This document shows positions 1 to 43,918 of a stretch of DNA of 43,918 nt, piece by piece. The translations under genes were made by a program, and so were the position numbers. The stretch spans positions 1 through 43,918 of the forward strand of contig JACRJT010000033.1 in NCBI GenBank assembly GCA_016215465.1. The letters run 5' to 3'. This stretch comes from Nitrososphaerota archaeon. Lineage in GTDB: Archaea; Thermoproteota; Nitrososphaeria; Nitrososphaerales; Nitrosopumilaceae. The notes beneath the pieces were generated by a model that saw nothing but the letters and a program-made list of their open reading frames with translations, did not search any database and was not told where the DNA came from. How positions within the stretch are numbered: the stretch's first letter is position 1; every line of letters starts with the position of its first letter.

Positions 1-54
1 CAATAATGAATCTGGTATTCTGTTGCAGTTGAATTTATCATCACGTATTTGCAG

Positions 55-1635
55 TCAATATGGCAAATTCACTAATTGTGGATTTTCTGTTTGATCTTGG
101 ATATTATCCCATTCGGTTTTCTTTGGCAATTTGATAAAGAATCGCGTTCCAACACCAACAATGCTTTCAAAAGTAATCTCGCCTTCGTGCGCTTCAACTA
201 TTCTCTTGCAGCTTGTGAGGCCCAATCCCGTACCGATCTGTCTTGTGGTAAATAGTGGATCAAAGACTTTTTCTCCAAGGCTTTCAGGAATTCCTGGACC
301 TGTATCCCTTACCTCTATCATGACAAAATCCATGTTTTGATCACCATGTATTAGAATGCTGATTGTTCCAGGACGGCCATCCATTGCCTGGACTGCATTT
401 AGAATGAGATTCAAAAAGATAACTTCGATTTTTTCACTATCGCAAAGGATCTTTGCATCGTTTTGCGGTAAATGAATTTCCACGTTATCTGGAATCACTA
501 TTCGCTCAAGTACATCTGCTAACAGCGTGGAAATTTTTGTTTTGGTTTTTTGCAATGGGCGCTGTTTGATGAAATCCAAAACATCGTCTATTTGGTGAGA
601 TATTCTGTATATGCCTCTGTCGAGGCGTTTCCACTGTTCGATTTCGCTTTCAGTCAGTCTATCTGAAAGGCTGAATCTGAGCATTTCAGCAGTATTCTTT
701 ATCACGCCAAGTGGGTTGCGCAAATCATGTGCAATTCTTGCAGATAATTCTCCAACCGTGGCAAGCTTTTCTGATTTCAGCAGGTTCTTTGCCTGTAATT
801 TTACTTGTTCCTCAAGATGCTCCTTGTGTGCGGTTAGTTCCTGCTTTGATTCCTCCAGTTCTGAAACAGTATCGCTTAGTCGGTTGTTGACAAACTCTAA
901 CTCTTTTTTAGTTTCTTTGAGCTGTCTTATTTTATCTCTGAGGACGCCGTCAATTTCTTCAGTTGAAAGTTCTCTCATGAAAAAATTAGGGCTGTTCTGG
1001 GGGGCAAAATTTGATCTTGATGGGGTGCGTTCATTTTTACTAACTATATGTTTTGAATCTGGACCGGTATCGTTTTTGGCATAAAGGCTTTTGATTGTCG
1101 TATCGAAATCCCCGCCTAATCTCTTTAATTTTTCAATATTTTCAATTCGCTTTTGAATTGCAGCATTTGCCAGTTTCAAATATTGGCTAGTGCTGCCAGA
1201 TTTATCCAGCGTGGTCAGTGTTAGTGCATTTATCACATTTTGCTGTGATTTTTGCTCAAGATCCGGGAATTTTGCAATCTTTTTGCTGATCAATTTTTTG
1301 ATGATACTTCCAAGCGAAAACTGGCCAATTGTTTTAAACAATACCTCTTCAATTCCAATGGATTTTGATTCTCTCATAAAATTATGATCAGCCGAGTCGA
1401 CAAAAACGATAATTGTAGCAATTGGATGGATATCTAGGATTTTTTTCATAAAATCCAAAACATCGATATTCGGAAGTCGGCTATCGATAATTGTAATTTC
1501 AGGAATATGCTCCTCATACGAAGAAAACAGTTTTTTTCCATCAGTAACTTCAATGAAATTTGCGTCAATTTTTACTAAATTGACAGCAGACTTGACAAAA
1601 TCTCGGAAAAGAGTAGCGTCATCTGCTATCATCAC
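55..1635 (-). CDS. receiver domain-histidine kinase
   Basis: Two-component signalling protein of 526 residues with the receiver at the N-terminus and the kinase at the C-terminus; no membrane segment, so cytoplasmic. Seen: receiver at about 1-120 with acidic pair D5/D6, phospho-acceptor D51 and K101; a variable linker; a coiled coil at about 225-290; HisKA motif HDLRNPLG with H303; N-box near 409-417 (NLILNAVQAM), G1 box DTGPGIP at 444-450 and G2 box GTGLGL at 468-473. It should autophosphorylate on H303; the input to its own receiver is unknown. The start is GTG at 1635 or the ATG directly after it; an in-frame stop lies about 40 nt upstream. No cognate effector is adjacent. Confidence 0.93.
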   Translation of the reverse strand: MMIADDATLFRDFVKSAVNLVKIDANFIEVTDGKKLFSSYEEHIPEITIIDSRLPNIDVLDFMKKILDIHPIATIIVFVDSADHNFMRESKSIGIEEVLFKTIGQFSLGSIIKKLISKKIAKFPDLEQKSQQNVINALTLTTLDKSGSTSQYLKLANAAIQKRIENIEKLKRLGGDFDTTIKSLYAKNDTGPDSKHIVSKNERTPSRSNFAPQNSPNFFMRELSTEEIDGVLRDKIRQLKETKKELEFVNNRLSDTVSELEESKQELTAHKEHLEEQVKLQAKNLLKSEKLATVGELSARIAHDLRNPLGVIKNTAEMLRFSLSDRLTESEIEQWKRLDRGIYRISHQIDDVLDFIKQRPLQKTKTKISTLLADVLERIVIPDNVEIHLPQNDAKILCDSEKIEVIFLNLILNAVQAMDGRPGTISILIHGDQNMDFVMIEVRDTGPGIPESLGEKVFDPLFTTRQIGTGLGLTSCKRIVEAHEGEITFESIVGVGTRFFIKLPKKTEWDNIQDQTENPQLVNLPY

Positions 1636-1812
1636 GTTTACTTGAGTCAGGGCAACACATCACCGTTTATGAGAACAAGAAAATCAGTCAATATGCGTTG
1701 TATCGATTACCGCTATTTAGGGACCTGTCTGTTCGTTTTTTTGGGCAAACTTGGGAATAATGCAAAAACAAAATTGGGGTTGACATTCTCTTGGTGATTT
1801 GCTGGTTTTAAT

Positions 1813-2400
1813 TTATGATGTTTTTCTAAGCACATTGCAAGTAAAAATCTGGCTGGTTCCAAATGGTGTTTTGTGCTCTTCTTCAAAGCTTTTGAGGTGC
1901 TCAAATCCGTTTGAAAACAATTTTTTCATAGATTCCTCGGAAAATTGTTTGGTATCTAATCCACTACACATCATTGGGCCGTTTGTAGAGAAAGTTGAGA
2001 TAATCAGATAGCCACCTTCCCTTACGTGTTTTCCGGTTAATTTTACATAATTTTTTAGATCCTCTTCAGAGGTTAGAAAATGAAGCAGTGCTCTATCGTG
2101 CCAGATATCGTATGTGTCGCTTGTATCAAATTTTCTTATGTCAGATTCTACCCATTTGACCATTTCTGCGTTTTTGCCACGTCTTTGTTTTGCTCTATCT
2201 AGTGCTTTTGCGGAAATATCTAACACTGTTATGTTCTTAAAACCTAGATCAAGTAATTTTCCTGCAAGGTTGGAGTCGCCACCGCCCACATCAATAATCC
2301 CAGCATCCTTGCTAGGATTGGTTGCCAATATCAGACCAATCGATGTCTTTGGGTATTCCTGATACCAACTGACTTGGTTGGATTTTTTTCGTCCAAACAT
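1813..2400 (-). CDS. class I SAM-dependent methyltransferase
   Basis: Small cytoplasmic methyltransferase of 195 residues. Seen: glycine-rich SAM-binding motif I around 34-42 (IIDVGGGDS), an acidic residue D61 at the end of the second strand (VLDIS) expected to hold the ribose hydroxyls, and a motif IV-like stretch near 105-115 (YDIWHDRALLHFL). This resembles the UbiE/Methyltransf_25 superfamily, whose members differ widely in substrate, so the substrate cannot be read here. A 177-bp gap without a gene separates it from the kinase start. Confidence 0.85.
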   Translation of the reverse strand: MFGRKKSNQVSWYQEYPKTSIGLILATNPSKDAGIIDVGGGDSNLAGKLLDLGFKNITVLDISAKALDRAKQRRGKNAEMVKWVESDIRKFDTSDTYDIWHDRALLHFLTSEEDLKNYVKLTGKHVREGGYLIISTFSTNGPMMCSGLDTKQFSEESMKKLFSNGFEHLKSFEEEHKTPFGTSQIFTCNVLRKTS

Positions 2401-2490
2401 CTTCCCAGTGTTCTTTAAGATCGTATTCCAACTTATTTTTTTATTCGAATTTGTTAATAATGATTTGTGCCTAGAAATCTGACGCCCTTT

Positions 2491-2895
2491 CTACCTGCCA
2501 TTTCTCTCGCCCAAGGCAATGATACTGCCTATTATTCCAAGTATTGCACCTAGAATTGAAAAGCCCATTCCTGTGAACCCTACAATAGAAAATACAAGTA
2601 CGATTACTCCCCAAATCCGCGTTTCTTGTGGCCTTGCGTTCATCATTATTGCCCCAAAGAGTATCATTGCACCCGCTACAAGAGATAGTGGGAATAGCCA
2701 TCCTCCAATGAACCAATGCCCAGCGCCCCAGCCACCACCCATCATCCCCCCCATCATACCGTCCATAGGGGAAGCCTGAAAGTTCGCAAGGAAGAGCCAC
2801 GGCATGATGCCCCAGAATATGATAATAACTCCTGAGGCCAGCGATAGTGCAAATGCTGCTGACGGTACTCTACTTTCGGTGGTTCCAGATGCCAT
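2491..2895 (-). CDS. small membrane protein with Met/Gly-rich loop
   Basis: Membrane protein of 134 residues, family not recognised. Hydrophobic segments lie near 14-36, 62-84 and 92-128 (the last probably two helices), giving about four membrane spans. Between the first two is a loop near 42-60 with repeated Met-Met-Gly-Gly, Trp, Gly and His. Such Met/His-rich loops can bind Cu(I) in other proteins; here that is only a suggestion. The start is the ATG at 2895. No cysteine is present. Confidence 0.7.
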   Translation of the reverse strand: MASGTTESRVPSAAFALSLASGVIIIFWGIMPWLFLANFQASPMDGMMGGMMGGGWGAGHWFIGGWLFPLSLVAGAMILFGAIMMNARPQETRIWGVIVLVFSIVGFTGMGFSILGAILGIIGSIIALGERNGR

Positions 2896-2972
2896 ATCTG
2901 AAATATTGCCTCTCTAGTATTTATCTACCAAGAAAGCAATGTAATGCGCTGCAACGGTTCTAATCATCACCG

Positions 2973-3290
2973 TTAAAAGGTAAGCACCCTATCGGATTCT
3001 GTCACCAATTTTAGCATGTCCTTCATTGTAGAAATCGGACAAACTTCAAATTGCATGTTTCTTGATTTGATGCAGGTTCCACAGGCAAGCATTGTTCCCC
3101 CAAGTTGCTTTAGCTTGTCAATCTGTTCTACTACATTGAATTTTTCGTCTTTGATATTTTCAATTTCTACGCCCTTTCCTAATAGAAAGATCTTTACCCG
3201 ATGTTCGTCCAAAATTGCAGTATTTGCAAATCTCAGGGCATTCCAAGCTATTTCGGCATCATTCGTACTCAGTATTATTCCAATTTTCAT
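2973..3290 (-). CDS. DsrE-family protein
   Basis: DsrE/DsrF-like protein of 105 residues. The N-terminal strand and turn (MKIGIILSTNDAEIAWNALR) and the later FLLGKGVE match the family pattern. A CGTC pair near residues 88-91 places cysteine where family members bind persulfide or transfer sulfur. I start it at the ATG at 3290; a TTG four codons upstream in frame (3302) is possible but would put four extra residues before the conserved first strand. Role in the cell unknown; sulfur trafficking is the family-level guess. Confidence 0.82.
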   Translation of the reverse strand: MKIGIILSTNDAEIAWNALRFANTAILDEHRVKIFLLGKGVEIENIKDEKFNVVEQIDKLKQLGGTMLACGTCIKSRNMQFEVCPISTMKDMLKLVTESDRVLTF

Positions 3291-3406
3291 GAGTAAGTTC
3301 AAGCCAAATGTGATAATAATTTCAGCTGTTAATTATCAAGGTTGCAAACACCACTTTTCTATATTTTGGGAAGCAAATATACAAATTCTAATTTTTTATT
3401 CCATTT

Positions 3407-4855
3407 TTATTTTGCAGCAGAGGTGTCCTTTCCTACTTGTTCTATATGATTAATTCTCTCAGTCTTGTGAAATACCCCACTTTGTCTGAAAATTCCCCTT
3501 AGTGAACCAACAACAAATGCGGGGAATGTACAAGCATTAATGGCAACAAGATACAGCACATCCTTGTAGCCGAAATGAGTTCCAAGCAGATTGGTCGATA
3601 CTAGATTATTGATTACATAAAGAAAGAGACTAAAGGCTTGAATTGCAACTGATGATACAAAAAATAGACTTGATTCTATTGGCAGTATATCGGCACTGAC
3701 TAGCCTAAGCAAATCAACTACAATCAAAACAAAAATTAGAAGAAATTTAGCATATTGGCTTCCCGTAAAGAAGAGTTCAATTTTTTCCCAAATGGGAAGA
3801 CTGCTCTTGAATATACTTGACAATTGTTTCCTAAAACCTCTTGTATGACCTTCACTTACACGAAGTCTCTGTTTGAAATAGGCATACATCTTAACGGGAG
3901 CTTCACAATGTGCTATTGCAACAGGATAAAAGATGATCTTTTTGTAATCAAGTTGATGCTTGAGATGTAAGTCGAGTGTAAGTTCCCAATCTTCGGTTAA
4001 ATCATGTGAAAATTTGACTTTCCTTAAAACATTTGATCTTATCATAAAGAGGCTGCCAGTTATTTGCATTGGTAATTCCATATCGTTTTTGGCTACAAAT
4101 TCTATGAGATTTCTTTTCACTAGTCTAAAGTACACTCCTCTTGCAATCCAGTTTTCTTGAGAACCTATTGAAGGAATAGGAAATCCTTGTACTACAGCTA
4201 ACTTGTTCTTGGAATCGGTAAAACATTCCATGAATTTTTGTAGAGTATCCGTTTCAAGCACATGATCCGCGTCAACTATCAATGCGCATGCACTCCTTTT
4301 GTCCATCTTTTGTATTGCCATATTAAGAGCGCCTCCTTTCCACCCATCCCGACTAATCCTGTGGAATATCTTGAGATTTGAAATGGTACTTTGCCATTTT
4401 TTTAGTTCTCGAAATGTTTCATCGGTGGAATCATCCACTAGTATGATTTCAAAATTGTTTCTGCCATAAGTTAGCTGGGAGCAGGATAACATTAATTTGT
4501 TTATGACGCTGTGCTCATTGTAAGTAGCTACTAGAATGGAAACAAACGGTCTTGCAATAGTTGGTAAATCGTCCTGCTCAGGATTTATGTTTGTGTGCAA
4601 CAAGTTATGATGAATATGAATTTTGGATAATGTTGCTGATAGAAGCCGATTAACCTGCAATTTTGGTATGATCCTCTTTGCGCTCAAGAGAAAAACAATG
4701 CCTCTAACAGCAAATGCTAAGACAAGTAACGCCAATATGAGAGAAATTATGCCAAGTGGAGTAATTCTTTTCTTTTGATTTGATCTTATGTATGTGTTTA
4801 GGCCATGCCTAAAACTAAAACTACCAATGCCAAATCCATTAGTTATGCTCAACAC
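3407..4855 (-). CDS. membrane GT2-family glycosyltransferase
   Basis: Processive-type family 2 glycosyltransferase of 482 residues. Seen: membrane span at about 33-57, GT-A domain at about 100-335, then three spans near 371-390, 396-416 and 432-452. Catalytic pattern: VDDS at 140-143, DAD at 195-197 (metal-nucleotide sugar), TED at 287-289 (base) and QRLRV at 329-333 in the place of the QxxRW acceptor motif of cellulose synthase-like enzymes, with Val instead of Trp. It probably makes or exports a glycan across the membrane; sugar and acceptor are unknown. The first codon is GTG at 4855; other starts just inside are possible. Confidence 0.88.
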   Translation of the reverse strand: MLSITNGFGIGSFSFRHGLNTYIRSNQKKRITPLGIISLILALLVLAFAVRGIVFLLSAKRIIPKLQVNRLLSATLSKIHIHHNLLHTNINPEQDDLPTIARPFVSILVATYNEHSVINKLMLSCSQLTYGRNNFEIILVDDSTDETFRELKKWQSTISNLKIFHRISRDGWKGGALNMAIQKMDKRSACALIVDADHVLETDTLQKFMECFTDSKNKLAVVQGFPIPSIGSQENWIARGVYFRLVKRNLIEFVAKNDMELPMQITGSLFMIRSNVLRKVKFSHDLTEDWELTLDLHLKHQLDYKKIIFYPVAIAHCEAPVKMYAYFKQRLRVSEGHTRGFRKQLSSIFKSSLPIWEKIELFFTGSQYAKFLLIFVLIVVDLLRLVSADILPIESSLFFVSSVAIQAFSLFLYVINNLVSTNLLGTHFGYKDVLYLVAINACTFPAFVVGSLRGIFRQSGVFHKTERINHIEQVGKDTSAAK

Positions 4856-5059
4856 TCAGATTTCTAAAAAAATTAAGTTCAAACTATTAAAAAATAAAAA
4901 ATGTGCAAGGGTGGGACTTGTCAAAAACATTCAACACTCTAAACCTGATTTGGTATGATCGCGGCAAAAATGCCCAAAAATGAGATTTTTGATTCATGAT
5001 TGGGAACAACTTGTTTGTCGTCATTCCACAAACAGGGGGTTATGAGTTAGCGACAACAG

Positions 5060-5467
5060 ATGAATTTGGTGTCACTAGCAACCAAAACAAACGCAAGTGA
5101 ATTGCTCATTGTAGATGATTCGACAGCAATACGAATGTTGCTAAAAGAGATAATTGCCTTAGGCAATATCAAGAAAAAGATTATTGAAGCAGACAACGGA
5201 GTTGATGCGGTAAAATTATTCCAGCAATACAAGCCAGATCTCATAATTTTGGACATATTCATGCCAAGGGCAGACGGATTACAGGTATTACAAGCTATGA
5301 GTAAAATCAACAAACGAGCTAAGATAATCATCACAACTGCATCTGAAAACATCAAATTTGCAGAGCAGTCAAAAAATCATTACCGAATAAGTGGTGTTTT
5401 GTTAAAACCGTTTACTAAACAATATGCATTACAAATTATAAATCAGGTCATGAATCAACCATGGTAA
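5060..5467 (+). CDS. stand-alone response regulator receiver
   Basis: Single-domain receiver of 135 residues with no output domain. Seen: acidic pair D19/D20, phospho-acceptor D65 in ILDIFMP, ITTAS near 91-95 with the conserved Thr, and K116 in LLKPF. Such proteins relay phosphate or bind partner proteins rather than DNA. It faces a fragment of a histidine kinase 80 bp away, so a former kinase partner may have been lost. The ATG at 5060 is chosen because the first strand of the fold starts at about residue 14. Confidence 0.9.
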   Translation: MNLVSLATKTNASELLIVDDSTAIRMLLKEIIALGNIKKKIIEADNGVDAVKLFQQYKPDLIILDIFMPRADGLQVLQAMSKINKRAKIIITTASENIKFAEQSKNHYRISGVLLKPFTKQYALQIINQVMNQPW

Positions 5468-5547
5468 TTTATCACATTTGATCCTAGTTTTGACTAAAGG
5501 CATATGATTAAAATTGAGATTTTGTGAATAGATGCCAACACATAAAA

Positions 5548-5772
5548 CTATTGTTTTACCGGAAGACTAATTGTAAATGTAGTCGGATTGTTCTTCACGG
5601 ATGTTGTTCCATGGTGTTGCTGGATTATATTTTTGCAAGTAACCAGTCCGAGACCGGTTCCAGTCTGCTTTGTTGTAAATAATGGCTCAAAAATCTTGTC
5701 CAAGTTCTCTTGTTTGATTCCAGAACCAGTATCAATAATTTCTATAATGACATGCCCTGTACCTTTTGGCAT
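5548..5772 (-). pseudogene. C-terminal fragment of a histidine kinase
   Basis: Only the last part of a HATPase domain remains (74 residues): G1 box DTGSGI, F-box FEPLFTT and G2 box GTGLGL. The N-box, HisKA domain and sensor are missing. The frame can be extended upstream only about 12 residues before a TGA, and I find no kinase-like sequence in any frame on this strand to about 5900. The match to the last 80 residues of the kinase at 55-1635 is at family level, not a recent copy. Most likely a decayed kinase gene; expression as a lone ATP-binding module is less likely. Confidence 0.65.
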
Positions 5773-5782
5773 TATATCCAGA

Positions 5783-5790
5783 TATTTAAG
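5783..5790 (+). promoter_or_regulatory. possible TATA box before the Cys-rich small ORF
   Basis: TATTTAAG lies about 20 nt before the ATG at 5807, roughly the spacing of leaderless promoters elsewhere in this window. Confidence 0.3.
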
Positions 5791-5806
5791 ATGAAAATCA
5801 TTTTCT

Positions 5807-6001
5807 ATGAGTCATAACCCTGAACTCATACGACAAAATTTACTCTCCTATCATGCAAAAAAGTTTGCTAGTAATGGTACTGCAAGCCCAGCGATGGCTT
5901 CCTGCCGTTTCTGTCCGATTTGCATCGATTACGTATGCGCACAAACCTCTGGACCCATATTGGGATGGATCATGCGAAAGATCTCAGTTGGTCTTGTTTA
6001 G
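5807..6001 (+). CDS. possible small Cys-cluster protein
   Basis: ORF of 64 residues in the only long stretch (5773-6072, 300 bp) without an assured gene. It carries C33-x2-C36-x2-C39-x4-C44, a spacing able to bind zinc or an iron-sulfur cluster, and a hydrophobic C-terminus. A TATA-like element sits at a fitting distance. No family is recognised, and an overlapping 76-residue ORF in another frame (5853-6083) shows that this stretch is open by chance in more than one frame. The rest of 5773-6072 holds nothing I can name. Confidence 0.3.
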   Translation: MSHNPELIRQNLLSYHAKKFASNGTASPAMASCRFCPICIDYVCAQTSGPILGWIMRKISVGLV

Positions 6002-6072
6002 ATCTTTATCGCTATTAATGCGATATTTACTAGTAATTTTCAAAGTAAATCCCACTTCCCGCATCCTCTTAA

Positions 6073-6687
6073 TTATTTTTTAATTTTCTTTATTGTGTCA
6101 ATTAGCTCTTGCCGCCTTATCTCTTCGGTAAGTGCAGTCCTAGTCTCTTCGACTAGAATTCTGTCGACATCTAGCTTTCGTCTTGCCTCTTTTACTATTT
6201 TATCAAATGAAGCAAACGGGTATAGCTGCAAGTAGAGATCCTCCATCAAATCAAATGTCTTTTTTGCCTCTTCGAGCTTTCCAGTTCTGATCCTGTCGTA
6301 GATGTTTCGCCTCAATTCTCCCACACAGTCAAGCAGTCCCAAAACATACGATTCCTCTTTTACTTTTAGTGACTCAAAGGTGGGAACTGGTTTGTTTTGT
6401 ATGATTGCTAAAAATGACGACGCTTCCACAAATTCCTGCTCTGATGGTATTAGGTATCGGTACAGGCTTTGATCAATCTCTCTTCGGAATTTTTCTAGCA
6501 GCCTTTTTGCACTTTGAATTTTTGTGGCGGCGTTTTTTATATCGTTTCTGTGAATGCTAATGATTGATTCGCTGCACAACGTGATGATCTGACGAGTATT
6601 TTTTATGAGATCCTCCCTACTATCCTGAGTTTTTTCCAAGGATTTTGAAATTTTTGACAACGAAGTTTTCGCATCTTTTAGTGACAT
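6073..6687 (-). CDS. translin-family protein
   Basis: All-helical protein of 204 residues resembling archaeal translin/TRAX homologues, which form ring-like oligomers and bind or cut RNA and single-stranded DNA in eukaryotes. Seen: long charged helices throughout and the segment YVLGLLDCVGELRRNIYDR near 123-141, typical of the family, followed by a second helix pair that ends in a basic tail. The ATG at 6687 starts a charged helix. The archaeal role is not established; no nuclease partner gene is next to it. Confidence 0.72.
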   Translation of the reverse strand: MSLKDAKTSLSKISKSLEKTQDSREDLIKNTRQIITLCSESIISIHRNDIKNAATKIQSAKRLLEKFRREIDQSLYRYLIPSEQEFVEASSFLAIIQNKPVPTFESLKVKEESYVLGLLDCVGELRRNIYDRIRTGKLEEAKKTFDLMEDLYLQLYPFASFDKIVKEARRKLDVDRILVEETRTALTEEIRRQELIDTIKKIKK

Positions 6688-6761
6688 AAAATAATCAAAT
6701 TAGGACCTGCATAAAGTCGTTTTCCAAATAGCTTATTTTACCTGTACAAAATCAATCCATT

Positions 6762-7409
6762 ATGGAAATAACTGTAAAGCAGATGTACCAGATTGAGGAA
6801 AACGGACACCAGATGGGCTTTCCGCGTCAGCTCATGATGGAAAATGCAGGTGCGTCAATGGTAAAAGAACTTGTAAACAAATTTGGAAACCTATCTTCAA
6901 AAAAGGTACTCATCTTTGCAGGACTTGGAAATAACGGCGGAGATGCACTAGTTGTTGCAAGACACTTGGCAGGACACGACAGCAAGGTAACGGTAGTTCT
7001 GCTTGGCGACCCAAAAGACATCAAAACAATAGAATGCAAAACAAATTGGCAAATTTTGCAAAAAATGAAATCAGTAAAACTAACACGTGCCCTCAATGAC
7101 GTGCATGATATGAAGCCAGACATCATAGTTGATGGGATTTTAGGAACGGGCATATCTGGTACTATACGAGAGCCGCAAGCATCGGCAATTGATTTGATAA
7201 ACAAAACTAAGGCATTCAAAATAGCAGTGGATGTCCCAACTGGATTAGATCCAGACACTGGCTTGACCTCTGACAAGTACGTTACAGCGGACATGACTGT
7301 GACCTTTCATAAAATGAAAAGGGGAATGCCAAAAAGTGCAGACATCTGCGGAACGATATTTGTTGAAAAAATTGGCATCCCACCAGAAGCGGAAATTGGG
7401 GTCCTATGA
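6762..7409 (+). CDS. nnrE: NAD(P)H-hydrate epimerase (YjeF N-terminal domain)
   Basis: Repairs damaged nicotinamide cofactor by converting R- to S-NAD(P)HX, in the cytoplasm. Seen in 215 residues: start region VKQMYQIEENG with the family's MENAG box (about 26-30), the glycine-rich GLGNNGGDALVVARHL near 55-70, DGILGTG near 123-129 and VDVPTGLDPDTG near 157-168. Only the epimerase domain is present; the ADP/ATP-dependent dehydratase domain often fused to it is absent here and should be encoded elsewhere. First gene of a three-gene operon: its TGA overlaps the next gene's ATG by 4 bp. Confidence 0.9.
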   Translation: MEITVKQMYQIEENGHQMGFPRQLMMENAGASMVKELVNKFGNLSSKKVLIFAGLGNNGGDALVVARHLAGHDSKVTVVLLGDPKDIKTIECKTNWQILQKMKSVKLTRALNDVHDMKPDIIVDGILGTGISGTIREPQASAIDLINKTKAFKIAVDVPTGLDPDTGLTSDKYVTADMTVTFHKMKRGMPKSADICGTIFVEKIGIPPEAEIGVL

Positions 7410-8020
7410 TAGTACACCAACTCCAGGTGGGAAACATGCAGAATTTCACCTACATCTTAGAAGACGAGGAAACAAGCCATGCGATAATACTTGACCCGTC
7501 ATGGGATCTTGATGAAATAAAGCGAATCATAGAAAAAAATAACCTTGCAATAAAATACATTGTAAACACGCATCATCACTTTGATCACACCTTGGGCAAT
7601 GAGTCCATGGCAAAAGAGACAGGTGCAAAAATCATCCAGTATGCGTCATCGACACTAAAGCACGATATTTCTGTGTCAGATGGTGACAAGATAAAATTTG
7701 GGAACTCGGAGCTGGGAGTCATTTACACGCCTGGACACTCTAAGGACAGCATGTGCCTTGTGGGAGACGGAAAAATCTTTTCAGGTGACACCCTGTTTGT
7801 TGGTACCTGTGGCCGAGTGGACTTGCCAGGTGGGGATGCGCGTGAGATGTACCGCAGCCTAGTCGATATCTTGAGAAAATTAGACGATCGCTTGATAATA
7901 TATCCTGGCCATAATTACGGGATCACTCCGACATCAACAATTGGCGAGCAAAAAAGGATGAACCTTGTAATGCAGCCAAGAAAAGAGCAAGAATTTTTGG
8001 AAATGATGGGAATCATCTAA
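7406..8020 (+). CDS. MBL-fold metallo-hydrolase, glyoxalase II-like
   Basis: Metallo-beta-lactamase-fold hydrolase of 204 residues. Seen: HHHFDH near 57-62 (the HxHxDH metal motif), a further metal His in TPGHSKDS near 110-117, the bridging Asp in FSGDTLF near 127-133, and the last His in YPGHNYG near 168-174. The order and length match hydroxyacylglutathione-hydrolase-like proteins, but archaea of this group lack glutathione, so the true thioester or other substrate is unknown. The ATG overlaps the stop of the epimerase gene and the next gene starts directly after its stop, so all three are probably co-translated. Confidence 0.85.
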   Translation: MIVHQLQVGNMQNFTYILEDEETSHAIILDPSWDLDEIKRIIEKNNLAIKYIVNTHHHFDHTLGNESMAKETGAKIIQYASSTLKHDISVSDGDKIKFGNSELGVIYTPGHSKDSMCLVGDGKIFSGDTLFVGTCGRVDLPGGDAREMYRSLVDILRKLDDRLIIYPGHNYGITPTSTIGEQKRMNLVMQPRKEQEFLEMMGII

Positions 8021-9094
8021 TTGTCAAAAGATATAGGGATTTTCGGCAATCAAACCATGGGGCAGGAGTTCCTAGCTGGCCTTGAAAAAAAGCAATTCAT
8101 GTTTTCACTAGTAATATCGTACACTGATACCTGCACCATTCCTGGGATAACCATAGCTGGAAAAAATCCAGATCTCTTGGCGTATACGCCTCCTGCAGAT
8201 GCCGAGTTTCTCAACTTTGGATACTGCAGGTGCATAGATGCCATCCCGATGAGCCCTGATGGAAAGCCAACACCTGGACTTCTTACAAAAACGGCACTAG
8301 AGGCAGCAAGCATCTCAAATGTCGTGATAAATGCGGGAAGCAAGATTGCGCCAAAACTGCCCTATTTTGAAACTGGGCTGGATTATGGCAAAAACATTGC
8401 AGTGGAGCCTGCCATGCCGCTTGACTCTGTCACACAGGCAGTGGAATACGGAAGAATGATTGGAAGGACGCTTGGCTCATTTACAGATTGTTTGGTGATT
8501 GGTGAGACCATTCCTGGGGGCACAACAACTGCCCAGGCAGTACTTACCGGTCTTGGAGTCAAAGCAAAAGTAAGCTCATCAATGCCTAAAAACCCGACAT
8601 TATTAAAAAATAAGATTGCAAACGATGCGCTGGCAAAAATCAAATCCACAAATCCATTTGATGTTGTGGCAGCTGTTGGCGATCCAATGATTCCAACCGT
8701 TGCAGGAATGCTCAGCACTGCGTCTTCACTGACCAAAGTAATTCTTGCAGGCGGAACCCAGATGGCGGCAGTCCTTGCATTTTCAAAGATAACTGGATAT
8801 GAGAAAAAAAATATTGCGATAGGAACCACCTCTTACGTGATTGATGATCATACAGCAAATCTAGTTGACACCATAAAACAAATTGACGACATTCCAGTTA
8901 TATCTGCAAGACTTGCCCTAAAGGACTCCAAAATAGATGGGCTGAGGGCATTTGCGGACGGCTTTGTAAAGGAAGGAGTGGGTGCTGGTGGTGCATCGAT
9001 TGCCGCAATGCTAAAGGTTGGAATTGACGCAAAACATTTACTGGAACTGTCCGAAGCAGAATATCAAAAAACTATTTCACAGTCACGGATTTAG
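8021..9094 (+). CDS. cobT: CobT-like nicotinate-nucleotide phosphoribosyltransferase
   Basis: Archaeal-type CobT (UPF0284/TIGR00303-like) of 357 residues, which activates the lower base of cobalamin by making its alpha-ribazole phosphate. Seen: SYTDTCTIPGITIAG near 28-42, INAGSK near 103-108, the GETIPGGTTTAQAVL stretch near 161-175 and the phosphate-binding GAGGASIAAM near 321-330, which match the family's layout. The start is TTG at 8021, directly after the stop of the hydrolase gene, with no in-frame ATG near. Fits cobalamin synthesis in ammonia-oxidising archaea. Its 3' end overlaps glmS on the other strand by 23 bp. Confidence 0.87.
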   Translation: MSKDIGIFGNQTMGQEFLAGLEKKQFMFSLVISYTDTCTIPGITIAGKNPDLLAYTPPADAEFLNFGYCRCIDAIPMSPDGKPTPGLLTKTALEAASISNVVINAGSKIAPKLPYFETGLDYGKNIAVEPAMPLDSVTQAVEYGRMIGRTLGSFTDCLVIGETIPGGTTTAQAVLTGLGVKAKVSSSMPKNPTLLKNKIANDALAKIKSTNPFDVVAAVGDPMIPTVAGMLSTASSLTKVILAGGTQMAAVLAFSKITGYEKKNIAIGTTSYVIDDHTANLVDTIKQIDDIPVISARLALKDSKIDGLRAFADGFVKEGVGAGGASIAAMLKVGIDAKHLLELSEAEYQKTISQSRI

Positions 9095-10832
9095 CCAAAT
9101 TCCTTGGATAGTCAGGGTCGGTATTTTTCTCAACTGCTGCATAATATGCAAGCAGCTGTATTGGAATGATTTCAATTAACGGGTATAATGACTCGTCGAT
9201 TGCTGGGATTTCAATCCAGTGATCATACACATCGCTTGGCTTGTCTGATATTCCAATTATTTTTGCGCCGCGCGCCTTGATTTCGCGTGCGCTAGTCAGC
9301 GTGTCGTTGTAGGTAAAGTCATCTGGATTTATTATTATGACATAGACGCTAGAGTCCATGAGTGCCAGCGGCCCGTGTTTTAACTCTCCTCCAGGTATTC
9401 CCTCTGCATGAATGTATGTTAATTCTTTAAGCTTTAGTGCGGATTCTGCGGCAATTGGATAGTGCACACCCCTTCCCAAAATGTAAATGTCAGATACATC
9501 CCTTAGCTCCTTTGCTATCTCCTTGATTTTAGAGTGATCCTCTAGCGTCTTTGCGATTGATTCTGAAATTTTTCGACTATCCAGCGTGATGCATCCATCG
9601 CAAAGTTTTTCAGTTATCTTGTAAATTATGCTCAATTGAGCAGTAAAGCTCTTTGTTGCAGCAACCCCAATTTCTGGCCCGCAGTTCATGCCTATGACTA
9701 ACGATGACTCCTGCGCCAAAGATGAAGTCAGCGTGTTGACTATGGCAAGTATCTTTGAATTTGATTTTTTTGCAATGCTTACTGCTTCTAAAACGTCTGC
9801 GCTTTCCCCACTCTGTGAAATTGCAACAAGTATGGAGTTTGGCTCTATTGCATCTGGTGAAAAAAATACCTCACTTGATATTATTGGCTCTGCCTTTATC
9901 TTTGCATATTTCTGCCAAAGATATTTTGCAACAAGTGCTGCATTATAACTAGTACCGCTTCCAGTAATGTAGATGTTTTTCGCATGTTTTAGAACATCTG
10001 TTACAGAATCAATTGCAGCCTTTGACTTTTCGCCTGCTTGTATTATTGTTTCTGGCTGCTCTGATATTTCTTTTAGTGTAAAATGCGCATAGTCTCCCTT
10101 GTATACGTCTGCAAATTCCTTTGATACCTTGGTTATCTGGTGCTTTACTGGAATTCCCTCAAAATTAAAAATTTGAATGCCGACACGATCAAGTACTACC
10201 AGTTCTCCATTGTCAAGGTATATTGCGTCATCAGTTTTTTCTATGAATCCTAAAACATCACTTGACATAAAGTAGCCATTTTTTCCAATTCCAACTATGA
10301 GCGGTTCGTGGTATCTTGCAGCTGCAAGTGTTCCGTTCTGAAACATTGCGACAAATGCATAATGGCCCTTTAGACTTGAGACTGTGCGCATCATGGCACT
10401 TTTGATGTCCTGAATCTCATCAAAATTAAACTGTAATAGATTTGCAATTACCTCGCTATCTGTCTGACTTTTGAAAATGTATCCGCGTTTTTCAAGATCT
10501 GACTTCAGCTCGCCATAATTGTCGATTATTCCGTTGTGAACTATGGCAATTTTACCAGAGCTGCTCGGGTGTGGGTGCGCATTGGCATCTGTTACATTTC
10601 CATGGGTTGCCCATCTTGTATGGCCAATTCCTACATTTCCAGGCATTGCATCCAAATGTAATGTGTTGTTAACCTCGGATACCTTTCCAACTCCCTTCTT
10701 TACGCTAATTTCATTACCTGTCTCGGTTGCAACGCCTACACTGTCGTATCCGCGATATTCCATTCTTTTTAGGCCCTTTACAAGAATTGGTGCCGCCAAG
10801 CCGTCGCCATAGTAGCCAATTATAGAACACAT
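9072..10832 (-). CDS. glmS: glutamine-fructose-6-phosphate aminotransferase
   Basis: Makes glucosamine-6-phosphate from fructose-6-phosphate and glutamine, the first step to UDP-GlcNAc and surface glycans. Seen in 586 residues: catalytic Cys2 after Met removal (MCSIIGYYG), glutaminase motifs GHTRWATHG near 69-77 and HNGIIDNY near 98-105, then two SIS sugar-phosphate domains (ITGSGTSYNA near 289-298, SQSGES near 339-344; GRGVHYP near 450-456) and the conserved C-terminal end LAKSVTVK. Normal length for the family. It has its own TATA-like element (TCTAAATACC on the minus strand, near 10859-10867), so it need not depend on the S13-S4 operon upstream. Confidence 0.96.
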   Translation of the reverse strand: MCSIIGYYGDGLAAPILVKGLKRMEYRGYDSVGVATETGNEISVKKGVGKVSEVNNTLHLDAMPGNVGIGHTRWATHGNVTDANAHPHPSSSGKIAIVHNGIIDNYGELKSDLEKRGYIFKSQTDSEVIANLLQFNFDEIQDIKSAMMRTVSSLKGHYAFVAMFQNGTLAAARYHEPLIVGIGKNGYFMSSDVLGFIEKTDDAIYLDNGELVVLDRVGIQIFNFEGIPVKHQITKVSKEFADVYKGDYAHFTLKEISEQPETIIQAGEKSKAAIDSVTDVLKHAKNIYITGSGTSYNAALVAKYLWQKYAKIKAEPIISSEVFFSPDAIEPNSILVAISQSGESADVLEAVSIAKKSNSKILAIVNTLTSSLAQESSLVIGMNCGPEIGVAATKSFTAQLSIIYKITEKLCDGCITLDSRKISESIAKTLEDHSKIKEIAKELRDVSDIYILGRGVHYPIAAESALKLKELTYIHAEGIPGGELKHGPLALMDSSVYVIIINPDDFTYNDTLTSAREIKARGAKIIGISDKPSDVYDHWIEIPAIDESLYPLIEIIPIQLLAYYAAVEKNTDPDYPRNLAKSVTVK

Positions 10833-10878
10833 TTTCTTATCTCAATTAACTGCGCAGGTATTTAGAGATAAGCTTAAC

Positions 10879-11427
10879 TTATGATTCAGATTCTTGTGCA
10901 ACTGGCTCTGGTTCTGCGTCTGCCGGTTTGGCTTGCAGTAGATTTTTCAGTGTTGATTTTGGAGCCAAGTGAATCTCTTGCTCTTCTTTGACGCTGACAA
11001 TATATGATGGAATGTCAATTATTCGGTCCTCAATCATGACATGACCGTGTGTTATTGCTTGTCTTGCTTGGTATGGCGTCTTGAAGGAAAATTTCTTTTG
11101 GACAAGTGTCTGCAATCTACGTGCAAGTAAATCGTTGACATTCAAGTTTAACACGTCATCTAAGGTTGCGTTTTCTTTTACCAATCCAATTCGGACTAGT
11201 GACTTCATCAGGATTGGTTCTTTTTGTTCTCTGACTTCTTGTCTTAATGCTAATAATGATCTTGCTTGGTGTCTCACTCGCGATAGTTCTGTTCTTGACT
11301 TCCATAACTCTCGCTTGTTTTTCAAACCATAGGTTCCCAAAGTATTGAGATCCTCCATCATGAAATCATAATTCAGTGGACGCTTTGGTTTTCGCCAGAT
11401 TCTACTTGGATACCGAGGATCTCCCAT
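10879..11427 (-). CDS. rps4: 30S ribosomal protein S4
   Basis: Archaeal S4 (uS4), 182 residues, a primary 16S rRNA binder that helps shape the decoding region. Seen: N-terminal MGDPRYPSRIWRKPKRP, the helical linker rich in Arg, and the S4 RNA-binding domain near 104-160 (RRLQTLVQKK, QARQAITHGHV). The last 20 residues are acidic. It starts 9 bp after the S13 stop with a Shine-Dalgarno AGGTGG at 11433-11438 that overlaps the S13 stop codon, so the two are one operon. The usual archaeal neighbour S11 does not follow; glmS does. Confidence 0.96.
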   Translation of the reverse strand: MGDPRYPSRIWRKPKRPLNYDFMMEDLNTLGTYGLKNKRELWKSRTELSRVRHQARSLLALRQEVREQKEPILMKSLVRIGLVKENATLDDVLNLNVNDLLARRLQTLVQKKFSFKTPYQARQAITHGHVMIEDRIIDIPSYIVSVKEEQEIHLAPKSTLKNLLQAKPADAEPEPVAQESES

Positions 11428-11432
11428 TCAGT

Positions 11433-11438
11433 CCACCT
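11433..11438 (-). promoter_or_regulatory. Shine-Dalgarno site of rps4
   Basis: AGGTGG on the minus strand, five bases before the S4 ATG and overlapping the S13 stop. The same AGGTGG core stands before rpoH. Confidence 0.7.
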
Positions 11439-12051
11439 ATTTCTTTGCCTTCGCATCGGCTGGTGCCTTTGCTGGAGCTGCTCCTTTTGCTGGTGCCGCC
11501 GCCTTTGCTGGAGCTGCTGCGGCTGCTGGTGTTGCCCCTGCTGCGGGGGCTGCTGCGGCTGCTGGTGCACCCGCTGCTGGTGCTGCACCTGCTGGCAACA
11601 CTTTGCCACCCTTCTTTACACCAACTGAAGCACCCTTACGTCCTGTAGTTCGGGTTCTTTGGCCTCGAACCTTTAATCCATACATGTGACGAAATCCTCT
11701 CCAACTGTTTGCGCCTTTTTCTCGCTCAATGTCATTTCTTATTGTAAAATCAATATCTGATGTAATTAGATGAAATGTATTTCCTGTCTCTACGTCCTTT
11801 CTTCTGTTGAGTAACCAACTTGGGAAACTCATCGTACTTGGATCTTTCAGTGCCTTTTCGATGGTTTCAACTTGAGACTCGGTAAGAAAACCAATGTTGC
11901 TATTAGGATTCAAGTTCAAAGAGCCGATCAGGGCATGTGCAAATGTTTGGCCTACGCCCTTTATTTGGCCTAGTCCCACTGAGATCTTTTTATCCCCTGG
12001 GATGTCTTTTCCGACAATTCTAACAATGTGCCTATAGTCTTGTGCTGACAA
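11437..12051 (-). CDS. rps13: 30S ribosomal protein S13 with Ala/Pro/Lys tail
   Basis: Archaeal S13 (uS13), 204 residues from a TTG start at 12051 ([13 protein letters not shown]). The open frame runs on upstream to 12177, but that part is unlike S13, would overlap the divergent gene at 12167, and a TATA-like element on this strand (12076-12084) fits a start at 12051. Seen: helix-two-turns-helix with [21 protein letters not shown], and the rRNA-binding end [21 protein letters not shown]. After about residue 150 comes a roughly 53-residue low-complexity tail of Ala, Pro, Gly and Lys, absent in most S13 proteins; probably flexible and rRNA-contacting or solvent-exposed. First gene of the S13-S4 operon. 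Confidence 0.93.
11450..11595. repeat. low-complexity GCTG/GCC-rich repeat in rps13
   Basis: Degenerate short tandem repeats of Ala- and Pro-coding triplets (GCTG, GGTGC, GCTGCT) that encode the S13 tail. GC-rich compared with the surroundings and probably prone to length change by replication slippage. It opens long leucine- and glutamine-rich false reading frames on both strands. Confidence 0.7.
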
Positions 12052-12075
12052 GTATTGAAAAATCAAATCTACCCC

Positions 12076-12084
12076 GATAAAAAC
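12076..12084 (-). promoter_or_regulatory. TATA box of rps13
   Basis: GTTTTTATC on the minus strand, centred about 29 nt before the TTG at 12051. It supports the internal S13 start. Confidence 0.45.
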
Positions 12085-12130
12085 CCTGCTCAAATGATTT
12101 GCAAGAAAACTGCCTTTTGGATGATTCAGT

Positions 12131-12140
12131 AATAATATAA
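12131..12140 (+). promoter_or_regulatory. TATA box of the ATPase-VWA operon
   Basis: AATAATATAA centred about 31 nt before the TTG at 12167, predicting a transcript with almost no leader. Confidence 0.5.
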
Positions 12141-12166
12141 GCTCTAAGTGCGCTAAAACTAGCAAT

Positions 12167-13789
12167 TTGCCTGACATAAAACAACTAGTTCAGAAAAGCT
12201 ATGCCTCAAAGCCTTCGTATTCTCAAATCAAGGCAGGATTTCCACAAAACCACGCCGAAATCAAAACAATAGGCGATCTGCTGGAAATCAATTACAAGCT
12301 GGTTAAGGCAAAAGAGCAGCTTAGACAAAATTTGATATCGCTAATGAAATCTGGCACTCAGAAATATCCAAAAATACTTGGATACGACGACGATGTTATT
12401 CCATCCCTTGACAGGGCAATACTTGCATGCCACGATATTTTTCTAATTGGACAAATAGGGCAGGCAAAAACAAAACTAGTTGAGACAATAGCAACACACC
12501 TACTCTCCCCGATTCCTGTAATTGAAGGCAGCATAACAAATGACTGCCCGATGGACTTGCCTCAAAACGAGCTGACATCTCTTCTGGAAGGACAAGAAGT
12601 CGACAAGACACTGCCAAAATTCTATGTCAGTCCTGAAAGCACCGAACAAATACTTGACAACAAACTGGATACTAAAATCAAATGGGTTGATGGATACCAA
12701 AGATACAAGTATGTTTTGGCAACGCCGGATATTTCCGTAAAAGATCTGGTTGGCTATATTGACGCAATCAAGGTTGCAAAAAAGGGAGTTGAAATGTTTA
12801 GAATAGAATCGTATTCCCCAGGGCAGCTATTGCAGGCAAAGCACGGAATTTTTTGCATTGATGAGCTTCCTGTCTTGGATCCAAGAAAACAGGTGACACT
12901 GCTCTCTGTTTTACAGGAGGGGCGATACACCACGGGATCATACCCAGTTATGTTTGAGCCAAAGACTGTCTTCTTTGCAACTGCAAATCCGATTGACTAT
13001 ACCCATTCTGGCAAAGTAATCGAGCCACTATACGACAGACTAAAGAGTCACATCCACACGCATTATCCGAGAACCATAGATGACGAAATGTTCATCATTT
13101 TACAGGAAGCAAAAACCTCAAAGTGTGTAATTCCAGTTTTTGTGCTAAAGACACTTGCAAGACTTGTTCAAAAGGCCCGCAACCATCCTGAGATAAACCA
13201 AGCAAAGGGAGTGAGTGTAAGATTTGGAATCCATGGACTGGAGCTACTGGTTGGCGAATCTGAGCGAGTGCGCGCAATACAGAATCAAACCGTGGCCATT
13301 CCAAGACACTCTGACATGTACTGTCTGAACCAAATTGCAAAGTTTGAGCTATCCGAAATGGATGACACAGTTGAGAACCGCTCAAGAATATTTGAGGATC
13401 TACTAGTTGACTCCATCAAGGAAACCTCGCTTGAATATGTTCAGGGAGTTGACCCAAATACTCTGGAATTAATCAAGCAGGAATTTACTCAGAAAACCCT
13501 CCAAGTGTCTCAAAAAATCAACTGGAATGACGGGCAGATATCGTACAAAAACCAACTGCAACACTTTTGCACCCTGAGTAATCTCGTGGATTCAAAGCTA
13601 GGCCAAGTCAAAGAAGAACAAAAGAATCTCGAGCAAAAACTAACCACCGTACACATAACAAACAAGAACATAACTCTAGATGACACCGATGAGATAAAGT
13701 CTGCAATCCTCGAAGTAATACTTGATGGCCTGTGTTTTATCTCGCCAAAAATAATAGACAAAAAAGAATCTGGATATGCCGTTGCGTGA
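12167..13789 (+). CDS. chelatase/MoxR-like AAA+ ATPase
   Basis: AAA+ ATPase of 540 residues. Seen: helical N-terminus (1-75), Walker A GQIGQAKT at 95-102, a chelatase-like insertion ending in [14 protein letters not shown] (194-207) and [12 protein letters not shown] (216-227), Walker B IFCIDE at 228-233, [10 protein letters not shown] near 245-254, sensor-1 TAN at 272-274 and a likely arginine finger in YDRLKSH near 289-295. The helical lid is followed by a long charged region after about 400. This is the ChlI/BchI and MoxR branch, which works with VWA proteins to insert metals or remodel complexes; the next gene encodes such a VWA protein, overlapping by 14 bp. Start TTG at 12167, supported by the TATA box at 12131. 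Client unknown. Confidence 0.88.
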
Positions 13790-15140
13790 CATAGTTAATT
13801 TTGTGTATTATTCCGCAACCGAGGAGAAAAAAGAAAAGCCGGCCCAAAAACCAAGCGATGCTGACCAAAAGACACTTGAGAAAATTCTGCAAACTCTGGC
13901 AAATCAATCAATGCGCGAAAAAAACATCAGCCTAGAGGAACTGGAAAACATTCTTCAAAACGCAATAAATGATCTGGGACATGATCCCGCACAAGCCATG
14001 TCTGTGGATACGCCAAAAAATGACGACACAAAACCCATAACAAAATACCTAATTGAAAAAGGCTATCTGCGTGACGAAAAAAACTGGCTGACAAAAAAGG
14101 GCTTTCTTGCGGTCGGAAACCAAATACTCCGCAATCTGATGAATGATCTTAAAACAGACGAGTTTGGCCTGCATGAAACAAAGAAAATTGGCTCAGGAAC
14201 AACCGTTCTGGATACTAGTAAAAAGTTTGAGATTGGAAATGATCTAAAGTTTCTCAATGTTCCAAGTACAATTCTAAACACTATACTGCGAGTTTCAAAA
14301 AATAACCCCACCCTGAAATTCCCACTAGATATTGACATAGATGACTTTGAAGAATTTGAGACGGCTAACGACGTTAGGGCATCAGTTGTGTACTGCATAG
14401 ACCTAAGTTCCACAATGAAGTCGTCTCTGGCAAATTCTGGAATGAGCAGAATAGAGGCAGCTAAAAGGGCGCTGTGGAGCCTTTACATTTTAAACAACAA
14501 GTTCTTTCCAAACGATTCAGTATCAGTAATTGGATTTGCGTCTATGGCCTCTGTGATTGACCCGTACGACATACCGTTCCTAAAAACATATGATGCAAAT
14601 GACGACTTTTTGCACTATACCAACTATCAGGCTGCATTTAGGCTGGCAAAAAAAATTCTGCTAAAAAACGCAGCGCAAAACAAGCGAATCGTACTGATAA
14701 CAGACGGCCAGCCAAGCGCATGCTTTGTAGACACTGAACACCAAAAGAACAAGATTCTCTCTGAAAAACCATACTCGAACTTTTATGCTCCAAACGAATC
14801 ACTGCTATCAAAAATAAAGCAAGAGCGCAACATCAAAATTCACAACGACAAAAATAGCCTAGTCTATCTCTGTTACAAGTACAAAAAAGTCGATCCCAAA
14901 GTACACGAGCAAACGCTTGCTGAGGCAAAAAAATGCAGGCGCGAAAACATTGACATTGACACAATTGTGGTAAGCGAGGAAACGGATCTGCTGGCATATG
15001 TGCAGGAAATGGAGAAGGAATTTTCCGGCCGCACATACCACATAAACCAAAACAACATGGACAAGGTACTAGTAATTGACTATCTGTTTAATACCAAGAA
15101 GATATTAAGTTCTAAAAACAACTGGAATTTAAATGGCTGA
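13776..15140 (+). CDS. VWA-domain protein, partner of the AAA+ ATPase
   Basis: VWA protein of 454 residues, ChlD/CobT-like in design. Seen: acidic and Gln-rich helical N-terminal half (1-195) with no membrane segment, then a VWA domain from about 200 with metal-ion site D209-x-S211-x-T213, T282 and D310 (LITDGQPS). The MIDAS is complete, so metal-dependent binding to a partner is likely. It overlaps the ATPase gene by 14 bp and the following small gene by 8 bp, so the three are surely one transcript. By family knowledge such pairs load metals (Mg, Co) into tetrapyrroles or activate enzymes; cobaltochelatase-like work is possible here but not shown. Confidence 0.88.
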   Translation: MPLRDIVNFVYYSATEEKKEKPAQKPSDADQKTLEKILQTLANQSMREKNISLEELENILQNAINDLGHDPAQAMSVDTPKNDDTKPITKYLIEKGYLRDEKNWLTKKGFLAVGNQILRNLMNDLKTDEFGLHETKKIGSGTTVLDTSKKFEIGNDLKFLNVPSTILNTILRVSKNNPTLKFPLDIDIDDFEEFETANDVRASVVYCIDLSSTMKSSLANSGMSRIEAAKRALWSLYILNNKFFPNDSVSVIGFASMASVIDPYDIPFLKTYDANDDFLHYTNYQAAFRLAKKILLKNAAQNKRIVLITDGQPSACFVDTEHQKNKILSEKPYSNFYAPNESLLSKIKQERNIKIHNDKNSLVYLCYKYKKVDPKVHEQTLAEAKKCRRENIDIDTIVVSEETDLLAYVQEMEKEFSGRTYHINQNNMDKVLVIDYLFNTKKILSSKNNWNLNG

Positions 15141-15429
15141 ATTTGACAAAGAAAAAATAATCGAATGCATCTTTGACCCAGACATATCTGTCGTTTTAGC
15201 TGAGCTTGAAAGCGGTGGAAAGGAATTATCATATCTAGCAGAAAAAATTGGCGTTACTGAGGATGAAATCAAAAACCGGCTCGCATATCTAATAGATTGT
15301 AACCTTGTTAAAGTCAAGTCTTTAGTTTATTCTATCGATATTGAAAAGCTTGCCAAAATAATGGAAGGCGACGAAAACTATGAAAACGTAACGGATGGAC
15401 TAACAAAGCTAGACAGCTATCTTAACTGA
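15133..15429 (+). CDS. small winged-helix-like protein
   Basis: Protein of 98 residues with an ArsR/winged-helix-like pattern: LSYLAEKIGVTEDEIKNRLAYLIDCNLVKVKS near 33-65 reads as helix-turn-helix plus wing. No metal-binding Cys or His set is visible. It overlaps the VWA gene by 8 bp and is the last gene of that operon; it could regulate the operon or act as a protein-binding adaptor. Its 3' end overlaps the convergent membrane-protein gene by 13 bp. Confidence 0.75.
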   Translation: MAEFDKEKIIECIFDPDISVVLAELESGGKELSYLAEKIGVTEDEIKNRLAYLIDCNLVKVKSLVYSIDIEKLAKIMEGDENYENVTDGLTKLDSYLN

Positions 15430-15926
15430 GCCTTCTTTCTACTCTTTAATGCAAAAATACCGGAAACCACGACACCTGCAAATCCTGAAAGTATGAACAT
15501 CTGCCCGAGATAGTTTAATGAAATTATTATCTTGTCTGGCATGTGGGTGAGCCCTATGATTGCGTGGACCTCTGTCTGTTTTTCGTTTTCCAATTCCAGC
15601 CTATAGGTTCCTTTTGCCGGAATGGCAAATTCCTCCTCTGTGTTTTTCTGCTCAATTCTCTTTGTTGATATGATTTGGTTGCTTGGATCAAATAGTTTTG
15701 CGACCAGACTTGCATCGGCAAACCCCTCTGACTGGACAACAAATACCGCAGTATCGCTAATTGAAGGATCTAGCTCCTTTGTTATCTGGATTGGTGCAGT
15801 GCCGTTGAGGATTGCCTCGTTATACATGACGTCTTTGGTTACAAGGCTTGTGCCGTAATACGACATCACCATACCTACCGCTACTAGCAAGCCTGCGATT
15901 AAAATGACAATGTGTGATTTTTGCAT
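15417..15926 (-). CDS. membrane-anchored beta-sandwich protein
   Basis: Protein of 169 residues with an N-terminal membrane segment (about 5-27), an extracytoplasmic domain of about 100 residues with alternating hydrophobic pattern suggesting a beta-sandwich, and a C-terminal membrane segment (about 138-160) before a basic end (SRKKAQLR). Family not recognised. Start ATG at 15926; a TATA-like element on this strand near 15947-15957 would make the message leaderless. Confidence 0.75.
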   Translation of the reverse strand: MQKSHIVILIAGLLVAVGMVMSYYGTSLVTKDVMYNEAILNGTAPIQITKELDPSISDTAVFVVQSEGFADASLVAKLFDPSNQIISTKRIEQKNTEEEFAIPAKGTYRLELENEKQTEVHAIIGLTHMPDKIIISLNYLGQMFILSGFAGVVVSGIFALKSRKKAQLR

Positions 15927-16008
15927 TATTTATCGAGGCTTACACGCTCTATATTGGATTAACGCTCTGACTTGGACTGGGTATGATCTGATGGTTTTTC
16001 TAGGAAAT

Positions 16009-16041
16009 TTAGCCTAGGCTAATAAATTTAGCCTAGGCTAA
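16009..16041. promoter_or_regulatory. twin 14-bp palindromic operators before the copper oxidase-ZIP operon
   Basis: Two perfect copies of TTAGCCTAGGCTAA, at 16009-16022 and 16028-16041, inside an 18-bp direct repeat that starts AAATTTAGCC (16005-16022 and 16024-16041). Centres are 19 bp apart, near two helix turns, so two dimers could bind the same face. The second box touches the TATA element at 16042. The sequence resembles boxes of DtxR/MntR-type metal-dependent repressors (TTAG...CTAA), which fits the metal genes downstream. That assignment is inference. Confidence 0.75.
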
Positions 16042-16050
16042 CTTTTAAAT
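16042..16050 (+). promoter_or_regulatory. TATA box of the multicopper oxidase operon
   Basis: CTTTTAAAT directly after the second palindrome; predicted transcript start near 16071. A repressor bound at the palindrome would block TBP/TFB. Confidence 0.6.
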
Positions 16051-16066
16051 AGAGAAAAACCGTAAT

Positions 16067-17104
16067 TTGTGTAGTAACGTCTTGAATCGCTTCTCAAAAA
16101 TGCTATTTATCCTAGTAGTAACTGCGATTTTGACTACGTTTTATTTTGCCTATCCAAATTCCAGCAATGCGAACACTGGGGAAAAAACATTCCTTTCACA
16201 CAATGGTGCAGTGATTAAAACCACTGGAGATATTTTGGATCCTGTTTATCTGCCACAAACAGTGGAATTTGATCCGGACAAATATCTGAGGGAATTCAAC
16301 TATGGCCGAGTATCAAAGCTATCTGATGGTACAACCCTACGCGAGTTTACAATAATTGCAGAAGATGACAAAATAATGGAAATCTCCCCTGGTGTATTCT
16401 ATAATGTATGGACGTTTAATGGAACTGTTCCAGGTCCTACAATTAGGGCAACAGAAGGAGATCTTGTGAGAATACACTTCATAAATAATGGTGCCCGTTC
16501 TCACACGATGCACTTTCATGGAGAACATCCTGCTGAAATGGACGGCGTCTTTGAAATTGTTGGAGCCGGAGGCGGTCAATTCACATATGAGTGGATTGCA
16601 GGGCCAGTAGGCGTTCATCCATACCACTGCCATGTGATGCCTCTTGAGGAACACATCATACACGGCCTGTACGGCGTCTACATTGTTGATCCAAAGGAAG
16701 GCAGGCCTCAAGCAGACGAAATGGTCATGGTACTAAACGGATTTGACACTGACTTTGACACTGAAAACAATTTTTATGCGGCAAATACAATTCCGTTTTA
16801 CTATCAGCATCACCCAATCCAAATCAACACAAACGAACTCATACGCGTGTATGTGGTTAACATGGTTGAGTTTGATCCGATAAACAACTTACATCTGCAT
16901 GGGAACCTATACCAATACTATCCAACTGGAACTAGTATGGTCCCGTCTACTTTTACTGACATGATCACCCTTTCACAAACGGAGCGTGGAATAATGGAAT
17001 TTAGCTATTCGTATCCTGGAAAATACCTGTTTCATGCGCACAAGGTAGAGTTTTCAGAAAAGGGCTGGACTGGATTATTCTTGGCAAAGAACACGGAGAA
17101 ATAA
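16067..17104 (+). CDS. two-domain multicopper oxidase
   Basis: Secreted or membrane-anchored multicopper oxidase of 345 residues. Seen: N-terminal hydrophobic anchor or signal (about 11-30); first cupredoxin domain with HTMHFHGEHP (H146, H149, H151) and HPYHCHVMPLEEH (H184, H187, C188, H189, H196), including a type 1 copper Cys; second cupredoxin domain with HLHG (H276, H278) and FHAHKVEF (H323, H325). This is the short two-domain laccase/nitrite-reductase-like type, not the three-domain laccase. Likely oxidises Cu(I), Fe(II) or Mn(II), or a nitrogen intermediate, outside the membrane. The start could be TTG 16067, TTG 16082 or ATG 16100; the TATA box at 16042 slightly favours 16082. Followed 12 bp later by a ZIP transporter. 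Confidence 0.9.
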   Translation: MCSNVLNRFSKMLFILVVTAILTTFYFAYPNSSNANTGEKTFLSHNGAVIKTTGDILDPVYLPQTVEFDPDKYLREFNYGRVSKLSDGTTLREFTIIAEDDKIMEISPGVFYNVWTFNGTVPGPTIRATEGDLVRIHFINNGARSHTMHFHGEHPAEMDGVFEIVGAGGGQFTYEWIAGPVGVHPYHCHVMPLEEHIIHGLYGVYIVDPKEGRPQADEMVMVLNGFDTDFDTENNFYAANTIPFYYQHHPIQINTNELIRVYVVNMVEFDPINNLHLHGNLYQYYPTGTSMVPSTFTDMITLSQTERGIMEFSYSYPGKYLFHAHKVEFSEKGWTGLFLAKNTEK

Positions 17105-17116
17105 CTGATCAGTGCC

Positions 17117-18289
17117 ATGGAAGAACAAAAAAGATCAAAGGCAAAACTAATTGCAAGTGGACTGATTCCTTTTAGCTTTCTAATTGTCATGCTTGTGTAC
17201 ATTGTTGGTCCTGGCTCTACTATGATTGATCTTGGGGTAGCGCTTCCTGAGCTGACCATTGAAAAAATAGACTTTATCGAATCGGAAATACTAGTAACTG
17301 TCAGAAACACAGGACCAATCCCAGTGGATGTAACCGTTGCAGATGTAAACGACAGAATTCAGCCTGCCGCAATGGAGCCTGACAAGCATTTGGAAAGATT
17401 TGAAACGGCACTAGTAAAAATTCCATTTAGCTGGAACGAAGGCGAGCCATACACGATAGGACTCACAACATCTGATGGAACTAGATTTGAAAAAGGCGTA
17501 GATGCAGCAGCGCTTGCACTAAAGCCAAATTCGGAGACTGTGGGATTTTTGTTATTGATTGGAACATACGTTGGGGTAATACCAATTTTGATTGGCCTGA
17601 TGTGGATTCCATTCATTAGAAAAATCAGCAATCAAAAATACATTTTTTTCTTGGCACTAACTGTTGGATTGTTGCTATTCCTGGGAATAGATGCAATTGA
17701 GGAGGCACTTGAAGTTTCCTCAGAAAGCCTTGCAGGCACGTTTAACGGACCATTGCTGATAGCCACAACAGTTCTGATATCGTTGTTTGGCCTGTATTAT
17801 GCCGGGGAACGACTGACAAGAAAATCAAGTCTTACAAAACTCGCAAATCCGTACTCTGTTGCATTGATGGTTTCAATTGGAATCGGCCTTCACAATCTTG
17901 GAGAAGGCCTTGCAATTGGGGCAGCAATAGGCCTAGGCCAAGTGGCACTGAGCACGTTTTTGATAATTGGATTTGCGCTACATAACACTACTGAGGGAAT
18001 TGCAATTGCAGCACCCATTGCAAAGGAAAAAACATTCATTCGAAAAATAATTGGACTTGGCTTGATTGCGGGAGTACCTGCAATTTTTGGCACCTGGATT
18101 GGAAGCTTTGTCTACTCACCGTTTACCTCTGTTATCTTTTTATCAGTTGGCGCAGGCGCAATTTTCCAAGTAGTAATAGTGCTATCAAAGTGGCTTAGAG
18201 AATACGACAGAAGTTTTTCAAGCACTCCGGTAGTTACAGGAATTGCAATCGGTATGCTGATAATGTATCTTACCGGAATCCTAGTCTAA
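17117..18289 (+). CDS. ZIP-family metal transporter with extracellular domain
   Basis: Divalent metal importer of 390 residues. Seen: N-terminal membrane segment (about 11-31), an extracytoplasmic domain of roughly 105 residues (35-140) with a CARDB-like look (VTVRNTGPIPVDV), then about seven membrane spans. The metal-binding helices carry HNLGEG (H259, N260, E263) and HNTTEG (H289, N290, E293), the ZIP binuclear site. The extra N-terminal domain is unusual for prokaryotic ZIPs and could take metal from the oxidase encoded just upstream. It shares the twin-palindrome promoter. The stop codon overlaps that of the convergent CDF exporter by 4 bp. Confidence 0.9.
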   Translation: MEEQKRSKAKLIASGLIPFSFLIVMLVYIVGPGSTMIDLGVALPELTIEKIDFIESEILVTVRNTGPIPVDVTVADVNDRIQPAAMEPDKHLERFETALVKIPFSWNEGEPYTIGLTTSDGTRFEKGVDAAALALKPNSETVGFLLLIGTYVGVIPILIGLMWIPFIRKISNQKYIFFLALTVGLLLFLGIDAIEEALEVSSESLAGTFNGPLLIATTVLISLFGLYYAGERLTRKSSLTKLANPYSVALMVSIGIGLHNLGEGLAIGAAIGLGQVALSTFLIIGFALHNTTEGIAIAAPIAKEKTFIRKIIGLGLIAGVPAIFGTWIGSFVYSPFTSVIFLSVGAGAIFQVVIVLSKWLREYDRSFSSTPVVTGIAIGMLIMYLTGILV

Positions 18290-19644
18290 AACGGCTCTGG
18301 ATGTATGGTTATGACTGAATTCTTAAAATGACTTCGTATCTTTTGCTCTATCTGAGATGTCAAGTCATGGACGCTTTCAATTGAGAGGTCCTTGTCAAAA
18401 GAACAGTCAATGTCAATTTTTAGCAGATCATCAAAATACAAAGTTACTATATTCCCAATTTTCTTTATCTCGCCGTATTCCTTTAGGATCTCAAGTATCT
18501 TTTGGTCGGTTTTCTTGTAGTCTGACTTGAGAGTAGTTGGTATTGCGATGTGAGGCTCTAGGTGAATCGTGACATGGTTGATATCGGGAATGGTATCAAA
18601 AATTTTTTGCTCTATTTCCTCTGATACTTTATGGGCCTGTTCTAGATTCATCTCTCTGTTTACCATCACGTGTAGGCTCACGTATCGCATTTGATCCGAG
18701 GCGTAATAACTCACATTGTGCACACCCATAACACCTGGAACGTCTGATGCAATTTCATAAATTTTTGAATCCTTTGGAACGTCCTTCCAGCTTGGCTCAA
18801 AATGAATCGTAATTTCCGAGTTTGTGATCTCTTTTTTGATGTTTCTCTCAACGGTATCGCTTATCTCATGTGCCCTCTCAAAGCTTACGTTTCCTCGAAG
18901 CGACATGGTGATATCTACAAAGAACATGTCCCCCGACCTTCGCATGAGAACCGAACTTGCGTCAAGCACTCCTTGGGTGGCAAGTGTAATTCCTTTCACT
19001 TTGCTTACAAGCTCAGGTGAAATTATGTCAGTCAAGTCAAGCGCAGTTCTGTGGATTAGCTTTAGACTCAAAAATACAAGAAGTATCCCGAGAAACAACG
19101 CTGCAACAAAGTCTCCGTCGTGAAAGCCAAATGATACTAGAACAATTCCTGCAATGACAACTAGCGTAGAGCCCAGATCCATAGCCGCATGATAAAAGTC
19201 TGCTTTGAGCGTAACGCCGCCAATCTTCTTAATCGATCTGTTCAGGAGTACTATCCTAAAGATATCGGTGCATATCGTGTAGAGCGCGGCAATTAGAACA
19301 AGGGTGGTTGGAAATGCTGATGGCGGTGGACTCTGAATTCTGATTACAGCCTCGACAATAAAAAAACACGCAATTAGAAATATTGCTATTCCGCCAATTA
19401 GTCCCCCAAGCGATTCAATTTTTCCGTGGCCGTAGGTATGTTCTGCATCTGGGGGCTTTATTGCAAATCTTGCTGCCAATAACAATACCACCGTAACAAT
19501 GCTGTCAAGTAACGCATGAATGCTGTCGGTGAGCAGTGCAAGGCTGTTTGAAAAAATACCAAAAACAAGTTCCACTATAAACGCAGAAAGTATTGCAAAC
19601 AGCGAGAGCTTTAGGGTTTTAGTCCTTTGAACAAGCATTGGCAA
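18286..19644 (-). CDS. CDF-family metal exporter with three tandem C-terminal domains
   Basis: Cation diffusion facilitator of 452 residues. Seen: six membrane spans within about 10-205 and transport-site residues H43/D47 in TDSIHALLD and H152/D156 in FYHAAMD, the HDHD set typical of zinc exporters. The cytoplasmic part holds three consecutive ZT-dimer-like domains (about 211-284, 292-364, 377-451), each ending in TIHxEP (279-284, 359-364, 446-451); most CDF proteins have one. First codon TTG at 19644 or the ATG two codons later (19638). Transcribed toward the ZIP importer, with overlapping stops. Confidence 0.9.
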   Translation of the reverse strand: MPMLVQRTKTLKLSLFAILSAFIVELVFGIFSNSLALLTDSIHALLDSIVTVVLLLAARFAIKPPDAEHTYGHGKIESLGGLIGGIAIFLIACFFIVEAVIRIQSPPPSAFPTTLVLIAALYTICTDIFRIVLLNRSIKKIGGVTLKADFYHAAMDLGSTLVVIAGIVLVSFGFHDGDFVAALFLGILLVFLSLKLIHRTALDLTDIISPELVSKVKGITLATQGVLDASSVLMRRSGDMFFVDITMSLRGNVSFERAHEISDTVERNIKKEITNSEITIHFEPSWKDVPKDSKIYEIASDVPGVMGVHNVSYYASDQMRYVSLHVMVNREMNLEQAHKVSEEIEQKIFDTIPDINHVTIHLEPHIAIPTTLKSDYKKTDQKILEILKEYGEIKKIGNIVTLYFDDLLKIDIDCSFDKDLSIESVHDLTSQIEQKIRSHFKNSVITIHPEPF

Positions 19645-19697
19645 TTAGAATTGAAATTGCTGATATTAGTAATGTTCTGATCTAGAATAAATCATAC

Positions 19698-19709
19698 GAT
19701 AACGTTATC
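19698..19709. promoter_or_regulatory. 12-bp palindrome between CDF exporter and secreted protein
   Basis: Perfect palindrome GATAACGTTATC, directly before a TATA-like CTTTTATG (19710-19716) for the rightward gene, and about 55 bp before the CDF start. Possibly an operator for one or both. Confidence 0.4.
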
Positions 19710-19735
19710 TTTTATGAAGACGCAAGAAAAATAAT

Positions 19736-22591
19736 TTGAATAGACTGGTCTTGCTTTCGGGGATACTGTTATTGATTCCGTTATATGTGTCTGCAAGCGC
19801 TGCCTCAAACCCAAACCTTATCGTTTCTGCCGAAAATCCTGCATTTGGGAACCATTTTTCAGGCTCGATGGTGGTGGAGGTAATAATAAGCGATACTAGC
19901 ATTTCTGATACGTCTGACGGAAAAGGAGAACCAGATGTTACGATAAATGGCAACAACCTTCGAATGGTTCAGGCAACCGATGGGCGATGGTATGGATACT
20001 TTGCAAATGTGGACAAGGCAAAGATAGCTGACCAGATTTCCTTAGATGGCGGAGTCTCCGGAGTGGGCTTTGACTTTGGAGTTTTTTGTAGTAAGGACAC
20101 CACATCACTTGGCCCAACATTTACAGAATCTGCTGGCATTGCAGTCCCACGATCAATTACTGGAGCAACAAACGGAAATTCCGAGTTTGCTACATGTACT
20201 GGTGCTCCGTCTGGAGCGAACATCAATAATGTAGTGCGCAACCCCAAATCCATCAATACAAACTCTAACATATTATCTGGCCAAATCGGTCTTGACGCAA
20301 ACGCCTGGCCCCTCGTACAATTGTTTTCATTTAGCAACAATGTCGTGATCCAATACAACAGTGTTGGAACACAATCAGTCACACTAATCTATGATGATAT
20401 GTCAAACATTTCGCTAAGCCTTGATAGGCAAAATTATCCGCCGGGATCACACGTGTTTGCGACAATTCATGACATGCAGCTAAACCAGGATCCGACAGCA
20501 AGAGATTCTTGGACATTTAACATTAATCCGCAAACCGTATTCTATGACGCATTTACTGAGTCTGGTGCAAGCTCTGCAAACGGAGGAACTGGCCTTGTCA
20601 ATCTTGTTTCAAAGCTTTCAAGTCTGGGTTTTGAAAAAAATGGTAAACTGGCAATGAACCTTGGGCAGGTAGCAGATCTTGTACAAAATAACTTTCAGCA
20701 GTCTACTGCATCTGATGGCACTAACACATATTCAGAAATAGTGACCTTTGTTGAGACAGAACCAAACACTGGGATATTTGAAACCGCAGATGACAGCGCC
20801 CAGTCAAACATCAAGATGTTGTCAAGTGCGCCAAGGGGCCAATCTGCAACAATCGAATACGATTCAAAATCTTACTCTATAGTTTCGGGCCTAAACACTG
20901 CAGACATATCCTTGGGGGCGACTCAGATTCTCTCAGGACAAAGAATCCCACTTACCGTAGTGGATTCTGACCAAAACATAAACCCGTCATCAAGGGACAA
21001 ACTTGACGTTTTTAGAAGCTCTGCATTAATTCCAAGTCTGACAATAGGAAGTCCTGCAACTCTGGAAGATGTAGAAAGCGTCAAATTTTATGCCTCATCA
21101 ACTGATAGTCTCTCTGGAGGAACGTCAATTCCATTCTCAGTCCCAGACACAAATTCTGACAGACTTGTGTTAGATACGATATCCACTACCATGCCATCCT
21201 TTGAAAAAATATCACTAGGTCTTGGCGTATCTGCAGATGAACTAAAGACACTACTAATCGATACTAGTGACTCTGATAATTCTGGGACAAACTGGATTAA
21301 CTATGATTTGCGTTCCATTCAAAACCATCTTGGGATAAGTGATTTTTCCGATACTAGGGTATCATTGTTTTTTGGATTATCTGACTCAAGTCCTGTTACT
21401 TTGTTGAGTGCTGGTAGGATGACAGGTGCCCAGGGATTCATACAAAATGACACTGCTGCAACTCAGATTCACTCAAAATCTGGGCAAGCGTTTCTTGTAA
21501 TTGACTTTGATGCATCAAACAATTCCTCCCCATCCGGTGCTGTATCATCTGAAACAGACACGCAGCCAATTGTATTTGATTTGTTTTCGTTTGGCGAGGA
21601 AAATGAAAACTCGGTAAACAATGCAATATACCGATTTGAACTAAAAGAAAACGGCGTAAACACCGGCACTTTCACAGGCACATTCGAATACGTTATAGCA
21701 AATCAGCTAAACCAGTTTGATTCAAGCACAATCGCATCTCTGAGCACCATAAGTGATAATGTAAAATTCTTTGTGAATCAAAGGCTGATTGATGAAAAGG
21801 GAATTAACATTGCGTACTCTGACATTGCCAAGGTGGGACTGACAATTGGCACATCTGTCAAGACAGACATTAACACTCACTCTGGTGTAGTATCGTTAAA
21901 TTCAAAGACGTACCGATTTGGCCAGCCAGTTACCGTAAGACTTGTTGATCCTGACCTTAACGTAAAACACGACACAATTGACATTTATTTGACAAACAAC
22001 AATCCTGCTTCTTCAGACGTCGATACGGTAGCTGGCCCAAGCGGTGGCGCAATGCTTGAGGTTCTCATGAAAGACATCCGATACAAGCGTTGTACAATAA
22101 ACGGTGTAGACACCGGCGGCTTGGCGTCAACAGGGTTTAGCCTTATAGAGACAGGACCAAACACGGGAGTTTTTGAAGGCGTGTTCAAATTGCCGTCTAA
22201 AATATGCAATCGGGATGGAACTGAGCTAATCTCTTCAGCAGGTGGAATTGTCGACGTAAAATACACTGACTTTAGGGATGCATTTGGACAGCAGAACATC
22301 TTTACTCTTTCAAAACAAAAAGTTAAACAAGATTCAAAACCAGTCACGACGCCGCAAAATCCAAAACCCATCCCAACACCGCAAAGTCCTACAAACCAAA
22401 TAATCGTAAAAACTCCTTCAACTGCAAAAGTACTTGCCCCACTAAAACAAGTCAAGGCCGGAACTGCCCCTGGAATGGTTGAATGCAGAGAAGGATTTGA
22501 GCTAGTCATACGCTCAGCAACTGGCGCGCCAGCTTGTGTATATCCTCATACTGCAGAAAAACTGCGAAACCTAGGATTGGCTACCAGATAA
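19736..22591 (+). CDS. large secreted S-layer-like protein
   Basis: Extracellular protein of 951 residues. Seen: signal peptide (about 1-23, MNRLVLLSGILLLIPLYVSA); repeated beta-rich modules; a recurring turn ETxPNTGxF (340-349, 805-814, variant KENGVNTGTF at 637-646) and acidic loops VVDSDQNINP (408-417) and VDPDLN (737-742), like modules of thaumarchaeal surface-layer proteins; a Thr/Pro-rich linker (865-905); and a C-terminal cysteine pair (C917, C934) in the CREGFELV...ACV...TAEKL end. No membrane anchor. Possibly a surface-layer accessory protein bound by its C-terminus. The start is TTG at 19736 with a TATA-like element 25 nt upstream. Confidence 0.82.
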   Translation: MNRLVLLSGILLLIPLYVSASAASNPNLIVSAENPAFGNHFSGSMVVEVIISDTSISDTSDGKGEPDVTINGNNLRMVQATDGRWYGYFANVDKAKIADQISLDGGVSGVGFDFGVFCSKDTTSLGPTFTESAGIAVPRSITGATNGNSEFATCTGAPSGANINNVVRNPKSINTNSNILSGQIGLDANAWPLVQLFSFSNNVVIQYNSVGTQSVTLIYDDMSNISLSLDRQNYPPGSHVFATIHDMQLNQDPTARDSWTFNINPQTVFYDAFTESGASSANGGTGLVNLVSKLSSLGFEKNGKLAMNLGQVADLVQNNFQQSTASDGTNTYSEIVTFVETEPNTGIFETADDSAQSNIKMLSSAPRGQSATIEYDSKSYSIVSGLNTADISLGATQILSGQRIPLTVVDSDQNINPSSRDKLDVFRSSALIPSLTIGSPATLEDVESVKFYASSTDSLSGGTSIPFSVPDTNSDRLVLDTISTTMPSFEKISLGLGVSADELKTLLIDTSDSDNSGTNWINYDLRSIQNHLGISDFSDTRVSLFFGLSDSSPVTLLSAGRMTGAQGFIQNDTAATQIHSKSGQAFLVIDFDASNNSSPSGAVSSETDTQPIVFDLFSFGEENENSVNNAIYRFELKENGVNTGTFTGTFEYVIANQLNQFDSSTIASLSTISDNVKFFVNQRLIDEKGINIAYSDIAKVGLTIGTSVKTDINTHSGVVSLNSKTYRFGQPVTVRLVDPDLNVKHDTIDIYLTNNNPASSDVDTVAGPSGGAMLEVLMKDIRYKRCTINGVDTGGLASTGFSLIETGPNTGVFEGVFKLPSKICNRDGTELISSAGGIVDVKYTDFRDAFGQQNIFTLSKQKVKQDSKPVTTPQNPKPIPTPQSPTNQIIVKTPSTAKVLAPLKQVKAGTAPGMVECREGFELVIRSATGAPACVYPHTAEKLRNLGLATR

Positions 22592-22598
22592 AAAAGTA

Positions 22599-22612
22599 CT
22601 TTAATTTTTAAA
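22599..22612 (+). terminator. T-rich terminator after the secreted protein
   Basis: T-rich run (CTTTAATTTTT) some 10-20 bp after the stop, the form of archaeal terminators. The remainder of the gap 22592-22816 holds only a 30-codon basic ORF at 22663. Confidence 0.4.
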
Positions 22613-22662
22613 AATTACAATCGCAAGTCTGGCACAAAAATAAAATTCGTACTTGGCAGAGT

Positions 22663-22755
22663 ATGACGTTATGGCCAAAAAAACGAAAACGATCAAAAAA
22701 TAATGAAAACAACATTGTGATCACCTGGGTCAAAAAAGACACAAGAAGACTATAA
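22663..22755 (+). CDS. doubtful 30-residue basic peptide
   Basis: ATG to TAA, 30 residues, with 12 Lys/Arg. A second tiny frame (MAKKTKTIKK) lies inside it at 22671. No ribosome site is clear. Could be a microprotein or simply A-rich spacer. Confidence 0.15.
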   Translation: MTLWPKKRKRSKNNENNIVITWVKKDTRRL

Positions 22756-22782
22756 TCAAGTCAACTTTTGTTTTATAGAATA

Positions 22783-22790
22783 CATAAATA
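22783..22790 (+). promoter_or_regulatory. TATA box of the CFI-box protein gene
   Basis: CATAAATA about 30 nt before the ATG at 22817; the predicted leader is only about 4 nt. Confidence 0.55.
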
Positions 22791-22816
22791 CCCTGAATTG
22801 TTGTACAAGCCTAGAA

Positions 22817-23923
22817 ATGAGAGTATCTGGAATACTTGGCACTATAGTATTATCATTAATTGTCGTTTCATCCGGACTTTCAAGCAGTGTATTTGGCCAA
22901 CTAACGGATGGTACAATTCCTCCGCTCTCGGTAAAGACTGAGCTCCCCCTGTATGACGAGGGCGACTCTGTTGTTTTTAGCGGTCTTATAAAAACACCCG
23001 ATATCAACAATTCAATTGATATCACAATTCGAGTTTTGGGTCCGCTGATAAATGGAACCTCGAATAAAATTGTCACAGTTAACCAAATTCACCCAATTGG
23101 AGGTGCCTTTGAAGGTGCCTTCGTAGTTTCAGGCCCATTATGGAAGTCTGAAGGCGATTACAAAATTTTAGTAAATTATGGCTCACAAAAGGCAGAAGCG
23201 ATATTTCACTATAACGGCGGTAGTGGTTCAGGAATAGTTGACGTACCTCCACCAAAGCGAACCGAATGTCCTGAAGGACAAGCTGCAGTTAATGGACAAT
23301 GTGTCAAAATAGAATCCCCACCAGAGCAAAAACCGTCTTGTGGTACTGGGACAGTTTATGATGATGTATCTGGTACATGCATAGTTGCACCACCGGTAAC
23401 ATGCCCACCAGGACAAATGATGTCAGGTGGTCAATGCATTGATCAGCCACCAGTAGAAACAACACCTGTATGTGGTACTGGAACACACGCTGAAAACGGC
23501 ATCTGTGTACCGGACAAAAAAACCGGCGGTGAAGAAAAGTCAGGTTGCCTTATTGCAACAGCCGCATTTGGATCAGAGCTTGCACCCCAAGTACAACTAC
23601 TAAGAGAAATCAGAGACAACGTATTGTTTAGCACTAGTTCTGGAACAAGTTTCATGAGTGGATTCAACTCTCTCTACTACTCATTCAGTCCGACAGTAGC
23701 TGACTGGGAAAGAGAAAATCCAGCATTCAAGGAAGCAGTAAAGGTAACAATCACACCAATGCTATCTACCCTATCAATACTGAATCATGTCAACATTGAC
23801 TCTGAGTCAGAAATGTTAGGATATGGAATTGGAATCATACTACTAAACATTGGCATGTACTTTGTTGCACCGGCAATAGTGATAGTAAAGCTTAATGGCC
23901 TAAGAAAGAAAAGGGCCCTTTAA
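22817..23923 (+). CDS. secreted membrane-anchored protein with CFI-box C-terminal domain
   Basis: Surface protein of 368 residues. Seen: signal peptide (1-27); an Ig-like domain at about 35-135 with GPLWKSEGDYKILVNYG; four tandem Cys-pair units (C151/C162, C175/C188, C196/C207, C219/C230) that begin CPEG, CGTG, CPPG, CGTG; then a CFI-box domain from GCLIATAAFGSE (243-254) with helices to about 330, a C-terminal membrane span (333-357) and a basic cytoplasmic end (LRKKRAL). The Ig-like domain is shared with the three PEFG-CTERM proteins at 31.7-34.4 kb. Function unknown; structural or binding role outside the cell likely. Confidence 0.85.
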   Translation: MRVSGILGTIVLSLIVVSSGLSSSVFGQLTDGTIPPLSVKTELPLYDEGDSVVFSGLIKTPDINNSIDITIRVLGPLINGTSNKIVTVNQIHPIGGAFEGAFVVSGPLWKSEGDYKILVNYGSQKAEAIFHYNGGSGSGIVDVPPPKRTECPEGQAAVNGQCVKIESPPEQKPSCGTGTVYDDVSGTCIVAPPVTCPPGQMMSGGQCIDQPPVETTPVCGTGTHAENGICVPDKKTGGEEKSGCLIATAAFGSELAPQVQLLREIRDNVLFSTSSGTSFMSGFNSLYYSFSPTVADWERENPAFKEAVKVTITPMLSTLSILNHVNIDSESEMLGYGIGIILLNIGMYFVAPAIVIVKLNGLRKKRAL

Positions 23924-23955
23924 GATTCTTATATCCATACTCTAATACCTAATTT

Positions 23956-24282
23956 GTGCACGTAGAGTACGAAGAATTTGATTCTGTCGATGACATCTTT
24001 TCCTACATGGCATCTGTAATGCCGCCAATGAAAAACACCATGCCAATCAACTCGTACAAAGGGTACGTCTTTGCGTTTATCCCACTTGGCCACAGCAACG
24101 GAGACGTGTATCTTATGATATATGCAAAGGGAACCCTTGACGGACGAATACTAGAGTTTGATATCAACACCAAAGCCTACAAAAAGGTAAACGCAATAGA
24201 GCGTGCAGACAAAACCTACTTTATTGTCATGACGCCAAAAAGAAACACAATTGCAGATCAAGCAATCAAAAACCTGAACTAA
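23956..24282 (+). CDS. conserved-looking hypothetical protein
   Basis: Soluble protein of 108 residues; family not recognised. An acidic start, a Pro/Met-rich stretch (VMPPMKNTMPIN near 21-32) and alternating strands (GYVFAFIPLG, GDVYLMIYAKG, TYFIVMT) suggest a small alpha/beta fold. The GTG start at 23956 lies 25 nt after a TATA-like CTTATATC (23928-23935), so it is likely a leaderless single-gene message. Confidence 0.65.
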   Translation: MHVEYEEFDSVDDIFSYMASVMPPMKNTMPINSYKGYVFAFIPLGHSNGDVYLMIYAKGTLDGRILEFDINTKAYKKVNAIERADKTYFIVMTPKRNTIADQAIKNLN

Positions 24283-24300
24283 AATTATTTCTTAGAAATT

Positions 24301-25872
24301 TTATCTGGTGTATGTTGGGGCTGCAACCGATCTGCTTCTTGAATATCTATCAACAATGTCTTCTGGGAGTTTTCCATTGAAGAGATCCTTGCAGAGGCCG
24401 CGTAAATAACGCATTATTGCCCAAGTTCCAGCCTTGATCATGCCGTACATGAGCACCTTCATTGGAGGGCCGTACGTCTTGTTTCTAAGAATTATTGGAA
24501 TGATGTCATTTATGACGCGCATGTTGTTCTCCCAGCATCTCCAAAAGAGCGTAAACTGAGCCTCGTTTAGGTTTCCAAAGTGCATCGAGTTCTTTTCACT
24601 AAAGTCCTGGTACAATAACGGCGCAACTAGTCCTCTAAAGTTAGTTTTTCTGAAATCCTCAATCAAATCAATGGTGTACTGGGTTTCGTCTGGGGTTTCA
24701 TCAGGCCAGCCTATGATGAGAGTAGCTGCTGGGAACCACTGGTTTTCGTTCATGACTCGTGCTCCCTCTCTTACGACCCATCCCCACTCGTCAGTTGAAA
24801 ATGGCTTTGTCTTTACACCAAGGTGCTTTTTGACCATTCTAGGTGCAACTGTCTCGATTCCGAGATTTGTTGCAAGCCATCTGCCGCTTGTCTGCATGTT
24901 GTTAATCTCTGACATTTTGCGCAAAAGTTCAGGATCTGCTGCAACTGCAGAAAATGTCATGTGTGTCGTTCCAACAAAGTTTGCGCCAAGTGATTTTAGA
25001 CCACTCCACAATTCCGTGATTGCGTCACGGTTTGGCTGAAAGTCTTTGCTATCGCATCCATAGAGCAGCATTTCATCGGAGTGTAACCATATAGAATCAA
25101 ATCCGTATTTGAGATTAATTTTTGCCTCATGTTGCAGTCTTTCTAGTGGAAGATCTTTTTTGGAACGCTTGTTTACATCACAAAAGTCGCAACCCCTTCC
25201 GCAGCCCCTCATTGCCTCAATCAGAGAGTTGACTGTCGGTCCCTCAATGATTGGAATGTTTTGTATGTTTTTTACAAAGCAGTGCATCAGCTCTGGCGCA
25301 TCGCCGCTTTCCAAATCCTTAAACAAATCAAGTGCTAGCTCGTCTGCCTCCCCAACTACAACTGTATCAATTCCATGAATCTTCATTCTGTCTGTTTTTG
25401 CTAATTCCCATGCGCCGTTTCCTCCAACCACTACCTTAAAGTCGTATTTCTTTTTGAGCTGAATTATGTCTGCGCACATTCGTTTGAACTTCATCGCAAC
25501 ATAGGATAGTTTTTCAGGTGACATTGTTGTAGTGACTGGCGCCATTCCAAGTGGGTCCATCACGTTAATTCCTACTACCTTGGTGTCTGGCCCAATTGAT
25601 TTTGCAAGATGATCCGGGTTTGCAATAAACACTTCGTCTCTTTTGTATCCCTGTAATAGTGCACTTTCCACTCTTCTGAGTCCGACTTGTGCTACCTTTG
25701 CCTCGCCTGTTATTGGGTCGGTTTCAACTGCGGGGCAAAACACCTTGTCAAAGACCCATTCTGGGAGAAGCTCATACGGTCCACACGCAATAAAGCCATA
25801 AAGGAAATTACCACGATAATTGGTCATCAAACTACGATCTGCAGTGAGAACTATTCTTTTGCCGGCCAACAC
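24301..25872 (-). CDS. radical SAM protein (B12-binding-like N-terminus)
   Basis: Radical SAM enzyme of 523 residues. Seen: N-terminal alpha/beta region (about 1-215) with VVGINVMDPLGM and VVVGGNGAWE, like the cobalamin-binding Rossmann part of B12-radical SAM proteins though without a clear DxHxxG motif; then the cluster motif C224-x3-C228-x2-C231 in GCGRGCDFC; the SAM-domain signature of conserved Asp/Glu near SDEMLLYG and GIETV; and a C-terminal helical region. Substrate unknown. First codon GTG at 25872 (or TTG next to it), with a TATA-like element at 25889-25900 on this strand, so leaderless. Divergent from the VIT1-like gene. Confidence 0.88.
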   Translation of the reverse strand: MLAGKRIVLTADRSLMTNYRGNFLYGFIACGPYELLPEWVFDKVFCPAVETDPITGEAKVAQVGLRRVESALLQGYKRDEVFIANPDHLAKSIGPDTKVVGINVMDPLGMAPVTTTMSPEKLSYVAMKFKRMCADIIQLKKKYDFKVVVGGNGAWELAKTDRMKIHGIDTVVVGEADELALDLFKDLESGDAPELMHCFVKNIQNIPIIEGPTVNSLIEAMRGCGRGCDFCDVNKRSKKDLPLERLQHEAKINLKYGFDSIWLHSDEMLLYGCDSKDFQPNRDAITELWSGLKSLGANFVGTTHMTFSAVAADPELLRKMSEINNMQTSGRWLATNLGIETVAPRMVKKHLGVKTKPFSTDEWGWVVREGARVMNENQWFPAATLIIGWPDETPDETQYTIDLIEDFRKTNFRGLVAPLLYQDFSEKNSMHFGNLNEAQFTLFWRCWENNMRVINDIIPIILRNKTYGPPMKVLMYGMIKAGTWAIMRYLRGLCKDLFNGKLPEDIVDRYSRSRSVAAPTYTR

Positions 25873-25921
25873 GTTATCAGCTTTCTATTTGGTATAAATT
25901 ATTTGCTGCCTGATTTTTCAA

Positions 25922-25930
25922 GCTTAAATT
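25922..25930 (+). promoter_or_regulatory. TATA box of the VIT1/CCC1-like gene
   Basis: GCTTAAATT centred about 30 nt before the ATG at 25956; favours that ATG over the TTG at 25950. Confidence 0.5.
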
Positions 25931-25955
25931 ATGCTGATATCCAGTAATTTTGCAA

Positions 25956-26678
25956 ATGGAAGACATATCGGAACCACGACACAGCGAGCCTCACTTGTCC
26001 GAGTCTAGCGGAGTGAGGGATTTTGTTTTTGGTTTTGGAGACGGGATAAACACCTCTCTTGGCATAGCTGCAGGAGTTGGTGGTGCAGAAATTTCGTCAA
26101 ATCTAATAATACTTGCAGCACTTGTTGGCATGTTTACTGGCGCAAAAGCAATGGCCGTGCAGAATTATCTTGCAGTAAAGACGCACCGCGAATTGCTAAA
26201 ATCTGAAATTGCGCGTGAAGAATGGGAAATTGAAAACAAGCCTGATGTTGAGCGCAGGGAAATTGAGGATATCTACAAGGCAAAGGGATTCTCTGGACAG
26301 GAATTAGAGATGATTGTCAACAAGATAACGTCTGACAAAAAAGTTTGGCTTGATACTATGCTTACTGAGGAGCTAAAGCTAAACATCGAGATTTTGGGAA
26401 ATCCGCTAAAGAGCGCATTTAGGATGTTTGGGGCGTTTCTGCTTGGAGGTATTTTGCCAATCATTCCGTTTTTCTTCGGACACGGATACACGCCATTGAT
26501 AGTTGCAGTTGGGATGAGTCTGACTGCGTCGTTTTTGGTTGGCGCACTAAAATCTAGGCTGGCCAAAACCAGTATTCTAAAGGGCGGTCTGGAAATGGCA
26601 GGACTTGGTACTGGTATTGCGTTATTGGGATTTGGTATTGGAACGGAACTTGCAAATCTTGGAATTATTGACGTCTAG
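25956..26678 (+). CDS. VIT1/CCC1-family iron/manganese transporter
   Basis: Membrane transporter of 240 residues. Seen: hydrophilic start, then VRDFVFGFGDGINTSLGIAAGVGG, the first-helix motif of the family; a second span with Met (VGMFTGAKAMAVQNYLAVK); a cytoplasmic acidic-helical metal-binding part (about 80-145, rich in Glu: EIAREEWEIENK, ERREIEDIY); and three further spans near 150-238. Family members move Fe(II) or Mn(II) out of the cytoplasm. A TTG at 25950 could add two residues. The 3' end overlaps larB on the other strand by 14 bp. Confidence 0.88.
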   Translation: MEDISEPRHSEPHLSESSGVRDFVFGFGDGINTSLGIAAGVGGAEISSNLIILAALVGMFTGAKAMAVQNYLAVKTHRELLKSEIAREEWEIENKPDVERREIEDIYKAKGFSGQELEMIVNKITSDKKVWLDTMLTEELKLNIEILGNPLKSAFRMFGAFLLGGILPIIPFFFGHGYTPLIVAVGMSLTASFLVGALKSRLAKTSILKGGLEMAGLGTGIALLGFGIGTELANLGIIDV

Positions 26679-27444
26679 AGTTTCTTGCTTTGTTTGCAAT
26701 GTTTGACGCAACTGCTCCTGCACCAATTCCATTGTCTATATTCACCACCGATAATCCAAGGGAACAGCTCTGAAGCATCGATGCGAGGGCCGCAACTCCT
26801 TTTTCTCCATATCCGTACCCAACAGACGTTGGCAGTCCAATTACTGGCACTTCCACAAGTGATGCTACCACAGATGCAAGCGCTCCCTCCATTCCGGCTG
26901 CAACAATAATCACGTCGACATCTTGCTCGATGAATTTCTTTATGATTGGGAATGTCCTATGAAGCCCTGCAATTCCTACGTCATAGCTGCAAATACACAT
27001 ACAATTCATAGCCTCACATGTGAGCCTTGCCTCTTCAGCCACACCAATATCTGACGTTCCGGCAGTGACAATTCCAATTTTTCCGCCAGTTGGCCTGAGC
27101 GCATTTTTGTAGAAAAGCAAAGCAGTCGTGCTCTTTCCCTGTTTTATTTTGAGCTTATTTTTTTTTGCAAAGCTGATTATTTTGGGATAATCCTGCTTTG
27201 TGATTCTTGAAACTAGGACAGAGTTTGATTTTGCAAGTATTCTTTTGACGATTTTTTTGATTTCGTCAACTTGCTTTCTTTCGGCAAAAATCACCTCTGG
27301 TATGCCTTTGCGGTACCTTCGCCCCATATCGATTTGGGCAAAATCCTCGATTTTCTCAATGGAGTATAGTGACAGGAGTTTTTTTGCTTTTGAGACGCTA
27401 ATTTTCCCGTCCTTTAGCGATTCTAAAACATCAATTATTTCCAA
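26665..27444 (-). CDS. larB: LarB, nickel-pincer cofactor biosynthesis carboxylase
   Basis: Pyridinium-3,5-dicarboxylate mononucleotide synthase of 259 residues: carboxylates and hydrolyses nicotinate adenine dinucleotide as the first step to the nickel-pincer nucleotide. Seen: N-terminal helical part, then a PurE-like carboxylase domain with VTAGTSDIGVAEEA near 126-139, SYDVGIAGLHR near 153-163 and VPVIGLPTSVGYGYG near 199-213. LarB is normally with larA, larC and larE; here malate dehydrogenase lies 39 bp upstream on the same strand, and larC-larE start beyond it on the other strand. Confidence 0.92.
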   Translation of the reverse strand: MEIIDVLESLKDGKISVSKAKKLLSLYSIEKIEDFAQIDMGRRYRKGIPEVIFAERKQVDEIKKIVKRILAKSNSVLVSRITKQDYPKIISFAKKNKLKIKQGKSTTALLFYKNALRPTGGKIGIVTAGTSDIGVAEEARLTCEAMNCMCICSYDVGIAGLHRTFPIIKKFIEQDVDVIIVAAGMEGALASVVASLVEVPVIGLPTSVGYGYGEKGVAALASMLQSCSLGLSVVNIDNGIGAGAVASNIANKARNSRRQ

Positions 27445-27483
27445 TGTTGATTGTTGTAATATTTCATTAAAAAACTGATCAGG

Positions 27484-28392
27484 TCAGATGCCGGCAAGTG
27501 CGTTTTTGACGCCGTCGACTCCTTTGTTGAACCATTCCTTTTCCTGCTGGTTCAAGTCTAGCTCTATTATTTTTTCAACGCCATTTCTTCCAATTACTGC
27601 TGGAACTCCAATTGAGACATTGGACTGCCCGTATTCACCGTCAAGTGGAGTTGCAACTGGGATTACCCTTTTTCTGTCTTTGAGTATTGCTTCAACTATT
27701 GCAGATATTGCGTTTCCTGGGGCGTGAACAGTTGCGCCTTTTAGCTCAATTACTTTTGCTGCAACCTGTCTCGTGTCCTGGACTAGCTGGTCTAGTTTTT
27801 CATTTGACAATATGCTTGATAATGGAATTCCTGAAACCGTTGAGAATCTTGGAAGTGGAAGCATGCTCTCGCCGTGTTCCCCAATTACTAGTGCACGTAT
27901 CGAGTCTCTGGAATGACCCGTTGCCTCGTGGATGAACTGGATGAATCTTGATAGGTCAAGCATGTTTCCCATGCCTATGATTCTATTTCTGTCAAATCCC
28001 GATGTCTTGTATGTGATGTGAACTATTGGGTCGAGTGGATTTGTAACTGGAACAATAATGGAATCACTTGCATATTTTTTGATATTTTCAACAACGTCTT
28101 TTACTATTCCTGCATTAATTTTCAAAAGATCCATTCTTGTCATACCTGGCTTTCTTCCTGAGCCTGCGACCACTACAACCACCTTGGAGCCTTTCATGTC
28201 AGAGTAGTCATTAGAGCCACGGATGTTTACGTCAATTCCCTGCTCTGATAGCATGTGGTTTAGGTCCATTGCCTCACCTTGTGGCAAGCCTTTTACAACA
28301 TCTAGAAGCAAAATTTCATCGTCTATCTTTTTGAGAGCAGAAAACAATGCTGCGTCTCCGCCAACTTTGCCAGAGCCGATAATTGTAATCAT
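27484..28392 (-). CDS. mdh: malate dehydrogenase
   Basis: NAD(P)-dependent malate dehydrogenase of the LDH/MDH family, 302 residues, interconverting malate and oxaloacetate in the cytoplasm. Seen: [12 protein letters not shown] (4-15), acidic LLDVVKG (cofactor selector D36 area), [16 protein letters not shown] with the substrate-binding Arg pair (about 75-90; the Met-Thr-Arg triad suits malate rather than lactate), VTNPLDP, and the catalytic His in [10 protein letters not shown] (near 169-178). ATG at 28392, about 25 nt from a TATA-like TTTAATTA (28415-28423 on this strand). Same strand and 39 bp ahead of larB, so possibly co-transcribed. Confidence 0.92.
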
Positions 28393-28486
28393 ATTGTGCG
28401 ACTTTTACGCTCAATAATTAAATCTATTGCAAAAATTTTTCCATTAATTTTGAATGAAATTGTTTTGCAAACTTCAGGATCTGAGA

Positions 28487-28494
28487 ATTTATAT
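28487..28494 (+). promoter_or_regulatory. TATA box of larC-larE-desulfurase operon
   Basis: ATTTATAT centred about 27 nt before the ATG at 28518, predicting a leaderless message. Confidence 0.55.
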
Positions 28495-28517
28495 GCATTT
28501 TTGAAGCTTGATCTCTC

Positions 28518-29741
28518 ATGGTTTTGGTAATAGATCCACAAATAGCTGGAATCTCCGGAGACATGATACTGTCCTCTCTTGTGCATTTGGGTGCAAACAA
28601 ATCAAAAATCATCAACGGTGTCAATGCATCACAAAACTTTCTACACGGATCTAAAATCAAAAAAATTGACTTTAAAAAAGTGAACAAGCATGGAATTCAG
28701 GCAACGTCTCTGATCCTACAAATAGATGAGCATCACCATGAAAGAAAGGGAATAGAAATTCAAAGCTGCATCAAAAAAACTGCCGACAAAATAGGATTAT
28801 CTGAATCTGCAAAGATGTTTGCAACAAACAGCATTACCACTTTGATCAAGGCAGAGTCAAAAATTCACGGAGTACCAATGGACTCGGTCCATTTTCATGA
28901 GGCATCAAGCATTGATACTGTAATTGACATTGTAGGAACTGCGATAGCACTAGATGACTTGAATTGTCTTAATGAAGAGGTAATCACAATGCCAGTCTCT
29001 GTGGGAAGCGGAACCGTTACATTTTCGCATGGAACCGTATCAAATCCAGCAGGCGCAATTTTAGAAATATTTGACAAATCAAAAATACTGATATCTGGGA
29101 GTAATGTAAAAGACGAACTAACCACGCCAACTGGTGCAAGCATTCTTGTGAATCTGGCAGACAGATGCTCTGAATTCTATCCAATGATGAATATCAAATC
29201 CATTGGGTATGGTGCAGGACAAAAAAACTTTGAGGGGTTTTCCAACGTACTAAAAATAATTCATGGAGAGTCTGCCAAAAATACCAGATTAGATTCTGTT
29301 ACAATTCTAGAAACAAACGTAGATGACATTTCAGGCGAGGTTTTGGCTCACGTAATAGACAAAATAATGGCAAATGGTGCAAAAGACGTCTCTGTCATCC
29401 AAACCATCACGAAAAAGGGAAGACCAAGCCACATGATATCTGTAATATGTGATTCTGATTCTGTCAGCCAGTTGCTAAATCTGCTGGTATCAGAAACTGG
29501 AACACTTGGGGTAAGAATACGAACGTCAGATAGATTCCTAGTTCCAAGACAAATAATTACAATGAGGGTGAAAATAAACAATAAAATTTTTACACTAAGA
29601 TGCAAGGTGGCAAATATTGACTCTCACAAGCAGTTCAAAGTGGAATATGACGATATCAAATCCATATCTGAAAAACTTGCGCTCTCATTCAAGCAAACCG
29701 AAGAATTAATCAAAGCAGAAGTAAAAAAACAACTAAAATGA
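28518..29741 (+). CDS. larC: LarC, nickel insertion protein (cyclometallase)
   Basis: Inserts nickel into the pincer ligand with CTP hydrolysis; 407 residues. Seen: N-terminal DPQIAGISGDMILSSL, a His-rich DEHHHERKG near 72-80, VHFHEASSIDTVIDIVG near 123-139, the central GAGQKNFEG stretch and a C-terminal domain with ETNVDDISGEVL near 263-274. In Lactobacillus plantarum larC is made as two pieces joined by programmed frameshift; here it is one uninterrupted frame. The ATG overlaps nothing upstream; its stop overlaps larE by 4 bp. Confidence 0.93.
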   Translation: MVLVIDPQIAGISGDMILSSLVHLGANKSKIINGVNASQNFLHGSKIKKIDFKKVNKHGIQATSLILQIDEHHHERKGIEIQSCIKKTADKIGLSESAKMFATNSITTLIKAESKIHGVPMDSVHFHEASSIDTVIDIVGTAIALDDLNCLNEEVITMPVSVGSGTVTFSHGTVSNPAGAILEIFDKSKILISGSNVKDELTTPTGASILVNLADRCSEFYPMMNIKSIGYGAGQKNFEGFSNVLKIIHGESAKNTRLDSVTILETNVDDISGEVLAHVIDKIMANGAKDVSVIQTITKKGRPSHMISVICDSDSVSQLLNLLVSETGTLGVRIRTSDRFLVPRQIITMRVKINNKIFTLRCKVANIDSHKQFKVEYDDIKSISEKLALSFKQTEELIKAEVKKQLK

Positions 29742-30535
29742 CAAAGCTCGAACAATTACTCTGCTGGTTTTCTGACAAAAAAAGCGTCATGGTAGCGCTG
29801 TCTGGCGGAGTAGATAGCGCGCTTGTTGCATATGCTGCACACAAAGCCTTGGGCGACTTGGCACTTGCAGTTACGGCCGATTACAAAACTCTGGCGCAAG
29901 AAGAACTGGATTCTGCAAAAAAGATCTGCCAAGAAATAGGAATAAGGCATCTTGTGATATCATACAACGAATTACAAAACGAGGATTTTGCTAGAAACGA
30001 CAAAAACAGGTGCTTTTACTGTAGGTCTGAGCTCTCAACACATCTCATAGGTGTGGCAAAAAAAGAAAACATTGCATGTATAGTTGATGGCACAAACACT
30101 GATGATTTGGGAGACTATAGGCCGGGAATCGTTGCCTTACGGAATAATGGAGTCATGAGCCCCCTAGTTGAGGCACAATTCTCAAAACAAGAGATACGAC
30201 AAACTGCAAAAACACTTGGGTTATCTGTATATGAAAGGCCATCAAATTCGTGCCTTGCATCTCGCATTCCATGGGGCCAACGAGTCACAGCAGAAAGACT
30301 AGCTAGAATAGAAATTGGTGAAATGTTTGTCAAGCAAACAATTGGAGCAAAACAGGTTCGCGTTCGCGATATTGATGGTGTGGCAAAAATTGAGGTTGGA
30401 TCAGACGAACTATATCTCTTAGAAAAATTAAACATGGATGATCTTTTTGCTAAACTAAAATCAATCGGGTTTACCTCAATAATACTTGACCCCGAAGGAT
30501 ACAGGCCAGGAAAAATTAACGTGATTGCAGATTGA
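29738..30535 (+). CDS. larE: LarE, pincer cofactor sulfur transferase, three-cysteine type
   Basis: PP-loop sulfur transferase of 265 residues that turns both carboxylates of the pincer precursor into thiocarboxylates. Seen: P-loop SGGVDS at 22-27; CFYC with C92 and C95; and C172 in SNSCLASR, the place of the sacrificial cysteine (C176) of Lactobacillus LarE. Having all three cysteines matches the LarE type described for Thermotoga maritima and methanogens, in which they hold a [4Fe-4S] cluster carrying an extra sulfide, so sulfur need not come from the protein backbone. ATG overlaps the larC stop (4 bp); its stop overlaps the desulfurase start (4 bp). Confidence 0.92.
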   Translation: MTKLEQLLCWFSDKKSVMVALSGGVDSALVAYAAHKALGDLALAVTADYKTLAQEELDSAKKICQEIGIRHLVISYNELQNEDFARNDKNRCFYCRSELSTHLIGVAKKENIACIVDGTNTDDLGDYRPGIVALRNNGVMSPLVEAQFSKQEIRQTAKTLGLSVYERPSNSCLASRIPWGQRVTAERLARIEIGEMFVKQTIGAKQVRVRDIDGVAKIEVGSDELYLLEKLNMDDLFAKLKSIGFTSIILDPEGYRPGKINVIAD

Positions 30536-31689
30536 TATATCTGGATAATGCCGCATCAACTCAGGTTCACGAAGAAGTATTTCAAGAGATGCTACCGTAC
30601 TTTAAAGAGCAATACGGCAATCCCTCCTCAATTCACCGATACGGAAGGCTTGCGTCAAAGGCAATTGAAACTGCAAGAAAAAGAATCGCAGAGCTGATAA
30701 ACGCAAAACAAAACGAAATACTCCTAACATCTGGCGGAACAGAGTCAAACAACACTGCATTATTTGGAGTAATGCGCCAAAACAAGGCAAAACAGCTCAT
30801 AACGTCTCATATTGAGCATGATGCAATACTTGAACCATGTAGGCAACTTGAAAAAGAAGGCTTTGATGTGATTTACCTTCCGGTGAATAATTACGGAATG
30901 ATCGACATTGAAAAGCTAAAGCACTCCATCACAAAGGAAACAGCACTTGTTAGTGTAATGTTTGCAAATAACGAGGTTGGCACAATCCAACCAATAAAAA
31001 AAGTCGCCCAAATCTGCAAGCAACACAACGTCTTGTTTCATACTGATGCAATTCAGGCAGTTGGAAAAATCCCAATTGATGTCAAAGAGATCGGTGTTGA
31101 TTTACTCTCAATATCATCTCACAAAATAAACGGTCCAAAGGGAATCGGAGCACTTTACATCCGAGACGGAACCACACTTGACCCGTTCATCCTTGGTGGG
31201 GGACAGGAAAATGGCATGCGCTCAGGAACTGAAAACGTGGCAAACATTGTAGGCTTTGGCAAGGCATGCCATTTGGCAAAAGAACACTTGGGCAAAAACG
31301 CAGCACACATGAAGAGCCTCAGGGATCATCTGACATCTAGAATAGTCAGTGAAATATCGCACGTTTCAGTAAATGGCAATGTGGAAAACAAGACTCCAAA
31401 TAATGCGCACTTTACCTTTCTTGGCGTAAATGGAGAAGACCTGATAATCAAATTGGATGAGTTTGGGATTGCCGCATCTACTGGCTCTGCATGCTCTGTC
31501 AAAACCCAAAAGGCGTCACACGTTTTGATGGCAATGGGGTTTTCTCATGAGCAAATCACGGGATCTCTTAGAATTACCGTTGGCCTGTACAACACCATAC
31601 CGGAAATGGACCAGACAGTAGATATCCTAAAAAAAACTATCCAAGAGCTGCGAAGTGTATCCCCATTTAAAACAAAATACGGCTTTTAA
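30532..31689 (+). CDS. cysteine desulfurase (NifS/IscS-like)
   Basis: PLP enzyme of 385 residues that takes sulfur from cysteine for iron-sulfur clusters and other thiol carriers. Seen: start YLDNAASTQV, TSGGTESNN near 66-74, HTDAIQAVG near 180-188, PLP Lys in SSHKINGPKG near 203-212, and the catalytic Cys in STGSACSVKT near 318-327 on the expected loop. Start is TTG at 30532 within the TTGA that also ends larE, so it is translated with larE; sulfur delivery to LarE is the simple reading. Its stop overlaps the convergent PEFG-CTERM gene by 4 bp. Confidence 0.94.
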   Translation: MIYLDNAASTQVHEEVFQEMLPYFKEQYGNPSSIHRYGRLASKAIETARKRIAELINAKQNEILLTSGGTESNNTALFGVMRQNKAKQLITSHIEHDAILEPCRQLEKEGFDVIYLPVNNYGMIDIEKLKHSITKETALVSVMFANNEVGTIQPIKKVAQICKQHNVLFHTDAIQAVGKIPIDVKEIGVDLLSISSHKINGPKGIGALYIRDGTTLDPFILGGGQENGMRSGTENVANIVGFGKACHLAKEHLGKNAAHMKSLRDHLTSRIVSEISHVSVNGNVENKTPNNAHFTFLGVNGEDLIIKLDEFGIAASTGSACSVKTQKASHVLMAMGFSHEQITGSLRITVGLYNTIPEMDQTVDILKKTIQELRSVSPFKTKYGF

Positions 31690-32498
31690 CTAATGCGAAG
31701 TAAGGACATTTCCTTTGTAGAAACTGTTATTGCCAAAATAATGGCAAGTACCAAAACTATGACTGCGATTGAACCAAATTCCGGAATTACCTGGGTTCCA
31801 ATAATTTCAATATCTGAGTCTCCCTCCAAGAACTGTATTGTAAGTATTCTGGAATCCGCATCTGCCGATTCTTGGTATTGCACCTCGGAGCCATCAATGT
31901 AAATTATGAATGAATCGTCGTCACCTGTTGTTGTCTTGGCGTCAATCCATTTTCTTCCCAAGTCCAAAGTCAAAGATCCGTCGTTGTCTGACTGTATTGT
32001 TATGATAAATCCAAGTATTTGCGGGTCAACAATGATGTCCTTTACCGTTCCACCACGTATTGTGTATGGGACATCAAATGTTCCAGAATCCCCCGCCTTT
32101 ACCTCAAAAATTTGTGTTGTCTCGCCTACCTTAGAACTTGTTTGAAAATCAAAGCTTGTCTCATAGACATTGCCGCTTACCCCGTATGTCGCCTTTACTG
32201 TGTATTTGCCGTCGCTCTTCCAGTATATTCCATCTGCAATTACCGTATGAGTGTAACTTCCGTCCTGAGACACTTCGACTTGGGCAATGTTTACTATGTT
32301 TGTACCGTAGAATATCTGTATGATTATTGGTGTCTTTTCCAAGACCGCATCAACTTTACCTGATATCACGATTGCGTCACCCTGCTTGTAGAATTCTTTT
32401 GCAATGCACAATTTACATTCCTGCGCATGCACAGATACTACGTTAACTGTAACTAGCGCTAAGACTGAAAATAACAATAACCCGTGAAGATATTTCAT
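31686..32498 (-). CDS. secreted PEFG-CTERM protein 1
   Basis: Surface protein of 270 residues. Seen: signal peptide (1-24 or so), CKLC near the mature start, an Ig-like domain with YWKSDGKYTVKATYG (about 90-105), a second beta domain (about 140-235) ending in IEIIGT, and the sorting end IPEFGS, hydrophobic helix and short basic/Leu tail. PEFG-CTERM proteins are thought to be cut and anchored by an archaeosortase-like enzyme, not found in this window. The ATG at 32498 is chosen: a TATA-like element (32519-32528, minus strand) stands about 25 nt before it; a TTG at 32504 is the alternative. The most divergent of the three paralogues. Confidence 0.85.
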   Translation of the reverse strand: MKYLHGLLLFSVLALVTVNVVSVHAQECKLCIAKEFYKQGDAIVISGKVDAVLEKTPIIIQIFYGTNIVNIAQVEVSQDGSYTHTVIADGIYWKSDGKYTVKATYGVSGNVYETSFDFQTSSKVGETTQIFEVKAGDSGTFDVPYTIRGGTVKDIIVDPQILGFIITIQSDNDGSLTLDLGRKWIDAKTTTGDDDSFIIYIDGSEVQYQESADADSRILTIQFLEGDSDIEIIGTQVIPEFGSIAVIVLVLAIILAITVSTKEMSLLRIS

Positions 32499-32547
32499 TA
32501 TCAAAGTTTGACTGTGATCGTATATTTCCTTTTCTAGATAATCATAC

Positions 32548-32566
32548 TAAAAAATGAAAAAAGTTG
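32548..32566 (-). terminator. T-rich terminator of PEFG-CTERM protein 2
   Basis: On the minus strand the gene end is followed by CTTTTTTCATTTTTTA, two T runs typical of archaeal termination. The same sequence follows the third paralogue. Confidence 0.6.
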
Positions 32567-32657
32567 ATTGATCTTAGTATCTTGGTAAGATGCTAAGTCG
32601 TGTTCTTGCAGAAACTGCAATTATTGATACAATTGCAACTGCGAGAATTATTGCTGC
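32548..32657. repeat. 110-bp direct repeat, copy A
   Basis: Matches 33531-33640 with 3 differences in 110 bp (at 32586, 32588 and 32589). Covers terminator, last codons and the PEFG membrane helix of protein 2. Confidence 0.9.
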
Positions 32658-33491
32658 TGTAGTGCCAAATTCTGGGACTGCCCAGGTACCAATGACTTCG
32701 ATTTGTGTAGCACCTTCTGGGAAGGTTATATCTAATGTTCTGTCGTCTGAAGTGGTGTCTATCTCCTCAAAGTCTGCTTCTTCACCATCGACTAGTACGA
32801 TAAAATCGGCGTCATCTCCTTCCATTCCGTGCTGTCTTGCATCAAGTACATTTCTTGGAATTTTCAAAGATACTGAACCGTCACTATCTGTTGTGATCAT
32901 CAAAGTAAGCGAAGATGTTTTGGAGCTAATGGAATTCTTTTCTACTACTCCTCCTGTTATGTCAAAAGGAACGCAATATACTTGGCTTCCACCTTTTACT
33001 ACAAGCTCATCTGCGGCACATGCTGATTCTTCTTGGGATACTTCACCGGCAATCTCAACCATTACTTTGTAATTGATCTCTTGTGGACCATACTGAGCTC
33101 TGATTGTATACATACCGTTTTGTTTCCAAAGATTACCTGCAGTGCTTAACATTGCTTCAAAGCTTTTGTCTTCGGATACTTCTACTTGCTGAACTGTCAC
33201 AATGTTGTTTTGTGGACCAGTCACTGTGATCGTAACTGGAGCATCGCCTCTAAGATTTGCAACAAATCCGTGTACGTGAATTTCGGAGTTGTGATCATAT
33301 ACTCTATTTTCAGTCACAAACCTAACTGGTACGTCGTTTTGACTAGCTAGGTTGGCTTTTTCGTATATGTCCATGCTGCCACAATCTGGGCATGCTTCTT
33401 CGTCGAAGGAAGATGCATAAGTTGGTACTATTGCTAAAGTGCCTGCTGCAGCCATTATGGCAATTAGCACGTATAGTGCATAACTATTCAT
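32574..33491 (-). CDS. secreted PEFG-CTERM protein 2
   Basis: Surface protein of 305 residues, paralogue of both flanking PEFG proteins. Seen: signal peptide (about 1-27), CPDC near 34-37, Ig-like domain with GNLWKQNGMYTIRAQYG near 118-134, second domain with two extra cysteines (CAADEL, YCVPFD), acidic loop DADFIVLVDGEE, IEVIGTWAVPEFGT and the hydrophobic CTERM helix with basic end. A TATA-like element (33516-33523 on this strand) lies about 25 nt before the ATG. Its last 110 bp are nearly identical to protein 3. Function unknown. Confidence 0.88.
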   Translation of the reverse strand: MNSYALYVLIAIMAAAGTLAIVPTYASSFDEEACPDCGSMDIYEKANLASQNDVPVRFVTENRVYDHNSEIHVHGFVANLRGDAPVTITVTGPQNNIVTVQQVEVSEDKSFEAMLSTAGNLWKQNGMYTIRAQYGPQEINYKVMVEIAGEVSQEESACAADELVVKGGSQVYCVPFDITGGVVEKNSISSKTSSLTLMITTDSDGSVSLKIPRNVLDARQHGMEGDDADFIVLVDGEEADFEEIDTTSDDRTLDITFPEGATQIEVIGTWAVPEFGTTAAIILAVAIVSIIAVSARTRLSILPRY

Positions 33492-33530
33492 CTTGATTGG
33501 CGATTAGAGTATTGACTATTTATGTATATT

Positions 33531-33549
33531 TAAAAAATGAAAAAAGTTG
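33531..33549 (-). terminator. T-rich terminator of PEFG-CTERM protein 3
   Basis: Same double T run as after protein 2, just past the stop codon. Confidence 0.6.
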
Positions 33550-33640
33550 ATTGATCTTAGTATCTTGGCATTATGCTAAGTCGTGTTCTTGCAGAAACTG
33601 CAATTATTGATACAATTGCAACTGCGAGAATTATTGCTGC
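33531..33640. repeat. 110-bp direct repeat, copy B
   Basis: Second copy of 32548-32657, 983 bp apart, 107 of 110 bases the same. Confidence 0.9.
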
Positions 33641-34396
33641 CATTGCGCCAAATTCCGGAATTACCCAGGTGCCGATAATCTCAATTTGAGAAGTATCTCC
33701 CTCGAACGGAATTGTTAGTGTGCGTTCAGACGCTGTTGTGGTTTCCTCAAAGTCTACCTCCGATCCATCGACTAGTACGAAGAAGTCTACATCCTCTCCA
33801 GATTTACCGTCAGGTCCATTTTTAGCATCAATTACCTCTCTTGGTATCATTAGCTTGACTTGACCGCCTTCGTCGCTGGTAGGTTCGATTGTTACTATCA
33901 GTGATTTTGCTGGTATGTCTGGTTCAATGCTGATTATTCTGCCTCCTGTTATAGAGTAGCCTACTAACAGTTCAGGATTACCAGTCACTGGGACTGTTTT
34001 GCCTGAAGGTGCTGTTCCGGTGCTACCGCTAAATTCGAAGGTAGTTTCTGCCGTTCTTGTATCGGTTCCATAGAGTACTTTGATGGTGTATGTCCCTTGG
34101 GATCTCCACAGCGATCCACCAGCTGATATTTCGGTTCCATAGGTACTGTCCTCTGAAACGTCTAATTGCTCTACAGTGACCAAGTTTCCATTAGCTGCGA
34201 TGACTTGGAGAGTCACAGGATAACCGGACAGTCTTTCTCTGACTTGACCTGTTATCGATATTATGTCTCCGTCGTTATACGCCTCTTGGTCTGTGGTTAC
34301 TGTTATTGGATCTACAACTTGAGCAAAAGCTGGTGCTACGTTCACACCTGTAGCCAGAATTGCAAACAATGCTATTACTGTGTACAGAGTACTCAT
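33557..34396 (-). CDS. secreted PEFG-CTERM protein 3
   Basis: Surface protein of 279 residues. Seen: signal peptide (1-25, cleavage near AFA-QVV), Ig-like domain at about 28-122 with GSLWRSQGTYTIKVLYG (94-110), a Gly/Ser/Thr/Pro linker (123-138), second beta domain (140-242) with ITGG, IPREVIDAK, DVDFFVLVDGSEVDFEE, then IEIIGTWVIPEFGA (238-251), hydrophobic helix and RTRLSIMPRY end. Unlike the other two it has no cysteine. TATA-like GCTTAAATAG at 34421-34430 on this strand about 29 nt before the ATG. Function unknown. Confidence 0.88.
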   Translation of the reverse strand: MSTLYTVIALFAILATGVNVAPAFAQVVDPITVTTDQEAYNDGDIISITGQVRERLSGYPVTLQVIAANGNLVTVEQLDVSEDSTYGTEISAGGSLWRSQGTYTIKVLYGTDTRTAETTFEFSGSTGTAPSGKTVPVTGNPELLVGYSITGGRIISIEPDIPAKSLIVTIEPTSDEGGQVKLMIPREVIDAKNGPDGKSGEDVDFFVLVDGSEVDFEETTTASERTLTIPFEGDTSQIEIIGTWVIPEFGAMAAIILAVAIVSIIAVSARTRLSIMPRY

Positions 34397-34490
34397 CTTG
34401 TTTATTCGTGTTAACGAATACTATTTAAGCTTAAGAAAAAAATCATTGACTAAAGACAAAAAATATTGATTTCTTGTCGGGATCTTGATT

Positions 34491-34503
34491 AAATATATAT
34501 AAA
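34491..34503 (+). promoter_or_regulatory. TATA box of the RNA polymerase operon
   Basis: AAATATATATAAA gives a predicted start near 34523 and a leader of about 50 nt that keeps the Shine-Dalgarno site. A weaker TATATTTA at 34543-34550 would remove it. Confidence 0.5.
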
Positions 34504-34563
34504 CCCCTTGAGGCAGTTTTTACAGTTTGTTTGGTAATTTTGTATATTTAGCTAATGCTATCC

Positions 34564-34570
34564 AAGGTGG
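34564..34570 (+). promoter_or_regulatory. Shine-Dalgarno site of rpoH
   Basis: AAGGTGG five bases before the GTG at 34576; it decides this start. Confidence 0.7.
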
Positions 34571-34575
34571 TATAA

Positions 34576-34827
34576 GTGGCAACTAAGAAGAGTCACATTC
34601 TTGTCCCAGATCATGTCTATGTTCCAAAACATGAAATCATGACAAAAAAAGAAGCAGAAGAAATACTAAAAAAATTCAACTGCAAGCCAACTGAAATGCC
34701 ATTTATTTTTGCAAATGATCCTGCAATCATCGGACTTGGAGTAAAACCGGGAGACATGATAAAAATCACAAGAAAAAGTCCAACTGCTGGAGAAAGTATC
34801 TATTATCGATATGTGGTGGAGGTTTAG
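34576..34827 (+). CDS. rpoH: RNA polymerase subunit H (Rpo5)
   Basis: Archaeal Rpo5, 83 residues, the counterpart of the C-terminal part of eukaryotic RPB5, part of the jaw of the polymerase. Seen: HILVPDHVYVPKHEIMTKKEAEEIL, LGVKPGDMIKITRKSPTAGESIYYRYV, nearly the whole family pattern. GTG start with a strong ribosome site. First gene of the operon; rpoB follows after 3 bp. A six-codon frame (34555-34575) ends directly before the GTG. Confidence 0.96.
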   Translation: MATKKSHILVPDHVYVPKHEIMTKKEAEEILKKFNCKPTEMPFIFANDPAIIGLGVKPGDMIKITRKSPTAGESIYYRYVVEV

Positions 34828-34830
34828 AAC

Positions 34831-37800
34831 ATGTCTGACACTTCAAACAAACGCTGGCCAATCATTCAGGATCTTCTAAAGCGAGAGGGAATTGCAAGAC
34901 AGCACCTCAACTCCTTTGATGAATTCCTTGAACGAGGACTACAAAGCATAATTGATGAGGTGGCACAAATTGAAATTGAAAACGCGGAATATCCGTATAA
35001 AATCCAACTTGGCAAAGTAAAATTACAACAACCGAGAATGATGGAGCTTGACGGATCCATTACTCACATCACTCCAGCAGAAGCACGACTCAGAAATGTT
35101 TCATACTCTGCACCAATAATGATGGAGGCAAGTGTAGTTGAGGATGGCAAGATACTAGAATCAAGATTTGTCCACATCGGCGACATCCCAGTGATGGTCA
35201 GATCAAATGCGTGCATACTGCACAACTTTTCAACTCAAAAGTTAATTGAACACGGCGAGGATCCAAACGACCCCGGCGGATATTTCATAATTAACGGATC
35301 AGAGCGAGTGATTGTAGGACTAGAGGACTTGTCTTACAACAAAATAATTGTCGACAAAGAAAAAGTTGGCGGCAATGACGTATTCAAAGCTAAAGTATAT
35401 TCGTCAATTGTAGGTTATCGCGCAAAACTAGAACTCGTTATGAAAAACGACGGACTAATTGTTGCAAGAATTCCTGGCTCTCCTGTTGACATTCCAGTTG
35501 TAACACTAATGCGAGCACTTGGTCTTGAAGCAGACCGTGAGGTTGCAGCAGCAGTATCACTTGTGGACAACCTTCAAAACGAACTAGAAGCATCATTTGA
35601 AAAGGCAGCCGACGTACAGACAACAAAAGACGCAATTGTATACATCAGTAAAAGAATCGCACCTGGAATGCTAGAAGAGTTCCAAATAAAGAGAGCAGAG
35701 ACATTGCTTGATTGGGGTCTCTTGCCACACCTAGGGAAGCACCAAGAAAACAGGAGAGAAAAAGCACAATTCCTCGGAGAGGCCGCATGTAAATTAATTG
35801 AATTAAAACTTGACTGGATATCGCCTGACGACAAGGATCACTATGGAAACAAAGTGATCAAGTTTGCAGGCCAAATGTTAGCTGATCTGTTTAGAACCGC
35901 ATTTAGAAACCTGGTCAGAGACATGAAATACCAACTAGAAAGATCAGGACAAAAGCGCGGAATCAACGCAGTAGCAGCTGCAATTCGTCCTGGAATAGTA
36001 TCAGACAAACTAAACAATGCAATTGCAACAGGAAATTGGGGCAGAGGCAGAGTCGGCGTAACGCAACTGCTTGACAGAACAAACTATCTTTCTACCATTT
36101 CTCATCTGAGAAGAATTCAATCTCCGCTATCTAGAACTCAACCAAACTTCGAGGCAAGAGATCTTCACCCAACTCACTTTGGCAGAATTTGTCCAAGCGA
36201 AACTCCAGAAGGATCCAACTGTGGTCTTGTAAAGAACTTGGCGCTATCTGCAATTATTTCAGTAAACGTATCGCCAGAAGAAATCATAGAAAAACTCTAT
36301 GACTTGGGCTCTGTTCATTTTACTGACGCAAAAGAGGATCTAAAACGAGATGGAACGAGGGTATTCGTAGATGGAAGACTAGTTGGTTATTACAAAGACG
36401 GAGAAAAACTGGTAGAATCACTGCGTGAGCTAAGACGAAGCTCAAAGATACACCCACACGTTGGAATTTCATTTCATAAATCAAATGTCGAGGGTGCAAC
36501 AAAGAGACTTTATGTTAATTGCAACGCAGGCCGTGTACTGCGTCCACTAATTGTGATTAAGGACGGAAAATCCCTTTTGACACCAGATCTAATTGACAAA
36601 GTATCAAAGAAACTGATGTCTTGGAACGACCTTCTTAGAATGGGAGTAATTGAGCTAAACGACGCGAACGAGGAGGAAAACTGTTTCCTTACACTTGATG
36701 ATAAGGACACCAAAAAGTACACTCACCTTGAGATATTCCCATCTGCAATCTTGGGAGCCGGTGCATCAATCATTCCATATCCGGAACACAACCAGTCACC
36801 GAGAAACACATACGAGTCTGCAATGGCAAAACAAAGTCTTGGATTCTCAACTCCAATGATGAACACAAGCACCTATGTCAGACAACACTTCATGTGGTAT
36901 CCACAGACACCAATTGTTACTACAAAAGCAATGAACTTACTTGGACTGGAAGACCGACCGGCAGGACAAAACTGCGTTGTCGCAGTATTGCCATTTGACG
37001 GTTACAACATTGAAGACGCAATCGTAATCAGCAAAGCAGCAGTAGACAGAGGCCTTGGAAGAACATTCTTCTTTAGAATCTATGAGGCAGAAGCAAAACA
37101 ATATCCTGGTGGAATGCGCGATAACTTTGAAATTCCAAATGCCGAAGATAACATCCGTGGTTACAAGGGAGAAAAAGCATATCGATTACTAGAAGAGGAC
37201 GGCGTCATTGCCACAGAGTCTCCAGCAACTGGCGGAGATATCTTGATTGGAAAAACAAGCCCGCCAAGATTCATGGAAGAGTACCGTGAGTTTGAATCAA
37301 AGGGCCCATACCGACGTGACACCTCAATAGGTGTAAGACCATCAGAGACTGGCGTAGTAGACACTGTTGTTATGACACAATCTAACGAAGGCGGAAAAAT
37401 GTACAAGATTAGAGTAAGAGACATGAGGATTCCAGAAATTGGCGATAAATTCGCATCAAGACACGGACAGAAGGGTGTTATTGGAATTTTGGCAAGATAT
37501 GAAGACTTGCCGTACACCGCAGAAGGAGTAATTCCAGACGTTTTGATTAACCCACATGCATTCCCGTCACGTATGACAGTTGGAATGTTCATGGAATCAA
37601 TTTCAGGTAAGGCAGCAGCACAGCGAGGAACCAAATTTGATGGCTCTGCGTTTGTAGGAGAAAAAATGGATGAAATCAAAACTGCACTGGAAGGCAGCGG
37701 TCTGAAATATTCTGGTAAGGAAGTAATGTATGACGGAAGAACTGGAAAAGCATTTCCAGTTGAGGTCTTCATGGGAGTTGTATACTATCAAAAACTTCAC

Positions 37801-38178
37801 CACATGGTTGCAGACAAAATTCATGCAAGAGCAAGAGGCCAAGTCCAAATGCTTACAAAACAACCGACGGAAGGAAGAGCAAGAGGCGGAGGTCTGAGAT
37901 TTGGTGAAATGGAACGAGACTGCCTTATCGCATATGGTGCATCCATGATTCTAAAAGACAGACTGCTTGACGAATCCGACAAAGCTGAAATCTATGTCTG
38001 CGAAAGATGTGGACTGGTAGCATATCATGATGTTAAACAAAGAAAATACGTCTGCCGAGTCTGTGGAGACAAGGCAAAGGTTTCTTCAGTTTCTGTGGCA
38101 TATGCGTTTAAGCTATTGCTCCAAGAAATGCAGAGCCTAAATGTGGCGCCAAGACTAATGATAAAGGAGAGGGTGTAA
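34831..38178 (+). CDS. rpoB: RNA polymerase subunit B (Rpo2), unsplit
   Basis: Second-largest polymerase subunit, 1115 residues in one piece (many euryarchaea split it into B' and B''). Seen: protrusion and lobe in the first half, RPGIVSDKLNNAIATGNWGRG and SPLSRTQPNFEARDLHPTHFGRICPSETPEG near 390-460, the hybrid-binding part with GYNIEDAIVISK near 725-737, GDKFASRHGQKGVIG near 870-884, and a C-terminal zinc site C-x2-C...C-x2-C near 1053-1078. Strong ribosome site GGTGGAGGT at 34815-34823, inside the end of rpoH. rpoA follows directly. Confidence 0.98.
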   Translation: MSDTSNKRWPIIQDLLKREGIARQHLNSFDEFLERGLQSIIDEVAQIEIENAEYPYKIQLGKVKLQQPRMMELDGSITHITPAEARLRNVSYSAPIMMEASVVEDGKILESRFVHIGDIPVMVRSNACILHNFSTQKLIEHGEDPNDPGGYFIINGSERVIVGLEDLSYNKIIVDKEKVGGNDVFKAKVYSSIVGYRAKLELVMKNDGLIVARIPGSPVDIPVVTLMRALGLEADREVAAAVSLVDNLQNELEASFEKAADVQTTKDAIVYISKRIAPGMLEEFQIKRAETLLDWGLLPHLGKHQENRREKAQFLGEAACKLIELKLDWISPDDKDHYGNKVIKFAGQMLADLFRTAFRNLVRDMKYQLERSGQKRGINAVAAAIRPGIVSDKLNNAIATGNWGRGRVGVTQLLDRTNYLSTISHLRRIQSPLSRTQPNFEARDLHPTHFGRICPSETPEGSNCGLVKNLALSAIISVNVSPEEIIEKLYDLGSVHFTDAKEDLKRDGTRVFVDGRLVGYYKDGEKLVESLRELRRSSKIHPHVGISFHKSNVEGATKRLYVNCNAGRVLRPLIVIKDGKSLLTPDLIDKVSKKLMSWNDLLRMGVIELNDANEEENCFLTLDDKDTKKYTHLEIFPSAILGAGASIIPYPEHNQSPRNTYESAMAKQSLGFSTPMMNTSTYVRQHFMWYPQTPIVTTKAMNLLGLEDRPAGQNCVVAVLPFDGYNIEDAIVISKAAVDRGLGRTFFFRIYEAEAKQYPGGMRDNFEIPNAEDNIRGYKGEKAYRLLEEDGVIATESPATGGDILIGKTSPPRFMEEYREFESKGPYRRDTSIGVRPSETGVVDTVVMTQSNEGGKMYKIRVRDMRIPEIGDKFASRHGQKGVIGILARYEDLPYTAEGVIPDVLINPHAFPSRMTVGMFMESISGKAAAQRGTKFDGSAFVGEKMDEIKTALEGSGLKYSGKEVMYDGRTGKAFPVEVFMGVVYYQKLHHMVADKIHARARGQVQMLTKQPTEGRARGGGLRFGEMERDCLIAYGASMILKDRLLDESDKAEIYVCERCGLVAYHDVKQRKYVCRVCGDKAKVSSVSVAYAFKLLLQEMQSLNVAPRLMIKERV

Positions 38179-41100
38179 TTGTCAGTTCAAACAGTAAAAG
38201 CAATTGATGGAATCCGATTCTCAGTCTGGTCTCCAACTGAAATTAGAAAATACTCTGTTGCTGAAATAACTGCACCTGAAACATATGATGAAGACGGAAT
38301 GGCAGTTCAAGGTGGACTGATGGATGGACGACTAGGAACCCTAGAGCCAGGGCAAAAATGCCTCACTTGTGGAAACACTGCAGCAAGATGTCCTGGACAC
38401 TTTGGCCACATCGAACTGGCAGAGCCAGTATTACACATTGCGTTTATTGACAATATTCACAAGTTGCTATTGGCAACATGCCGTTCTTGCTCAAGACTAA
38501 AGCTTCCTCAAGAAGACCTTGATAATCACACCCAGGTTCAAAAGCAAAAGGCAGCATATACCATTTTGTCGCAAAAAAGAATTCCAGATGAAATTCTAGA
38601 CAAGGCAAAAAAGGCAAAAGAATGCCCGCACTGTGGCAAACCTCAGTATGATATGATTTTCACAAAACCGACAATTTTCATCGAAAAAACAGAAATCGGA
38701 GAGCACAGACTACTTCCAATCACAATTAGAGAAAGATTCACACAAATTAGAGACGAAGACCTCAGACTGCTTGGATATGACCCAAACACTGCAAGACCTG
38801 AATGGTTCATCTTACAAGTCTTGCCAGTTCCGCCAGTAACCGTAAGACCATCAATTATTCTTGAGACCGGAATCCGATCAGAAGATGATCTTACTCACAA
38901 AATGGTCGACATCATACGAGTTAACCAAAGACTAAAGGAAAGCAAGGACGCAGGAACTCCTCCGCTTATTGTTCAGGACTTGGTCGACTTGCTCCAGTAT
39001 CACACTACCACCTACTTTGACAACGAAGTATCTGGCATCCCACAGGCCCACCACCGCTCAGGTAGACCACTAAAGACACTAACACAAAGACTCAAAGGAA
39101 AAGAAGGAAGATTCAGAGGATCACTTTCTGGAAAAAGAGTCGACTTTTCAAGTAGAACCGTAATTTCACCAGATCCAAGCTTGGATCTATCAGAGGTGGG
39201 AGTCCCAGAGGCTGTTGCGAAAAAACTGACGATTCCAGAAATTATAACAGAATGGAACATTGAACGAATGCGAGAACTTGTAATTAACGGACCTGACACA
39301 TTCCCAGGGGTAAACTACATTGTCAGACCAGATGGTGTAAAAATTAGACTTGATTTCGTAGAGGACCGCTCTGTCATAGCTCAAAATCTTGAAGTTGGAT
39401 ATCTTGTTGAAAGACATCTCTCAAACGGAGATATTGTCATGTTTAACAGACAGCCATCACTCCACCAAATGTCAATTATGGCTCACCATGTGCGCGTTTT
39501 GCCAGGAAAGACATTCAGACTTCACCCATCAGTATGCCCACCATACAACGCAGACTTTGATGGAGACGAAATGAACCTGCACGTACCGCAAAGCGAGGAA
39601 GCAAGAGCAGAGGCAATCTTGCTCATGAGGGTACAAGACCAAATCATATCTCCAAGATATGGAGGTCCAATTATTGGTGCACTAAGAGACTTTATCACGG
39701 GATCATACCTGATGACAAAGGACGACACTGTCATCCCACCACAGGAATTTGCAAACTATGCAATGCTTGGCGGATACGAGGGAGCACTCCCAGAGCCTTC
39801 CATCAAAGGAAAGGATGGCCCAATGTACTCCGGAAAACAACTCTTCTCATTATTCCTGCCAAAAGACTTTAACTATATTCTAACATCCAAGTGGTCCAAG
39901 GGAACAAAGGGACAAGCAAAAGACGTTGTTATTAAAAACGGAGAACTAATCAGCGGAGTAATTGACAAGGCATCCATTGGCGCTGAAGAGCCAGAAAGTG
40001 TACTGCACAGAATAGTGAAGGACTATGGCAATGCAATCGGAAAACAATTCTTAAACTCTGTTTTGATTATCGCAAAACAATTCATTACTCATTATGGGTT
40101 CAGCTATGGATATGCAGATCTTGAGCTATCTGAGAAAGTAAAGGGTGACATTCACGCAGGAATACAGGAAACATATGACACTGTATATGATTTGATTTCA
40201 CAAGCAAAGAAAGGTACACTAAAGCTCACAAGAGGTCTCTCAGCAGATGAAGCACTAGAAGCATACATTGTAAATGAATTATCCAAGGCAAGAGACAAGG
40301 CAGGTAACACCGCAGACCAACAACTTGACCAAAAGAACGCGGCAAGAATTATGGCAACAACTGGTGCAAGAGGTTCCTCGCTAAACATAGGTCAGATGGC
40401 AGGTGCATTGGGCCAGCAATCAATTCGTGGTAATAGACTAAACAAGGGATACAGTAATCGTGCATTGCCTCACTTTAAGGAAAATGAGGATAATCCAGAT
40501 GCGCACGGATTTGTAAAATCAAACTATAGGGATGGCCTATCAACAATAGAATTCTTCTTCCACGCAATGGGTGGACGAGAGGGACTCGTAGACACTGCAG
40601 TCAGAACCCAGCAAAGTGGTTACATGCAGCGAAGACTCATCAACGCACTAGAACACATCAAACTAGAATATGATGGAACAGTACGAGATCCACACGGGCA
40701 CATCATCCAGTTCTTGTATGGTGAGGACGGAGTTGACGTTCAAAAAAGCGACCACGGTGAGGCATTTAACATTACCCGACTTGTCGAATCCGAAACAATT
40801 GTTGATACTGGTAAAAAAGCGGTAAAAGACGAACAAGAAGAACTACTCAAAAAATACACCAAGACATTCAACCCAAGACTGACAAGACTAGTCGAAGAAG
40901 GAATTACTCAATCAAAATTATCAAGAGATGGAATAGAAAAGGTCCTCAAGAAATCACTGGACTTGTACAACAAGGCAAAGGCAGAACCAGGACAAGCAGT
41001 CGGTATAGTCACTGCCCAATCAATCGGTGAACCAGGAACCCAGATGACTCTTAGAACATTCCACTTTGCAGGAATCAGAGAAAGAAACGTAACCTTGGGT

Positions 41101-41967
41101 CTTCCAAGATTAATTGAACTAGTAGATGCAAGAAAGAAACCAGTCACACCAACCATGGACATCTACCTTGAGGAAAAATACAAAAAATCAAGAGAGAAGG
41201 CAATCGAGGTTGCACGAAACACACTGCAAACCAAAATATCTGCATTGTTATCCAGCGTAGATACCAACTATACAAATGAAATTACACTTGAACTAAGTCC
41301 TGGTGCACTAAACCAAAGGGGCTGTACTGTGGAGGAGGTTGAGACGGCACTGGCATCGAACAAGAAATTCAAAATTGAGACAAGCGGAAACACACTAACA
41401 CTAAATCTTGCAGAAGAAGGTGACGCACCAACTGTGATTGCAATTAGAAACAAAGTCTTGAATACAATAGTGAAAGGAGTTCCAGACATCACTAGAGTTA
41501 CAGTTGCGCAAAAAGACGATGAGTGGGTCATCCAGACAACCGGATCTAACTTGCCAAAGGTACTTGAAATTGATGGAATTGACAAAAGAAATGTTAGAAC
41601 AAACAATGTCTTTGAAATCGCAGCAACACTTGGAATCGAGGCTGCAAGAAACGCAATGATTAACGAATTATCATCAACTCTAGAAGACCAAGGACTGGAA
41701 GTCGATGCAAGATACATCATGCTGGTATCTGACATGATGTGCTCACGTGGATACTTGCAACAAATAGGAAGACACGGAATTGCAGGAACCAAAGACAGCG
41801 TCTTGGCAAGAGCGGCATTCGAAATCACCGTCCCAACTATAGCAGACGCTGCATTGACTGGCGAAGTTGAGAACCTCAAAGGAGTAACAGAGAACGTAAT
41901 TGTTGGAAGCAACATCCCAGTTGGTTCTGGTACCGTTGACCTCTTCATGCAGGTCTCCAAAAACTAG
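38179..41967 (+). CDS. rpoA: RNA polymerase subunit A (Rpo1), A' and A'' fused
   Basis: Largest polymerase subunit, 1262 residues, with A' and A'' in one frame; in most other archaea they are two genes. Seen: N-terminal zinc clamp CLTCGNTAARCPGHFGH near 60-76 and second Cys set (CRSC, CPHC), the active-site metal loop NADFDGDEMNLHVP near 455-468, funnel and bridge helix, trigger-loop stretch GEPGTQMTLRTFHFAG near 950-965, and the A'' end with GRHGIAGTKDSVLARAAFE. TTG start at 38179 directly after the rpoB stop, with GGAGAGGGTG at 38166-38175. Confidence 0.98.
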   Translation: MSVQTVKAIDGIRFSVWSPTEIRKYSVAEITAPETYDEDGMAVQGGLMDGRLGTLEPGQKCLTCGNTAARCPGHFGHIELAEPVLHIAFIDNIHKLLLATCRSCSRLKLPQEDLDNHTQVQKQKAAYTILSQKRIPDEILDKAKKAKECPHCGKPQYDMIFTKPTIFIEKTEIGEHRLLPITIRERFTQIRDEDLRLLGYDPNTARPEWFILQVLPVPPVTVRPSIILETGIRSEDDLTHKMVDIIRVNQRLKESKDAGTPPLIVQDLVDLLQYHTTTYFDNEVSGIPQAHHRSGRPLKTLTQRLKGKEGRFRGSLSGKRVDFSSRTVISPDPSLDLSEVGVPEAVAKKLTIPEIITEWNIERMRELVINGPDTFPGVNYIVRPDGVKIRLDFVEDRSVIAQNLEVGYLVERHLSNGDIVMFNRQPSLHQMSIMAHHVRVLPGKTFRLHPSVCPPYNADFDGDEMNLHVPQSEEARAEAILLMRVQDQIISPRYGGPIIGALRDFITGSYLMTKDDTVIPPQEFANYAMLGGYEGALPEPSIKGKDGPMYSGKQLFSLFLPKDFNYILTSKWSKGTKGQAKDVVIKNGELISGVIDKASIGAEEPESVLHRIVKDYGNAIGKQFLNSVLIIAKQFITHYGFSYGYADLELSEKVKGDIHAGIQETYDTVYDLISQAKKGTLKLTRGLSADEALEAYIVNELSKARDKAGNTADQQLDQKNAARIMATTGARGSSLNIGQMAGALGQQSIRGNRLNKGYSNRALPHFKENEDNPDAHGFVKSNYRDGLSTIEFFFHAMGGREGLVDTAVRTQQSGYMQRRLINALEHIKLEYDGTVRDPHGHIIQFLYGEDGVDVQKSDHGEAFNITRLVESETIVDTGKKAVKDEQEELLKKYTKTFNPRLTRLVEEGITQSKLSRDGIEKVLKKSLDLYNKAKAEPGQAVGIVTAQSIGEPGTQMTLRTFHFAGIRERNVTLGLPRLIELVDARKKPVTPTMDIYLEEKYKKSREKAIEVARNTLQTKISALLSSVDTNYTNEITLELSPGALNQRGCTVEEVETALASNKKFKIETSGNTLTLNLAEEGDAPTVIAIRNKVLNTIVKGVPDITRVTVAQKDDEWVIQTTGSNLPKVLEIDGIDKRNVRTNNVFEIAATLGIEAARNAMINELSSTLEDQGLEVDARYIMLVSDMMCSRGYLQQIGRHGIAGTKDSVLARAAFEITVPTIADAALTGEVENLKGVTENVIVGSNIPVGSGTVDLFMQVSKN

Positions 41968-41984
41968 TCTTTCAAAATCCAATC

Positions 41985-41994
41985 CTTAAATTTT
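41985..41994 (+). promoter_or_regulatory. possible TATA box of the secreted protein at 42028
   Basis: CTTAAATTTT about 38 nt before the ATG at 42028; gives a leader of roughly 13 nt. Confidence 0.35.
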
Positions 41995-42027
41995 GCAAGT
42001 TTCTCATTCAGCCTGACATTTGGGATT

Positions 42028-43278
42028 ATGGGAACGAATCCTTCTAAACTGATAAATCCAATACTGGTGAAAATTCTATTGTTGATAACAAGTCAACTAC
42101 TGTTTTTGGTTACATGCGTTAGCTTGTTCACCGGCGTGTCTTTTGCAGAAAGTACTCCGGACTATTACAAGCCGTATGCTCCAATATACACTGACAAGCA
42201 AGTATACACATGGACTGACAAAGTTCACATAACAATTGTTTCTCCAGCTTGGAATGAAAACACACACGCCATTGACTCAATTGGGGACGATAGAGATCAT
42301 CAAGTCAAAATATCTACTGCAAGTAATTCTCTTGGGCCATATCGACTCACCGAGACATCACCAAACAGCGGAACTTTTGTAGGAGAGATAACACTAACTG
42401 GATTTTCGCATGATGTGGACGGTGATGGGGCATCTGATACCACTCCACGAACATCCGGCAATGGCCCAACAAGCGGATTGCTTGAAACGAAGCGAGATGA
42501 TGGTATTACAATATCGTTCGAATTTGCAGACGGTGTGGTGCTCACAAAATCTGTAAAAATTAGCTGGAACATTGGAGAAATCGCATTTTCTAATCTGAAC
42601 TATCTTCCCGATGAACAAATCAAAATTCAAGTAAATGATCCTGACATGAATCTCAATCCTGAAAATTTAGATCAAATCCAAATCACAGTATCGACAGAAT
42701 CTGATTCTGCTGGAATTTCTGTCGTCGCAGTTGAGACGCAGGACGACTCTGGCGTTTTTGAGTCAACGATTTCTTTGACGCAAACCAGTGAGTCAAGCGG
42801 CAATAGGATACGTGCGTTTCCAGGTGATTCTATCACTGCAAAATATGAGGACAGAACACTGCCTCTACCATATGGCGTATCCGATGAACTTGACATAACT
42901 ACCACATCCTCTGTTGGCTCAGACATTCCTGGCATACAACGAGTATCAATTGAGGAACTTTACATTGCAGATTCAACTGGAAAACAAATAAGCGAATTGA
43001 CAAAGAATAATCAAATCCAAATCATAAGCCACATACGCAATAACCAGGATTACTCACAACCGTTCACATCTATCGTACAAATCACAGATGAGCAAAACAG
43101 AATAGTTTCGCTTTCTTGGATAGTAGGCAAATTGTCCGAGCTTCAGAGTTTTGAGTTATCGCAATCATGGATCCCAACGGAAAGCGGCAATTACAGAATA
43201 GAGACATTTGTCTGGAAGTCGTTAAATGATCCGTCTCCACTTATGTCAAGCTATACCAAGTCGTTTTTTATAAAATAA
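42028..43278 (+). CDS. secreted S-layer-like protein
   Basis: Extracellular protein of 416 residues. Seen: basic start and long signal segment (about 12-40), mature start near ESTPDYY; beta modules with ETSPNSGTFVG (109-119), VETQDDSGVFES (235-246) and VNDPDMNLNP (202-211), the same turn types as in the 951-residue protein at 19736; a Ca-binding-like DVDGDGASD near 129-137; a C-terminal Ig-like domain (about 300-416) with no anchor. No PEFG or CFI signal. A surface-layer-associated or loosely held secreted protein is the best guess. Confidence 0.8.
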   Translation: MGTNPSKLINPILVKILLLITSQLLFLVTCVSLFTGVSFAESTPDYYKPYAPIYTDKQVYTWTDKVHITIVSPAWNENTHAIDSIGDDRDHQVKISTASNSLGPYRLTETSPNSGTFVGEITLTGFSHDVDGDGASDTTPRTSGNGPTSGLLETKRDDGITISFEFADGVVLTKSVKISWNIGEIAFSNLNYLPDEQIKIQVNDPDMNLNPENLDQIQITVSTESDSAGISVVAVETQDDSGVFESTISLTQTSESSGNRIRAFPGDSITAKYEDRTLPLPYGVSDELDITTTSSVGSDIPGIQRVSIEELYIADSTGKQISELTKNNQIQIISHIRNNQDYSQPFTSIVQITDEQNRIVSLSWIVGKLSELQSFELSQSWIPTESGNYRIETFVWKSLNDPSPLMSSYTKSFFIK

Positions 43279-43318
43279 ATATTCAAAACACAAATTCACG
43301 CCCATTTGCAACTAGTAT

Positions 43319-43329
43319 ATTTTTTATAA
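43319..43329 (+). promoter_or_regulatory. TATA box of the last secreted gene
   Basis: T/A-rich TATTTTTTATAA-like stretch centred about 27 nt before the ATG at 43351; leaderless. Confidence 0.5.
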
Positions 43330-43350
43330 TGATACAGGACTGTTTGTTTA

Positions 43351-43918
43351 ATGACTAAAACAACACTTTCAGTCTTGTTTACTGTCACAATTCTTTTGTC
43401 AGCAGCATTTGTAGCCTCATCTGGTATGGTGGAGCAAGCATATGCTGTCAAGTCAAAAAGTACCATGCCTCAAAAATTATTTGGACCGCAAACAACAAGC
43501 AAAGTCTGTGGTGAACAACTATGTTATGATGCGGGCAACTCTGTAAAAACAGAACGAACCAACACCATGATGGAACTAAAAACGAAATCAATGTCAATGA
43601 AAGAATCCAAATCAAAAATGATGGATTCTGGTAAAATAATGGGTTCTGCAAAAATGCATCAATCCGTAGTCGTCACAAAAACAATGCAATCCATTCAGGA
43701 TCCCGCAGCAGGTCATGAATCGCACCAGCTTGCAGTTATCTTGCCTCCAAGTAACAAGATCTACAAAGGCACTCTTACTTATGCAGCGTCCGAACCAGTC
43801 CAGCTTGTAGCCCTACATGGGCCACTAGCTGAAGGCGAGGCTACCGGTCAACCAATTTGGTCGCCGGATGGAAAAACCAAGTTTGCATTGACATTTGTTG
43901 ACACGCAACAATCTTCAG
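43351..43918 (+). CDS. secreted Met-rich protein, 3' end cut by the window
   Basis: Open frame from ATG to the window edge, 189 residues without a stop. Seen: signal peptide (about 1-32, cleavage near AYA-VKS), VCGEQLC (C53, C58), a Met/Lys/Ser-rich stretch (about 70-112, nine Met) and then a globular part that starts with HESHQLAVILPPSNK and continues past the edge. Met-rich stretches can bind Cu(I) but here that is only a suggestion. No family recognised. The TATA box at the leaderless distance supports the start. Confidence 0.75.
   Translation, partial: MTKTTLSVLFTVTILLSAAFVASSGMVEQAYAVKSKSTMPQKLFGPQTTSKVCGEQLCYDAGNSVKTERTNTMMELKTKSMSMKESKSKMMDSGKIMGSAKMHQSVVVTKTMQSIQDPAAGHESHQLAVILPPSNKIYKGTLTYAASEPVQLVALHGPLAEGEATGQPIWSPDGKTKFALTFVDTQQSS

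Follow-up and report, generated by a model that had tools for sequence, protein, structure and literature searches.

Twin palindromes at the TATA box of an archaeal MCO1-ZIP operon are very probably binding sites of a manganese-sensing MntR-type repressor

In the DNA analysed here, a stretch of 43,918 nucleotides from a member of the Nitrosopumilaceae (the window), two copies of one palindrome lie between the gene of a multicopper oxidase (MCO1) with its partner, a ZIP permease, and the upstream neighbours (Table 1). Which regulator reads these boxes, and what do they tell us about the oxidase? On the evidence of sequence comparisons, it is very probable that a manganese-sensing repressor binds the twin palindromes. 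Since the paired sites recur, throughout ammonia-oxidising archaea, before three metal importers that are unrelated to one another, MCO1 probably takes part in metal uptake. The analysis proposes which regulator, operator, and targets serve metal homeostasis in one of Earth's most abundant microbe groups, and it bears on an open question of nitrification, the role of the much-debated MCO1.

Table 1 Features of the operator region, its neighbours, and the candidate regulator. Positions refer to the window, except for the last line
Feature	Position	Strand	Remarks
Distal operator box	16009..16022	.	Perfect palindrome TTAGCCTAGGCTAA; expected 18-bp dimer footprint 16007-16024
Linker TAAAT	16023..16027	.	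5 bp; sets the 19-bp pitch; NAAA[GT] in relatives
Proximal operator box	16028..16041	.	TTAGCCTAGGCTAA again; expected 18-bp footprint 16026-16043; covers the BRE position, touches TATA
TATA-like octamer TTTAAATA	16044..16051	+	Assigned by position; T/A-rich, conserved directly 3' of the proximal box
Two-domain multicopper oxidase, MCO1 lineage	16067..17104	+	Start TTG 16067, TTG 16082, or ATG 16100; Cu-oxidase_3 and Cu-oxidase_2 above Pfam cut-offs
ZIP-family divalent metal permease, second gene of the operon	17117..18289	+	Weak Pfam Zip match, 26.8 bits (cut-off 35.1); ZupT-like, 44 bits
CDF cation-efflux transporter, convergent, conserved neighbour	18286..19644	-	TIGR01297 229.7 bits, above cut-off; adjoins in several relatives
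169-aa membrane protein, divergent, common intergenic region	15417..15926	-	No Pfam match; in most relatives
98-aa conserved winged-helix protein	15133-15429		No Pfam match; beside a VWA/ATPase gene pair; near MCO1-ZIP in many genomes
MntR-type DtxR-family protein, 153 aa	C12:13454-13912 (genome G000; = locus L135:1279-1740)	-	Unlinked to the operator here

The preliminary description of this DNA had claimed two perfect copies of a 14-mer, the second touching the TATA element. Both copies are without mismatch, and their centres are 19 bp apart. The second is followed by C-T and then by TTTAAATA, so that its core stops 2 bp short of the TATA element, which would be reached at its edge by the expected 18-bp footprint. 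The idea of two dimers on one DNA face holds only approximately: 19 bp correspond to about 1.8 helical turns, and the dyads are therefore about 70 degrees apart, although this is the spacing of cooperating MntR dimers. As also described, the core recurs inside the ZIP gene (TAGGCCTAGGCCAA at 17928, 3 mismatches). The window holds five matches to TTAGCCTAGGCTAA with up to 3 mismatches, whereas 1.22 are expected from shuffled sequences.

Genome-wide box searches were done by pattern matching with mismatches in the whole assembly (1.70 Mb, 53 contigs, 96% complete). The full 14-mer had been seen nowhere else in the window, and this can be extended to the genome, in which these two boxes are the only copies with 0 or 1 mismatch. 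The tandem form is unique as well, the sole match below 2 mismatches in a tandem-arm search being the MCO1-ZIP promoter. By both searches, the boxes are not scattered through the genome. Several candidates were rejected. Boxes with 2 mismatches at C21:19126 and C24:9517 lie in an ordinary intergenic setting and are taken as chance because a control pattern yields equally many matches. The only other tandem with 2 mismatches (C24:2166) has no palindromic symmetry, and at 3 mismatches, the tandem search gave 25 matches for the reversed control vs. 8. Single box matches at L123 and L125 are likewise ascribed to chance.

The adjacent genes had been called a copper oxidase-ZIP operon, and the domain matches agree, with the ZIP assignment being the weaker one. 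A two-domain multicopper oxidase adjoining a ZIP permease corresponds to MCO1, the multicopper oxidase lineage 1 of ammonia-oxidising archaea (AOA) as defined in PMC7785015 and PMC5767755, and we assign the gene to this lineage by these two features. The order of oxidase gene and ZIP gene is kept in relatives. A search of the window for boxes with up to 3 mismatches found no operator at the CDF gene's own promoter. The divergent 169-aa gene is not needed for the operator, because it is absent from L113, L131, L132, and the MntR-linked copies, all of which have operator and MCO-ZIP. A conserved TTTAGTTTAAACCTAATTTTT lies towards the other end of the intergenic region in the upstream regions of L012-L084 (e.g., L015, L020, L030); it is absent in the window's genus and is probably the promoter of the divergent gene.

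To judge conservation, we took the best 80 oxidase orthologs from public genome contigs (records from Nitrosotenuis, Nitrosarchaeum, Nitrosopumilus, Nitrosopelagicus, Nitrosotalea, Cenarchaeum, and unplaced thaumarchaeota) and tabulated 81 Nitrosopumilaceae loci. All 81 promoters have the box fused to the TATA element, and all 81 have a second box 19 bp upstream, which is usually weaker and often degenerate. A script found the pair at exactly 19 bp in 80 of the 81; in L050, it was recognized by eye further upstream of a truncated match. When spacings of 14-30 bp were scanned, 80 promoters had the pair at 19 bp and at most 27 at any other distance (24 bp), and only 0.04% of shuffled promoters carry it. 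In the proximal box, TTAG and the final AA are invariant across the tabulated promoters, and spacer positions 2-4 are A in 79/81. Several orthologous promoters have a third box at -38. The 81 loci are not independent because they come from the closest relatives; yet identities reach down to 71%, and the flanks have diverged.

The box also extends beyond this family. Among the Nitrososphaeraceae, 25 of 26 MCO1 promoters have a TATA-anchored box, typically TTAGNNTAGGCTAA-C-ATTTATTA; additional boxes or half-boxes at -19 and +19 are common. As the TATA-anchored box is found in both families, the arrangement probably predates the split between Nitrosopumilaceae and Nitrososphaeraceae. Conservation before the orthologous oxidase genes had been named in advance, beside a non-random spread in the genome, as a point on which the operator idea would stand or fall, and it holds in both families.

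MCO1 is not the only putative target. The tandem operator precedes three unrelated importers, namely MCO1-ZIP, a ZnuA-type ABC transporter, and NRAMP/MntH. MCO1 was found in 80/121 genomes and the MntH-type NRAMP, which passes the NCBIfam MntH subfamily cut-off, in 27/121; none of the 121 has both (Fisher p 5e-17, uncorrected for phylogeny). The swap from MCO1 to the MntH-type NRAMP is seen in genera g1, g14, g6, and g8. The 19-bp tandem is present in 25 of 28 MntH-type NRAMP promoters (27 at a looser limit) and in all six promoters of the ZnuA-type ABC operon, which occurs in six genomes. At L182, L183, L233, and L235, ZnuABC stands in the place of MCO1-ZIP amid its usual neighbours, i.e., at the ancestral MCO1 locus. 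The suggestion that the box marks a metal regulon needs to be modified accordingly: within the present genome, the regulon appears to comprise one promoter only, and it is between genomes that the importer under the operator varies.

The regulator had been thought to lie outside the window, and the candidate is indeed encoded elsewhere in the genome (Table 1). A Pfam search gave two DtxR-family proteins above cut-off. The 153-aa protein has the DtxR-type winged helix (PF01325 with 66.5 bits, cut-off 26) and the metal-binding/dimerisation domain (PF02742 with 52.3 bits, cut-off 27), has the length of a two-domain protein, and ends after domain 2 without an SH3/FeoA domain. Its best PDB match is B. 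subtilis MntR (E 1.4e-26, covering MntR 5-125), and MntR structures rank first among the fold matches of its AlphaFold model (pLDDT 85). The six metal ligands of MntR, D8, E11, H77, E99, E102, and H103, align to D28, E31, H97, E119, E122, and H123, and all six are kept in 52/52 archaeal homologs aligned with B. subtilis MntR. Against the NCBIfam MntR equivalog NF003025 (cut-off 138), the protein scores just below (131.7 bits), and three MntR homologs score above (143.6, 155, and 153.3 bits). The second DtxR-like protein (C44:8309), encoded elsewhere and about 34% identical to the MntR ortholog, is not favoured.

MntR orthologs are present in 114 of the 121 sampled Nitrosopumilaceae genomes and in 94 of the 96 good-quality ones. 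A few MntR-bearing genomes were without any of the three importers found here. As in the present genome, most Nitrosopumilaceae have their MntR gene unlinked to the operator, and at the promoter of the own MntR gene, no operator was found. An apparent MntR pseudogene in genera g6/g8 was discarded, as stops were reported where the alignment runs to the last residue and the frames at the two loci checked, L231 and L232, are full-length.

Additional MntR genes provide a physical link between this gene family and the operator. Nine extra copies in Nitrosopumilaceae (G041 twice, G107, G051, G028, G116, G118, G038, and G148) all lie immediately beside an operator, eight before an MCO1-ZIP operon and one before a ZnuA-type ABC operon. 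In five sampled Nitrososphaeraceae genomes (L273-L277), MntR follows MCO1 and ZIP as the third gene of their operon, and in three genomes of genus g8 (G106, G089, and G117; L228-L230), it diverges from MntH. Operator-linked MntR genes fall in at least three separate clades of the tree. The former likening of the boxes to DtxR/MntR-type operators is supported by the single MntR ortholog and this repeated linkage, and can be narrowed: the subgroup is MntR with its Mn-type ligands, not the iron-type DtxR/IdeR. Two further loci deserve mention. At L279 (G158, C3:152923-153366), the MntR copy next to MCO1-ZIP and an intact operator has decayed, six stops interrupting its frame, and L127:4074-5015 has cupin and MntR domains in one open frame immediately upstream of a ZnuABC operon with the operator, which is either a fusion or a mis-called frame.

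We therefore consider it likely, with good confidence, that the boxes are a tandem operator for two cooperating archaeal MntR dimers, which in their metal-loaded form, most likely with Mn(II), would repress MCO1-ZIP. When metal is sufficient, the loaded dimers would occupy both boxes at the 19-bp pitch and span 16007-16043, i.e., the BRE and the upstream TATA edge, thereby excluding TBP/TFB or RNA polymerase and keeping MCO1-ZIP silent. When metal is scarce, the repressor would leave, MCO1-ZIP would be expressed, and the ZIP permease would import the metal that is sensed. Mn(II) is favoured because of the MntR ligands and because MntH is an alternative target. TroR and DR2539 are DtxR-family proteins that answer to both Mn and Fe. 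As several family members respond to both metals, Fe(II) is possible, and the identity of the metal is a prediction. Copper is unlikely to be the direct signal.

This arrangement has a close counterpart in bacteria. In B. subtilis MntR-DNA structures, each dimer takes up 18 bp, and adjacent sites 1 bp apart give 19 bp from centre to centre; T is at position -7 in 19/20 half-sites, and the spacing at E. coli mntS is 19 bp, too (PMC11275975). The archaeal system shares with MntR of B. subtilis and E. coli (mneP, mneS, mntS) the family, the ligand set, and palindromes at a 19-bp pitch, and the invariant first T of TTAG corresponds to position -7. Also as in these bacteria, the predicted targets include MntH and a metal ABC importer, with the operator at their promoters in relatives. 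Unlike Bacillus MntR, the half-site is of the TTAG type, the promoter is an archaeal one with BRE and TATA, and the main predicted target is the multicopper oxidase-ZIP pair.

The half-site is reminiscent of DtxR/IdeR, with which the protein shares the fold superfamily. The single-dimer consensus of IdeR has 14 bp (TTAGGNNNNCCTAA, TTAG...CTAA; PMC8464063), and the archaeal box is likewise a putative 14-bp single-dimer site with TTAG/CTAA arms. In most archaeal proteins, the recognition helix has a proline equivalent to Pro39 of IdeR, one residue after Pro36 of MntR, and this position may account for the TTAG-type half-site. Iron-type ligands of DtxR/IdeR are Met10 and Cys102. In contrast, the archaeal protein has D and E at these positions, which are Mn-type ligands, and its 153 aa include no SH3-like domain; moreover, the archaeal boxes lie side by side, whereas two dimers of DtxR/IdeR overlap on one 19-bp site.

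Among archaea, MDR1 of Archaeoglobus fulgidus is, by its description, also a metal-dependent repressor at a promoter (PMC2995911). MDR1 reportedly leaves TBP/TFB in place and prevents the polymerase from being recruited; the present boxes occupy the BRE and the upstream TATA edge, which suggests exclusion of TBP/TFB rather than an MDR1-type block. The copper-limitation motif of N. viennensis (PMC7785015) resembles the operator in being an upstream motif of metal-related genes in ammonia-oxidising archaea, but its sequence is unrelated (TTCSGSMTTTGWACYANT), and the genes concerned are CopC/D and MCO4.

With the same regulator and operator, the metal sensed and imported could be Fe(II), and MCO1 would then be the ferroxidase partner of ZIP in the style of Fet3-Ftr1. 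A multicopper oxidase with a permease does resemble that system, as suggested for copper in PMC7785015, SCM1 has only the generalists Tro and ZIP and no Fe-specific importer (PMC6776035), NRAMP and TroR-type systems can serve Fe, and a TTAGGGTACCCTAA box precedes feoB in a distant member of the class. We still regard Fe(II) as rather unlikely, since the ligand set is of the MntR type (D8, E99) and not of the DtxR/IdeR type in all sequences checked and since the MntR of B. halodurans is selective for Mn and Cd against Fe (PMC6860424). Copper uptake under a copper-responsive regulator appears quite improbable. In copper-limited N. viennensis, MCO1 (log2 0.81) and its permease PERM_b (1.33) rise, and copper uptake by MCO and ZIP was proposed on this occasion, but the MCO1 patterns conflict in copper-limited N. 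maritimus (PMC7785015); the published Cu-response motif also differs from the boxes. Furthermore, the linked regulator is MntR-type, and the operator is also found on MntH-type NRAMP and ZnuA-type ABC operons. The MntR model does not require a copper link, and the modest response of N. viennensis may be indirect.

Archaeal activators act upstream of the BRE, and the tandem dimers just upstream of it could in principle aid TBP/TFB binding. B. subtilis MntR activates efflux genes via sites spaced by 19 bp (PMC11275975). Such recruitment has little probability here, as the proximal box overlaps the BRE and touches TATA, a further half-box in Nitrososphaeraceae runs over and past TATA, and all three target systems import metal, so that switching them on when metal is already sufficient would defeat their purpose. 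It is very improbable that another DNA-binding protein uses the boxes. One candidate, the 98-aa winged-helix protein, has a conserved place next to MCO1-ZIP in many genomes but is absent from other sites that keep the operator (L113, L132, MntR-linked copies of MCO1-ZIP, and MntH promoters at other genomic positions), and it has no Pfam match, whereas MntR genes repeatedly adjoin the operator.

For MCO1, two roles have been proposed: hydroxylamine oxidation (Kerou et al. 2016, as cited in PMC5767755) and, together with ZIP, copper uptake (PMC7785015). Common regulation with MntH and the ABC importer, and replacement by them, points to divalent-metal acquisition instead, and the evidence speaks against copper uptake or hydroxylamine oxidation as the main role of MCO1. 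With about even confidence, we propose that MCO1-ZIP is a new type of Mn (or Mn/Fe) importer, consisting of a ZIP permease helped by a secreted multicopper oxidase, and that it is controlled by an ancestral MntR tandem operator, which outlived the swap to MntH or a ZnuABC-type importer in several lineages; MCO1 would then be neither mainly for copper uptake nor the missing hydroxylamine-oxidising enzyme. ZIP is paired with a multicopper oxidase, whereas MntH and ZnuABC have no such partner. Neither the operator nor its regulator was found described for ammonia-oxidising archaea in the open-access full texts searched. Nitrosotalea is known to be without MCO1 and to have gained NRAMP and another ZIP (PMC5767755); given the common operator, this pattern can be read as replacement inside one regulon. 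An operator common to three importers is, to our knowledge, new relative to that gene-content pattern.

A few boxes and importers stand apart. The TTAGGGTACCCTAA box mentioned above (L238:1761-1774 in G129, from another family of the class) is a sister palindrome about 250 bp before feoB and possibly an iron-type DtxR operator; a second copy, at L239:3607, is not beside a metal gene. In several closely related genomes of genus g18, a single box TTAGCCTAGCCTAA lies directly before sufB (L120:4001, L121:769, and L122:2928) and may either have a function or be a chance inheritance. Another kind of NRAMP, type B, had no operator at the three loci checked, including the one of the present genome (L227:1423-2712; C6:62652-63773), and such an NRAMP can coexist with MCO1-ZIP. 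In G092, which belongs to the window's genus and is without MCO1-ZIP, there are two MntH-type NRAMP genes (L199 and L246), each with the operator.
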